Assembly (NCBI RefSeq): GCF_019649055.1
Contig: NW_026570223.1
Coordinates: 1,302,001-1,366,000, forward strand
DNA: 64,000 nt
Direction: 5' to 3'
From: Paramacrobiotus metropolitanus
Taxonomy: Eukaryota > Tardigrada > Eutardigrada > Parachela > Macrobiotidae
A program made the translations under genes and the position numbers. The notes beneath the pieces are model-generated. The model made no database searches. It had not been told where the DNA came from and worked only from the letters and a program-made list of their open reading frames with translations. Shown here in pieces: positions 1 through 64,000 of the stretch (the first letter of the stretch is position 1; each line of letters opens with the position of its first letter).

Positions 1-462
1 TTGCAGTTCTGGAGTCTGCTAACGCAGTTCCTGATTTACACGCTCCCCATCGTCTTCATTGTCGCAGTGTATCCGTATCTGGTGTATAAGCGTCGGGCCC
101 GTCGAATTGCAGCGAATATTGTCGCCCCGGAAACTGATCAAACACCGGCGTCGGAGAAGGTCGAAGCCGGGACAGTGGAAGTGCTCCCGAAAAATGGGAC
201 ATATAATGCAAAGGGGGGAAAACGCGGATTCCGGGTGTTGACGGCATTGACCTTTAGCGTAACTCTGTTGTGGACGCCGTCGTGCATCTTCTTCAATGTC
301 AACTGCTTCATCGATATCAGCGACCAGACGCTGCTGATGCAGATCGTGTTGGTTATGTTCGCCTCGGAAGCGGTGCTGGATCCATTGTTGTTTGCCCTGG
401 TTTTGGATGATGTGCGGGATTTTATTGTCGGTTTGGTTCGAGCGCTCTTCAAAAGCGCGTGA
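1..462 (+). CDS. Class A-like GPCR, 3' part only (TM5-TM7)
   Basis: The frame is open from the window edge, so the start and TM1-4 lie outside. About 153 residues are visible. A hydrophobic TM5 (residues ~5-27) is followed by a basic and then acidic loop 3 (~30-75). TM6 carries SVTLLWTPS where rhodopsin-type receptors have FxxCWxP. TM7 ends in VLDPLLFALVL, a variant of NPxxY, and the cytoplasmic tail is very short. By family knowledge this is a plasma-membrane heptahelical receptor, probably chemosensory; the ligand is unknown. A decayed relative of the same TM6-7 lies at 7999-8174. The family call is fairly sure and the subfamily is not. Confidence 0.75.
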   Translation: MQFWSLLTQFLIYTLPIVFIVAVYPYLVYKRRARRIAANIVAPETDQTPASEKVEAGTVEVLPKNGTYNAKGGKRGFRVLTALTFSVTLLWTPSCIFFNVNCFIDISDQTLLMQIVLVMFASEAVLDPLLFALVLDDVRDFIVGLVRALFKSA

Positions 463-1311
463 TCATATGAAAAGTTATCAATTTTACGAGATCACTTATT
501 GGCGCTGACCGTGCTTTACTGTAGACCTATGGGTAAAAAACAGTGGCAGTCAAATTATTTTTACACTGTAGATGATTTAAGTATTTTCAAAGCATGTTCC
601 ACAAGATTCTGAGATTGTATTTTCTATTGAATCTGTTGATCAAAGCCACACAGGGCGATGTACTTGTATATGCTGAGGTTTTATTGTGGTCTCCGAATGC
701 GTTGGTTTGTATAGTTTGTGCAAAATTGTCTCAGTAGGTCATACATTATATGACATAAATTCCCCATGGAAGGCTTACCCATAATATTGTCTTCTCTAAG
801 GCATTTGTTCTTTATTTTTCTACTGGCCCTTGAAGAGAATACAACGATTTAACTGCGAAACGGAAATAGTTGTAAACTCGACCCTGGGAATTCCCGCTGC
901 ATGATCACGCACGAGTAGAAGCAATTTGGAAATCCTCGAAATGCCGCAGAGGATAAATGCACTACTTCGAAGTATCATATTAAAAGTGTGCTCGTTGTTG
1001 CTCGAATAATAAGTAACATATTCGATGTAATCAAAACGATCATTTAATTTCTCACATGATCAATGATACTGTTACTATTTAAGAAGTACAGTACTGCACC
1101 GTGGACCCAGTCTAATGACAGTAAAGCAAGAAAATAATTATACAAAAAACCACGCGTCGTGTTGGTGATCTCACTTTCACTTTTCGTGCTTGATGGCAAG
1201 CGCGTAAAACATGTACAGTATAATATTTAAGTTCGCCTTTGTTCTGCTTCTGCAAGTTACACATGAACTTCTCAATAAATAAGTACTTCTGTTCCATTTC
1301 CGCACTTAATC
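463..1311. other. Intergenic spacer between tail-to-tail GPCR genes
   Basis: AT-rich DNA between the stop of the truncated receptor and the stop of the next receptor on the other strand. No convincing reading frame, RNA gene or repeat was seen. Confidence 0.5.
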
Positions 1312-2235
1312 TTATTTACCAAGTTGTAAAACTGCATCCCTGAGATATCCAATAGAAACTACAAATAATACCGGATCTAATACAGAATGAATTAATTTAA
1401 ATATGTTCATAACTGAAAAAAATACAAAACTCTGCGAGCGAATCCAGTAGTAAACATTCGATGGCATCCAGCAAACCGTGACACTAACGGTTACCAGTGT
1501 AAGCACAGCAAAGGAGCGCGTTCGGTCTCGCTGTGTCTGGTCACCTTCTGCACCTGGACGAATGGCGTTGCGTTTCACTTTATACACCAGAAAAAGCGGA
1601 TAACTCAGCGTCACTACCATCTGCGGAATATTGTAGAATACCGCGCCACAGATCAAAAGCCACTCTTGCAATCCTGAAGAATTAAATACGTAGACTTGCA
1701 GCGAACAGTCTTCGTTGGCTGCTGGCGTCCGGAAGTATACGGTGTAAACACACACTCCTGGGACAGCGAAAATGACAGCCAAAAGGATTAGCATTATATT
1801 AATACACCACGCGACGTTTTTGCTGTGGTATCGCCGATAAAAAAACGGAATAGCCAAAGCGCAGATTCTATTTAAACAGATCAACATGTGGGAAAACGGC
1901 AGGACCAAACCAACCGGCATACGCAGTAGTAAATGGATAAAACAAAAAGTCGGTAATAGTGTAATAGGTAGTAGATCTTTTATTAACAGAGACACCGGGC
2001 TTTGCAGGCAAGCATTGATAATGTTACCTCCAATCAGCACGACAATGTATACGATAAACGATGTCCACGGTCTGACGCGACCGATGAAGAACACCAATAG
2101 AACAGCGTTTAGTAATACGGCCAACGCACAAATTCCAGCTGTCCATGAATGCCAAGCAGTCCAGTGCGTCCTGAAATTATGGTAAGTGTCGAAATTGGGA
2201 GAAGATGAGCTAGGATTAGCCGTAGTATTATTCAT
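1312..2235 (-). CDS. Intact single-exon class A-like GPCR (307 aa)
   Basis: This is the only complete receptor here. The extracellular N-terminus has N-glycosylation sequons at N2 and N3. Seven hydrophobic segments follow. TM3 ends in CLNRICALA, so the DRY motif is replaced by N-R-I. TM6 has SVTVCWMPSN, close to the canonical CWxP. TM7 has SVLDPVLF in place of NPxxY, and the C-tail is only a few residues. The ATG at 2235 is preceded by AAGC, giving A at -3. No intron is needed. It is the best template for reading the two minus-strand pseudogenes at 4849-5830 and 26020-26870. It probably acts as a plasma-membrane chemosensory or peptide receptor; the ligand cannot be inferred. It is tail-to-tail with the receptor at 1-462. 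Confidence 0.82.
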   Translation of the reverse strand: MNNTTANPSSSSPNFDTYHNFRTHWTAWHSWTAGICALAVLLNAVLLVFFIGRVRPWTSFIVYIVVLIGGNIINACLQSPVSLLIKDLLPITLLPTFCFIHLLLRMPVGLVLPFSHMLICLNRICALAIPFFYRRYHSKNVAWCINIMLILLAVIFAVPGVCVYTVYFRTPAANEDCSLQVYVFNSSGLQEWLLICGAVFYNIPQMVVTLSYPLFLVYKVKRNAIRPGAEGDQTQRDRTRSFAVLTLVTVSVTVCWMPSNVYYWIRSQSFVFFSVMNIFKLIHSVLDPVLFVVSIGYLRDAVLQLGK

Positions 2236-3268
2236 GCTTGCAGTGTGGGAAATTTCGCCTCTACGAGCAGCATATAATAAACTGGAAACTGCAACGCACG
2301 AGGTGTATTACAATAACTGACTTGAAACTTTGTTCCTGGATGGTGCTGTACGAATAAGAACTTGCACTTTGCCATGTAACAGATGAATACGAGCATGAAA
2401 TTAGGTTTAAAAATGCAGCGATAACCTGGCTGACCTTTACTAAATATGTGATATCATTCGTTTACGAGAAACATTCTTATTGCACCGCATTAACGAAGTG
2501 CCGGAAGGCAAAACATCGTACTGTAATCGTAATTAGGAAATTATTCTTGGGGAAGAAAGATGATAATATAATTACTGATAATACGAGCGGTCTTGCGACA
2601 GTTGCACGTAATAGGATAAACAGATTTGTTTTTATGAACCCATGCATTGAGCCTGATTCTAAGAAAGCGCAGAAGAGAAAATGTCCAGCACATTTGCGAA
2701 CTGCGAACATAAACAAAAAAGCACAAATTGTAAGCAAAGATGGATTTCATACGGAAAGTTGTAACAAATCTTAACCGAAACAGCGGTCGCACAAACCTTA
2801 CTATCAGAATCGGTGCCTGTAAGCCGTTCATTCGATCCCGTAAAAATTCCTCGCAGGATATTTTTGGTAGGGACAGATGGCATTGGCTTGCGAATCAAGT
2901 TTCACATGGTTCGATGACCTTTGACAATACCCTCTATTTTGTTATGAAAACAAGACTCACTGACAGTCACCGGAATGGACGCAGTGTAGAGCTCCAAATA
3001 TGAATCACGATTGCGTTATCGATACCTATTGGTTCGTTAGATCACAAACAAAGCTGAAAACAGTTTCTGATGGTGTAAGGTTTCTGATGATTGTCGTTTC
3101 TGGCAGCCCTTCCGGAAAATAAATACCTGCACAAAACATTATTAGTAGACACTTCAGGTTCTACCGTTCTGCTACAATAAGAAAATGCCGCCTGGTATCG
3201 AAACAATTCGTTGGACACGTTGTTTAATGTACTAGCAATATACCCAAGCTCCCCGTTTGACTGCAAGA
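2236..3268. other. Intergenic, no supported gene
   Basis: Several open frames overlap here on both strands but none has a recognisable domain, signal peptide or splice structure. Presumably it holds the promoter of the GPCR at 1312-2235 and the 5' flank of the receptor at 3269. No TATA box was assigned. Confidence 0.4.
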
Positions 3269-4175
3269 ATGCGGAAAATACGCCTTAGAGTCATAATTTC
3301 CATTGCTGCAATTATCACGGTAGTTATAACACTGATCGATCTGGGCGACTTTGTTAATTACACCCAGAATCCATACCTAACGATCCATCTGATCGGCGCC
3401 AGTCCGGTGCTGTCCGGCGCAACACTACTCCAAACGCAATTGATTCTATTACGCTGCTGTGGTCTCCTTATCTACCTCGCCTTTAATTTTACTAGTTTTG
3501 CCAACGATTTAATGAAACATGGATTCAGCAACTGGGACTGGAACTCAGACGGGAGGAAAATATTTCGTGGAATTGTTATTATTTTCTGTTCTGTAGTACT
3601 GCGTTTCGCGGCTACTTTAATTCTGGCATTGCAAGATCCAACAGTACGCGATATCCCGTATTTTATTTTCCCCACAACAGCCAGGGTCGCTACCTGTCTA
3701 GTTGCATTGGATTATTCGTATCCGGTGTGGACAAACGTGTTTATGGAAGTACTATTTGTTAACGCTTGTACTACTTGTTAACGCTTGTTCAAAACTCGCT
3801 TCACTGATGGCTCAATTTATCAGAGACGTTAATGCAGCCACGGCAATCGTGCAGAACAAAGCTCTGACCAGTCAGGAATTTATGAAGATATTTTCCGTGT
3901 TGCTGGAGAAATTCGGCGAGGTAAAGCGATACGCCGGTGCTGTGGAATCCACGTTCAGCTATCCACTTTTCGTCTGCATTATTGGCGACACTCTGGAGAC
4001 ACTGGTGACCATCTCGTGGTTTGTCTTGTACGCATACGTTCCGGATCTTAATCCGACATGGCGATTGGCACGATTTTCGACGACGGTGCCGGTACTGATC
4101 ATGCAGTACTGGGCGATCATGTGGATGCCGATGGAAATTCATAATCTGGTAATTCAAAAGCAGGTTCTTTCTTGA
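3269..4175 (+). pseudogene. Gustatory-receptor-like 7-TM gene, frameshifted
   Basis: The ATG at 3269 opens a membrane protein of ~300 residues with at least six hydrophobic segments. It is unlike the GPCRs around it. The second half has long helical loops and a pattern (FGEVKRYAG, then TFSYPLFVCIIGDTLETLV) that recalls the insect-type gustatory receptor superfamily (7tm_7). The first frame ends at 3781 in VLFVNACTTC-stop. A second frame continues from LLVNACSKLASL to 4175. The break is exactly a 19-bp tandem duplication at 3751-3788. Deleting one unit would leave one frame, but both halves look otherwise intact, so the break is recent, polymorphic or an assembly error. The family call is tentative. 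At ~300 residues it is shorter than typical Gr proteins (~400), so an upstream exon may be missing. Confidence 0.55.
3751..3788 (+). repeat. 19-bp tandem duplication that breaks the receptor
   Basis: Two adjacent 19-bp units, ACTATTTGTTAACGCTTGT and ACTACTTGTTAACGCTTGT, differ at one base. The extra 19 bp shift the reading frame by +1. Confidence 0.9.
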
Positions 4176-4848
4176 TCGTGTGCTTTACCAAAATTTGTTG
4201 TAGAAAAGCAAACTCGGCAGTAGCATTGACAGTTTTGTTGCGTCAAGATTGTTGAATCGCTCTGAGGTAAATTAAAACTTAATGTACAGAGTACTTACTC
4301 TGTAGTAATGATAACTTACTGTACATTACTGAATAATGAGGTCTGACTGTAAGAGACAAAGGAATGCCCATTCTAACCGTAAGGTACGCAATCGTCAACG
4401 GTGTACCATGTACAGTACCTTTAAATCATACTCGTAGGAGCCATCTGAAGCCGAGCGCAGTGTACTGAGTTATTTACACCAGAGTGGATTTGAGGAGTCC
4501 TTAAAACTTTCCTTGGGAAATGTCATCAGTCTAACGCCATCAACTTTACTTACGGCAAGTAGCCGTAAGTAAAGTAAATCTTTTGCAAGATCCGTAAATC
4601 TTTTGCAAGCCGTAAATTGTTCTTCATTTTTTCGGCTAAAGCGATAAAATTAGATACGGCAGTACAGCTGGTAAACGTCAATTTGTCATATCTGAAAGAT
4701 TAGATTTCTAACTTCATCACAGCAGACTTTTCAGCAACTGCACACCTTAAACTTGGCCAGTTTGTGCTTTCTTGTCAAAAATAGTGATGCAGTAGTCAGT
4801 GGTGTCAGAAGCAACAACATTTTGATCTATTACAGAACTGCGCACACT
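4176..4848. other. Intergenic with a short tandem repeat
   Basis: No gene seen. Around 4550-4616 a ~20-bp unit containing GTAAATCTTTTGCAAG is repeated in tandem next to inverted CTTACGGC/GCCGTAAG words. The rest is AT-rich. Confidence 0.45.
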
Positions 4849-5822
4849 CTACGAACCATTTAATAACAGCATACTGAGATTTGACCCAGTCCTACTGATG
4901 CCGCCAGTAGGGTCCAGAATAACATGTATCATTTTCAGCAGGTTGATAGATAAAATAACAGTGGGATGTCGTGAACCGCTGAGATAAACAATATTGCCAG
5001 TGTCCACTGTCCAGCAGATTACGATGCTGACCGTCAGCGCCGTTAAAGCCAGAAACGACCGTGACCTCAACCAGCGGCGCCGACGCTCAATATGTAATCC
5101 TTCCTCAGTTTTACCCGCTTGATGGTCTTCGTTTTACAGCTGGCAGTCCATCATGGATGTTACGCCTATTGTTACGCTTATTTTTATCAACACATAATAC
5201 AACACAACAACCACCTCAGGAAGATAGTTAAAATACCACACCAAAAACCAACACCCAGTCGCGAGCAGGCAAATGTAGAAGGGTCGTGATAACAAACCTT
5301 GGTAGATGAAAAGGAACAGCACCGAGCCGTTAAAAATGACGATGGACGGGAAGATGACCATGTATCCCGTGCGGGATGTTACAGTACACTTGTCGTTCCG
5401 GGCAGGAATGCGGTAATAAAGAGCGTCCATAATCACAACGGTGCGGAAAACACAATTCAAAAAGCCGCTGTTACTAAATTTACTGTCCACGCAAACATTT
5501 TTGTGTGGTATTGTTGATATATAATGGAAAGGCGTACTTGTAGAAATGGAACAAATCCTATTAAGGCACATAAGAATATGACAAGCCTGTAATATGAAGC
5601 CGACAGGTAAACGCAGCATCAAATGTGTAATGCAGAAGGACGGCAGTAGAGATAGACGGGTAGGAAGTAAATCTTTGATTGATTATCAGCGATACAGGAC
5701 TATTCAAGAACCCATTTAAAGCATTGCTTATCGTTAAGACAACGATGTAAACGCTAAACGATCTCCAGAGACTTTTCTGGCTTATCAGCAAACATAGAAG
5801 AAACTCTTCATCAGCACAGCGA
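4849..5822 (-). pseudogene. GPCR pseudogene, chimeric, related to 1312-2235
   Basis: Three reading frames on the minus strand together cover a receptor. 5561-5791 holds TM1-2 (LISQKSLWRSFSVYIVVL). 5134-5622 holds TM2-TM5, including CLNRICSIS at the end of TM3. 4849-5070 holds TM6-7 (LTALTVSIVICW, then LKMIHVILDP). At least two frameshifts separate them. In TM6 the proline of CWxP is lost and extra residues follow. In the middle piece, where TM5 should begin, ~36 residues (VIFPSIVIFNGSVLF onward, with LLSRPF) match the TM1-loop 1 segment of another receptor subtype, seen at 7800-7900, and not TM5. TM5 then resumes at YLPEVVVV. This points to recombination between paralogues. It is non-functional as a receptor. 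Confidence 0.8.
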
Positions 5823-5953
5823 TCACTAATTCGTTAAACAACAAACTATTTTGGGAATCGAGAACAGCATACACTTACGCTACCTTACAGACAAATACAG
5901 TACTTACCTGGTTTCATAGCAATTTGCGCCTATATCGTAACCTTTACGTACGC

Positions 5954-5972
5954 TGTTGTTGTTGTTGTTGTT
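5954..5972 (+). repeat. (GTT)n microsatellite
   Basis: A run of about six GTT trinucleotides just beyond the 5' end of the receptor pseudogene. Confidence 0.85.
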
Positions 5973-6186
5973 AGGATTTTACAGCGTAGTCCTTGAATGG
6001 ACCACTGCTCCAACAAATCTTGGTTGAGGTCATTTCTTCATGGCAGCAATGTTATTGCAGTCTTCACGAGGGTTTCCAGGATGAGATGGAAATGTCAGTT
6101 TTCAGGGTAGAATATTGGACCGGTCAAGGTGGTTTCAGATATTAAGCGTAATAATTGTCAAATATTTAGGGCTGAGAGAAGAGTGG

Positions 6187-7498
6187 TCAAAACCTAGTAC
6201 GGTACTTCTCCACAGCCCGCTGTTGCGAACGACAGTTGGTAGATCCAGCAGCGTGATTCTCCGAACAGTTTGAACATTTATAGTTCGAGGAATCTTTGTG
6301 GCAGTCACAAGTAAAATGTGCTTCACTGCATCTTCCACACACAGGAATAAGTGATTGGCATGCGCTCGCTTTGTGACCATACTTGTTACATTTATAACAT
6401 CGTATAACAGCTGAGTCGATGCTAACCGCTTCAGTCCAACCGCAGGTGGCGAATACATATAAACGCTTGGCTGCAAGAACATGCTGTTGCGCGTCAGTAT
6501 TGGCAAAATGGATCTTAACATGTCCTTTTCCGGTGTACGAAGTGTTACTATTATTGCTTCTCCTGCGGAATATAGCGCGAACAGAAGCGATTTGACCACG
6601 GGTAGACGGGTTTCTAAATTCTATTTCCTCCTTTAAATGTTCAGAATTTTCCACGTCAACGTTTTTAACGATAATGGGAAAGGTAGTCTTCGGAACAGAT
6701 AGCTTTTCAATGGGTAAAACTTCACTGGAAGCCAACAGTTCTTGTGCCTGATCCCTTTCTTGCGCAGAATTAAAGGTCAGCACGATTTCACGCGAAACTT
6801 TCCGTTGATATACCTCCTTTACAAGAGGCGTGTCCGTTGTTGATTTACTTCGGAAAAAGCCATCCAAATTGGTCATAACTTCTTTTGGCTTAATGATTTC
6901 TGGTAGGCTGTTGGGATCATGTCGTAAACTTGCAATCAGGTTGAACCTTTGCTGCTGATAGACTGCTGGTGGATCCGTTCGCGTGGTACTTGGATGGCAC
7001 TCCGGTGGTTGGCGTGCATCTTGCGCATATGTTCGTGAAGAGTTGGTTTTACCATCCAGGAGACTGGAGACTATGCGTTCATTTACCTCATTAAATTTTT
7101 CCCGTAATTGTTGATAACGAGAATCATGTTCCACCAATTTAAGTTGTAATCGCTGTACGTGATCTTCTGACGCATCAAGGCTAGCGTACGCTTCTTTCAA
7201 ATGTTTTCTGAGGCTTTCTACATCGTCGGACGCGAGTATAAAATTACGACTCGCGTTTTTTAACTGCGCTGCAGGCAGCATGATTAACGTTTGGTGCACT
7301 TCTGATGGATGGCTGTGCATAGCTGTGGTCCAGACACTGTACTGATTCAGGGCGTGGCATATCTCCTACTTCAATGTAATTCTTGGTTCCTGCTGGTGCG
7401 CGAGTTTTCGACTGAACAGGAGGAGAAGAGGAAACATTCTTCCTCTTAGAAGTAGAAGCATTAGTAAAAATGCCTCTGATGCTATCGTCAAAGGACAT
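6187..7498 (-). mobile_element. Non-LTR retrotransposon ORF1 (gag-like), solitary
   Basis: A minus-strand frame of 377 residues (7320-6187) follows a 5' frame starting with ATG at 7498 that runs to 7244 in another phase, so one frameshift or a misread start is likely. The N-terminal part is basic and low complexity. A coiled-coil-like stretch of Leu/Glu/Gln (7200-7080) follows. The C-terminus has three zinc knuckles in tandem: CYKCNKYGHKASAC (CX2CX4HX4C), a CX2CX3HX4C and a CX2CX3HX6C. This is the classic ORF1 layout of Jockey/I/CR1-type LINEs. No endonuclease or reverse transcriptase follows downstream, where the sequence runs into a (GTT)n tract and then the GPCR pseudogene. It is either a LINE cut after ORF1, a non-autonomous derivative, or a gag domain retained on its own. 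Confidence 0.75.
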
Positions 7499-7587
7499 TT
7501 TTACATTTTATAACATAATATGTAAAACGTGAACTTCATTTCAAAATTACGTACGCTGTATACGACCGGCACAATACCGAGATTAGC

Positions 7588-7651
7588 ACATGATGCTTTT
7601 TTAACATGATGCTTTTTCAACATGATGCTCTACACTTGATGCTTTTTCAAC
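7588..7651 (+). repeat. Short tandem repeat, ~18 bp unit
   Basis: Three to four imperfect copies of a unit with core ACATGATGCTTTTTCAAC, just upstream of the receptor remnant at 7699. Confidence 0.8.
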
Positions 7652-7698
7652 CCCAGATTCTTCTGCGTCGTCGATACAGAGCCCTATAGTTTTTCAAA

Positions 7699-8174
7699 AT
7701 GCACGTGAATGTGTCGATCAATGCAACAACCGCCAATAAAAGTGCCTATATTAACGGTACCGGTACGACACCCGTAGCCGGCATCTCGTGGTCGTTTCCA
7801 GTGATATGGTATTATGGTTATCTCCCCGTCCATCGTCATTTTCAACGGCTCGGTACTGCTCGTTTTTGTCTACCAAAGCTTACTATCGCGACCCTTCTAA
7901 ATTTACCTGGCCAATCTTTTCTTCGCCAGTCTGGTATTCGCCATCACGAATAATCCGTTGGACGTCATCAGCCTGGTTTATCCATCCTGGTGGTTGGGAA
8001 ATGTTAACGGCATTGACCTTTAGCGTAACGCTGTTGTGGACGCCGTCATGCTACAACTGCTTCATCGATATCAGCGAGTCAGCGACCGACACTGTTGATG
8101 TAGTCTATCGTGTTGGTCATGTTCGCCTCGGAAGAGGTGATCACCGGGAAGAGGCCGCAGTTCATTGGCTGTGA
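7699..8174 (+). pseudogene. GPCR pseudogene: N-terminus, TM1-2, then TM6-7
   Basis: The ATG at 7699 opens an extracellular N-terminus rich in N-x-T/S sequons (NATT, NKS, NGT). In another frame at 7800-7990 comes a TM1-TM2 segment (SPSIVIFNGSVLLVFVYQ, then NLFFASLVFAITNNP), interrupted by one in-frame stop. TM3-5 are missing. At ~7999 it jumps to a TM6 (LTALTFSVTLLWTPS) nearly identical to that of the gene at 1-462, then decays. So this is a frameshifted, internally deleted member of the 1-462 subfamily on the same strand. Confidence 0.78.
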
Positions 8175-8232
8175 GAATATGTGAGTTACTGCTGTCCCAA
8201 AATGAAGATGACCTTTTCAGTGTGCTGCTTAT

Positions 8233-9189
8233 GACAGCTACAACGTAATGTACCATGTGGCCATGGGTGGACGATCGCAGCTCCCGAGGAACTTGGGCGA
8301 GGATGCTCGCACTTTTTTAGATCAATGTTTCCAAGCGGATCCTGCAAAGCACTGGCGAAGCGATCAACATATGCCCCTTACCTATGCCCCGACAGCTTTT
8401 TAGCATTTTAAAATCGTTGTGCGAAGCAGACGCGCGTTTTGTGCGTGCCGAAATTGTCGTCAGAGCCCGCTACCCACGGGTGCTGCGTCAGATTCGAAAA
8501 TCTTGCTTGCCGCTTCGCTGTTTCATGTTTGCACATTTTACAGAAAATGTTTTACTGTAATAAGACTGCCCTCTAGAAAATCTTTAGTTACATTCAATCT
8601 GCTTAAGCTATAACTCAAAAAAATGCAGACAAAAAATCCTCTTATGGAAAATAGGAAGTTTGCAAGTAAAAAGTTTTTGGAGAAACGAGATATCAACGTC
8701 TTTAATAAATTGCAGTTAGCATACAAGTCTATGGCAAACTTCCCCGTAGAGGAGTATGCTAAACGCAAAAAGCGTAAATCGCTAACATTTCGCTTCTCCA
8801 AAACCTTTTTACTTGCAAACTTCCTATTTTCCATAAGAAGATTTTTGTCTGCATTTTTTGAGTTATAGCTTAAGCAGATTGAATGTAACTAAAGATTTTC
8901 TAGAGGGCAGTCTTATTACAGTAAAAAATTTTCTGTAAAATGTACAAACAGCGAAGCGGCAAGCAAGATTTTCGAATCTGACGCAGCACCCGTGGGTAGC
9001 GGGCTCTGACGACAATTTCGGCACGCACAAAACGCGCGTCTGCTTCGCACACGATTTTAAAATGCTAAAAAGCTGTCGGGGCATAGGTAAGGGGCATATG
9101 AACTCTTGATGCATCCGTTTGCCACGGTCAGTCTTCGAACATTTATTAAAATTTGTACGATCCTCCATCGGTTCACTTTTCCCTGTTAA
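8233..9189 (+). pseudogene. Protein kinase C-lobe fragment split by a transposon
   Basis: The plus strand at 8233-8368 reads the end of a protein kinase domain: YNVMYHVAMGGR, then GEDARTFLDQCFQADP and KHWRSDQ. The frame resumes at 9103 with LLMHPFATVSLRTF and stops at 9189. Together they give subdomain XI of a STE20/MAP3K-like kinase, where a typical pattern is DFL..CF..DP..R....LL.HPF. The usual arginine of that motif is histidine or tryptophan here. The 732 bp between are the fold-back element. No N-lobe, HRD or DFG region was found upstream, so this was probably already a fragment, or its other exons lie elsewhere. Confidence 0.72.
8369..9100. mobile_element. Fold-back (long inverted repeat) element
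   Basis: Two arms of about 319 and 310 bp (8369-8687 and 8791-9100) are inverted copies with few differences around a ~103-bp spacer. The termini are CATATGCCCCTTACC and its complement. The flanking kinase frame shows that AA at 8367-8368 and 9101-9102 is the target duplication: removing the element plus one AA restores the frame. No transposase was seen, because the open frames inside are the arms read on each strand. It is non-autonomous and its superfamily is unassigned. Confidence 0.88.
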
Positions 9190-9779
9190 AAAATAGCTGA
9201 ATGGAAATATTACGTAATTTTCTAAGCAGGCGACTAACTACTTATGAATTATAACTTCATAAGCATTCCGGCTTAATGCTCAAAATGACGTCTATCAATC
9301 AGGTCAACACAATGACAGTTAAGTTTTTCTGACTAATTTTGGTAGTTCTACAGTAAGTCTGGTACTTTGATGAGTAAGACGATGAGATGAAATCGTTCGT
9401 GCGATACATTTCTGGATTGTGTGTGAGAAAAATACCCTAGATCAGTTCTCATTCCATTTTATTTAACTTTTCCGTTCACATTTCATTTTATTTAACTAAA
9501 TTTTACCTTTCAGCTGACTGCTCTTGAAATTAAAGGAAAACTATCGCAATCATGGCAAGTAGAAACAGCTGCCGTTAGTGGTTCTTCGGAACCGGTTTGA
9601 ATATCACAAATGAACAACAGAAGAATTTAGCACAACACGAACAAAACGACATTAAACTATTTCAACAGGATTGATAAATCAATAAAACAAAGAGAATACA
9701 ATGTAACGCTAACTGTTTGGAACGTTGAACGCGCTTGGAGGTTGATGCCTCCAGATCCAATAGGAACCATCGCACTGCA
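9190..9779. other. AT-rich spacer
   Basis: No gene seen. It separates the kinase fragment from the 3' end of the immunoglobulin-type gene. A CATTTTATTTAACT word is repeated near 9455-9500. Confidence 0.4.
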
Positions 9780-10549
9780 TCAGAACGCCACGATTCCCCG
9801 TTGAATGAACCACGTTTCCTGCTCGGTGTCCGACCGCGCCCAGCACTCGATCTGTCCGCCGCTGTGGGGCTTCGACCAAAAGACAGTGATAGTCTGGGCA
9901 CAGTACGGTGGTTCCTCGAGCTCCGACTGGTAGTTCACTTCGGTAATTTGCACAAATGGGCTGTGAAATAACTTGCCCAGCTTGTGCAGAAAATGACGAC
10001 TCGGCGCCGAAATAAACGCTCCGTTGTACTTCCAGATAAAGTACGCGTCAGCATCCGGCGAGCAGTCAAACTGCAGCCAGCACGTGGCGGAGAACTGCCG
10101 ATGGGGATACAGCAGCGTGATATCCAAGGGCTTCTCGAAGACGTCACCGATGTTCCGCGGTCTGGGCAGCAGCGCGTAGGACCGCAGCGGACAGAGATAC
10201 GTCGCCGGGCAGCGTTGGTAGCAGGTGTACGTTCCCGTGCTGTTATGCGTGACATTGCTGATGTCCAGGCTGTTACCGTGGCCGCGCACGCTGATGTCCG
10301 GCCCAACATATCGCTGGCTGTTATACAGATAATTCGATAGGACGAAGGGCTTTCTCTGAGTCCAAACAATTTCACTCAACAGAGTCGCCAGAGGGTCGCC
10401 AACGCGGCATGTCAGGGTCTTACGCTGGCCAATCATGGGTCGCTCTACGCCGGGCTCGGAGTCAGCGTCGTGCTGCATGGCGTTCGGATTCGGCAAGGTG
10501 ACTACATTGTGTTGAGCTAGTTGTTCGGCATCAATAACAGAAGCAAGCA
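9780..10549 (-). CDS. Immunoglobulin-domain secreted/membrane protein, 3' exon
   Basis: A continuous ~256-residue frame ends at TGA 9780. An Ig-like domain is clear: TLTCRVGD as the first cysteine strand, EIVWTQ as the core tryptophan, and LDISNVTHNSTGTYTCYQ as the D-x-G-x-Y-x-C motif. A second, less canonical cysteine-rich module follows (ATCWLQFDC, FIWKYNG, IECWARSD). No ATG precedes the frame. The minus strand shows a pyrimidine-rich acceptor, TTGTGTTGTTTGCAG, at 10550, so I start the exon at 10549 with one base of the first codon in an upstream exon. The hydrophobic stretch upstream of that acceptor (VSVFLVLFAVLASVIDA) is in frame and would make a good signal peptide, so the true 5' end is uncertain. 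A Tc1-like element begins 40 bp away. Broken copies of this exon lie at 13281 and 16935. Confidence 0.65.
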
Positions 10550-10588
10550 CTGCAAACAACACAAGAAATACAGAGACGAGACTTATTA

Positions 10589-11730
10589 CAGGTCTATCGC
10601 GTCAAGTGTGGACAGTTTCTCTCAGAATTTACTATTGGTCATCCGTGTACAAATAAATAATAATTTAATTTGCACATTGTTATCGCATGTGTCCAGCATG
10701 TTTTACACTATGGGTTGCTATGCTGGGAGTGTATCTTGATTTGCAGGGATATTTAAATCCGAGCAGACCGTGCGACAAATGTGGCTCGACCGTGGTGGCC
10801 TTTCTCCCAATAAAAATTCGGTTAAAAATTTCACTGATGCCGCAGAGCAAAAACAATGCGCTGGGTTGTTTATCATCTAATACTCGTGTGAAATATGCTA
10901 AACACTGATCATTTCATAGCAAGCCTGTGTGACCTTTCCACTTTGACGGCGGGCACCGCCAAAATGGGACAAGACCTTATCTGCACGCTCGCTGTACAGT
11001 CGCGGAAGGTCGCAGGCGGCCATCTTTGATAAAATCTCGTTCAGGAGGAACTGGGCATCAGTTTTAGTTTTTTATCCACATTATAAATCCGAGATGATTA
11101 CACCCAACAAGTTGCACCATCAGCCCTAACCTATTTTAATCACCGCTTTACTGGATTTTTCTGCTAGTCGGCCTGTCTCGGTCATAGATACATATCTCAC
11201 TACTGTCTCGGTCATAGAGGCGTGACAGCACGGCAAAATCGACTAACATAATCCATGTCTGATGTATGGAAACTACAGATATATATTCGCCATCGACATC
11301 GCCCGTATCCGTGCTCTAGGCACCCACAATCTTCGGAAAGTCCTTCTTAAATATCGGTACAAGTCTATGGGCATTGTTCCGAGTTTCCCTCAACACTGGA
11401 TCAAGCAAGATTTTTCTGCTAACCCGTAGCGCACACCTTGCGGGTCACTTAGTAAACTCCAGAAAACCCCATGTGAAAATTTTGGATGGTGAATTTTCTG
11501 GAGGGGCACTCGTAACCATAAAGAAAATGACCGCTACCCCTTCCCTTCAATCACCCCTCGGCTCCCTACTGCTACACCAAAAGATTTCGATTTTAACCTT
11601 GCTAATTCCGCAATAAAAAATTACACCAGAAAATTACACCAGAAAATTACAAAACGAAAATTAAATAGTCTTACAGAAGTATTTTTAAATTTAATTTATG
11701 TAATTGTCCACACTTGGCGCGATAGACCTG
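10589..11730. mobile_element. Tc1/mariner-like element, non-autonomous (1142 bp)
   Basis: Terminal inverted repeats of ~26 bp, CAGGTCTATCGCG(T/C)CAAG onward, differ at one position. They are flanked on both sides by TA (10587-10588 and 11731-11732), the Tc1/mariner target duplication. No D,D34E/D transposase was recognised in any frame inside. A 16-bp word (CTGTCTCGGTCATAGA) occurs twice near 11175-11220. It inserted just 5' of the Ig-type exon. Confidence 0.78.
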
Positions 11731-11811
11731 TAGTTTAGGCAAATCAAGAATAGCAGGTACAGTAACTGTTTCTAACGTTACGGATTTTGTCTGAAAGCGA
11801 AATTACCAAAA

Positions 11812-11968
11812 GTAGTGACGCTGCGCAAACGCGCTTCTGGTTGCTTAATTTTGCTTGCAGCTCGTAGCATTCATCCAGTCTGAGCTCTATCTCTGATAGA
11901 TAGAGCACAGACTGGATAAAAGCTACGAGCTACAAGCAACTGCCACCAGAAGCGCGCTGCGCAATGTC
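11812..11968. repeat. Near-palindromic hairpin (MITE-like, ~155 bp)
   Basis: The left half GTGACGCTGCGCAAACGCGC and onward, centred near 11895 on CTCTATCTC/GATAGATAGAG, is matched by an inverted right half ending GCGCGCTGCGCAATGTCAC. Arms of ~75 bp have a few mismatches and no coding content. Confidence 0.82.
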
Positions 11969-12078
11969 ACAAGTCTTTACCGTTATAGCTGTTTCTTGAG
12001 CGTTGCTGTTTAGCCGTTACGTGCTTTTATATTTGCAAACATAGGGGGTAAAATTACCAAATTGGAGATTTTTTTGAA

Positions 12079-12324
12079 TTATTCATTAGTGACGTGAAGT
12101 TGGGAACAAAAAATACAAGAACACGCACCACCTGCGATGTTGGTGGAACAAAACTTACGAGACAGGTCTTCAGGAGAGGCGTTGGCAGGGTCAGGGTTAT
12201 TAGCTTCGAAACGTCGTCTGGACATCACTGCTATCAGGCTGGTGAGCCAGCAACCTGATTCAACATGCAACCCAAAAAACAACCACACGAACAACAAACT
12301 GCGAACCCGACAAGTCGGTGCCAT
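12079..12324 (-). CDS. Possible small secreted peptide precursor (81 aa)
   Basis: The ATG at 12324 lies in a strong context (AGAAATGGC). The product begins with a signal-peptide-like core, SLLFVWLFFGLHVESG, then a basic RRR site near residue 35. It ends in a cysteine-containing segment (KFCSTNIAGGACSCIF, then CSQLH). This layout of signal peptide, basic cleavage site and short cysteine-rich C-terminus would suit a peptide hormone or small secreted factor. I recognise no family and saw no intron. The opposite strand is also open across the same interval, so coding status is uncertain. Confidence 0.35.
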   Translation of the reverse strand: MAPTCRVRSLLFVWLFFGLHVESGCWLTSLIAVMSRRRFEANNPDPANASPEDLSRKFCSTNIAGGACSCIFCSQLHVTNE

Positions 12325-13280
12325 TTCTACTTCGGATACAGAGACACAACTGATACACAGAAAGACAAATCAAAAAGCCTGAAAAACAATATGAAGTAAA
12401 ACCTGAATACACTGGGCAAACACTGACAAATAAAGTTTACATTTTGCACATTAGTTCTCCTGACTGACTGCTTACAGTTTTCCAGAGTCGCATTTATATT
12501 AAGTATCCGCCATCATCGTGTGCTGATCGCTATATTCTCTACCTCGGTGGTGACGCAACATCCACGGCAGCCAACCAACAGCAAAGCGAATCCTCTAAAT
12601 TACTGTACTAGTACGCTAATCAGTTAAAGTACGTACTGTACTAGGCAAAATGCACGTTGGCGTGCATTTGGTAGACCGGAGCGCAGCATATCCTTTGGGC
12701 TTTGAGTACTGTTTAATAGTTTTAAGCACTTATAACCTAATTATTTGATCTGTCAGAGTACTCTACTATACGCAGAATTATGAAGAATAATTAAATTTTA
12801 TATTATTTTGCAAAACGACTTAGCAACATAAGCATGCACTTCCAGTTACTCTTTGGAAATGGCTTTCGTAACACCTTTCGTAACGACCTTTCGTAACGGA
12901 CAGAAATCAACGAAAGTATTAGTCTTGAATACAGAGGACCTTCGCTACGCTCCGGTCGATTAAATAATATGTCAATGGTCAGTGCAGTGGCGTCACTGTA
13001 AGACTAAGAGTACTATTGTACGTACTACATAAGTACTCGTACATACCGGGTAATATGATCTGTGACCATTCCAAATCTAGTATTCCATCGGAGGCTGCTA
13101 CTCGATAACCATCACTATAACACCATTTTCCAGTGGTATTGAAAATACGTAACAGTTCTCAGCGGTATATTGCTAGCGCTTGTGCAGCGATGTGGTTAAT
13201 AACCAATGATACTCTTGTATAACTGCAGGCCCGGCACAAGGAATTTTTGGATGAGGGACCGAAAGGTCGTCGGGGGCGGA
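12325..13280. other. Repeat-rich intergenic DNA
   Basis: No gene seen. CCTTTCGTAACG is repeated near 12870-12900. A 27-bp dispersed motif starting AGAGGACCTTCGCT lies at 12933-12959 and recurs inverted at 16511 and 27115. Confidence 0.5.
12933..12959 (+). repeat. Dispersed 27-bp motif, copy 1
   Basis: Reads AGAGGACCTTCGCTACGCTC and ends GGTCGA. Inverted relatives lie at 16511-16537 and 27115-27141, the latter also sharing the neighbouring CTTGAA(C/T)A. A partial copy lies near 27343. Probably the terminus of a small transposon family. Confidence 0.6.
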
Positions 13281-13440
13281 ATTCAACCACCACGCAGCGC
13301 GACGCCGACCACGAGCCCGGCGTAGAGCGACCCTGATTGGCTAGCGTCTGACCCTGACATACCGCGTTAACGACACTTAACGGCCAGCGATATGTTGGGC
13401 CGGTCATCAGCGTTCGCGGCCATGGGAACAGCCTGGCTGA
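13281..13440 (+). pseudogene. Broken copy of the Ig-type exon (5' part)
   Basis: In plus orientation this matches the minus-strand Ig exon around 10480-10400, sharing GAGCCCGGCGTAGAGCGACC. It then skips ~70 bp and matches around 10320-10270, sharing CAGCGATATGTTGGGCCGG. Point changes, a 1-bp deletion and the internal deletion destroy the frame. Confidence 0.8.
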
Positions 13441-14212
13441 AACTACCAGCTTGTACCGGGTGGCTGAACAAAATGGCGGGCTCCGTTTTTAATCTGTTTT
13501 TCGCAAACCGTTTGCCTCACTGTAAACTACTTAAACTTGTTTGACAGACAATTTTATTGGCAAGTCAGGTCGAAATATATTTTGGCCAGCTCGCAAAACT
13601 TAGAATCTCGTGGCGTTTTTTTCCCGCATGGACTTTCTGAACGCTTTTAACTGTTTCGTCTAGAAAAACACATCCTTTGTCAATAGTAAAAAAGTTCTGG
13701 ATATACTCCATGCGCTAGTCGAGTTATTCGCCAGCGTACGTTTCGACTTTCCCGAAAAATGCCAAATTTTTATTTTATTTTTATGAGTATGTTTTATTAA
13801 AATTTTTGGCGGCATGGCAGATTGCAGCAAAAATGCCGGTTTAGGTTTAATAGGTAGCAAACACATTGCCCTTGAGAAATCAGACTGAACCAGATGTGCA
13901 GTGTTTTGACAGCTCAAATATCTGCTTTCAAAAATCCTCCATGTGGATTTCACGATAATTGCCGGTGCGGACTTTCGGTTATTCCCTGTATTGGCCAAAC
14001 ACGGCTGCCACGATATTACAGGTCCCTGCGTTAAAAACTAGAAACAACCCCTCTACCCAAAATGGTAACGCGAGCTACATTAATGTGATTGTTGTGTTCT
14101 TAAAGGCGCTTTATTAAATACTTTGTGATCTAGTTTTCTGGTTAGTCAATCATCTGAATGAATTATTACAATCAGATCTTTTCTCTAGCCAGTCTCTGCC
14201 GTTAAGCATAGA
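13441..14212. other. Intergenic, no gene seen
   Basis: AT-rich DNA between a broken Ig copy and a broken glutamate receptor. No feature is supported. Confidence 0.4.
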
Positions 14213-14760
14213 TTACATAATCATATTACCCAAGTTGGCCGTATAGGTCTGGCTGACAATCAACGCATTGATGAACCACATCCCCACGGTAATGCGGCTC
14301 AATATTCGGACCTTAACTGCTGGAATAATGTCGCCACCGTCAATCACTACAAATGTCGTTTGACAACTCTCAGCCCACACGTTAGTGGACACCTCTAACA
14401 TGACCTTTATCAGGCTTTTTTGCATAGTGTAGTCGTTTGGTGACACCCTCCACCTCATCCGGATCACAATGTTCAGGACGGTGCGATTCCGACAGCCCGA
14501 CCCTTCCGATGAAGAAGGTGACGACAAATCGCCAACACAATGGACAGCCACAAGCTGCTAGAGAAATCGGAGAAATCCAAAGCCATCCACGGTTGTCTCA
14601 TTGTCCTTCTTCATCAGGATAATAAACCCGTCGTTCTAAAAAGGTATCGTGAATTCCACAACGGCTTCCCGGTCGGCAATCCCCGCCAGGTCACCAAAGA
14701 CCTCATCCGCATCCTAAAGGCAGCGCATGCCATCACCAATCGTGCAAATGGCGTTTAGCT
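14213..14760 (-). pseudogene. Ionotropic glutamate receptor pseudogene
   Basis: Minus-strand frames read a ligand-binding S1 end and pore region. The order is DEVFGDLAGIADREAVVEFT then IPF-stop, DGFIILMKKDN, then GFGFLRFL-stop. In a continuous frame it goes on to ITVGMWFINALIVSQTYTAN and LGNMIM. The AD-REAVV-FT-PF motif and the SQTYTANL motif of the M3 helix are hallmarks of the iGluR/IR family. At least two in-frame stops and missing or shifted parts make it non-functional. A probable M4 segment lies inverted at 14850-15031. Confidence 0.78.
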
Positions 14761-14849
14761 TGCACAAGTATATAATACACTCATCGAAGTATTATAAGTG
14801 AGAAATAAGCATAAGCAGCCACTACAGTTGTTACTGATATGTTTGGGTC

Positions 14850-15031
14850 GTCAGTTGTGGCAGTTCGAAATCGACTGCCTCGTGTCCTTAACGCCACTGG
14901 AACTCACCGCTCTGTTCATTATTCTGGCGGCCGGTCTCGGAATTGCGCTGGTGTTGCCCACTGCGGAATACATACCTGTACAAAGGGCACTGGGTGACTG
15001 GAAGTTCCGCGCTCGTTGGGTATGCAGTTAA
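14850..15031 (+). pseudogene. Probable iGluR M4 fragment, inverted
   Basis: The plus strand reads DCLVSLTPLELTALFIILAA then GLGIALVLPTAEYI. That is a short polar lead, a leucine-rich start and a single long hydrophobic helix ending in Glu, as in the M4 of ionotropic receptors. It is on the opposite strand to the neighbouring S1-M3 remnant. An inversion within one dead gene is the simplest explanation. Confidence 0.5.
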
Positions 15032-15450
15032 ACCAAAGGAGAAAAATTTTCTGCTCACATTAATTATTAATAATTCTAAGTGTTTGGAGCGAAGTAGGTA
15101 GACTATACAGCATATACATAGTTACATAATATGACAATCAATAATAATGATCAATACAGACTGCACTTTTTATATTATACAGTACACAGACTGTACCTGG
15201 GAAAAAAATTTTAAAAAACTTCAGTAACTTTCTTTCCGTGCATTGGTTTATAAGAATTAAAAGGTTCACTATTATGTTAACTAGCTGTTGCCAGATATGT
15301 ACAGCCTACTTTGATATCATACAAGGTAATAGATATTGATAATTAATATATTATTATTATGCGAGAATTAATAGCGCTATAAACACTTTGCTGATGTACT
15401 ACGTATTTTACATAATATTTGTAGTACATCAAAAATAAGCACAGATTGAC

Positions 15451-15507
15451 GTACAACTGTACAAGTACAATAATAATAATATTATTATTGTACTTGTACA
15501 GTTGTAC
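15451..15507. repeat. Palindrome, ~27-bp arms
   Basis: GTACAACTGTACAAGTACAA followed by an ATT/AAT centre and its exact inverse, ending GTACTTGTACAGTTGTAC. Confidence 0.9.
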
Positions 15508-15517
15508 ATACCTGTAC

Positions 15518-15558
15518 ACACAGTACATACAGTAATATTATTACTGTATGTACTGTGT
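15518..15558. repeat. Palindrome, 18-bp arms, 5-nt loop
   Basis: ACACAGTACATACAGTAA, TATTA loop, TTACTGTATGTACTGTGT; it lies 10 bp after the previous palindrome. Confidence 0.9.
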
Positions 15559-16934
15559 AGTATGTAGTGTGCAATAGTAACACTCGTAGTACGTACTTTG
15601 ATTTTATATCTAATACATTGCCTAATCAGATTTTTTCTAGAAATACGTCGGTGGTAATGTTCTTTCATATGTTGGATAGGTTCTGACGCAAACAATTTTC
15701 CTTACGGATGACAGTCGCAAAACCACGCCCTGCGAATATACCGAGGAACTAACACAGCCCGTCGGAGTTACAGAGTGGAGAGTCAAGCGGCACCGCATCC
15801 AGACCCGCCAGCTAAAAATCCTTGTACTGTATCTTGTGTGGTTTCCGTGAAGTCGTTTTTTTCCAGCAATATTACGTGTCTTATGTTGCTCATGTAACCA
15901 GTACCAGTGAATTAAAAAGGGAAGGCTTTCAGCGTTGACTTTTTTGTATAAACGATCGACTGCTTTATTCTGCTTACATGGTAAAATATTAGAAATAAAG
16001 AAAAAGAGCAGGAATTTTTCTGCAGTATCATTTCGCGACTGCACACCCGGAAATGATTTATGTATACAGATCTGTACACGCATGTAGGTATGCTAATGGC
16101 AATGCTAAATTTATGCATAATAACGCTTACACAAACTGGTATGTATAGTGGTATTGCATTCAAACACACACTAAGTCTGCGCTGTAGCATCCGCCGGTGG
16201 TGAATTGGAAATTATGTGACTTAAGCTTTTGGGTGGAAGATATATCGCACATGGGGTGGGTTTATATCCACCGTTGCTGGTCCTTGTGGTTGAGGTGGCG
16301 GTGGTAACTGCGGTGTTCCTTCAGCGCTGGGAACTCGTCGGTCGCCGGTGGTATTCACTGGTAGCTGCCCACACAACTGCAGTATTCCAACTGCCAACTG
16401 CAGGCTTGCAACGACTGAATTATATGCATTCAGGCATAAATCTACGAATAATAAATACTTATAATTAATCATAATTATAATACCTGCGAATAATGAATAA
16501 TTATAATTAATCGACCGGAGCCCAGCGAAGATCTTCTAATTCAGGCGAAATTAAAAATTATTTGTCGGTTACAAAAGTGAAATGACGTCATATAAATAAG
16601 CAAGAAATTATGCCTTATAAGGAAGTAAAAATCGATTTTCATAGAAAGGTCACTTTAAAGGCTTAGTAATAATTATAATAGTTAATAATTAATAATAATT
16701 ATAATAGATTAATTATTAATTGTCTTACTTGCGACCGCTATCCAGAATAGCGATATCTCTAGGTCCATTTGTGAAGACCGGTACGCATCTTCTTGCAGTT
16801 GGCTCTTTTCGCCACCATGTGTTACGGATTGAACCACCGCCATGATGAGCAAAATTCTCAAAAGGTCACTCGTGTACATTGTAGGCAACGAATCCGAATT
16901 CCGGTTAACACAATCAGCGCTTACTCTTCGTTTA

Positions 16935-17135
16935 GTTGTAAAATTCGCTATATCTTTTGGTCAAAGCCACAGCGGCGGACAAATCAAATGATGGGCACGG
17001 TTGGACTTTGAGCAGGAAAAGTGGTTCATATTTAAAGGGGAATCGTGGCGTTCTGATGCAGTGTACGGTCACTATTGGCATCAACCTCCAATCACGTTCA
17101 ACGCTTCAAACGCTTAGCCCAACGCTTGCATTGTA
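16935..17135 (+). pseudogene. Broken copy of the Ig-type exon (3' end)
   Basis: In plus orientation it matches the last ~130 bp of the Ig exon plus ~60 bp beyond its stop, sharing CTTTTGGTCAAAGCC, GGGGAATCGTGGCGTTCTGA and GGCATCAACCTCCA. Small deletions destroy the frame. With the fragment at 13281 it may be one dead copy pulled apart by ~3.5 kb of inserted sequence. Confidence 0.8.
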
Positions 17136-17400
17136 TTCCTTGACCCGTTGTCCGTTAGCGCTGTCGAATCATCAATATATATGGACCGGCACTCGTACGA
17201 GTACAAGCGCGAGGAATTTGGTCTACAAAAATTCGGCGGATCTTGTGTGGAGCAGAGGCTCGGGGGGCAGAGCCGCTAGTGAACGAGTGACCGAGCTGCA
17301 ACTACTGCCCAGTTCACCGAACCCGTGAGCTACCACTACAGACAGTACTGACGATATCTCTAGGCCTGTGAAGAAAGAGCCTGTGAAGTGATTGAGTTAC

Positions 17401-17600
17401 CGAACCGAAAGTGCACACAGGACATCGGTGAGGATAAGGTGGTTGGATAAGGAGGCCGTGTCCAGGAGGTCCGCCCAGGCGCTGCTCACGCGGCGGGAGC
17501 GGAACTGGACGAAGATGTTCAGACAGCATAACACTTCCGTCCGCAGGTCGGTGGGGAAGTCGGCGGAGGAGACGTCGGTCGGGGCGGGGTTGGGGGTAAT
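17401..17600 (-). CDS. F-box domain exon (isolated)
   Basis: After an acceptor (CGTATGCAG, ending at 17601) the minus strand reads TDVSSADFPTDLRTEVLCCL then NIFVQFRSRRVSSAW and ADLLDTASLSNHLILTD. This fits the F-box consensus (LP-x-D/E-L-x-x-x-V/I-L-x-x-L, R-x-V-S/C-x-x-W), the SKP1-binding helix bundle of ubiquitin-ligase adaptors. Codons are GC-rich at the third position, unlike the flanks, which supports real coding. A donor GTAACT follows in phase near 17401. I found no other exon of this gene, so it may be an orphan exon or pseudogene. The hairpin element at 17609 ends only 9 bp from the acceptor. Confidence 0.55.
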
Positions 17601-17608
17601 CTGCATAC

Positions 17609-17803
17609 GAGGGGATGTCAGTAGCGCACCTAGATAATCCCCTATATTGCTGCCGTCACCCGCCTGGAGTATGACGTTACGGCAATACATATAGTTAAAT
17701 CTGGCGCGGTACATAAGCACCATGTACAGCCACAACGTCATGCTCCAGCCGGCTTACGGCAGCAAGTACAGGGATTATCTAGGTGAGCCACTGACATCCC
17801 CTC
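17609..17803. repeat. Hairpin element copy 1 (shared core, private arms)
   Basis: Inverted arms of ~33-35 bp (17609-17643 with 17771-17803; CACCTAGATAATCCC and preceding GAGGGGATGTCAG) enclose a ~130-bp core that is itself quasi-palindromic. The core is ~90% identical to that of 41608-41804, but the arms are not. Confidence 0.85.
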
Positions 17804-19129
17804 TTATGGTTTGGTGGTGACGTTGCGCATAATTTTTTGCAGTAATTTCGTCGGATTCGAAAGAAATACCAAACGAATAATAAATACAAATATTATAAAA
17901 TAACTGCCACAAAATAACACCTTTTGCAGGAATTACATCGGGTTCAATATCGTACAGGGTATTATTAGACTGTACAAACTACAAACACAATTTAACGCAT
18001 TACGCCATAAATCCTGTTAACTGTATTCTACTTATTTAAAAGACCAATGGTCAGGAAATCGTATTCAAGTAATCATGGCTAATTTAACCAACGATTCTAC
18101 TCACCTCCAAAAAAAGATTCTTATTCAAACATTAATATAATTTTTTAAATAGTTGACAGGTGCTCATCGGCATATCTGTACTCGACTAATCAACGGCCGA
18201 AACTTGGTTGTGCTAACCACTTCACCGCGGCCACGGCCACCACGGCCATATTCCGTGTGTTCCCAAGTAAGTATTAACCACTGTATATGACGATTTGCAC
18301 AAGAGATTCAAGTCTGGAAATGAAAAAGAGTCTACGATTTTATGAAAAAAACATGGAAGCATATATGGCTGGAACACACCAATTATTCATCAAAGGGAAA
18401 AAAAACAGACGTGCGTTGCTTCCCGGACAGATTTTACCTCTATCGGTTACTGTTCTTCTAATTGTAAGCGGTAACCTTACGTACGATTTACGAATGCGTG
18501 CATTAGTGTGACCCTTATCGTTAAGGTAGTTTGAGTCCAGACAAGTTCTTGGTTGAGTTGGTTGATCCGCCTAATGGTGATGAGAAACCAATGCAACCAC
18601 GACACCATATCCCCTTGAAGAAAAAAGAATCGCTCGATTTTTACCCGTTACCCACAGGAGCGGGTCTTGTTTGCGAAGGAGAATGCTGAAGTAACGTGAA
18701 TGCTGAAAATGCTCAAAACCGGTGTACCTGAGCGAGCTATCGTGAAAATTACCGATATCAGCCAAGCATCTAACAAGGCTACTGGAAAACAGGAAAGGTT
18801 ATACAAAAGACGATTTACAATATCGCAACAAAACGAAGACCGAGCTGAGGAAAGGCAGAAGTTTTTTGATTCTTGCAGAACGTTTTGGCGCAGAGGAATG
18901 TAACGTCGTAATTAATAATCACAGCAAATTATTATTTAAGGGGCGCACAACCAATATGCTGTCCTTTGCGCCCGATACACCGGGCGCATAGCTATTATTT
19001 ATTTCGCGCCCCGTTGTCGGGGCGCGTACCATTTCGTTGAATTTATATGGCGTCTATTCCAGTTATAAAGTGCGTGGGGCTCATATACACGTTTTATGTG
19101 TTTTTAAAATATTCTAATGATCGTTTTAA
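17804..19129. other. Intergenic, no supported gene
   Basis: AT-rich DNA with scattered short frames. A lysine/arginine-rich plus-strand frame at 18700-18903 has no recognisable domain. Near 18950-19025, GCGCCC/GGGCGC words occur in inverted pairs. Confidence 0.4.
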
Positions 19130-19813
19130 AATAAGGGATGAGACTATAGGCACCCCTTTCACCCCCGTTTGCTATAGGCACCCGTTTTCTATTCCATAAA
19201 TCTCGCACCCATTTTTTCCGTGGACTATAGGCACCTGTTTCCTGTTTGCAGTCTTTTTTCCCAGAAGCCCGACAAAGGTTTTCTAACAGTTTTTTTTTGT
19301 TTACAAAGATTTTTTTGACGATCTCACATGACTAGGTCAAATTTCACATAAAAATGCGTACGTACTAGACACCCCTTCCAATAACTACCAAAAATAGTAC
19401 ACAAGAGATACCCAGCTGCTCATTACGAAAAACGTTGAACAAACTGACAATGTGCCGGTTTGACCGATTTGATACAGTAATGATTTGGTTTGCTTTGATA
19501 AATTTTCTTGCATTCCTCAGATCATGATGGTAATGTTTAGGGTCTTTTGGGGTTTCGGACACCACGATATAAATAAACGCTCCGGCATCTTTCTTACGGA
19601 TTTCGTTTAGTACTCGTACACGATTGACCATCACCTCTTCTGTTCTTTCAGCTCGTTCCACTTTATCGTGCTTGGTCGTGTGTTGTTTTCGTGTGTGACG
19701 GGGTGCAGGAATTACTCGTAGTTAATCAAAAAGGAGTGTCTCTAGTCTAAATGGGTGCAAAAGGGGGTGTCTATAGATAACGGGGGTGAAAGGGGGTGCC
19801 TATAGCCATTTCC
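19130..19813. mobile_element. Non-autonomous DNA transposon (CTATAGGCACC termini)
   Basis: Inverted ends of ~45-70 bp: left CTATAGGCACCCCTTTCACC then CCCGTT..CTATAGGCACCC, right the complement (GGGTGTCTATAG, then GGGGGTGCCTATAG). Both outer edges abut TTAA. A ~98-residue minus-strand frame at 19365-19661 has no known domain. Confidence 0.75.
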
Positions 19814-20209
19814 TTAACCCGTTCCCGACCATCCCTGTCAAATGGCAGGGTGGCGGACTTAATTCCTGTAGCAACCCACAACGCAGAAACCTCGTAGTTA
19901 GTGATTTTATTCCAGAGTAGGGATGTTGTAGGCCCTTTTAAAAATTTTGCCATCAGATGCAGTATGGCTGGGGCACGCAGCAAGTGGCCGAATATCACCA
20001 AAATGGCACCTTTGGGGTTCGCGGAGGTCTTGGCTGTACATACGGCCACCCCAGCAACCGATAATTCACATATAATTTATCTAAGCCAGCCCTGTGGCAG
20101 ACATTGCAAAAGTATTTCATGGTCTGCAAAATAGCTGGACAGTGGACAAAGATGGTCATTTAAAAATTTCCTGCCACGTTTGACAGGGATGGGCACGGTG
20201 CCACTTTAA
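19814..20209. mobile_element. TTAA-flanked MITE, piggyBac-type
   Basis: Ends TTAACCCGTTCCCGACCATC then CCTGTCAAATGGCAGG, and the complement of TTAAAGTGGCACCGTGCCCA then TCCCTGTCAAACGTGGCAGG. TTAA at both edges is the piggyBac target site. It is ~390 bp with no coding capacity and shares its left TTAA with the element before it. Confidence 0.72.
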
Positions 20210-20299
20210 CAATAAATTTTACAAATTCTACATAAAATCATAGAAACATAATAAAAAACCAAACATGGAATCAGAAAATCGAGAAAAAAGAGTAGTATA

Positions 20300-21140
20300 A
20301 GCCTTAGCGTTTCGATGGTCATCCAAATGACCAGTGGTCAGAAAACAAAAAAACCTTTTAAAAATTCACTTTTTTGGGTGGTAAAACTTGTGCAACTATA
20401 TATGAATAAAGTGTAAACTATAAAAACTAACGCGAATTACTGAGAAATAAGAAATTTTTTGCGTTTTGGCATTGAAATTTTAGAGACTGTTCCTAATTTG
20501 CATACAGAAAGCGAATGAAATGCGCGCTTTGCCTAGCCCGGTATATGACGGAAAGGTATCTTTTGAATTAATATGAACGTGGTTTATGTAAAAACGTAGT
20601 TACACAGCTATTTGAAATTACACTTAGTTACTGCATGCTGCCTGCGTATCAGTTTTGTGGAGTTGCCGAGCTATAGCGGAAGGAAGCGGAAATGACCATG
20701 CGGAAATGAATTATCCAGTGCCAACGTGCTGTACTCCATTCACTGTTAGTAGTGCTGTGCGAATTTTCGCTCTGGTTTTCGGCTCAAAGAATGCTTGTAA
20801 AATGCGTAGAATGTTACTGATGTGCCCTTTACTCACTTAAAACTTAAAAGTCCATCAAAACTCAGCTTAGTCAGCGCCAAAAGTAAGCGGCAACAACGTA
20901 CAAAGAGAAGCACAAGTTCTCAATACGCAAGCAAACACGGGTTTAAGCGACACACCGCAAATTCACTGAAAAGGATGCATTTTGTTGCTCTTTTTCTGAC
21001 TTAATATCATTCTAAACGGTTCTCCATGTAAACAAAGTAGACACCGTACCTTTTCTAACAATTAGCCGCCAAAAAATGTATGTTTTCACAATTTTCTGCG
21101 TTACTGACCACTGGTCATCTCGATGACCGCATTAGCGTCT
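20300..21140. mobile_element. Non-autonomous transposon (GGTCATC..ATGACCAGTGGTCA ends)
   Basis: Inverted ends of ~40 bp: left GATGGTCATCCAAATGACC then AGTGGTCAG, right CTGACCACTGGTCATCTCG then ATGACCGC. Each end is itself partly palindromic. Inside are only short lysine/serine-rich frames (20822-21004) without a domain. From 21216 to 21262 a palindrome CCTGCCAAATGGCAGG and CATCCCTGTCA resemble the ends of the previous element. Confidence 0.68.
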
Positions 21141-21611
21141 AAGAAATGTAGGGTTTTTCAGAACGGTTTGTTTAAGTGGTCGTGGTCCTCAGTGCCATCT
21201 TCCAATAATTTTCTGCAAATTTCGGCGTGTGACCTGCCAAATGGCAGGATGCCCATCCCTGTCAGTTTGGCAGGCTATCGCCCTGCTTGACCTATGGTCA
21301 CGAAAATTCCCAAAAAATTAATTTTTCTTAATTGAATTATTTTACTATGAACTGCAAATTTTCAATTTGATATTCGCACTCCTTCGGGTACCTGACTTTG
21401 GTAGGTTAAAATAAAGCCGATATGTTAACTATCCAGTACGTAAGTGTCGAGCGCAATGCGCAAAGCTACCTTATTTGTACAAATCACAACAGAAAACTTT
21501 TCTAAAACGTGTTTCGCAGTAATTTGATTCTACTTTTACTCTTCTTATTTTGGTAAAAGATGAATAATTGAATAATTGTTTCGTTCTTCTATTCCATTAC
21601 TCACTGCCCGG

Positions 21612-24185
21612 TAGAGATGGGATAGGTTAAAGGATAATTATCCGAAACGTTCGGATAAGGATTTGGATAAGACTAACTTGCCTTAGCATTCGGATAGGGC
21701 GCGTACCATTTCTACCGTACCGAATAATAGCTGCTTGTCCGAACTTAAAATTAAAATTAAAAAAATAAGCTGTTAAATAACTGAACTGTTATTAATACTT
21801 TTATTAATTACAAGCTCGGGTAGAAGCGTTACGGCACAATATGAAAAACCAGGATACAGTTATTTGTGAGGTTGTCCCAGACTCCCCCCTCGTGAAAATA
21901 AAAGTTACTAAAAACATCCAGTTACCAAAAGAAGTACTTGTAAAGTTACGCTAAACTTACAAAAAAGTTTTCATGACAGCCGATTATAACTTGAACCCTT
22001 CATATAACTTACGGAATACTTCAAGTTGGTCAAAAGTTACTTACTCGTATTACAGCACTGACGCACAGTCACGCAAGGTTTGTAATTTATTTTCTGTAAT
22101 CTTAAGCAGTAATAAGCAGCCACCAATTGACGTAAGTTGCATCACTGCATATTAGTGCGTAACTGCATAGTGCATTGCTACTTTATACAGCGCAAATGCA
22201 CAAAAACATTTCATGCTGTGTAGTTTTAAAATATTAAAACATGATAATTTTTTTATTAGTAATTGCACATGTATGTATACAATACATATTCCACTTCATT
22301 TTGTATTTTTGTGGTTCATACAGATAATAAACATTGAATTAAGTAATTCGGTGGCATCGTAAAACAAAATTAACCAATGTGACTTTTAATTACTAGCAAC
22401 TAAAATAAATAAGACGCCGTACTGCAATAAAATTTTATAACAACAAAATATCACAAAAATAGCAATACATTTTTGTGGCAGTAGCCGCAGTACACAAAGC
22501 AGCTATGTGCAAAGTACACATGTTACCCCACGAGGTGGCGGCCGCAATAAGGGCGCACGCTCGAGCTCGTAAACATAGCTCAGCTCGCTAATAACGCAGT
22601 CGAGCCGTTGAAATTCAACACACTTGTGACTTGCAGGAATCAGTTTGTTTCACTTTTTAGTTTTAACTGTACTTCGGTTTGATTTTAAGGGTTAAGTAGA
22701 AAACGATAAGGTCTGAAACCAGACGTAATTTGTAGCTTTCTGAATTTTGAAACATTGAGTCAGCAAGCAGTATCAGGTTAAGACTGCTTCTTCACGGGTC
22801 TACGAGCAGAATCGCCGTTGAGAGTGTCTGTGCTGGATGAGGAGCCTGCAGCTGGGTTGTTGGATGAACCTGCCTTGATAGTAGATTCCCAATCATTCTG
22901 TTACAGGTATGATGACTGGTAATAAAACGTTATATGGAACGCAGCCATATGTTTTTGGGGTCGACTTCGTTCTAGTAAGCGTAGAAAAGTTGAAATTTTG
23001 AAAGTTTTAAAAGAGAGCGATTTAAATTTTTCATCTTTATTTTACGCTGGACGGAGTCGACTCTCTTTGATTTGCTCACATCTTTATGAAAATCCCTTTA
23101 CACGTTCTAGTTTTAAAAATTGACTGTGCTACTTGGCAGTCTTAAAGGTAGTCAAGCTAATTTTATTGTATTTTGTAACAGGTTCTTCGGTTATTTTTGG
23201 AGACGACTCCATGGAACGATCTCTCTTCCCCTTCGTACGCGTTAAGCATTACTTGTTGGCACCTTCGTTTCGAACGCACACGAGCGCACACTGGGCCTTT
23301 GGATGGAGCTGTGAAGCACACTGCCAGTCTAAACAAAGGTGAGCTCCACAAACTGGATTTAGACGTTGAGTAAATTGAGTAAGTTGGTGTGGAGTTAATT
23401 GTTAAGTAACTGAATTTGTGTCCAAAATTATTAATTTGTGGTAAATATTTTCCCGTTTTTTAGGAAACCTCCGGACTTCGTTGCCCATTTGATGGACTGG
23501 AGTCGACTCCGGAACCGAAACACGCTTTTTGTGGTTTAATTTTTGAATTTTGCAGTATATTCTTTCTTTCTAAATTTCTGTTTTAAAACAGCAAGTGCAG
23601 CACTCAGACGATAGTTTGATGTTTATTCGTGGTTTTTTTTCTGTAATTTCAGTGTCATCTTTTGTGCGTTGAATTGAAGTATGTCCAAAATTACGAGTAA
23701 TGTGCGGCAAAAGTTGCAATAAAGTTTCTGACAATGATAAAGCAGAAGTTCTGATTACAGTACAATGAAACTTCTAAAAACGAGTTCCAAATTAAGTTGG
23801 GAATTATAAGTTCTACACTAACTTTTACGGCACAAAAAGGTACAGCCGCTGTTCAAAGATTGTTACAAAAAAACTTATACATTTTCACGAGGGCCCAGCA
23901 CCCACCGCTATTAAATACTAATTTTCATCCTATCCGAAATTCGGCTTTCGTCATCTTAAACTTGTTTTTTATTCAGAAACTGAGAGCTGAATTTTGAGTC
24001 TACATTTTTTTCTAATAAAACATTAAAAATCGTCTTTTCGAACAATTATCCAGTTATAATTATCAGGATATCCGGGTGTCGGATATGATAGTTATAAGGA
24101 AAAAGAAAAATTTCGGATAAGGATATTTAAAAAAGTGTCGGATAGGATACGGTCATAATGAAATCTTATCCGATGCCCATCTCTA
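21612..24185. mobile_element. hAT-like element or two nested hAT ends
   Basis: The left end is TAGAGATGGGATAGG. The right end is the complement of TAGAGATGGGCATCGGATAAG. TAGAGATGGGC-type termini are typical of hAT transposons. Near both ends TCGGATAAGGATA-like words recur, as subterminal binding sites would. No matching 8-bp target duplication was seen and no transposase is readable, although spliced-looking plus-strand pieces occur around 22820-22910 and 23200-23340. AGTCGACT words recur at 22978, 23052 and 23500. Confidence 0.55.
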
Positions 24186-24397
24186 AATTTCCATTTCCAT
24201 TTTTCAGGGATTCTGAATTCAGTTGATAAGTACTTACAGTAACCACAGGATGCCTGTTGTGTTGGCTCTTGGCTACAGTAGTGCAGTCTACAAACTGGCG
24301 TAGCAGCTGACAAAGCCTGACTGGCAGTCCTGACAGTGTGACATATGAAACTGGAAGCTGCGTTCTTTCTGTTTCCTTTCCCCGTCTCCGGATCAGC

Positions 24398-24619
24398 TCA
24401 GAAAGTGTCAGTCACGGTCAGGCCTTTACAGCTACGCCAGTAGCCTGTCTTTTTAAGAGCGGCACTGATTGAACGGTGTCCAGTTACCCAGTAGGCAGTA
24501 ACCCATCGATCACTGCCGTCTTGATACTGTCCACAATCCCATAAAAATACAGCTGACGCAACAAACAATACAGCAAACGCAATACAGCTGACGCTGATAA
24601 TGCTTCGTATTAAGAACAC
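24398..24619 (-). other. Possible PMP22/claudin-like exon
   Basis: A 73-residue minus-strand frame has a basic start, one strong transmembrane helix (ISVSCIAFAVLFVASAVFLW) and then DRWVTAYWV..TGYWRSC. The W-x(n)-G-[LY]-W-x-x-C spacing recalls the first extracellular loop of the PMP22/claudin family. There is no ATG and only one possible TM, and a second exon with donor GTAAGT may lie at 24250-24375. It could equally be chance. Confidence 0.22.
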
Positions 24620-24787
24620 AACTGTAAAATTACTACTAAATTACTACTAGTACTACTCAAGTAGCTAAGCACTCTTTACGGCAGATGCTTGCAGCCGCTA
24701 CAGCGTAACGTTATATTTTACATTTTTTTTGTTAGCATAGCAGAAATAAAGGTCTATTATATATATATATATATATTATATTAGGTC

Positions 24788-24789
<2 letters not shown>

Positions 24790-24880
<91 letters not shown>
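24790..24880. repeat. (TA)n microsatellite
   Basis: About 45 uninterrupted TA dinucleotides. A shorter TA run preceded by the same GGTCTATTATATA lies just before it at 24751. Confidence 0.97.
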
Positions 24881-24883
<3 letters not shown>

Positions 24884-24974
24884 CATACATATATATAATG
24901 AATTATATATAATATTATTATAATATTATTATTATATTTTATATGAATATATAATATTAATATATTATTATAGG

Positions 24975-25540
24975 ATCCAGCGTGTAACTGAAAGGTCAGT
25001 CTCTAATTGAAAGATCAGAATCATTCTCCCTGCACTCAGCTTTTGCGTCTGTCTGACATTTGACGGGGAAAGTTGGAAAGTTAAAGGTTATCCTGATCCT
25101 GCCTGTTCAGTTGCCGTTTCTCTGTCAGATTCCCTTTGGAGTTGCAAGGGACGCAGATTACGTAATTTCAAATGTTTTTCCGCTTTTATTTTTAATCAAT
25201 CTACGCGCCTTCGTAAGTCTTCAGTAGGAAACGTTCCGAAGGAGCTTTAGTTAAGTATCCAGCGTGTAACCGAAAGGTCAGAAAGATTTTCTTGGACTGA
25301 AAGGTCAGCAAGACTCAGCATGATTCTATCTGCGCTCAGCTTTTGCGTCTCTCTATCCTCTAACGCGACAAGGTTGAAAGTTATTAAAGGTTTGCCAATC
25401 CTGTTTATTCAGTTGCCGAATCCCTTTGGAGTCGCAAAGAGACACATTCAAAACATTTCAAGTTTTTTCCGTATTTATTCCTAATCAATCCACGCGCTTA
25501 TGTAAAGTTCCGGTGGGAAACGTTCCGAAGTAGTTTACTC
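24975..25540 (+). repeat. Two-unit tandem duplication, 282-bp period
   Basis: Unit 1 starts at 24975 (ATCCAGCGTGTAACTGAAAG) and unit 2 at 25257 (ATCCAGCGTGTAACCGAAAG). They share CTCAGCTTTTGCGTCT, AATCCCTTTGGAGT-type and GGAAACGTTCCGAAG blocks at the same spacing. A third unit may begin at 25555 with GATCCAGCG. No coding content. Confidence 0.88.
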
Positions 25541-26019
25541 TCTATTACAGAGTAGATCCAGCGCAAATTGCGCAGAATAATCAGCGATGGAAAAATAATT
25601 AAATCAATGCAAAACTCGAAGAGACATACTTCCATAAATTTCATAAGTGAAACTTAGAAAAATAATTAACCTAGCTTCACTGAGGTATACTCGTATCAAC
25701 TTCCTGCTACTATAAGGGGCAGGGCTAACAGTAAGTTAGCAATTCAAGCATGCGGCAAGCAGGTTACTGTCAAAAGTAAACAAACCGTTTTATAATCTCG
25801 AACTGCTTTTTCCATGAAATTAAAAAGCAACAAATTGCGCAGATTCGTCTGTAGGCATAATGGAAAGGCTCATGTCTCATGCGTTAACAATGTACTTCAT
25901 ACTTTCTCGTTCAAAATGTTGTATTTAAATAATGTGGTGTTAGAAACAGCAGCATTCTATCCTTTTGCCAAACTGCGCACAATCAACGAAAAATTTAATG
26001 ACAGCATTTCTAAGATTTC
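25541..26019. other. AT-rich spacer
   Basis: Between the tandem duplication and the end of a GPCR pseudogene. No supported gene. Confidence 0.4.
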
Positions 26020-26870
26020 CCATTGATGACGTCAGTAGTATCGGGTCTAGTAGACAATTTCAGCAGGTTGATAGCCAAGATTATATTCGGAATTTGGGAG
26101 CCGCTGAGATAAAACACATTAGCCGGCGTCCACCAAATTACGATGCTGGCTGTCAACATCGTTAACACCAAAAATGACCGTGACCTCGACCACGGTGGCG
26201 CTGGATACGCACCATTTCCCCAGCTTTGGATGTCTCATTTTCTTCCGTTTTGTGGCTGGCAATCCACCGCGGATGGACATTATATTGTTGCGCTTATGTC
26301 TCCAGTATATAAACACTGGATAACTCAAGATCACCACGACCTCGGGAAGATAGTAAAACACGGATCCGAACACCAGCACCCAGTCTTGCATGTCTCGCGT
26401 GCGAAATGATATAGAGCACTTGTTGTTAGCGAAGGGTGCACGGTAATAACGGGCATCAAGGATTACACCAGGCACTGCAAATACGATACAAACGAACACA
26501 AGTACTAAATTTAATGTCCAGGCGAACTTTTTCGTATGGTATCGTTTATAAAAAAAATGACACAATGGAACAAATTCTATTTAGACACATGAGCATATGA
26601 CAAGCTGGCAACACGAAGCCGACAGGTAAACGCAACATCAGATGTGTAATGCAGAAAGAGGACAGCAGATAGATCGGAAGTAAATCTTTGATTACCAGCG
26701 ATACCGAACTATAAAGGAATCCGTACAAAACGTTACTTGTTGTTAAAACCAGGATATAAACGCTAAACGATGTCTATTGACTCTTTTGGCTAATCAATAC
26801 GCATAAAAGAAGACTGTTCAGCAAAGCAGAAAACGCGCAAGTACCCGCCGTCCACGATTGTGTGGTATCC
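26020..26870 (-). pseudogene. GPCR pseudogene, near full length
   Basis: The minus strand reads a complete receptor like the one at 1312-2235 but broken. TM1 is SWTAGTCAFSALLNSLLLCV and LISQKSQ, then an in-frame TAG at 26774-26776 where the intact paralogue has tryptophan. TM2-3 runs to LNRICSIV, then a frameshift at ~26560. CHFFYKRYHTKKFAWTLNLV through TM5 (YLPEVVVILSYPVF) follows to ~26210. A second shift leads to LTMLTASIVIWWTPANVFYL and the TM7 start. At least three lesions. It is closest to the pseudogene at 4849-5822. Confidence 0.83.
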
Positions 26871-27114
26871 CAGTTTGCCGCGACAAAATACATCGGCTTT
26901 ACAAAGAAATAATTTCCGGCAGTTCGATTGAAAAATTTGGACATTTTGGCAGTTTTACGTCAGTCAATGCGCTAGAATCAAAATGTTCTGAGAATCGGCG
27001 GAACAACCACAACCAGCTTACAGATACATCTGGTGTCGCCGCGTAATTATAAGGCCATCAGATGCAGCCCGTGACCTTTCTGAAATTACAGATTTTGTCC
27101 GACATTCCTGTTTT

Positions 27115-27141
27115 TCGACCGAAGCGAAGCGAAGGTCCTCT
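27115..27141 (-). repeat. Dispersed 27-bp motif, inverted copy
   Basis: TCGACCGAAGCGAAGCGAAG then GTCCTCT, the complement of the 12933 copy with a few changes. The matching copy at 16511-16537 reads TCGACCGGAGCCCAGCGAAG. Confidence 0.6.
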
Positions 27142-27164
27142 ATGTTCAAGAAAACGGGGCTTTT

Positions 27165-27200
27165 GTCGGTCACGTCGGTCACATCGGTCATGTCGGTCAC
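27165..27200 (+). repeat. 9-bp minisatellite (GTCGGTCAC)4
   Basis: Four units: GTCGGTCAC, GTCGGTCAC, ATCGGTCAT, GTCGGTCAC. Confidence 0.93.
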
Positions 27201-27206
27201 GCCTTC

Positions 27207-29402
27207 ACATTTTAAATTAAATTTATAAGACGGAAATAATGTTGAAAACTGTATTTAATGAACACAAAAAATAATAAACGAAAACAGGAAATTTAAAAAC
27301 AAGATAAACTCCCTCCCTAATGTGTATTTAATTTTGTTTCCCGCTTCGCTTCGGTCTTTTAGTGATTGCTAACAGCGGTGCACTTTCCTAGTCTTAACAA
27401 TCTTCGTCCCTGCCTCTCGTATGGGTTGCCGGGACTACTTAATACTTAATCGGGGACTACTTAATAATCCGTTGAAGAAACGAAGCCCCAAGTCCTGCAC
27501 GTACCGAGTACCGAGGACGCGGTACGTACTTATTAGTCATTTGCATACTCAGAATCTGCGCAGTAAAACCCTGCACGTACGCAGGCTGCGGATAAGGTTA
27601 ATTATTTTGTGGGGGAGTGCTACATTTGTTCCTCTCTCCACGTGCTGTACCTTACTTTTTACGCCACCAACCTTATAATTTTTTTCATAAAAATTTACCC
27701 ATGGGTCAGCGTACAAGAAGAAAAAAGATCAGTCTGAGCGCGCTGCGGACTTCGTACCTGGAAATGCGAAATCGGCGTACATTTACGAGTTTCTGTGTTA
27801 ATGTTATTTTTTAGTTGTTGTGTCTATGTGAACTGCTTGTGAGATTTCGAAATTCTTACGGCATTTAAAAGGGCGCTTGAAAAATGCTCAGACAAATTAG
27901 CAATTTTTATCAAAGGAAAGTGCGCGGTGCATGGTACTTCGTGCCCATCCTTGTGAACTTTCGCTTTCGGGGCACCCCCAGTTTCTCAAACAAAACTATG
28001 TATGTCTTTTTGTATAGTTTTATGACAATATTCGGATAACAACCTGACGTTTAGTGCACCACACATCGGCTAAAATTTTCATTCAATACATTCGAAAATC
28101 TAAAGAACCGGAAGTTGCGCGTACGAACGGGTCCGGCACAGACGTGTACAAATCATTTGAGCGCAGAATGCTATACAAAGCACTGCGAAAATGTTTGAGG
28201 GTGGACAAAAGCAGAAGCTGCCATAAACAGACGCGAATTCAGTGCCCCCATTAAAAAGATCGACATCTAATTAGCGGTATACTGTACTGCCCCGTTGCCA
28301 GCTATGATTTCTCCAAGTGCAGTAATAGAGTTTGAACAATCATGGTGTTGGAAGATATTGTTATAAAATAACGGCTGTGGACAGCGGAATGACTCAGAAG
28401 AAACATTAAGCAGAACTGCATTTGCGCGGAAACGTCCGAAAGGAGCGGCTTGGCCGCGCCCGATCGCAAGTACCGCAACAAATAACAAAATTAATTACAA
28501 ATCCTAAACACATCATGCTGTTGAAAAGCCGCTCATTCATGTAGCGTCCACACGGTAGCTGCCATAACAAACTTCAACTGAAACCGCTTCCGACTGCGAC
28601 GACATGAATCCTATGGACCGGCTGCCGACTGGAGAGCAAGTCCACCTACCGGCTATCGTTTAGTATGCGCCTTGAGGACCCAATTAAAATTTGGAGCTTC
28701 CCGTCCTAAGTCAACGACACCACGCCGGTTAATGCCCCTATGCACCGGCATGAGGCCGTATTGCCAAATAACCAAACAAACCTTGTTAATGGGTACTTTT
28801 ATTGCCATATGCACCGTTTGTACAACACGCCTGTCTGATGTGCCCCAGGGAGCATTTGCCGTTCTTCTGTTATGTGAGCTTCGCGACAATGAGCATGCAG
28901 TTCTTTACTTCACATTAATTATATCCTTCACTCGCTTTTTGACAGTCTTTTATGCGTTTGACTGTGGCATTTTTTACGATCGCGCTTATTTTTGAGGCAT
29001 TTTATCGTGTTTCCAGCGTATAACTGCCGCATCAAGATCAACTTTAAAACTATTAAGATGCACCAAAAGGTAACCCTGAAGTTCACAAAATAGAAACCAG
29101 TCTTTGCTTACAGTTAATTCAAATTTACCCTCTCCATTGCAGCCAGAGTTCACAATCACTTCACAGCTTGCATGCTGCGAGACTCATGAATAAATTTGTA
29201 TGGAGCAGGCCTCGATATCGATAGGTCTGTGATGACCCGTTAAGCAAATGTGTTATGCAAAAACACATCGACGTGAAAATTTCAACCCCGTGCGGAAATA
29301 CTGTCACTTGTCACAACCATTAATTTTTTACACGTACAGATATCTACGCCAAACAACAATTTTGCAAACAACGAATTAGGCAGCGCCAGCCGGTAAAGCC
29401 GA
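27207..29402. other. Intergenic, no supported gene
   Basis: Around 27430-27475 GGGACTACTTAATA is repeated. A minus-strand frame at 28267-28488 starts with a signal-peptide-like stretch (LFVAVLAIGRGQA) but has a stop just upstream and no ATG. A hydrophobic plus-strand frame at 28672-28995 might be an eroded membrane protein, but no family is recognisable. Confidence 0.4.
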
Positions 29403-29636
29403 TCACAGTTTATGGTCATTGTTGGGCTTGGGTACATCACCGACATGCTGGAGATGCTGGTTGAGATGAGTACCGCTGCCCACTGCGGTCTGCTTCATCC
29501 GCTTGGTCAGCATGTTGATACGGGCACTGACATCACCTTTGATATAACGCCCCATGTATTCTTGTGTATAGTCCGGGACATCAGCCAGAATGGGGTGGGT
29601 GTCCGGGATGCGGTAGTAACTCGGTGGAATGGTCAT
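29403..29636 (-). CDS. Hypothetical 77-aa protein
   Basis: The ATG at 29636 is in a good context (CTAACATGA). The product is hydrophilic (TIPPSYYRIPDTHPILADVP at the start, then many Lys/Arg/Gln/His) with no signal peptide, helix motif or known domain. It lies ~600 bp downstream of the dermatopontin-like gene on the same strand, so it might be a terminal exon of something else. Unrecognised. Confidence 0.3.
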   Translation of the reverse strand: MTIPPSYYRIPDTHPILADVPDYTQEYMGRYIKGDVSARINMLTKRMKQTAVGSGTHLNQHLQHVGDVPKPNNDHKL

Positions 29637-30238
29637 GTTAGCCGGAAGTGTGCTAAATTAATTAGGAAGTTGTTAAAAATACTCTACCGCTGTATTTGAC
29701 AGTGTCTCTTGAAAATGCTGCTTTTTTAAAGGTTGAAATTCTTTTATGCAGTGCAAAACTTTCTTGGCTGCTTTGATTGATATTGCCGAATAAACGCATT
29801 TAATTAAAGAAATCCCTTAACAACGCTTACGTGCCGATCTAAGACTAAACGAACCACAATGCGGGTTGTTTAACTGCGTTATTTTGTATCGGAGTAGAGC
29901 AGGTATCGTAAGTCGGGTAGCCCATTCACATAATCACACTGACTGTGAATTTGTACCGCAAGTGTTCTGCCCGTGCACGCCGCGCGCTTGAACGCGTAGC
30001 TGCCGGCGAAATGCAATTACTCGATGTTTGATCTCTGAATATAACAGCATCAACTGTCAACGTATCGTTAATACCTGGTGTGAAAACTACCGGTATAATA
30101 ACTCTGAATTACAGGTGTATGAATGCGTAATCAGTAAGGTTGATAAAACTTACACTGACGGCGAATAATGTCGGTAATTACTAGCAGGCAGTTGTCGGCC
30201 GTAATTATAATTTAATAAGTTCGTTTTGCACATGATGC

Positions 30239-32145
30239 TTACTCGTTAAGGTCTGCGAGAGTCCGGGCTAAGAGTGTTGCTGATTGAGGCAGCCGTGGCC
30301 CGGACAGTGTCCGGGGCGGGATGGGCATAATAGGTATCATGGATGGTCCGGCAAGGAATCCCAACCGGCAGCACTGGATCCAGTCGATGTAATACTCGCC
30401 CACCGTCGGGTGTATTTTTACAGCCGTGCCGGTCATTACATATCCGGTGTCACACAGCACGACAAAGTATAACCCATCGTAGTATTCGTAGAACTGGTCG
30501 TGTGTCGATTTGTACAAGCAGGAAGTATAATCAATGTAGTAGCCGGTCGGGGTTTTGCAGCATTTTAGCGTGGAGGTACGGTCGTCTTTCACGCGGTCAA
30601 CACGGAACTGGTATTCGTTATCCCACCAACCTAATACATGATAAGATTATCTTCACCGACTCCATAGTTTATGCATGGGTGGGTCTACCGGTAACGAAGC
30701 TGTTGAGTGTGGCCACGTTATCCCGCGGATCGTAACAAAAGAATTCCATGGTGATGTTGCGCGTGTGGCAGCTGTAACAACAACTGTACATTAAACCGTG
30801 CTCTAATGATTCTGTAAGCGAATAATTTTTATTCTGTGTAGTCTCGCGCGAAACTATGAGCACGCAAAAGGTATTGTACGTAACAATTACAATAATTGAT
30901 ACATTTAAAGTTAACGGAGGGATTTTAAGCTCTGTGTAGAAATACTTGTGCGTAATGAGCAGCTGTACTGCACCTGGGATAATAAGGGTACAGGCCATTG
31001 GATGGTGGCTTGTAGGGGAACATAAATTTGCACCAAATAAACCATAACCTCTGCAAAACAAAATTGTGGTTGCTGATTAACTAACCAAAACAGCTTTATA
31101 CGATAGCCCAGATAGTGTTGTAGTAAGCAGCTGCATACGTGGCAGGGAGTGCGACAAAAACATACGAGTACAGTTATTAAAACAGGAAAAACTATATAGA
31201 TATTTATAATACAGCATAAAAAGCGAATTCAGCAAGAACGATCGGAACATCGTACTCTTCGTATACCATTTACAAAATTACCTGGAAGTCATCCGTAAGG
31301 TCACTAAAAAACAAAACATATATTAGCTTTTTAAAGTAACACCAAAGACTGAGACCTTCAGATAGACATGCATCGCTTGCTGGTTAAGATACCGGATCGG
31401 AGACGTACTTACTGAATACCCCACATTGCTTCCCCTGCGCAAAAATTTATCATATTAATTGATTTAGCACACTTATTTATTCTTCTTTACGTACGCTAAT
31501 GTGGAACAATTATGTGACGAATAATTACGATATTAAATTGTGGTGAAAGTGAATGAAATACGCGTCTACCCAGCAGCGTACCGTCCATGCACTCGATGTG
31601 CCAACGACTCCGCCAATCATTTGGCCCACCGTGACTTTGCAGTACCGCGATTACTGTATCACCCTGCAACAATATATCAGTCGTCATACACACAAAAGAA
31701 GATTTTTTTAAATTTTAAGTGCATTTAAAGTTTTAACAATTTTTTAAATTTTGATGAATTATGAATTTCACAATATCATACATCGATGCATAAAAAACGA
31801 ACCACAAAACAATGATACGACTTCTTTGCAGCCATAAATTTTATAAAAAATGTTCGAAACGGTGCAAAAAAATTCAGTTATAACCTCAAATGCAATGTTT
31901 ACAATTAAATTGAAAACATGTGTAACTGGGTTAGAACAACCAGCAAAAGTCGGTACGTAGCAGATACTGATGTAAACTTTATCGCTCACCGTCCCAAAAT
32001 TTTGGTAGGCCCCATAATAACGAACCGTGGAGTCTGTCAAGCCAGCCAATAATAACAATAATTTTGCGCAACAATAAAAAAACCATCCTGGTACAGCGCT
32101 ATCAGCGGCCCTTTTGGCCGACGACGGGAAGTGCCACAGCCGCAT
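30239..32145 (-). CDS. Dermatopontin-like secreted protein, 4 exons, ~265 aa
   Basis: The exons (minus strand) are 32145-31957, 31663-31570, 30811-30689 and 30630-30239. The codon phases at the joins (0, 1, 1) all match GT-AG sites. ATG 32145 is followed by a basic N-terminus and the hydrophobic run WFFYCCAKLLLLLAG, a signal peptide or anchor. The body shows dermatopontin-type units: VIAVLQSHGG..DWRSRWHIEC, then NVATLNSFVTGWWDNEYQFR, and later YVMTGTAVKIHPTVGEYYID followed by WIQCCR. Each is a Cys, a V-I-x-G/A-L-x-S strand and a D-R-x-W-x-x-x-C-like end. Dermatopontins are extracellular-matrix or defence proteins with disulphide-bonded loops. The proline-rich tail (IPIMPIPPRT) is extra. The weakest point is the first donor, GTACCG. 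Family call inferred from repeat pattern only. Confidence 0.58.
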
Positions 32146-32248
32146 TTTCAGCCAAAAAAAAGCAGATAATAATATTATGTTGAACGGAATCTAATTAGCG
32201 GTCACGTATATTTAATTTGTCCGTCTTCCGTGATACTAATGATATCAT

Positions 32249-32395
32249 TCAACCATAACTTTTTGAAATCCCTGGTCCAAATCCCTTTGACAAAAAGGCC
32301 AGCGCTACCTGACGCTGTTCGATGATTCTGATAAAGCCGGCTTTTTGGATCAGTCCATCGACAACAACAGTGTTAGCGAAACGTTGATCACTTTG
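32249..32395 (-). CDS. Possible terminal exon, unknown protein
   Basis: After an acceptor (GTCTTATTAG at 32396) the minus strand reads 48 residues, QSDQRFANTVVVDGLIQKAG then FIRIIEQRQVALAFLSKG and GFGPGISKSYG-like ending, to TGA at 32249. The composition looks like protein, with alternating hydrophobics and charged helix. I recognise no family and located no upstream exon between here and 33.5 kb with certainty. Confidence 0.3.
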   Translation of the reverse strand, partial: QSDQRFANTVVVDGLIQKAGFIRIIEQRQVALAFLSKGFGPGISKSYG

Positions 32396-33626
32396 CTAAT
32401 AAGACAAATTAAAAGTAAATCAATTTTATGTATACACAGGAATGTGACAGGATACTATACAAATTAATTAGAAATATCAATTGATCATCCACGCAGAATC
32501 ATAATCTCGCCGCAACAAAGAATTAATCTGTGATCTGGACGAAACGGACAAAAGAAAAATCCAACGATACTAAAATCTTCGCCACCGTCTGACGCGTCAT
32601 ATGCCCCGCGGACAATCGAAGAGGTGGCAGTTTGTTAAGCTGCTATATTTTGCTGGTATATGAAGAGGTGCATGACTTTTTTGCTGCATCTTTCCACCTG
32701 GGTTCAGTATTCTAAAACGTCGCCGGATCATTTGAGAGTATTTACGACAGCTCTTACAGAACAACGCTACCATAATTACAAGAGCCGCAAGCGTAATTAC
32801 AATACATCATAATACTTCTACAGGAAACAGTCAAAAATTTTTAACAGCTCCCTCGAGTGCTTGGTCAACTTGAACATTAACCGTGTGCATGTATTGTACA
32901 CTTAGTTTTAACGAATGCCGACTGTGTGCCACTTTCTATATAAAGTAATATATTATTACAAGTTAATTGATACTAAAATTGCTACTATTCGGAATCAGAT
33001 AACAAACTCTTGCGAGTCAATGTTGCGATCGTGGTAATTATGATCATTAATAAAAGCTCTGCGTAATGCATACGAAGACAGGTAAATACCGTATAAGCGA
33101 TTTTAACGTGTTTAATTGCTTAAAATTTATTGTTTAAAACACGCACACGGCATGTTTGCGCGCCTGATGCTGCATTGTATGGCAGTGCTGCAACTCAATC
33201 ATTTTTAAAGACATTTTAAAGTCGTTTTATAAGTCTTTTTTTCCTTTTCAATCGTTTTTTTTAATTATAGTGTGTGATGCAAAAGTATCTATACGTCACA
33301 AAAGTTCGTGAGCCACGGCCTCAGGCGTGCCCAAGAATTTAACATCGGAAACAGTCAGTAACCACAATAGTATGGAAATCTAAGGCACCCTGGCACCCAT
33401 TTTACTGGATTCCTTTACCCGCTCGTATAAATTAAACGAACTAAATGGCCACGCGGCCCGGATCGGAACGCAAAGAAAACCGGCAAAGCAAATTAGTCAT
33501 CTGAGCGGGTAGTGCTTTGTTTTTTGCATAAGTTTTTTTTCCGTACGAGTACTTAAATAACCAGCACCAGAGAAAGCACAGACAGTTTTTATATACAGTA
33601 CTTTCCACCAAATTACTATCTGATGG
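32396..33626. other. AT-rich region, possibly intronic
   Basis: No exon, RNA or repeat could be supported. If the segments at 32249 and 33627 belong to one minus-strand gene, this is its intron. Confidence 0.35.
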
Positions 33627-33818
33627 TTACTGGGACGACCGGCTAGCTTCGATCTTTGCATCAAAACTGTAAAATATGACATTATATCTGTAACATTGGG
33701 TACACAGTAGAATATTAGGACTAGGTAATTCATTGATTACGTAATGAAGGGCGTCCACTGTCTCACATTTTAGAAGCGATTCGTACTCTAGCAAATCGGT
33801 AAGACTGTTGTATTCCAT
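33627..33818 (-). CDS. Hypothetical short ORF / first exon
   Basis: The ATG at 33818 opens a 63-residue frame starting MEYNSLTDLLEYESLLKCET and VDALHYVINELP. The start is leucine/glutamate-rich and helix-like. The end may read into an intron near 33700. Unrecognised. Confidence 0.28.
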   Translation of the reverse strand: MEYNSLTDLLEYESLLKCETVDALHYVINELPSPNILLCTQCYRYNVIFYSFDAKIEASRSSQ

Positions 33819-33955
33819 AATATTAGTCTATTACATCAAGATTCCTTCCCGACTGTTGACGGTTTGACTGTTGGGATCAGAGTCCATTGAGATAAGCGCA
33901 ACAACTGTGATTTGCCCTATTAAATAGGCCACACACACAACTTTGAAAACGTTAT

Positions 33956-33995
33956 CCGAAATGAAAAGCAAGTCCCGACTTGCTTTTCATTTCGG
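33956..33995. repeat. Perfect 19-bp-arm hairpin
   Basis: CCGAAATGAAAAGCAAGTC, CC, GACTTGCTTTTCATTTCGG. There are no mismatches and the loop is only 2 nt. Confidence 0.93.
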
Positions 33996-34073
33996 CACAG
34001 CACTCTGACATAGATGCCAGCTCGCTCCACATAGATAACTTCACGTCGCGTTCATAGTTATCGTCATGGCAGT

Positions 34074-34445
34074 TCATCTGCTACCACGGCAATGGTTGTT
34101 TTGCGTTATCTCAGTGGACTTTAATCCCAACAGTTTACCCGGCAACAGTCGGGAAGGCATCGTCATGTAATGGACTAATGTCTGTAAACTCTGCACATGT
34201 GTGTTCTGTAAGACCGAGTATTGTGGGCCGAGCAGGCGTAAGTAGTTTAAAAGATTCCATACCGCATATTTTCTGATTTGCAACGGCGTTAAATCGTTTG
34301 CAAGTGTCTCAGTAAAGGACAAAGAAACTAAAACTGCGACACTGCTATGGCGCACCCGCTGCCGAGCTGGCACTTGGTATGTACGTACCGACCCACTTTC
34401 AATAAGTACCGATGTGATCTCATAAATAGAACCAGACGGAATCAT
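34074..34445 (-). CDS. Hypothetical 123-aa protein
   Basis: The ATG at 34445 lies in an adequate context (CAAAATGA). The product is mixed: a serine/valine-rich first half (SSVAVLVSLSFTETLAND), then a helical, leucine-rich stretch (IRKYAVWNLLNYLRLLG) and a basic tail. No signal peptide, transmembrane helix or known domain. Coding status is unproven. Confidence 0.33.
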   Translation of the reverse strand: MIPSGSIYEITSVLIESGSVRTYQVPARQRVRHSSVAVLVSLSFTETLANDLTPLQIRKYAVWNLLNYLRLLGPQYSVLQNTHVQSLQTLVHYMTMPSRLLPGKLLGLKSTEITQNNHCRGSR

Positions 34446-34766
34446 TTTGAGTTAACCGATTGCACGAAAGAGATATGAGTGAATCACTTCGTCGAAACCG
34501 TTGAATTACTTAAACGGCATTAATATTTAAAAACTTACACTCAGGATGTCAGATATTGTGGATATTATTAACAATCCGGAATACGGAGAGTATGAGGTCA
34601 GTTGACTATCTTTCAGTAATACGAAATATTTGGTGGAGTGCAAGGTCGAACAGTATTTTTATGTGTGGTTGCAGTAGTCCATCGACAGTACACGAAACTC
34701 CTCGCTCCATCATGAATACGCTGAAGTAAACTACATGGGAAAATTTGTTTCCTCTTTAAGCCAAAA

Positions 34767-36073
34767 ATGTTTCAAGTATTGCTCACAGTCGCGATTGTTA
34801 ACGTTTTCTGGACTTGTTATTTTTTTGATACTGTTAACAGCACTGGTAAGGTACCGAAAAGTCTTAGTCCCAAGTTTGGTAACTTAACAAGAAAGATTGC
34901 ACACCAAGTGATAAAGGTCATGCGGATTTTTTAGACGGCCCTGACGATCCTAGCGTTTGAAATACATCAATCGGCAAAATTATCGACAATGGAATCATGG
35001 TTGTTTGGTAAGTATCCTTTGCCATATTCAAAAGATCAAAGTAATTACAAGTATTACTGAAAATCACGCGACACTGAAAATCTGCAGATATCCAACACTC
35101 CAGTTTAGCACCCGTACGTTTATTAGTGCAAGGACATGTCTGCGATGCCGACGCCCAGCAAACTTTGCCAGACGTCATTGGATCTGCAACGGTCGTCAGC
35201 ATTCCCGATCCACCATACCGTTTACCGTTCGTCACCGACAAGAACGGAAAACTCCTGTTCCATGCAGCAGCGGGTTCCCTGTGCTCTCTAACTCTTCAAC
35301 ATCCCAGATACCACCCTCTGACGATAAACGATGTTCAGCTTACGGGATTACACAATGATACAATGGATCTGCCAGACATTCCTTTGATCCATCGACGGTT
35401 TAGCTTGAACGGTTTTGGCTGTGCCTGCGTTCGCGTCATAAGCAATTCAAACCTGCCGGTGGAAAACGCCTCCGTGACCTTACGTTACGGCCTGGCCAGT
35501 TATAGCAGTGAACCAATTAACAACATTGTCACCGCAAACGGACTTTGGACGGTTATGCTACCAACAGGTCATTACACTGCATGCGCAACTAAATCGGGAT
35601 TTACGACGAACTGTGTGTCGGTGGTTGTGCTGCCAAGTCGGAACATCACTTTCACTATAGTACTTCGTTACGTATTCGTCCCACATGTCGTACGGTTTGT
35701 ACTGGAATGGGAAAGAATGGAAAGTGACCTTTTGGGAAAGATCGTCGGTCCCGAAGTGTACGGCAGTGATAGTCCCGGACTACTCGAAACACTGGCCTCG
35801 TGCGTAACCTGCCATGCTAATGATACATGTCGACGAATAACGATGACACTGCTGCATCAGCTGCCGGGAACGTATCGGTACTACGTGCGTTCTGCCAAGC
35901 CCGTCGCGTATCCGCTGATGTATCTAGCAACATCTGGAGCGGAAGTCAAAGTCTACATTGATGACATCAGACGGGGTACTTATTATGTACCGCACCGAAA
36001 CGGCACCCGATGGAATGCCGTCGAAGTCAGTGGGGACGATCTGGTTTTTATAAATATAATGAGTGATGAGTAA
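34767..36073 (+). CDS. Secreted protein with carboxypeptidase-regulatory and DUF2135-like modules
   Basis: The exons are 34767-34845, 34954-35007 and 35088-36073. Both joins are phase 1 and the donors are GTAAGG and GTAAGT. ATG 34767 starts a signal peptide (FQVLLTVAIVNVFWTCYFF). The second exon is short (FEIHQSAKLSTMESWLF). The body has a carboxypeptidase-regulatory-like fold (VQGHVCDADAQQTLPDVIG, and NASVTLRYG..NGLWTVMLPTGHYTA). It is followed by a module with VRFVLEWERMESDLLGKI, GTYRYYVRSA, SGAEVKVYIDD and TRWNAVEVSG. This second pattern matches YfaP/DUF2135-type domains, whose usual core is L-x-W-x-x-x-x-x-D-L-D. Here the second Asp is replaced. Several N-x-S/T sequons suit an extracellular protein. 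About 371 aa; function unknown. Confidence 0.6.
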
Positions 36074-37405
36074 GAAAAGCAAAAGAATTCTATAGTTCTG
36101 TGCATGATTAGATCTCCTGCGTAAAGTAGAGTACGTTTCATCGAGCTTAAAAGTGAGCATACAATAGTAGCGAAAGCACTACAGGCTTAGCGGTCGGCCA
36201 CTTCTCAAATTTGTTCCTGTTTGACTTTTTTGCCAACATTTATCCGTCAGCAACTAACGTGAAGCAGTCTGCAGGCTGAGCAGGACAAATTTTGAAGGAT
36301 CCTTTCGCTAATATAATATTGCCTGATCTCTTCGTGCTGTACAATACTCGTACGTAAATTTTGTACTTATTCGTGGTCAGTATCAAGAGCATGTGTTAAG
36401 CATGATATGTAATTATCATATTTTATATACATATACCGTATACGTATACTTATATAGTTCTGGATACTTACGTAATAATTCATCCAGCTTTGCTTTTTTG
36501 AATGAAGAAGGATAACAGGAAATTAACTGTAAGAGTTCAGAAGTTCATCAATACTGCGATAATTGTTTTTCAGATTGATTTGTCGTTGACTTTTTTCTCG
36601 TGTATCAGCACATGCCGTGAATAGGATCAAATAAATTAAAGGAATGGATGTGCGATGCCGTGAATGACGTTAATGATTTCAAAGTGCGAGTATTTTTTTG
36701 TTAAAAAGCACAGTTCTTAGTCGTTTAACCTAAATCGATTCTCACATACGCAAACTGATTGCTTCCGTTCATGCCAGAGCTAACCGTCAAGACCTTTCAA
36801 GTCGCCGTGACAAAGGGCCAGATGGGACGATGCTGATACCGGCCCACGAAGGACAATGGTCTTGGAGCAAATTGGCGAAAGACTGTAAACGCCGGAGATA
36901 CGCTTTTCAGGAGAAATCGGGATCCCTATTTTATCTGCTACTAGAGTAGCAATCGAGAGACTCGAGATACTCGGGACATTAGGGGCGGCTTTCGCGGAGA
37001 TGACCGTGCAGGCAGGAAAATCCGCAGCGCTACCGGCGAGCCTCGATCGGCAGCAATCTTGATGTAGTGTTTCTTAGTCGTACAGCTGTACGAGGAAATG
37101 CAGCCGCTGTTTTGGAAACACTGAAATATTTTGTGCTAATTGATAACAGTAACGCACAAACAGTTACAATACGTGTAAACATGTATCGTAATGTAAGTAC
37201 AGCATATGTAGACCGTAGGCAACTACCGTAGCTGCAACGAGGAATTGTGAAACTGACAAAGCTCGTGTTACAGATGAGGTAAACTGTAAAAGCAGATACA
37301 TAAAGTATTTAAGCAGATGAGCTAAACTGCGCCAGCTCTGTGTAACCGTTACGCAATCTCAATTTTGGGTATTGTTCTGCTGCAACTGCAAGTTTGCGAC
37401 CAAAA
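36074..37405. other. Intergenic, presumptive promoter of the F-box-like gene
   Basis: AT-rich, with GC-richer patches at 36780-37060 that contain no convincing frame. No TATA box assigned. Confidence 0.4.
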
Positions 37406-39637
37406 ATGTATTTGTTCAAGGAGTATAAGCAGCGTTCCTCCGTTTTCGCATGGAATTCTGTGGACGTGCTAACCGATTCCGGGATTCTGCAACATGGCAC
37501 GGTAATCAACGTCGTTGACAACGGTCTCATCATTGACTTTCATTGTTCTCAGCAGCGGTCGCAGCTGGTGGAATTCGGAAAAATCTACGAATGTTCGGAC
37601 GACAGTTCCGTGTTAGACTACGGCAGGCGGCCATTCGAATACACCGATACAAGCGCCCCTGCAAACTTTGCTGTGCAAGTGCTGCTACGTACGGACCAAG
37701 CAGGTCCGTGGATGTGGTATCCTGCCACCTTAATAGCCAAGACAATCGACTTCTTTTATGGTGGACCGTTTGGTTTTGTGGAAGTCCAGCTGGGTAAGGA
37801 TTATACCATCCAGGAGCTGCTTCCTTTGGAGCAGATACGCTATCCACCATTATCAAGACGAGTGGTGCAAAAAGACACTTTTGTGACAAGATCCTGTCCA
37901 TTGCCGCGTAGTTGGTCGGCTTTGAATTCAAGGGCATCTAATTGGTTCGTGGAACGCATTCAGTCCAGGCATAAAATTCTACCACTGATGACGCACAGTG
38001 AAGTCGTTGTGTATCTGCAGTGTGGAAACCATGATCCCTTGCGACGTGAACAGTTGGTAAATAATAACAATATGTTTTGAAACAACGCGTTTACTCTTAC
38101 GTATCTTTAACAGATATGCGACATTATTAAGAAAAAGATCGATAATACATGCGGCCTTCCAACAGTGTGGAGATCTCGTTAACCAAAGCTTTTTAAAAAA
38201 ATTAGACGCACGCCAGTCAGATCGGCCGTGGGTCAGAACTGCGTCACATGACTGTTGTTTTTAAATATTTCCGATCCGAATCGTGCCGGCACGATGCCGC
38301 AAGCGATCCCGATGCCGATGTGTTCGTACTGTACAAATACTCATTTACAACAACACCAAGTACAAAATTAATCTCGAGTTAGTGTTCCGACTTTCACTGT
38401 CAGGACGTTTGTGCGACAATACAGTAATAAACCGATTATTCTGTGCGCTTACGAACCTTAAGAGTTGGAACCTTCAACATGTGAAGGCTCTAACCATAGA
38501 AATACGTCCGCGGTACGTTCCTCATGGCCCAGTACAGGCACTGTAAGTTTATCGGGCTGCTGGATTTGCTACGATTACTCTATAAGCACTCGCCAAAGCC
38601 ATATTTACAAATGTTTGGCTTTGTACCGGCTTCCTACAATTTGCTTTTATTCGCAAAGGAAAAACTCTTTTGAGAAATGCTCTCAGAATGCGCTGTGAGG
38701 CTCTCGCTTTCCATCCAGCGTTTTAAACTAGGAAAGTGCACCCGCCTTTAGCGGGCACTGCATGACCGATGCGTAGCAGGAATACAAGTACAGCATATGA
38801 TAGATAGTTTACATTTAGCTCGTTAAACTGAGCTTTAAATGCGTCCCGGTAACTTAAAAGCGTGAATTTACAACTGCCGCATGTCTCTATCCAATGAGCA
38901 GCTTAATAAGTAACTGTTTATGATAGGTGGACGTCTACGATTTCATCGCTAAACGTCCTGGTGTCTATATCGACAAAAGCGATGCAGAACGATGTTTATT
39001 CTCGAGCTCCAGACGGGCAGTTCGAAAGCGGGAACGTGATCAGGTGGCTTTCAACTATCTGCCGGTAGAATTACTGTGTGACGTCTTCCTGTACGTCGAT
39101 ACCGTGACTCGTCAGTGCTGTCGTCGTACATACAGTTTGTGGAACCAAGTCGTGCAAACCAGCAAGAACATGGTTGTTTCTTTCCAGCAGCATAACTTTC
39201 TTCGGGTTGAGAAAGAGTGGTTGCCGCTTTATGCGGTGACAAACTGTCTTTTGAAGTGTATCACTCCAATGACCAAGTGCATCGCTATAAAGAAAATGAC
39301 AGAAGGTGATTACGAATTACTGAATATCATGGGTACGATCAAGCAGCCTTATGTTAAGCAACTGGTGTTCTGCCAATCGGAATTCGGAATGGGTCAAATG
39401 GGAACTCCGCAGCTGAAGTATCTGGCAGACCAATTAGCTGGTCTCCGAGAATATTGCAAAGCTGTGGTATTGAAAGACTGTATGTTCTTATCTAACGACT
39501 GCACGCCAGTCATAAACCATGTGATTATTGATCCGGCTTCTAAGAACCTCGAAGAAACTCTCTGGAACATCTATGAAAATCACCAGCCCTTTGATGGGGA
39601 AGTGGATTCGCTGGGAGTGTGTAAATGGTTTCCATAA
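37406..39637 (+). CDS. F-box-like protein, two exons, ~453 aa
   Basis: Exon 1 is 37406-38056 and exon 2 is 38927-39637. The phase-0 donor CAGTTG|GTAAAT pairs with the acceptor TTTATGATAG|GTG. The N-terminal ~190 residues form a divergent module (FAWNSVDVLTDSGILQHGTV, INVVDNGLIIDFHC, WMWYPATLIA) that looks like two Tudor/SH3-like beta barrels. Exon 2 carries a weak F-box (FNYLPVELLCDVFLYVDTV then CCRRTYSLWNQVV) followed by ~150 residues without a recognisable repeat. Such proteins are expected to dock a substrate to an SCF ubiquitin ligase through SKP1; here the F-box is degenerate. I recall this kind of module as expanded in tardigrades, which is unverified. The 870-bp intron might hide another exon. 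A second F-box exon lies at 17401-17600. Confidence 0.62.
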
Positions 39638-39738
39638 GGATGTCCAGATGCCAGAAAGCGCATATGTTACGTAAGAAAATTTGACAAATATCTGCTTTTA
39701 CGGTAGATCTGTTGTACTGAAGATACACTGTCTCCAGG

Positions 39739-39951
39739 TTATAGACTGCTTTCGAAGCAGTGATCCGCGAAAGCTAACGTTAACACGCTTGGAGCTGACG
39801 TTAACACGCTTGGAGTAATAAAAATCTGTCCCAAGTCGGTTTCACCGAAATGAACAAAATAACTTTGTAAGTACTTCCTGGTTCCGAAGGTGATGCCCGT
39901 AGAATGTGATACGTAAACAAAAGTAGGAAAAGCAAGCGTTACTTTGACCAT
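39739..39951 (-). CDS. Hypothetical 70-aa ORF with internal repeat
   Basis: ATG 39951 is in a strong context (CAAAATGG). The product starts VKVTLAFPTFVYV, weakly signal-like, and contains a repeated PSVLT caused by a ~20-bp tandem repeat (TTAACACGCTTGGAG twice, 39780-39814). No family recognised. May be non-coding. Confidence 0.25.
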   Translation of the reverse strand: MVKVTLAFPTFVYVSHSTGITFGTRKYLQSYFVHFGETDLGQIFITPSVLTSAPSVLTLAFADHCFESSL

Positions 39952-40097
39952 TTTGTAGTTTCTGTTGTATGTGCTTGTATTCTATTTTATCATGCATTCG
40001 TCCGCAACATATCGGTGAGCTTTGATTGATATTATTAAGGAAGCTTTATTTTCTAATTAGCCGGATTGTCACAGAACAGTTACTAGGAACATCATGC

Positions 40098-40388
40098 TCA
40101 TGGAACCGTATTTCTCCTAACCAGGGTCTCATTTCCCCCACCTAAAAAGTTTATCTGGTGTAAAATACGAGTAGTTTTCTCGTACGTACCGGGTAGTTTT
40201 TCAAAACCTTGGGATTCAGTAAATTTTATGTAACGAAGCGGAATCGCGAATTCAGCGGCCATAAGGTAGTACGGTATGTACTGTAATTCAAGCAGCACTG
40301 TACTTACAGAAAGTAAGTTCTTACATGCAGCTGGTTCTAACATAACTGTGCTAACTGGCTGTGGACACTCGAAAACCGCATTATCCAT
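40098..40388 (-). CDS. Hypothetical 96-aa ORF
   Basis: The ATG at 40388 is preceded by TAATT. The start is MDNAVFECPQPVSTVMLEPA, then a helical leucine-rich stretch. A donor-like CTGTAAGTAC at ~40305 inside it suggests it could be a first exon whose intron is being read through. Unrecognised. Confidence 0.28.
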   Translation of the reverse strand: MDNAVFECPQPVSTVMLEPAACKNLLSVSTVLLELQYIPYYLMAAEFAIPLRYIKFTESQGFEKLPGTYEKTTRILHQINFLGGGNETLVRRNTVP

Positions 40389-40841
40389 AATTAGTTGACG
40401 ACTCAGGACAAGTTGTCAACTTGCAGGACCTCATGGTCACCCACCATTGCCGACCGCATTTTTTTTGCGCTACTGGTTCTGCATCGCCGCTAGTTTTACT
40501 TAAGCGTGAAAATCTGAAAACCGTAGCGATTGAAAAGCTAGTGAAAGTAGGTACTTTAATGTTTACGGTAATTTTGTTTTAGATTACGCTAATTACGAAG
40601 TTCTTATATGATTGTATGCTTCGTTGACGAACAGCCTCGTAATTTGTTTTCTAAACACCGACAAATTCGTTTTACTGGAGCGGCTTTACGTTTTTATTTT
40701 GCTGTGAAATGTGAATGTAAAGATACACTCTGCAGAGTGACTCTACGTGTACAGTACTTACGCTCGACTTTGGATCCGATGTTACTCATCGTCCCACCAA
40801 AGTATTGTACAGACACATGGAGAATTTGTAGCTACTATGAA

Positions 40842-40954
40842 GGCGACATGGCGTAGTGGTAGCGCGTTGGTCCCAGCAGGTTTGCCGCAGAAAGGCAAAC
40901 GTACAGCAGATGTGTAGATCCAAAAGTCGTTGGGTTCGATTCCCAGCTGTCGCC
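40842..40954 (+). tRNA. tRNA-like gene with ~40-nt insert; anticodon possibly GTA (Tyr)
   Basis: The acceptor stem GGCGACA/TGTCGCC, box A-like TGGCGTAGTGG, box B GGTTCGATTCC and a TTTTTT Pol III terminator are all present. The length is 113 nt against ~73 for a plain tRNA. The anticodon stem is split: TTGG at 40868-40872 pairs with CCAA after 40918. If the insert sits just after the 5' half of that stem, the loop reads GTGTAGA, giving U33, anticodon GUA and purine 37. The normal eukaryotic tRNA intron is between 37 and 38, so the insert position is unusual. It contains its own hairpin GTTTGCC/GGCAAAC. The T stem appears to have six pairs. It may be a real intron-bearing tRNA or a tRNA-derived repeat. 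Confidence 0.5.
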
Positions 40955-41293
40955 GATTTTTTACCCAAGTAATGTATATGCGTAGCTTAAGTTATTATAA
41001 ATTATAGAAAGGTGGTGCGGCACTGAGGCGGGCACTACACCAGAATGCCAGTTTTAATGCTTAAACGCTTAATGCGTTGTTCTGGTTTTATCTAGTTTTC
41101 TTTGATACCAAGAGGAACGCTGTGAAAAAATAAATTCATCGGGTTTGTGTGGATAACCGCCCGCCCGTAATAAAGTGCAGGCACTTCACTGCGTTCGGGT
41201 TTGTTACTCATCGTGTAGTAGCAAGAAAGACCATTGCTTCTTCACTTGTTATGGTACGCGTATATCGAGCATTGGTCGTATTAATTTTATGAA

Positions 41294-41405
41294 AGCGACA
41301 TAGCTCAATGGTAGAGCGTTGGTCCCATTAGGTTTACCGATAAGGCATACGTACAGCAGCCGTTTGATAAACCAAAGGTTGCGGGTTCGATTCCCTGCTG
41401 TCGCT
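41294..41405 (+). tRNA. tRNA-like gene with ~40-nt insert; loop would read GAT
   Basis: The acceptor is AGCGACA/TGTCGCT. The D arm is GCTC-AATGGTA-GAGC, box B is GGTTCGATTCC and a seven-T terminator follows. It is 112 nt, built exactly like the copy 450 bp upstream. The anticodon stem TTGGT pairs perfectly with ACCAA across the insert, leaving the loop TTGATAA with U33 and anticodon GAU. Eukaryotic nuclear genomes normally lack GAU isoleucine tRNAs, and the T arm has a one-base bulge. A decayed or repeat-derived tRNA is therefore as likely as a functional one. The insert shares GTACAGCAG with its neighbour. Confidence 0.45.
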
Positions 41406-41607
41406 AATTTTTTTACGTGTATGTCTTGCCATCTGGCATACATTCTTTGAGTAACGAGGAACACCGACTGCAGCGACGTCTCTGCGGATGTTTACTAGTA
41501 GCAGATGGCGGGTCACTACAACCGAATCAAAACTCAGAAATAAGGGATAAAAGCAATACGTATGGTACTTCACATCGTTATTTCAACATTAGCAGTAATT
41601 TGGTTAT

Positions 41608-41804
41608 ATAGGGGGCAAAACTAAACGTGTTCCACGGTTCCCCTGTACTGCTGCCGTCAGCCGGCTGGAGTTTTACGTTGTGGCTAAACATGGCGCTTAT
41701 GTACCGCGCCAGATTTAACCATATGTATTGCCGTAACGTCACACTCCAGGCGGGTGACGGTGGCAATCAGGGGAACCGTGGAACACGCTTAGTTTTGCCC
41801 CCTA
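41608..41804. repeat. Hairpin element copy 2 (shared core, private arms)
   Basis: Arms of ~38 bp with one mismatch (TAGGGGGCAAAACTAA then CGTGTTCCACGGTTCCCCTG, and the inverse) enclose the same ~130-bp core as 17609-17803, for example TATGTACCGCGCCAGATTTA. The arms are unrelated to those of copy 1. Confidence 0.87.
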
Positions 41805-42442
41805 TAGGAGTGTAACACGTACCTTTGTAGCTATGTTGTAGCTGAAACACATGTGTTAGACCTGGTATACACTGAACTGGACTGCGGAATACTTCTATGC
41901 ATACTTCGTACTTCTACTGGACTGTCACATGATATGCCTGGTTGTAACAATTAAACTGCCAGTGGCGAAAGGTCACAGTGTCGAAACCGGCCACGGAATA
42001 TGTAGAGAATATGTGTATCAGTACTTTCACTGCTTTAAAACTGTCTGTTCGTCGAACCACGCATAACTGAAGAAAATGAACGCAGTAATTTTCGTGTACA
42101 TGCAGCTGCATCGTGCCCAATGTACTCTGTACATACACTTGGTAGAAGTAGCCATTTATACAGCAACGAAATAAAAGACTGAACAAGTAATTTAGTGTGT
42201 GCGAAATCGTTGATATGGTTGAAAGTCAGTGTCCGCAGACAGAGATAACGTCGAAGCAGTTAATTTCAGTTACAACGATTATAATAGAACCAGCTATTTG
42301 TCTGAAAGAACCCGAAATGAGGGCAGTGTTCAAATTATAAAAGTATAAAACTGGCATACTAGAACCAGCTAGTAAACATATGGCATGCTAGAAATACTGG
42401 TTGCGCAAAAGCAGTTCACAAACGAAAGGTTAGGGGTGTTCC
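41805..42442. other. Intergenic
   Basis: No supported gene. A 90-residue minus-strand frame at 41914-42186 has no signal peptide with ATG and no domain. Confidence 0.4.
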
Positions 42443-42796
42443 CTAAATCGTTACCAGGAAACCATGACAAAAGCATTTCACCGGTGTTCCGACGCAGATC
42501 CCGTTGGTGAAACGCCCGTTTCCTTGACAGTACTCTGTACAAGTAGCACCGTCACTGTCATCTTCACACAAACTGACGCAGTTGCTGCCGGAGCATCCGT
42601 GATCCGACGCCGGTTCTACTGCACGCGATGACCGGCTTCGACGAAAAATAAGTGGTAGTTGCGGTAGCTTTATCCCGTAATCTGCCCCGTATGGTGCTGT
42701 CTGTGTATCGCTCGCGCTTGTCACTGGCAGTGTGTGACATTTGTCGTACAAGGTCATACTCGCTGCTAATAGAGCTGATAACCAGAATCCCTTCAT
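42443..42796 (-). CDS. Defensin-like cysteine-rich secreted peptide (117 aa)
   Basis: ATG 42796 (CAGCATGA context) starts a signal peptide (MKGFWLSALLAASMTLYDKC). A ~45-residue pro-region ends in a basic stretch (FRRSRSSRAV), a likely furin-type site. The mature C-terminal part has eight cysteines, including GATCTEYC (C-x3-C), GIC and KCFC (C-x-C). C-x3-C followed by C-x-C is the signature of the cysteine-stabilised alpha/beta fold of invertebrate defensins and related peptides. An antimicrobial role is the usual one; other CS-alpha/beta peptides act on channels. No intron is needed. No activity can be read from sequence alone. Confidence 0.62.
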   Translation of the reverse strand: MKGFWLSALLAASMTLYDKCHTLPVTSASDTQTAPYGADYGIKLPQLPLIFRRSRSSRAVEPASDHGCSGSNCVSLCEDDSDGATCTEYCQGNGRFTNGICVGTPVKCFCHGFLVTI

Positions 42797-43975
42797 GCTG
42801 AGATGCAGATGCAACGAAGGAGGTATTATAAATATAATAATTCCTGTTTTATGTCTTTAGTGTTTACAAAGTTAATTGCGCTCCTCATTGCTGATTTTCT
42901 CGTCATTTTATAGTGGAGTTATATTTTGGCCCCAAGTATTAATCTACACAAAGAGAATAGGCTTGCGACGTGAGTTCTTTTGAGGTCTCTTTAAATTTCA
43001 TGGAAGTTCAATGTCAAACATTGACATATCCGCTCAAGAACCAAGTATCATAGACGTGCGTGCGTAAAGAGTCCAACATTTGACCGTCATTTAATTGTTG
43101 CGCCGGTAAGGTTTGCGTAATTCTCACCGCAAATTACTGTTTTTCAGCACACGGATTTTCGTGGGTGTAAAATTGTTCTGATGATGGGTCGCCTGACTGT
43201 CATAAAGAGGTAGTCAAAATGATTACATCTGACATGAAGTTTTGCAAACCCAGTGCCGAAAGCCTTTGCACAGATAGATGAGGACGAATTATTTGCAAAT
43301 GGAATCACATACATACGGCTAGGATTTGGAACCGGTTTCATTAGAGAACTGCGAACAGTTTTTCCATACGTACCATTCATAAAAGTACAGTAGACGTGCT
43401 AAGTGAACGTCAAACGCCCATACGATAGTATACCCAAAAGACCGGAAATAACTGTCAAAAACTCAATTATGGCGCAAAGCGGAGCACGTCATTCAAGACG
43501 CTTTTCTAATGGATATTCTCAACTCAATTTTTCAAGATTTAATTATTAATTCTCACTTGAAAAATTTGTTATTTTCCTTAATTCAAAGCGTGAAATGCGC
43601 ATCACTATATGGCACCACTACTGTAGCTATTGAATACTTAATATTTAATCGTAAGAAGATGTACAGTTTATGTTTATTAAGTACCATCGTCGTAGTGTGC
43701 TAAACATCAACGAATGTGTGATGCGGGATCAATTCACTGAATCTTATACTTTTTGTTGTTATGCACCTTGTATGTATTACTTATAATTTGTCGCTTCCGC
43801 TGACGCTGGAACCGTCATGTAAGTACCAAAATGTCTGACTTTATTTACAAAATTCTGCTTATCTCATAATTTACCTGTCTGTGGACAGCCCTCCCTTTAA
43901 CATATCTTTGCTATATATATGCATCACGACAAAAACTCTTCACGGCAACCAAAGCTAACAATAAGAACTTAGCGA
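42797..43975. other. Intergenic, no supported gene
   Basis: A 78-residue minus-strand ATG frame (43144-43380) and a plus-strand frame at 43509-43703 have no recognisable features. The rest is AT-rich. Confidence 0.4.
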
Positions 43976-46900
43976 TTAATTAACATTTACTGCAGGATGA
44001 ATAATAACACTCGTCTCCTCATTAAGATACGCATCCGAATTCGGATCCGCTTCCGGAAACACAATAATATGCGCTTCCCCCGACATCACAATCCATCCAC
44101 AGACAAACGGCATCTTGGCGAACGTGCACTCATAGCCCTCGGTAAAACTGGCAAAGAAGCGTCGATCATTCACCGGCGCCTCCACCACCAACTCGCACTC
44201 CTTCTTCACCACCGCCACGCCACTCCAGCTCATCCGCGCAATATCCAGATGCGCCTTCAGGACCCCTTCCAGGAATTTCCCGGCATTCCGAATCCCCCGG
44301 ACAACGGTCGGCTCCCAGCGGTCCTGCTGCGCATAGGTATGAATTTCCCGCTGTAGACTGAACATCTCCCGTTCCCGGTTGGGCGTAGCCCGCAGATCCT
44401 GTTCGCTCTTCCAGGCCACTAGGGCGTTCCAGTCACCGACCGACGGGACGAAGAGCATTCCGGATTTGACGCCGCTCATGGCGTCAAGGGGGTTCTTGAT
44501 GGCAACAGCGCGGTAGAAATCGTAGTAGCAGGTTTGTACATGCAGCGCCACCATCCAGTGGACCCAGGGATATTTCGTGGTTAAATACTCCTGTAGCTTC
44601 TTGGCCGCGCTGTTGGTACCCAGGCCCTGTGATTTGGCCGTTAGCAACTGGGATTTGATATCATGCTGCAGTTGTTGTGATGGGTATGCCGCTTTTAAAT
44701 GCGCATCGGTGGCTTTTAGCGCTTCGTAAATACTGCGCACTTGGGTTTTCATGTATTCAGTTTGAAAAGCGATTGTGCTGTTGTCGAATTTCCCGCTGAG
44801 CTGCATGTACATTAGACGATACATTACGGTCTGGGTGTCTAATGCCATGATACTCTGCATCCATAATCCGTATGCTGTACGATTGTATCCGATTCCCTGT
44901 TAAAAATTACCTTTATAAAAACCATGGTTGCGATTCCGTAAAGAAAGAGCAAAGACAGAACATCTGTACAGTTACTTTTCCTTCCGAAATATTGGAAATG
45001 TCCTTTATAAAAATCATGGTTTCATTCGTTAAGAATTTTCTGTTGGTTGGTTCAGCAGCGAAAGTGCAACAAAACATCAGTATAATAACCGAAATATTTG
45101 ATTCCCTTGGAAATGACCTTTTTTGAAAATTACATATAATATCAAACATGTATTTTTTATTGATTGATCAGCAACGAAGAAGCAAAAGAACATCAAACCT
45201 GAACGATATCAAAGAGGAAATCTCCCAGGATGTTATGATACTGTCCCGACACTCGATCACGCATCCACGTGAGAATACTGTCCGGTGCGTACTGTTCACA
45301 GACGCGGAGGAATTCATCGCGTGTGGCGTTGTTAGAATTACGCATCATGGCATCCACTTTGTTCTTGATATTGCTCATGGCCTGCAGATGTCCCCGGTAT
45401 TCCTCCTTGATGGGTGAGATCGTATGGTACTGCACCATTCTGGCCTCAACCAAGGATAACCGATCGTTCAACACGGTAAACTCCTGTATCATCCGTTGGA
45501 ACTTGGGATCGGGACGATCCGCATTGCTTAACAACACAATCATGCGAATAATCTGGGCGAGAGAGCTGATAACACCACTGGCGGTTGTAAATACAGGGTC
45601 ACCTATTATACAAACATAATATTTCCTTTTTTATCATTTGTTTTATTTCTCAACTTATTATTACATAAGAATGTGCACCGTACGCTATAAAATTCACATT
45701 TTTTGTAAACTTTTGAATTATATTGGAGTTCACATGCCAAAAGCAGAGTTTAGCACATACCTGAAAAGGTCATGGCATGGATTCCAGTTGTTAGTAAAGC
45801 GGTGCCAAAGCGTTCCAAAGTTTCGGTAAGCTCAGGTATACTGGCACGTAGAGACTCCGTTTTATTGTAATTATCATCAAAATACTTCCGCGATTCGTTT
45901 TGTAAAAGAACGTCCAACATCTCGTCGTGATATGGAATAGTTGCCGGTTTGGACTTTAAGACACGAGTTTGGAGGAACCGATTGCGCACCGATCGCGAGG
46001 CTTTGCTGCTCTTTTCTTGCAGTACGTACTCGGGTAACGGCAACTCCACAAGACTCTGTTATTACACGTAAATTGGCTCAGAAAGTACTTACATCTTCGA
46101 TTGCTGCAATGGTTTACAAGTACCTCATCCATAATTTTAACATATTCATGTTCTGCATCAATAATGGCGCTATTCAGTTCTTCTTCTTCGCGGACAATCG
46201 TGCGCACGAAATCATCAGCCAGCAGATCTGTTTCCGTATTGAACAAAAACACTGCCTCGTTGTGGATCTCTGACTTTCGCTTGATTTCGGTGTTGTTGGT
46301 CAAGTACATTTCTTTCATGGCATTTTTCCATTTGGTGTGCTGCTCCATCAGTTCGGGAATATTGTAGAAATTCTTAGCTATATCCTAAGAATCAAGCAAC
46401 AGTGATTGCGCATGATATTGTAACTCGAAGTGACACTCGATTCAAAGTACAGATACTCCGGTCATCGAGGATGATCTTCCGTACCTCTTCCATGCGAGCA
46501 CGATACTGCTGCTTTGCCAGTTCAACTGAAGCCCGCGCTATCCCTCGCAAACGCTCCTGCCAGGTGGGCCATATTAAGCTTGTTAAATAAATCTTAAATT
46601 CTTGAGAGCCGGTACCCAGCTTGTAAAATTGCGGTAAAATTGTAAAAAAAAACAAATTATATGATGCTGCTATGTACAGTGCGTACGTACTCTGTAGATG
46701 GATGGAGTGGTCTTACCATGAGTATGGTTCGTTTCTCTTGCTGTTGTCGTGAATATTCTGCATGCAATGCCTTCGTGGTTTTATTGTAAATGCCCAGACC
46801 TTTCTCCAGAATCGCCTGCTTTCGCGTCAGTATAGTCGTGTTGCGGAGAGCGACTAGCCCCTGTGCATAATGGTACTGGTGGATGTTCATCAAGTCTTCA

Positions 46901-49810
46901 TCGGTCACTTCCTCCAAATCCGTGAGGAAGGCGTTCATATCGTCCCGGTATTTGTTGACGATTGCCGCAATGCTCTCACGCACCATGAGATCCAACTGGA
47001 GCTAAACGAAGCCACGAACGTAAACATTAATATTAAACTGAATGACGTTCAGCAGAGGAAACATTACTGCGGATATTAACCGCAGTATTTGGGTGGCTTT
47101 TGATAGTAATGGTGCGAACAGATTACGTACAGAATAAACATCGCCGACAGATTGAAGAGTGCCATTTTTAAACATGTTGGAATATAGCTGGAAAGAAGAA
47201 ACAGTTTCCAGTTCGCTGATTAAGAATAGCTGATGTACTGTAGTAGCAATGTAAAATGCATAGCAGAATATGAAAATACATTTATCCGAAACGTACCTCC
47301 ACATGTTGAACGAATTGTGTACCCTTGACGGCCTTTCCAAAAACTTTTTTAGGTTGTATATGGGGTGCTTTGAACAAATTGTCCAAGAAAGACTCACATT
47401 CTGGTCCAAAGTCATCGGCTAAAACTATCAAACACAATGATGTGCATTTAGTAAGTCTTGCAAAAATTAAATGTATTGTATATGTTCCATCTGTAATTTA
47501 CTCGCTAGGTACAGTATACTGTATATTATAAATGTACAGCGAGAATACTTATACTCGTACGTAAATCAAAATAGCAGAACTGCGTGACAGTAAAATTTCG
47601 TCGATAACGTAGTGAAGCGGCGCTTCCATATATCGTTCAATGGCTGTAACAATTTAACAACAAAAAACTCAAAAATCCGTATGAAGAAACGTTATTTCTT
47701 GAAAGCACACATTGCAACATTTTTTTGCGTTTTAAACTGCGGCACTTTATAGTCTCATACTTGTGATTACGGTATTCAACGAACAGCTTACTGGAAGGGA
47801 GGATTTTCAAGTTCTTGGTACTGGCTGCAATTTTGGGCATCAAAAAGCAAGATACATTGTTGTAGCCGGCCTCCAGTTCTTGGGATACGCTGGCTGATCG
47901 CTCTTGATCCATTTCAAAATACTCCTATACATTAACCAAACAATGCTATGTCAACATCTGATGTTATACTCTTTAACCACCAACCTCTCCCTTCGATTTA
48001 AAACAGTCCATTTTAACATATTTCTGCACTAAAACCCTCTAAAATTTCTGTACATATTTTATACAGTTATTGTTTTGTAATGTTATACTAGTCAACGTTT
48101 GCGGTACTTCCTGTACCTGTAGATATGCTTTGCCGCCATGCCATCCGTATTCGTGCTCCAGATCCCAATCACGCACAAGGAATACCAACTGCTGTAACAT
48201 TTTTCCGGCACCCGCTGCAAAATCCCAACTCTGACATGTAATCATTGTCACAAATAAAAATTCATAAAATTTCTGTTTTTAGCGATGGCTTATGCAAAAT
48301 ACATTAATTTCGTCAGCGCTTTGGAAACTACCAATTAAGTACATATATGCGCTTATACCAAAATTTTCTTTGGCCATAGCACTAGTCACTTGTAAGGTCA
48401 AACTGCCCACGAGATCCGTTAACTGCCGATCCAGAACGCCCATTGTGTTGATGATCTGGAAAAGAAAACATGCACTTTACAATTAACTGTAAGATCACTG
48501 ACGAGCCTCAAATAAATGTGCAGTTCGTTAAGCTTTACATTTTGTAATATAGTTACAAGAAAATAATTGACCCGATAGCTTATACTACTCTGTATTTGCA
48601 TCGAAAATACGATATCGTACTCCGTAAGCAGTTCATTTGAAGAAACAAAGTGACCATAAATTGTTCGAACTGATGTGGCAATCGAACAAAGTTTCCGCTA
48701 GGATTCCCATGAATTACAGCACATACCAGGGTGGAGGAAAGCATGCTGGTCAGATAAAACAAAGGTGATTCAGCCGCCTGGTTATTGATGTTATCCATCA
48801 TGCCCTGGGTGTCAATGAGGAATACGGCAACATCGTCGCCATTCTCATCCGGAAGTATGACGGGCTGCCGAGTAATCCAAAGGCCTTTCGTGAAGCCTTT
48901 ACTCGTCGATGCCGTGCCAAAAACGTTGCGGCACGATGGGAAATCCTCACGTTCATATAACCAACTGTCCATTGACATGTCCTGGTTGCTGACATTTTTT
49001 GGCTGTATAAAAATTATCGCTTGTATATGGTTATTGGAAATGTTTAAATTATCCCAAATTCAGAAATTCGTTTGTAGGTTACTATAACAAATTTATCACG
49101 TCACTGAAATCCAAGATTGTTTTGGTATTAAACAGTATTACACCCTATTATTACAGTCTTTTACACAATTCAACAACAGTTATCATACCCTACGGAAGTA
49201 ATAGTTACTGGTAGTTTATTAGCATATTAATTGTTAATACCGGCATTTTCGCGCTCCTGTGGAACCTACCAAACACAGCAGATAGCGATGCACAATATTT
49301 AACAGCGTAGATTTCCCTCCGCGATATTTTCCCACGATTCCAACAATGGCGATCTTCTTGTTGCCAACAATCGGGGATTTCAAAATATTTGTAAATAATT
49401 CGACATTCTGCAGTGCCATCGTCCGATTGGGCGTTATGCCAACAATCTAGAGGAAAAAACCGTAATAAATGAAACTGGCAACATACAAGCACAAGAAGCT
49501 GAAGGAAAATTGCGTACGGAATACAGCTGTACACCGACAAATGCAGGAAACAGGCACCGAAACATAGTACAGCACTAATATGGTTACTTATCAAAAAAAT
49601 GCTCCCGTATCAGTAGGCGCCACGCGCCATTATGGAATTGATATTGATGGCTAATTATTGTACCTGAAAAAGCGGCTCCTCGTTGTTTGTCTCATCTTGA
49701 CACCAGCACGGTCGAGCGCTGCTCGCGACCACATCCGATAAATTTACAAAAGTCCAAACAATAATAATGCATAAAATTAAATAAGGTTTACCTAAACACC
49801 GTTGTATCAT
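43976..49810 (-). CDS. GB1/RHD3-family GTPase with signal peptide and long helical C-terminus (~1098 aa, 13 exons)
   Basis: The exons (minus) are 49810-49664, 49446-49270, 48981-48727, 48455-48303, 48230-48117, 47924-47792, 47418-47297, 47001-46717, 46566-46495, 46384-46124, 46055-45761, 45602-45199 and 44854-43976. All join in phase with GT-AG. The weakest donor is GTATTT at 48302. The N-terminus (LILCIIIVWTFVNLSDVVAS) is a signal peptide or anchor. The GTPase core has the P-loop GKYRGGKST, switch region TKGLWITRQP, DxxG as FLIDTQGM, and the RD motif LVRDW that replaces NKxD in atlastins and guanylate-binding proteins. A guanine-cap-like NNVSCFLMPKI follows. From ~residue 370 it is helical (ERLRGIARASVELAKQQYRA). 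A hydrophobic helix is followed by a ~290-residue last exon unlike anything I recognise firmly. There is no clear atlastin-type double transmembrane hairpin. Confidence 0.8.
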
Positions 49811-51527
49811 TTTCAGGTTTTATGATTGTGCTGAATGCACAAACGACAAAATTACAATTGTAAAAATTGTTGTAGAATGATAGCTACCACTGACTGACTA
49901 ATAACATTATGAAAACAAATCGCGTGAAGCTTCTGTTTGGAGTGTAATAAAATGTACTTCATGCCTTGAACTACAAACGTACTGAAACGCATTCTACAGT
50001 TGAAACTTCGTGCAAAACGTTTGTAATCGTTCCAGTTAAGAAATGACGCTGGTAGCCGTACAATACTGGATCACGAGCAGCGCGATAAACATCTCTATAA
50101 ACTTGTAGTTTGGTGGCTACTCTTGGTTTATGCGAGCCGCGCGGGATCAGCATTCAAGCGCTGATCACGATAAACACTAAACAGACTTGTACAGCAGCTA
50201 CTGTGTTGAATGTGTACCACTGCCCGTGACCTTTGGCCTTTCTTTACACAATGCGGATTACAGCCTGCGCGTGCACAGTGAGCAATACACACTGTGCATT
50301 TGTCACGGTTTGTGTACAACAGAATTAATTACTGTACGATGTATAAACAATCCATTACCCATCTTGCAAAAGTGAACGCAACACATGCTCAGTTTAAAGG
50401 CTCTGTCAGAAATATAGAATGTGGTGATTGATGCGGTCACATTATTTATTGTACAATGAAATACAACACACAAAGCAAAGTTGCAAATCTGGGGATACTG
50501 ACACAAAATAAGTAGAAGTTTAGAGCCAAATACATCAAACGAGAAAAATTTCAAGCACACAGTCTGTCCCCTGTCCAGTGCTCATACTCTGTATCTTGGT
50601 AAACAGGAATGTGTGCAAAAGGAATTTACAAGATGCCTCCTTGTACACCTCGACAATGTCAGCACAAAAAATTGTGTGGCAAAAATTTCAGGTTGGGTTT
50701 TGTGTGTCATAATCATAAAATATTAATTATAATTGTTGATTATACAGCAAGTTTCACTGGCAGCACGTAAGTACGAATTTTACTGAATTTGGTAACATAA
50801 ATCAGTAATAAATCTCTAAGTATATCAAGTAGGTTTTCTTATTTTATTTTGCTGCGAGATTTTGTTCAGTTTGCTGGTCAAGCTTTAGTTTTATCAATGA
50901 TAAAGACAGTAAGATAATTAGCGATGTCTTACTCCCGTAGGAAATGCTTTAGCTGACGATACTTTTACACAAATGTAGACGTAAAGACTTTACAAAATCC
51001 CGATTGATATATATTTACAGTACTTTGTTGCTTTAAATTCTGGAATTAAGGTACTTACTAGTTGCTACAACACAATAATTATTATTAACGTAGAAGTGAG
51101 TTAATTAATCAAGTGAAGCAAGCATGTTATTGTTTACTACAGCACATCTACATGCAGAATACAGCTGTTTGTAGCACTCATCATTCTGTCACTACAGTGG
51201 TTGGGCATAATTAGCGTTGAAGAGCGGTGCTGCTCTGCATTACCACCAGAATTATTAGTCGGTGATTTCTGTTATCTAACTTGCATACCAAATGTCTGTC
51301 GCATCCAGCGCCCACAGGCACTAACTATCATCGCTGGGTCTGCATCTCGGCGCGAATGTACAGAAGAAAATAACGCACGCAATGATATAACACCTGTCAT
51401 CTTCGTAATAACACCTTGACATTGCCAGTTGGATATTTTGAATGAGTTACATCGCTCTCAACACTCTTTAGCCGAAACACCAGAAAAGCGGAAGTGAAGC
51501 ACATACGAAATGGCAAATGTACTCGCA
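49811..51527. other. Intergenic between divergent genes
   Basis: No gene is supported in ~1.7 kb. It should hold the promoters of the GTPase gene (minus) and the chitin-binding gene (plus). Short cysteine-containing frames at 50128-50320 and 51201-51419 lack starts or domains worth calling. Confidence 0.4.
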
Positions 51528-51537
51528 TATATAAACC
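51528..51537 (+). promoter_or_regulatory. TATA box of the chitin-binding protein gene
   Basis: TATATAAACC lies 103 bp before the ATG at 51640. The implied start site near 51560 would leave an ~80-nt leader. Confidence 0.6.
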
Positions 51538-51639
51538 AACGCGCCGATCACAAGTATATCACCAGTCTCCAATCACATCAATTTCGGAATAATTTTTACT
51601 GCACGTACCGGGGCTCAGTAATATAAATTTCCGCCGAAA

Positions 51640-52911
51640 ATGAAAGTCATTGGTGTTATATTAGCTGTCCTGGGCTGCGCCGTATGCCAGCAACAAACCT
51701 ACGTGTGGGATTTACTGAAGCCGGCTTTAACGGCGGAGGAAGTGCAAACTATATTGGCCAATCGGGATTTCGCCAACCAGTATCCCACTTACAACGCCGT
51801 ACCGCTGACCAGCTTTGACTGCACCAAAAAGACACAACCGGGATTCTTTGCCGATGTCGAGGCCCAGTGTCAGGTGTTCCATCGATGTGATATCAACGGA
51901 AATCGCACCAGTTACCTCTGTGTGAACACAACGGTTTTCAACCAGATCACCTTGGTGTGCGATTATTTCTTTAATGTCGACTGCCCACGGTAAGATCGGA
52001 AACAAGATGTAATTATTGATACTAATATTTTATCACTGAATAACTATTGGGTTGCTTAATATAATTACGTATAAAAATTAAAAATGCGATAGTAAACAAA
52101 GAATTGTCACTAAACCGAAAACACTTGCAAGTTAAAACTGCAAATGTACGAACTATAGAACTATAACAAGTAAATGTACTGTACTTATGTATAATCAGAA
52201 TATGCATCAACGACATACTTTTACTACAGGTCACAAGAGTTTGAGAACTTCGCTAATTCCCGTCTATACACCAACCAGGATTTGTTCGACACGCCTCCTG
52301 CCGATTATGTCCCACCGCAAAGCAGTCAAAGCGGCCAAATCGTGGCGCAGCCGTCTCGCGCCAAACCCTCCGTCGTCCCCGCCAAGCCAGTCCGTCCTGC
52401 GGGACCTCTCCTCAAACCGAACATCCCGGTTTTCCGTCCCGTCCAGCCAGTCTTAATCACACTGGCCCCGACCACCCAGATGATTCGCGATCAGCCTAGT
52501 AATGGAGGAGAAGACCAAGGCACCACCACGGAAATGATCCCAACCAGTGAGCAGTCGGCAGGATCAATGGAGACATCCAGCGGGGCCGCACCAGCGCAAC
52601 CCGGTATGGAAGGTCAACAAGGACAGTCACCAGCCGGCACGGAGGGCCAGCAACCGCAACCTGGAACTGAAGGTCAACAAGCACAACCTGGAGCGGAAGG
52701 ACAACAGCCTCAACCCGGATCGGAAGGTCAACAAGGACAACCTGGAGCTGGACAGCCGCAACCCGGAATTGAAGGACAGCAACCACAGCCTGGAGCAGAA
52801 AGTCAGCAGCCGCAACCCGGAGCGGAAGGACAACCACCACAACCTGCAGCGGAAACTACCACCGAGATGGGAGCACCCGCGGCCGCTCCAGAAGGCCAAC
52901 CGGCTCAGTAG
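51640..52911 (+). CDS. Peritrophin-A-type chitin-binding secreted protein (~343 aa)
   Basis: Exon 1 is 51640-51989 and exon 2 is 52230-52911, joined in phase 2 (CACG|GTAAGA ... CTACTACAG|G). A signal peptide (KVIGVILAVLGCAVC) is followed by one CBM14/peritrophin-A domain with six cysteines: FDCTKKTQPGFFADV, QCQVFHRCDINGN, YLCVNTTVFN and LVCDYFFNVDC. After the splice comes FENFANSRLYTNQDLFDTPP, then a proline-rich linker. Then come ~15 imperfect 9-10-residue repeats (GTEGQQPQPG, GAEGQQAQPG) and an alanine-rich end. CBM14 binds chitin, and a single domain with a long unstructured glutamine/proline tail suits a cuticle or gut-lining matrix protein. The repeat arrays would readily change length between individuals. 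Confidence 0.82.
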
Positions 52912-53601
52912 TATTTGGCGACAAAGCAGTCCTCCCTTAAGTCTCCAGATTTAGCTGTGTCGCAAAAGTATTACGAATTTCCGGCTTGACCCGGTTACTG
53001 GGCACGGGGCAGTAACATACCGTTTTGGTATTCTCTATGATTTTTAGACATTTATACTATGATTTTTTTATTGTTTTAACTAGTCCGTTTCCAAGTTGAA
53101 CTGCTCACTGTGACATTCCCGAAATTAAAGTGCGTTATATACAAACCAAAAAACGTATTAACGTGATGACAGTATTAAACCAGAATATATTATACAGTAT
53201 TATTGTAAGTCTGCAAGAGCCAAGAGGCTATTACCATAAGAGCTACAGATTCAACGCCTCTTTAACGGTTACTTTTCTTACGAAACCTAACAATGTTTCT
53301 TACACCAAAAAAGTTATTTCATTTCGGAAAAACCTGTTGAAATCGCGAACAGCTGATCCGTGGCGTAACGAAGTGAGCAACCTATTTTGGGGTGCTAACT
53401 CTGTTAGTGCTGGCCGAAAGGGAAGCACCAACTTATACTCGCCACGCTGCTGTCGACTCCAAACTTTGACCGACAGTGAGTCTTGTTGCCTTTTTATGAT
53501 TTTATCAGCCAATTGTCCTTATCTCTTCGTTCTATGATAAAATCGTTATGGTTTTCGTGGGCATTTTCAAATCACGATTAGTGTAGTGCACGCTTTCCAC
53601 C
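52912..53601. other. Intergenic
   Basis: 3' flank of the chitin-binding gene and 5' flank of the dehydrogenase. A 135-residue plus-strand frame at 53130-53537 has no domain and poor composition. Not called as a gene. Confidence 0.4.
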
Positions 53602-56600
53602 ATGAAGACGCCCGTATACTGGTTGCCTTACCTGATATTTTCCACTCGAAAGTCAAGTTGCAGAATAACCTGCCACTTGGAGCGTGCAATTGCAGCCAGA
53701 AACATGGCCACGATCAACCAGACCGACGTCTCCCCTTCTGCTGCCACACCGATTGTTGTACCTTCGGCTGAAGCGACCTCCTTCATCCAGCGATGCATGG
53801 AGAAAGTGGGAACCCATCCTGAGCATGCGCGCCAGCTGGCGGACGTGTTGGTGATGGGTGATCATCGCGGGCATTTCTCCCATGGACTCAATCGGTTAGG
53901 TAACGTTATAAGCTGCAGTACCGTAGCTTGCATTTTCGCAAATGAAGTTCTAATGTTTGATGATTATTTTTGAATTTGCGCGATATAAGAAATAAATATT
54001 GACATGCTGTAAAATATTGAAATATTTTGCATGCATAGGGTAAACAATAAGGAGAATTCTTTAACCAGTTCAATATTTTATAAAGCTCAAAAGTCAAAAT
54101 GGTGTTGTTGCTGTTGATAGACATGTATGTGCGCGATATCCAGTCGAAGACATGCAATGGCGATGGAGTGCCTGTGATTGTTAAGGAATCCGCGTCCACC
54201 GCTCTGATTGACGGACAGAACTTGCTCGGTACTGTCTCATTTTCTAGTTTAATTTTTCTGACAATACTGTATTCATTTATTTCATCTTGTATAATACCTT
54301 CGCTAGATTAGAATTGTAGCGGCGTTCTTCACATGTTTTTCGATGATTTGTACGTTGATTTTTTTAAATTTTCATTAGTGTTTTTCCCGCTGCAGGTCCA
54401 GTCGTTGGGCGATTTGCCATGGCTGTGGCGATTCGGAAAGCCAAGGAATCGGGTGTCGGCTGGGTGGCTGCCAACGGTAGGAAAATGATTATTTTGGGAT
54501 CGTCCTCTTAATTTCATTGCATATTGAAGCAAAATGAGTTACAACATATTTGTTTTTTCTCTTACTGCGACGGTAGTTTCATTTACTGCATAGAATTTCT
54601 AATATTTTATTTTTTTCTCACGATAACCACGGTGATAGCTATCTGGATATGGACTTATATTACATGAGAAAGTGAAATTTTATGTTTGAGAAATATTTTT
54701 CTTAGTTTTATCTAATGCAAACTTGCTCGTGTAACCCGGTTTGACTTTTGTTCGGACTGTGTTCAAGGTCTTGACAGAAAGTTTAGAGACTTTCAACATT
54801 TAATTTCCTAAAACTTATAATTTCGTGAACAATTATGGTTGTGCGAATTAAACATCGAGTAATCGGAGATAGTTAATTCCCACTGGGTAATACAAAAAAA
54901 GTAGCCGTGACACGGCAGAAAAATTGCTACTTTCTCTACTGATAAATAATAAATTTTTTGCTTATGTTTTAAAGTCAGCTAATTTTGTGTTCCATTTACT
55001 GTTGGCAGCATCCAATCATTACGGTATCGCGGGTTATTATGGTCTTCAGGCCTGTAAAGAAGGAATGATCGGGATGTCTTTCACCAATACAAGTCCATTC
55101 TGCGTTCCAACTGGCGGTGTTTACGTTAGTCATACAGCTCGTTGATGATGCCTACAGACTGGGACGTCATAACAATTACTTTATCCATAGCCTTGTTTTA
55201 TACTACTACATATATAATTCACGCCTTCGTGTTACCTATGTAGCACATAATTTTCCTCCCCGAAATATTTTGGGCAGTGTGGACCGTGTGTTGATTTCTT
55301 TAGAAAACCTTGGGTACGAATCCGATATGTTTTGCCGCACCGGGTGTTAATGGTGACGATTTCGTGCTGGATATGGCGACTACCACCGTTGCCATCGGTA
55401 AGGTGCGTGATGAATAGAACATAATAATTACTATATTCTTAATTTCTTACAGCACTTGTTAGTACAAATACTCATGAGTTCTATTGCATTTTGTTTTTTT
55501 TGTCAGTAGTTACTGTATTTTCGCGATTTGCTGGCGTGTAACATGAGCTATACTGATTGGAAGGTGGAAATTGCTATGCGCAAAGAGCAGCCGGTTCCTA
55601 GTTCATGGGGGTTAGATAAGGATGGCCACGAATCCACGGATCCGGAGAAGATCTTCCACGGCGGAGGATTGTTGCCTCTAGGCGGTAAAATTGCTTTGAT
55701 TGTTAATCCTATCATAGTTAGAATACTCCTCATGTTTTTGTTGTTGTTTTCCTTCGTTATCGATGGAAGCGCATTTTTAATAGCTACGCGAGTACAGTTT
55801 TGGTTTATCATATCCGTTTATTCTATTTGCATTAGTTTACAGGCAGACACTGTTAACCATGTGTTTGAATTGATATGGAAATTGATATGGAATAAATGCT
55901 ATTTAACGTTTTTCCGTCGCAATTTTTTTGTCCTTTGTATTTGTGCGATTAATAGTCCATTGTTTTTGGTTTTAGGAGCGGAAAATACAGGCGGATACAA
56001 AGGATACGGTCTGAATGTAATGGTAGAAATCCTATGTGGAATATTGTCGGATGCCGCCTTTGGACCGAATATTCGATCGTGGACGCATCCCGTTGGAGCG
56101 GCTAATCTGGTAAATTCGTTCTAAATACCAGGCTCGCTGTTTTACTATTTGACAGCCCTAAATTTGAGAAAATGTCCCTTTGTTTCTGAAACATTTGTTT
56201 CTGATTTGTTTCCGATTATGAGGTTGTTTCATTTGTTTCAAAAAAAAGCATTTGTTTCTGATTATGAGATTTCGAATAAAAATACTCTTGCAAACAATCT
56301 TTATTTGATGTTTTGAATAAGGTTCCTGGATAGTGGACGTCGTTATCGTAAATTACAGCAGCATGTTCCTTTTCTTGAATAGGGTCAAGGATTTGTGGCT
56401 ATCGACCCGGGACGATTTGCGGATGGATTTAAAGAGCGATTGCAAGCGTTTGTGAACATTTTGCGCCATTTGGAACCGGTAAGAAACTGTACTGAACATT
56501 TAAAAATCGGTTTTCTTTGTATGGTACAGTAATAAAATTCCAATTGTTTGTTCCAAAATATAACGCTTTATACATTTATTTAATTAAATTATTGTAGTCG

Positions 56601-56759
56601 GATCCGTCGCGGCCCGTGCAAGTGGCCGGCGATCCCGAAAGGGCTCACCTTCGGAAATGCGATTCTTTGGGCGGAATTCCTTATCATGTCAACCAGATCC
56701 GGCATGCGGAAGAACTGGCTCGTCAGCTCGGCGTGGCGCCTATGAAAACTAAGGAATAG
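53602..56759 (+). CDS. Malate/L-lactate dehydrogenase-2 (Ldh_2) family oxidoreductase, 9 exons
   Basis: The exons are 53602-53899, 54121-54228, 54396-54476, 55009-55124, 55304-55402, 55564-55684, 55976-56109, 56383-56478 and 56598-56759. All joins keep phase. The product is ~404 aa. An internal ATG at 53704 would give ~370 aa, the usual family size, so the first 34 residues (many Arg/Lys/Leu, no Asp) may be a mitochondrial presequence. Family motifs are [15 protein letters not shown] (substrate-binding and catalytic His), [82 protein letters not shown] and [10 protein letters not shown]. These enzymes reduce 2-oxo acids with NAD(P)H. The true substrate is uncertain. Two joins are less certain: the TAC|GTTAGT donor of exon 4 and the AAG|GTGCGT donor of exon 5. 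Confidence 0.88.
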
Positions 56760-57693
56760 CTCAGACATCGCCCTACTGGATGAATTTTGCTGCCAGATCA
56801 TTCGTTTTGTGAAACTGACCATGAGAAACTTCATGTAATATCAGACATTTGATGTGTCGAATATTTATTTAACTAATTTACTTTTTTCTCCGTCGTCCGA
56901 CGCTGTTGTCTGGACACGGATATCATTATATTGTCAATTTGTGATACTGGTTGTGGGAGCCAAAATGCCTGACGAAATTGCTCCAGTTGATTCGCGTTTG
57001 CAATTTTAAGCCGCGATTTTCTAGCGCTCATTTTGAGTACAATTCATTTGTAATACAACCATAATGTTTCCTTTGCTGCTGACTTTGGCGTCGAATATTA
57101 TAGTTTGGTAAACTAAAGTACAATTACAATATTACTAAGAATAAATTGGACATTGCAATACTCAGGCGTCGTTTAAAATGTGACTGCATTTACTTGCGAG
57201 TTGTGTTAATTTTTCGCGGGATACCCAGATTTTGGTATTTTTTCGGGATTAATTACATAGCATGACTTGCAAGCACACCAACAGTCAACGTGTTGTTGTC
57301 ATTATGTCAGCCATTCAACTGCTTTACAAAATCTGTGCTACGGCGAATGCGTTTATGAAACCGGGGAAAACAGAACACTAACACATATACACAGATTACT
57401 TCCAGGATACGACGCTGTGCCGTCAGTATACCCAGCAAAAAAACAACTGACAAAGCCCCATTGAACCGACATCCGCATCTCCAACCCCAATGTATTCAGT
57501 GGATTCTGCAGTGAAACCGTTTCGGGCTATCGCAGATTCTGCTTGTCAGCGTGATACTTCATTGCCAATGTCCTGGTCATACAGTCCAGCCAGCTATAAA
57601 AGTCATTAGCTGGCAGGACATTTCACCAGTCGCGATAGTTGTGCTACACCGGATTTTATATAGATTTCTTATCGCAGCTTTACGTTGGGCTTG
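56760..57693. other. Intergenic
   Basis: 3' flank of the dehydrogenase (GAATATTTATTT near 56855) and the promoter region of the glycine-rich peptide gene. No other gene supported. Confidence 0.45.
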
Positions 57694-57702
57694 TATATAT
57701 AG
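57694..57702 (+). promoter_or_regulatory. TATA box of the glycine-rich peptide gene
   Basis: TATATATAG lies 38 bp before the ATG at 57732, so the mRNA leader would be only ~5-10 nt. Confidence 0.65.
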
Positions 57703-57731
57703 TATTCCACCGTCTGTGACCTTTAGTCAAC

Positions 57732-58385
57732 ATGTTCTCCATGAAAGCGGTAAGTCATATCGTAAACGAGTCTCGTCTTAACGTACTGTACTTATTTTCA
57801 CATTAATTTTTTTCGATCCATTTAAGAAAAATTATAGGCAAGTGAAAACCGTTTTAAAATATTTAATGAATGCTCGAAAGCTTTGCGGGTTTTAGAATTT
57901 TATCCTTTACCAGCTCGTCACACGGTCACAGTGCATCGCATTTAGATTAATACTTGTATTCTGGGTAAATTGCAGTAGAAAATTTTATAAAAAAACAATT
58001 AATAAATAACTTTTTAATTCGCAATATTTGCAGAGACGGGCATCGCTCACAAAAATGCATTCAAATCATAAATCATTATTAAATTAGAAAGCAGTATTAC
58101 ATCAGAAAGTAAATCAATGGTTTTTCAAGCGTTGCGAATTCCCTTTAATAATTGTCAAAACCAACAAATTCCTTTTTCCAGATCCTTCTGCTGCTGTTGG
58201 TGGCCCTGGTGGCCGTTGTGAGTGTGGACGCGTGGTGGGGCGGTCGTGGCTTCTACGGCGGACGCGGCTTCTACGGTGGTCGCTTCTTCGGCGGACCATG
58301 GGGTGGATATGGTGGATACGGATTCGGACGCTTCGGTTACGGCGGACCATGGGGCGGATATGGATATGGACCCTACTGGCGATAG
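57732..58385 (+). CDS. Glycine-rich secreted peptide, 73 aa, two exons
   Basis: Exon 1 (57732-57749) encodes only MFSMKA before a GTAAGT donor. Exon 2 (58182-58385) follows TTTTTCCAG in phase 0. The result is a clear signal peptide (MFSMKAILLLLLVALVAVVS) and a mature part made of Gly, Tyr, Phe, Trp and Arg (GGRGFYGGRGFYGGRFFGG, PWGGYGGYGFGRFG, PWGGYGYGPYWR). Splitting the signal peptide after a few codons is common in arthropod cuticle and antimicrobial genes. The GGY/GFYGGR repeats fit glycine-rich cuticle proteins; nematode-type CNC/NLP antimicrobial peptides look similar. The family is not resolved. Confidence 0.8.
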
Positions 58386-60310
58386 ACGCAGCGCACCGGC
58401 ATCATTCCACCTGCAATGCCAAGTTTTCTAATAGCTAACATCGGCTGACCTTTCACCATAAATGGCACTGGTTTTAGCTTTCACCGCGTTATTACATGTG
58501 TGTGAGGCGCTCGTTGTTAACGTCGCTAAAAATGCCTTGTTTATGTTATTAGCTGCTGGCAGTGAGTCTCCTGTCTGAAAAATTGATCGTTATACAGTAT
58601 ATTAAAAACTAACTTATTCATAGAAATTCAAATTGAATAAATTATTACACATACCGCATACATAATAATACCGCAAGCTGCACTGGTTAAATATTATCTT
58701 AATACACCGTTTAAATTATCGGCTAATTTTACATTACACATCCTACGCATAACTCATATCTGTTAATTCTTTAATGGACAGAAGCCATTACACTTCCAAA
58801 AAATGATAACGCGGGCACACTAATGTACAGTAATTAATTATAATGTCTTCGATCGCGAGAAAAATTAAGTCCACACAGTTTGTACCTGCGGTGATCCATG
58901 TATATACATAATCATTATATTCGTGAGAAAAAGAAGAACACCTAACAAAATTGCCAGCAATAAGTAATCCTGAAATGCAATATTCTGTAATGCGCACTGA
59001 GTATTTTACATTTACAGCGAAAAGATTCATGTTTTACTGTTTTAAATATCAAAATTAAATACTGTACGTTGCAAATTTCTCATGTTCTTAAGTCAGTATG
59101 GTCAATATTAATATTGGTCATGTTCGTCATCTGTATCGTACTATGTTTTTGAATAGGAGTAACATCTATATGGAAAGAGAATTCAAACTGCAATTAGCAG
59201 AACTAACAGATATTAAATTAATTAAATATCTAAAATTTGCATAATTATTACGGTTAGACTATGTTGCCTGAAAACTGATGCTATTGCACACTATTATTCT
59301 TAAAAAGGCAAAATTACGGTTAATAAGCGCAACAACTAATTAATATTGATTAATTATTATTTGTATTACAATTAATTATTATTTTTATACTAGGCACGGA
59401 TAATAAGCGCAAGCAACCCAAAAGCGTCGTCCAGATTTCTATGGAATGTACCTGTTGCGCCGGCGTGTAGCTGTACACAGGAATAGACACACAAAGTGGC
59501 ATGCGATTTAAAATGCGCTCCCATAATACAATAGCCCAAAAATTGGCAAGCGCTCACGCCCAGACAGTAGCCAGCTTATTTACGCGTTCGAGATCGTCTT
59601 CCCATTGTTCTCGCGCATTCCTCGCTAGTCGCTGGCGTTCTTCTCTAGCACGATCAGTTTTTCCTTCGTGCCCGGTACAGTCTCATTCGGTGTCTCACAA
59701 TTTTATAACACTAGGACAGATTTCCGGCGTTTTATGGAGCTGGATCACAGATAACAGGAATAATCGATCGTTCTGTAATTGCCGTTGATCAGTATTTGGG
59801 CAAAACATTCGTGCCATATTCGTACATATTCTCTGCACAAGAAGTACAAAGAGATATTCGTGGATTGTGAGGTCAAAATTAACATGGATAAAACATCAAA
59901 CGGAATCAAAAGAAGTAAGGAATAACATGATTCCATGAAAAGCTTCGTACCGTTTTTGACCTTTAAGTTCCAACCATTATAAGTATCAAGTACGGTTTAT
60001 AAAACTAAAAGTCCTTGGATTTCCATCAGTTAGGAGATTATTATCGAGGGCTAATCTTTTTATTCGTATACTGTAAACCGAGAATTGAAAAAGCCCCGTT
60101 TTCAAAAATAGATGCCAGTGGTGAGTCATTAGTCATCGATGATGTAATTTTGTAAAACGAGACTACGTGTGACTCTGTCTGTACAGTGTGTCTACATATG
60201 CATTAGAGCCAGAGGAACAGCCGAATGCAGAACTTTGAATAGAGCAGACAGACTGATTCTTGGTGCCGTTTTTCCTATAGATAAATCGTAAATATGGGTT
60301 TATTTTGCAG
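58386..60310. other. Intergenic with possible transposon remnant
   Basis: AT-rich. At 59540-59740 the minus strand reads helix-rich, arginine/glutamate-dense peptides (REERQRLARNAREQWEDDLE) in shifting frames. This resembles the N-terminal regions that accompany Helitron-like proteins in invertebrates, but too little is left to call. AATAAA at 58636 may end the glycine-rich peptide mRNA. Confidence 0.35.
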
Positions 60311-60519
60311 ATGCGGTGTTACTCAATGGAGGCCCAAAGGGGAAAGGGTCGAAACCACCAAAGAAAGCTTGGTGGAAGCGGGCTTTTGGATCGTGGTTCA
60401 CCTGTTGCTCCGGTGTTGACGGGCGTGACGATGGCACCATAGTCCAGACGGGCAAACGCAATGGGAAGGAAACCTGCCAGAAAGGCTTGGAAACCGGTAA
60501 TTATGTTATCACCAAGTAG
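60311..60519 (+). CDS. Unrecognised coding exon
   Basis: After TTTATTTTGCAG the frame reads AVLLNGGPKGKGSKPPKKAW then WKRAFGSWFTCCSGVDGRDD and so on to TAG at 60517-60519. It is lysine/glycine-rich with a WWKRAFGSWFTCC core. The GC-richer composition than the flanks supports coding. The stop may be read through a donor (ACCG|GTAATT near 60497). No upstream exon found and no family recognised. Confidence 0.35.
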
Positions 60520-61424
60520 TTAATTAAAGCTATTAATTAATACCGGTTTTCTAAAGAGATTTGTACGTGGCAAGTGTACTGGATCACCTAATATGGCGAT
60601 TTATTTATCCCCTTCTGCAGTTATTGCAGAAGACATTTAATTTATTATTATTGCAACAGAATCCCGCTTGCGGCACGATAATAAAAATAATAAATTTTAT
60701 GACACCTACTGTAATCACCTTCTATAATACAGCAATTAAGTCAAAATTCATTTGAAAAATTTCTGTCGATACATAATATTTATTACTAAACAGGAACGAA
60801 CGCTGTAGTTTGTCACAACAGTAAAATGTCGTTTAATTCGACTCTCCTCCTTCCCTTGTTCAGGCTAGGTTTTGCGTTTCGCACTGAATTTCTGCAATAC
60901 GCATTGGTCCACTGGATGTTGGTGTACTGGATCACGTTGAAGTTATTCATTTATCAGTTAAAATTTCAATCTGCACACAGTTTGTTATGCTGATATTGTA
61001 ATTTATTGCCTACTCACTACTGCACGAGTCGCAATTTTTACAAGGCATCGAAGATACAAGTCACTCTATGTAGGTATTTAGGTTTGTTTGGCGTTTCACA
61101 TAAGTAACTACTCGTACTCGTATAGATAATAACTGATAACTGTGCCCCTTAATTCTGAATCCACAGAAGTAGTTATGTTTGTATTAGGAAATACAGTAAA
61201 GCCGGTGTATGTATTGTGTATCGTATATGATAGATATGTTACTATTGGTACTAGTATTAAAACAGTAGTCAACCATCGTTACCCGAATAATCATATTTTT
61301 GTTTTGAAATTGAATTTATGATTGTATCAGACGAGCATATAAGGCTTCGTAATTTCGTTATCAAAACCAAAACCAAGGGAACTTTGATTGCATCCGAACG
61401 CAGGTTTTACGTGGCTGTGGAATT
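60520..61424. other. AT-rich spacer
   Basis: No gene, RNA or repeat supported. It could be an intron if 60311 and 61425 belong to one gene. Confidence 0.35.
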
Positions 61425-62090
61425 ATGGATACTCGTAAACATATTTTCCTTACAATAGACAAACCAGCGAAGGCGATCTCGGTAAAGGCGGTGCAGTATC
61501 CGGGTGACGATCCAGCAGCGACTCCTTTACTCGAGCCATCATGGAGCACGGAAGCGCTTAACGGGGATGGCCCGGAGCTCAGCGCCCCTTCGACGCCCGT
61601 CTGCGCCGCGCATCAGGAAGAGAAGGCACCCAGTCCGTCCGGATCCGGCACCGAAGCTGCAGCTGTCGCAATGGAGACCGGCACCGAGGCTGCTGCTGAC
61701 ATCGCAGTGGTGACCGGCACCGAAGTTGCAGTGGACATCGTAAAGGCCGGTGCCGGACAGCTCACCGTCGCCACGCCGGAGACCGAGGTCATCTACTATG
61801 GTCGCTGGAACGGATCGGCATTCATCGCGGCCAACGAGCGCGATCAGGATTCCGGGTACGGGGATAAAGAGAGCGCCGGGGATAAGACGGAAGAGACCGT
61901 CCGGTTTCTGCGTTATCAGGATGCTCTGTGTATGGTCCGCCGGTGCGAGCGCGGTGAGAAGTGCCGGCGCGCCCTGCGTTTCCGTCGGGAATATCCACGT
62001 AAAGCTCAGTGTAAAGAGCATGATCTCACTCCGGTATATGAAGTGGTGGAGGTGGTCTATTCGTTGCCGGCGAAAGAGAACCTGATTTGA
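61425..62090 (+). CDS. Hypothetical 221-aa protein with TGTE-A repeats
   Basis: ATG 61425 (AATTATGGA) opens an uninterrupted, GC-rich frame. The first ~70 residues are proline/serine-rich. The middle has imperfect repeats of ~14-18 residues with the core TGTEAA/TGTEVAVDI. A charged segment (FIAANERDQDSGYGDKESAG) follows. The C-terminal ~60 residues are basic with cysteines (CMVRRCERGEKCRRALRFRR) and end YEVVEVVYSLPAKENLI.. No signal peptide or transmembrane helix, so probably intracellular. The acceptor-like TTTTACGTGGCTGTG before the ATG is weak. The strong composition contrast with its flanks makes it likely real. Function unknown. Confidence 0.55.
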   Translation: MDTRKHIFLTIDKPAKAISVKAVQYPGDDPAATPLLEPSWSTEALNGDGPELSAPSTPVCAAHQEEKAPSPSGSGTEAAAVAMETGTEAAADIAVVTGTEVAVDIVKAGAGQLTVATPETEVIYYGRWNGSAFIAANERDQDSGYGDKESAGDKTEETVRFLRYQDALCMVRRCERGEKCRRALRFRREYPRKAQCKEHDLTPVYEVVEVVYSLPAKENLI

Positions 62091-63529
62091 TGACTGCACA
62101 TATATAGAAGTCAGTTGGTTCCAGTTATTGTTTAAAACTTACTCTCTTGTTTGACTGCGGCCGGTCATAATGCCTTCGAGGAACGCCTCACCGGATTAGG
62201 TTTGTCGCATGCTCTCTTTGTTATTTCGTTGTTAAAGGTTGATGTTTTTGTAAGCAATTTGTTTATCATCAGTGCTGTATTTTTTGTTATGACGTTTTGT
62301 TAGTTCCGGTCTTTGAACAGCACTGATTTCGAGATACCTTTCCAGACTTACCTACGAGTAGTGTCTAGAAAATCTTGTCATATGTATGCAAAGATCGTAA
62401 GCTTTGTTACATGTTTTCTTTGCAATTTCTTTACAATTGTTAAAAGTCTAAACGACTCCGCATGCGGTAGTGATATTTGGGATGATCGTATGAGAGTAAA
62501 TCGTACTATTGTTAACCTTCTGTAATTACATAATTTTGCCGCTGTTTCATCAATGAATGGCATTTGGATCTACGGTTTGCTGCGCTGCGGTTGATAAAAT
62601 ACATTAACAGTCCTATTCCCAGTTATTAGATCTAGGAAATGATCTTATTACGAGTATCTATTGCACGTACAATACGTAATAATTTTCTGTTTTTTAGCAT
62701 GCACTCGTTTAGGCAATGTGTCCAGTGCGGTATTGTTTTATACTAACAATTAACAAATAACTTGTTAAATTTATACAGTAGCTAGCGCTTGGCTAATTAT
62801 CAAAACACAGTTACTTAATAAATACGCCTCCGCGCTATTCTTGCACTGTTTTCAGCATTAATTTTTGACTTTGAGTTTTTGAGTTTACAGTATCTATAGT
62901 CATTAAATTTTGTCTCGTCGTGGAGACTTTTACTTAATTACTTACTGTACATTGCACATTTCAGACTTGTGGTTATTATCAAATGCACAATCTTGACATA
63001 ATAACGATAATCGATAATTTAAAACGTATTTAATCGTTACCTCATTACTTTTCCCATTCACAGTACAAAATTAACGGAATTTTAATTAAACAGACACATT
63101 AGAAAAAAGTGAAAAACACAGTCATACTGCTACTTATCGTTACTATGTGTTAGTCCGTCTCGCGGTGAAAGCTGTTACCGGACATTTGGCCGTGCACCAC
63201 TGTCGCTCGCGCCGATTACGCTAATTGTGAACGGTTAATCTGCCGAAATCAGTCTGGTGAAAAATGAGAAATTCCATCATCTGGAACTGTTTATTTACGG
63301 TCCAGCTGCGTTATGAGAAAACATTCTCCGCGTCGCGTCTACTTACGCTATTCTCCTCTGGCCTGATTTCTCAGTGGGGGAAAGTTTAAAAGATTAATTA
63401 GACCACATTGGCAAGTGGCGTCTGTTTACGGTGATTAATCTGGCGCTGGCACGTCGGGGTGTCTTGCACTGCATTTGCATCGGAGTCTGGCCACGCACGA
63501 TCAGCTTATTCAGACACCAGCGAGCCACC
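62091..63529. other. Intergenic, promoter region of the TatD gene
   Basis: AT-rich up to ~63120, then GC-richer just before the TatD start. No TATA box or other gene was identified. Confidence 0.4.
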
Positions 63530-63701
63530 ATGGCGAACCTGCATTCGCCAACTAAACCCCTCTACCAACTGGTCGACATTGGGGCCAATCTGACCAGTGG
63601 GAAATTCGGCCGGGAACTCGATCAAGTGGTGGAACGGGCCGCGGAGGCCGGAGTTTTTAAGATTATGGTCACTGGATCGTCCATTGAGAGCAGTAAAGAC
63701 G
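63530..63701 (+). CDS. TatD-type DNase, first exon (gene continues beyond window)
   Basis: ATG 63530 lies in a perfect Kozak context (GCCACCATGG). The frame is open upstream but has no other ATG. The exon reads YQLVDIGANLTSGKFGRELD then QVVERAAEAGVFKIMVTGSS and IESSKDG, and ends at a GTGAGT donor in phase 1. DIGANLT, then a GV-x-K-I-x-V-T-G-S-S strand, is the start of TatD/TATDN1 metal-dependent 3'-5' nucleases of the amidohydrolase fold, where metal-binding residues usually lie in D-I-G-A-N/H. Involvement in DNA repair or apoptotic DNA breakdown is known for relatives. Only 57 codons are visible, so catalytic completeness cannot be judged. Confidence 0.85.
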
Positions 63702-64000
63702 GTGAGTTTGGCTGCTTTTTAAGTATAGCTGTAGAAGCTTCGACAGTTTGGATTCTTTAAGACTGTAAACCGTGAACGTCTGACACTATTTACTTTTTTT
63801 TAAATATTCAGAGGAAAATCCTTATACTGATTTTCTAATGAAGCTCTTTTTTGTCTGTAAATGAATCTGTAAAAAGTTCAGAATCAGACTGCCAACTTGA
63901 CAAGTACCTATAAAAATTTGTTTTGCAATCTGATGGTTTTGTTACGTTTTAATTTTGTAGATTATTTAAATTTTAATCGTAAGTACTTTGTGCCGTTGCG
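63702..64000 (+). other. Intron 1 of the TatD gene
   Basis: It begins with GTGAGT. No acceptor in phase is recognised before the window ends. Confidence 0.7.

Follow-up and report, generated by a model that had tools for sequence, protein, structure and literature searches.

The window, that is, the whole stretch of 64,000 nucleotides of Paramacrobiotus metropolitanus DNA that was analyzed, contains on its minus strand a gene with its start ATG at position 49810 and the end of its stop codon at position 43976, exactly the region 43976..49810 named in the original prediction. Thirteen exons with GT-AG ends join in phase and encode 1093 residues. Thus, the predicted number of in-phase exons was confirmed, whereas the protein is somewhat shorter than the anticipated ~1098 residues; likewise, the terminal exon is indeed large, but it encodes 306 rather than ~290 residues. 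The exons are as follows (window positions):

49664..49810, minus strand, exon 1: residues 1-49, N-terminal stretch resembling a signal peptide (about 1-30), then a spacer that includes PCWC (34-37)
49270..49446, minus strand, exon 2: residues 50-108, first part of the GTPase domain, including the P-loop GKYRGGKST (88-96) and its Arg91
48727..49002, minus strand, exon 3: residues 109-200, switch I Thr146 and G3 motif DTQG (172-175)
48359..48455, minus strand, exon 4: residues 201-232, uncertain at its 3' boundary (48390 is an alternative end)
48117..48214, minus strand, exon 5: residues 233-265, G4 motif LVRDW (245-249), alternative start 48230
47792..47924, minus strand, exon 6: residues 266-309, end of the GTPase domain
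47297..47418, minus strand, exon 7: residues 310-350, linker, the last portion alignable with atlastin
46717..46995, minus strand, exon 8: residues 351-443, first helical unit resembling the GB1 middle domain
46485..46556, minus strand, exon 9: residues 444-467, beginning of the second middle-domain-like unit
46124..46384, minus strand, exon 10: residues 468-554, remainder of the second unit and beginning of the doubtful third unit
45761..46055, minus strand, exon 11: residues 555-652, possible third unit (weak), top-scoring donor CAG|GTATGT
45199..45602, minus strand, exon 12: residues 653-787, hydrophobic helix VFTTASGVISSLAQIIRMI, beginning of the significant module X match
43976..44896, minus strand, exon 13: residues 788-1093 and stop codon, remainder of module X followed by the C-terminal part

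Ten of the 12 donor sites rank within the top 6% of GT sites, 9 of these within the top 4.5%. Donor 4 is weak (34th percentile among 3969 GT sites), and therefore the boundary between exons 4 and 5 is uncertain; the other exon 4/5 boundary, which was chosen by a simple gene finder, would yield 1088 residues. This gene finder merges genes in general, it extended exon 13 into the neighbouring gene, and it never picked exon 1 on the target by itself, so that its agreement with the gene model adds little support.

The GTPase domain and the signal-like start

Residues 70-303 match the Pfam family GBP (PF02263) with an E value of 1.1e-27 and 97.3 bits (cut-off 21.1), and in a sequence search of PDB the best match was atlastin (6e-20 over residues 49-350), with human GBP1 scoring more weakly. 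The alignment revealed that the catalytic motifs GKYRGGKST (88-96), Thr146, DTQG (172-175), and LVRDW (245-249) are kept, which we take to be the G1, G2 Thr, G3 DT[QE]G, and G4 RD motifs of the family. The Pfam match and the aligned motifs thus bear out the original prediction of an intact GB1-family GTPase, which, as a member of this family, would bind GTP, dimerize, and hydrolyze GTP.

The best PDB match and the atlastin-like DTQG and RDW motifs could be taken to indicate a conventional atlastin orthologue whose tail is unusual, as the GTPase motifs resemble those of fly (3x1d) and human (ATL1) atlastin. However, this interpretation is highly improbable, and it was rejected on two grounds. 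First, in a tree of 13 rows (including the target, its paralogs C23b and C159, the atlastin on C2, and the fly and human atlastins) the target, C23b, and C159 form a clade with 95/93 support, whereas the true atlastin of this genome, on C2, groups with the fly and human proteins (100/100), separate from the target. Second, no 19-residue window past residue 345 qualifies as the transmembrane hairpin of atlastins: the maximum Kyte-Doolittle mean is 1.67, compared to 2.63 in the C2 atlastin, so that the predicted absence of the hairpin was corroborated.

Among the N-termini of 313 Met-started ORFs (mechanical ORFs rather than proven genes), none has a stronger hydrophobic core than the target (LILCIIIVWTFV). 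By its hydrophobicity and layout, exon 1 appears to encode a signal-peptide-like sequence. Paralogs C23b and C159 likewise have a hydrophobic start, LPCWC, and an identical phase-0 intron, and on C159 the gene finder, run with two settings, joined exon 1 to the gene with one of them. Because the paralogs share this start, spacer, and intron, the join of exon 1 to the GTPase exons is credible, and the start and cysteine-containing spacer that had been proposed for exon 1 have stood up, the former as a signal-peptide-like sequence. The possibility that exon 1 is a stray ORF was ruled out by the same signal, PCWC, and intron phase in the paralogs. A start at Met59 in exon 2 is unlikely, since the preceding stretch, which can be aligned with the paralogs, would be lost. 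At least by their sequences, the genome seems to hold an expansion of GB1 proteins that comprises signal-bearing (target, C23b, and C159) as well as apparently signal-less members (C46a and C44b, the two looked at, with the start Met picked by eye).

The helical middle region and module X

Following the GTPase domain, residues ~351-530 resemble tandem units of the GB1 middle domain, and the sequence comparisons suggest two clear copies of this helical unit and a doubtful third. None of 1955 and 1985 scored shuffles were as good as segments 1 and 2, respectively, and segment 3 was beaten by 2 of 1891. With the full profile, segments 1, 2, and 3 scored 15.5, 17.1, and 8.3 bits (best clean decoy 5.1), values that are low overall (8-17 bits). 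Under three profiles, segments 1 and 2 exceeded all scored decoys (36 helical and reversed sequences), whereas under the smallest profile segment 3 was only level with them. The decoys derived from paralog tails were trimmed; untrimmed tails overlap the training rows by ~20 residues, and one of these reached a best-domain score of 10.7 with the smallest profile, compared to 9.3 for segment 1.

Further downstream, residues 733-904 share homology with a family that has multiple copies in this genome, here denoted module X. A profile built from 11 further module X sequences scored the target with 37.9 bits, whereas the best of 2000 shuffles reached 6.6. When the C-terminus of the target was used as a genome query, C52 was found at an E value of 7.5e-4 and C131 only at 0.057; in the reverse search with C52 as single query, the target was not returned at E <= 0.05. 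A global alignment over the full module is possible, in which the flanks of the 733-904 match are not significant alone. The sole match to the part of exon 13 beyond module X is a degenerate fragment on C82. For the C-terminus of the target, neither a Pfam match above the cut-off nor a credible PDB match by sequence was obtained, and the module X family lacks a Pfam match and yielded nothing credible against PDB, Pfam, and viral contigs. One scan of prokaryote contigs with the 714-residue C-terminal query returned a Dehalococcoidia contig (45 residues at 31%), which was judged to be a chance match. The single-sequence fold of exon 13 contained strands near its end, but its confidence was very low (mean pLDDT 37) and the model was of no use for a fold search. 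The C-terminus had been considered uncharacterized, which applies with respect to Pfam and PDB, but relatives do exist for the middle units (~351-530) and for module X (733-904). Module X thus seems to be a multi-copy orphan family, one copy of which, by a candidate fusion at exons 11-12, is joined to a GB1 GTPase.

The nearest paralogs did not match the C-terminal 714 residues of the target at E <= 0.1, and therefore the join between exons 11 and 12 rests on one strong donor and on phase agreement. An unlikely alternative is that two adjacent genes are present, namely, a signal-peptide GB1 GTPase of ~655 residues (exons 1-11) and a module X gene (exons 12-13). The missing C-terminal match in C23/C159 would fit this arrangement, as would the module X copies elsewhere in the genome, which are located at places without a GTPase match (gene models at two places); moreover, unspliced exon 11 reaches a stop after three codons, and intron 11 contains an AATAAA, although introns 2 and 12 do so as well. 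However, among the 12 donors that of exon 11, CAG|GTATGT, scores best (top 0.2%) and would be pointless ahead of a stop, the phases of exons 11 and 12 agree (1/1), the frame of exon 12 has no Met ahead of its hydrophobic helix, and the two exons are only 158 bases apart. The best explanation, to which we assign a probability of about 0.6 as a whole, is one intact gene that encodes a large member of a divergent, signal-peptide-bearing subfamily of GB1 (dynamin-superfamily) GTPases, with predicted tandem middle units and a C-terminal module X.

Topology and possible function

The hydrophobic helix of exon 12 had been supposed to insert into membranes, but with an arginine in its sequence and a lower score than the atlastin control it is at most a putative membrane segment. 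A C-terminal transmembrane helix like that of the Dictyostelium GBP was not found in the Kyte-Doolittle scan. The n-region of exon 1 is positively charged and the spacer is acidic, a pattern that, according to the positive-inside rule, favours export of the part beyond the hydrophobic stretch. Because of the positive n-region and the lack of another membrane segment, the enzyme would end up in the lumen or be secreted if the signal is cleaved, an outcome to which we give slightly better than even odds. The 11 N-glycosylation sequons (6.9 +/- 2.4 in shuffles, P 0.07) are not significantly enriched and were discarded as proof of a lumenal location.

The opposite topology, for which the chances are appreciable if below even, is that the N-terminal stretch is an uncleaved anchor and the GTPase resides on the cytosolic face, as in atlastin; the PCWC cysteines would then adjoin the membrane and perhaps be acylated. 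In favour of this topology, the kept catalytic motifs imply access to GTP, and the sequons lack clear enrichment. A precedent is the Dictyostelium GBP (Gnbp, Q54TN9; 796 residues), described as combining a predicted signal peptide with a longer helical part and a transmembrane segment at the C-terminus, and with a GTPase that is nevertheless cytosolic by protease protection (PMC8565484). The GBPL2 clade of Arabidopsis and tomato is described as GB1 GTPases of about 600 residues with an N-terminal signal peptide and three transmembrane helices (PMC12489281). Hence the original notion that GB1 proteins lack signal peptides does not hold. Compared by these descriptions, however, the target differs from both: it lacks the C-terminal transmembrane segment of the Dictyostelium protein and has the PCWC spacer and module X, and it shares the signal with the GBPL2 clade without any transmembrane segment after exon 1. 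This absence of a second membrane segment, as well as the charge pattern, argues against the cytosolic face. A new architecture had been proposed, and, while a signal peptide on a GB1 protein has precedents in amoebae and plants, the full combination of signal start, GB1 GTPase, and shared C-terminal module looks unusual.

Human GBP1 has a GB1 GTPase as well and is not known to have a signal peptide; the C-terminal CaaX of prenylated vertebrate GBPs is absent from the target, which terminates with VNVN. Human GBP1 has been described as secreted (PMC5571548), and silkworm BmAtlastin-n, to which the target can be likened by description as an invertebrate atlastin-family GTPase, as antiviral (PMC9005921). 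By analogy with other GB1 proteins, the most likely purpose of the target would be a role in defence or membrane remodelling. Exon 1 would route the gene product into the ER/endomembrane system, two G domains would pair upon GTP binding, as they do in atlastins and GBPs, and the lengthened helical stalk might relay the hydrolysis-driven movement to module X, which may be the membrane- or target-engaging end that replaces the atlastin hairpin or the GBP lipid anchor. A more specific version, a catalytically intact GB1 mechano-GTPase acting extracellularly or within the secretory lumen, on the non-cytosolic side of membranes, with a stalk of tandem units and the lineage-specific module X as its engaging end, is rather doubtful. 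A literature search for a lumenal GB1 GTPase found only the Dictyostelium paper, in which the GTPase is cytosolic.

We know of no proven case in which a signal peptide directs a GB1 GTPase to the non-cytosolic side, nor of any description of a GB1 expansion with signal-bearing and signal-less members or of the multi-copy orphan module X. If the target is lumenal, its signal peptide would have sent a GB1 GTPase to the non-cytosolic side, and the supply of GTP would become a question. If it faces the cytosol, an animal member with clear paralogs would join the signal-peptide GB1 proteins of amoebae and plants, and the question of their topology would be testable.

Gene structure and the signal-like first exon

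The genome searched comprised 169,799,020 bases in 533 contigs, with the window at C3:1302001-1366000. Genes were modelled with a spliced-ORF dynamic programme that scores codons and splice sites, run at several intron penalties.

Predicted features of the window
43976..49810, minus strand: GB1-family GTPase gene, 13 exons
42461..42796, minus strand: small secreted-looking cysteine-rich peptide with defensin-like spacing by eye (CTEYC...GIC...CFC)
about 52650..52860, plus strand: PGAEGQQ-type repeat tract, lying in a predicted protein that also has a CBM_14 (chitin-binding) domain
within the window, plus strand: F-box protein (gene model)
within the window, plus strand: Ldh_2 dehydrogenase (gene model)
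within the window, plus strand: TatD-like start (gene model; match below cut-off)
within the window, minus strand: Ig-domain protein (gene model)

With a far more permissive intron penalty, the output of an initial run was fragmented into 72 pieces. Of three penalties applied afterwards, the two stricter ones gave exons 2 to 13, with an alternative exon 4/5 boundary and, at the strictest penalty, a trimmed 5' end of exon 2. The programme did not pick exon 1 on its own, and it extended exon 13 into the next gene, past the stop at 43976. Because it also merged neighbouring genes elsewhere, its agreement lends the model weak support. The final model combines the programme's exons with exon 1, the stop at 43976 and a homology-based exon 4/5 boundary. 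Its 13 exons join in phase, as originally predicted, and contain 3282 coding bases including the stop, encoding 1093 residues rather than about 1098. The alternative boundary yields a protein of 1088 residues; the longer form is favoured because the paralog C46a is similar in length across this stretch. When all 3969 GT sites on the strand are ranked by score, 10 of the 12 donors fall within the best 6%, the weaker ones being donor 12 (8.9%) and donor 4 (34%). Judged from the sequence, the gene is real and intact. The cysteine-rich peptide gene adjoins it on the downstream side; this peptide has 17 further genome matches at E <= 1 and no Pfam match at E 0.01.

The product of exon 1 consists, in order, of MIQRCLGKPY, LILCIIIVWTFVNL, SDVVASSA and RPCWCQDE. 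None of 313 Met-started ORF N-termini from the genome loci examined had a 12-residue segment as hydrophobic, and about 3 of the 313 reached the value of the close paralog C23b. In C23b and the other closest paralog, C159, exon 1 encodes MFLFLLVMISMI[AS]F followed by LPCWC, and ends at the same phase-0 intron immediately ahead of the GTPase part (the C159 join was picked by the gene finder at one of two settings). Since the hydrophobic start, the PCWC motif and the phase-0 intron are common to all three genes, it is very unlikely that exon 1 is a chance ORF. The proposed signal peptide and RPCWCQDE spacer are thus upheld, the former as signal-like by hydrophobicity.

Two signal-peptide GTPase gene copies, C23:316216 (L018, C23a) and C159:238987 (L012), are near-identical by eye. 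Both carry LVDIQG, where C23b has LVDTQG, and in the assembly the reading frame of C23a is shifted in exon 1 and again in exon 3. The pair could represent haplotypes or assembly effects.

The GTPase domain and the helical middle part

Residues 70-303 match Pfam GBP (E 1.1e-27), and among solved structures the closest matches are to atlastins (6e-20 over residues 49-350). The expected motifs were all recovered in the alignment, namely the P-loop and its arginine, the switch Thr, DTQG and RDW, the roles of which are known from the GB1 family. A genome search with the N-terminal 379 residues gave 29 matches at E <= 0.1, the gene's own exons included. In a 13-row tree, which contained no GBP from outside the genome, the protein grouped with C23b and C159 (support 95/93), this genome's atlastin, on C2, was placed with those of fly and human (100/100), and the C44, C46 and C104 copies fell outside both groups; C159 is partial, C46c forms a long branch, and several rows come from rough models.

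The original prediction described everything beyond the GTPase as an uncharacterised helical C-terminus. Against a profile built from the middle domains of eight paralogs, residues 340-440 scored 15.5 bits, 436-530 scored 17.1 and 526-650 scored 8.3, compared with 5.1 bits for the top decoy (36 decoys of three kinds, helical, module X and reversed sequences, without overlap with the training rows; 35 scored). Among 2000 shuffles per segment, counting those for which a score was reported, the segment's own score was reached by 0 of 1955, 0 of 1985 and 2 of 1891, respectively. Without C23b, the profile gave 10.2, 16.8 and 8.2 bits (top decoy 5.5); without C23b and the C2 atlastin, it gave 9.8, 13.2 and 4.0 (top decoy 3.9). 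Units 1 and 2 also matched each other by BLASTP (E 0.002, for this pair alone). These scores, set against shuffles and decoys, support two tandem GB1 middle-domain-like units, and leave a third doubtful. The C-terminus is therefore not wholly without relatives, as residues 340-530 resemble these units.

Module X, a multi-copy family

Searching the genome with the C-terminal 714 residues recovered their own gene, along with matches at three further loci: C82 (56% identity over 57 residues, E 7.3e-12), C52 (29%, E 7.5e-4) and C131 (23%, E 0.057). With C52 as the query, 25 matches were obtained at E <= 0.05, its own exons included, representing 17 further places, two of which belong to one predicted gene on C131; the GTPase gene was not among these matches. 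A profile of 11 sequences (C52, two C131 copies and eight of C52's other places, the GTPase gene excluded) scored 37.9 bits at residues 733-904 of the GTPase protein, compared with 6.6 for the best of 2000 shuffles; the flanking stretches were not significant alone. Pfam gave nothing better than E 0.01 for 9 of the 11 sequences, and every match of the two longer proteins scanned fell short of the curated thresholds. Profiles built from 4 and from 9 sequences detected no solved relative, and no viral relative was found.

The predicted gene at C131:131153-139494 (L028, L029), part of the multi-copy family, carries module X twice in tandem. After each copy comes a tail that looks helical and, by eye, resembles TPRs; Pfam gave no TPR match for the second copy. 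The place on C82 (87355-87534, L025) is a degenerate fragment that aligns with the last exon of the GTPase gene, which suggests the remnant of a lost second copy.

Membrane side, precedents and possible role

If the predicted signal is cleaved, the protein would end up in the lumen or be secreted. No second membrane segment was seen, and the protein has 11 N-glycosylation sequons versus 6.9 +/- 2.4 in shuffles (P 0.07). GB1 proteins act by GTP-driven pairing of G domains; the G domains of this protein would be expected to pair in the same way, and module X may be the engaging end.

A signal peptide on a GB1 GTPase is not new, contrary to the original prediction. Dictyostelium GBP likewise has a predicted signal peptide, yet its GTPase is cytosolic by protease protection (PMC12040241), and plant GBPL2 proteins have a signal peptide together with three transmembrane segments (PMC12489281). 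The predicted architecture, including the exon 11-12 fusion, had no counterpart in the searches made. Searches of open-licence literature for tardigrade GBPs and for tardigrade atlastins brought up work on disordered plant proteins and on amphipathic helices, respectively, and no description of the protein; a tardigrade immunity paper (PMC7056985) contains no passage mentioning GTPase, guanylate, interferon or dynamin, and a transcriptome study of P. metropolitanus (PMC11191345) has no passage that mentions atlastin, guanylate or GTPase. By analogy with GBPs and with silkworm BmAtlastin-n, described as antiviral (PMC9005921), the protein may serve in defence.
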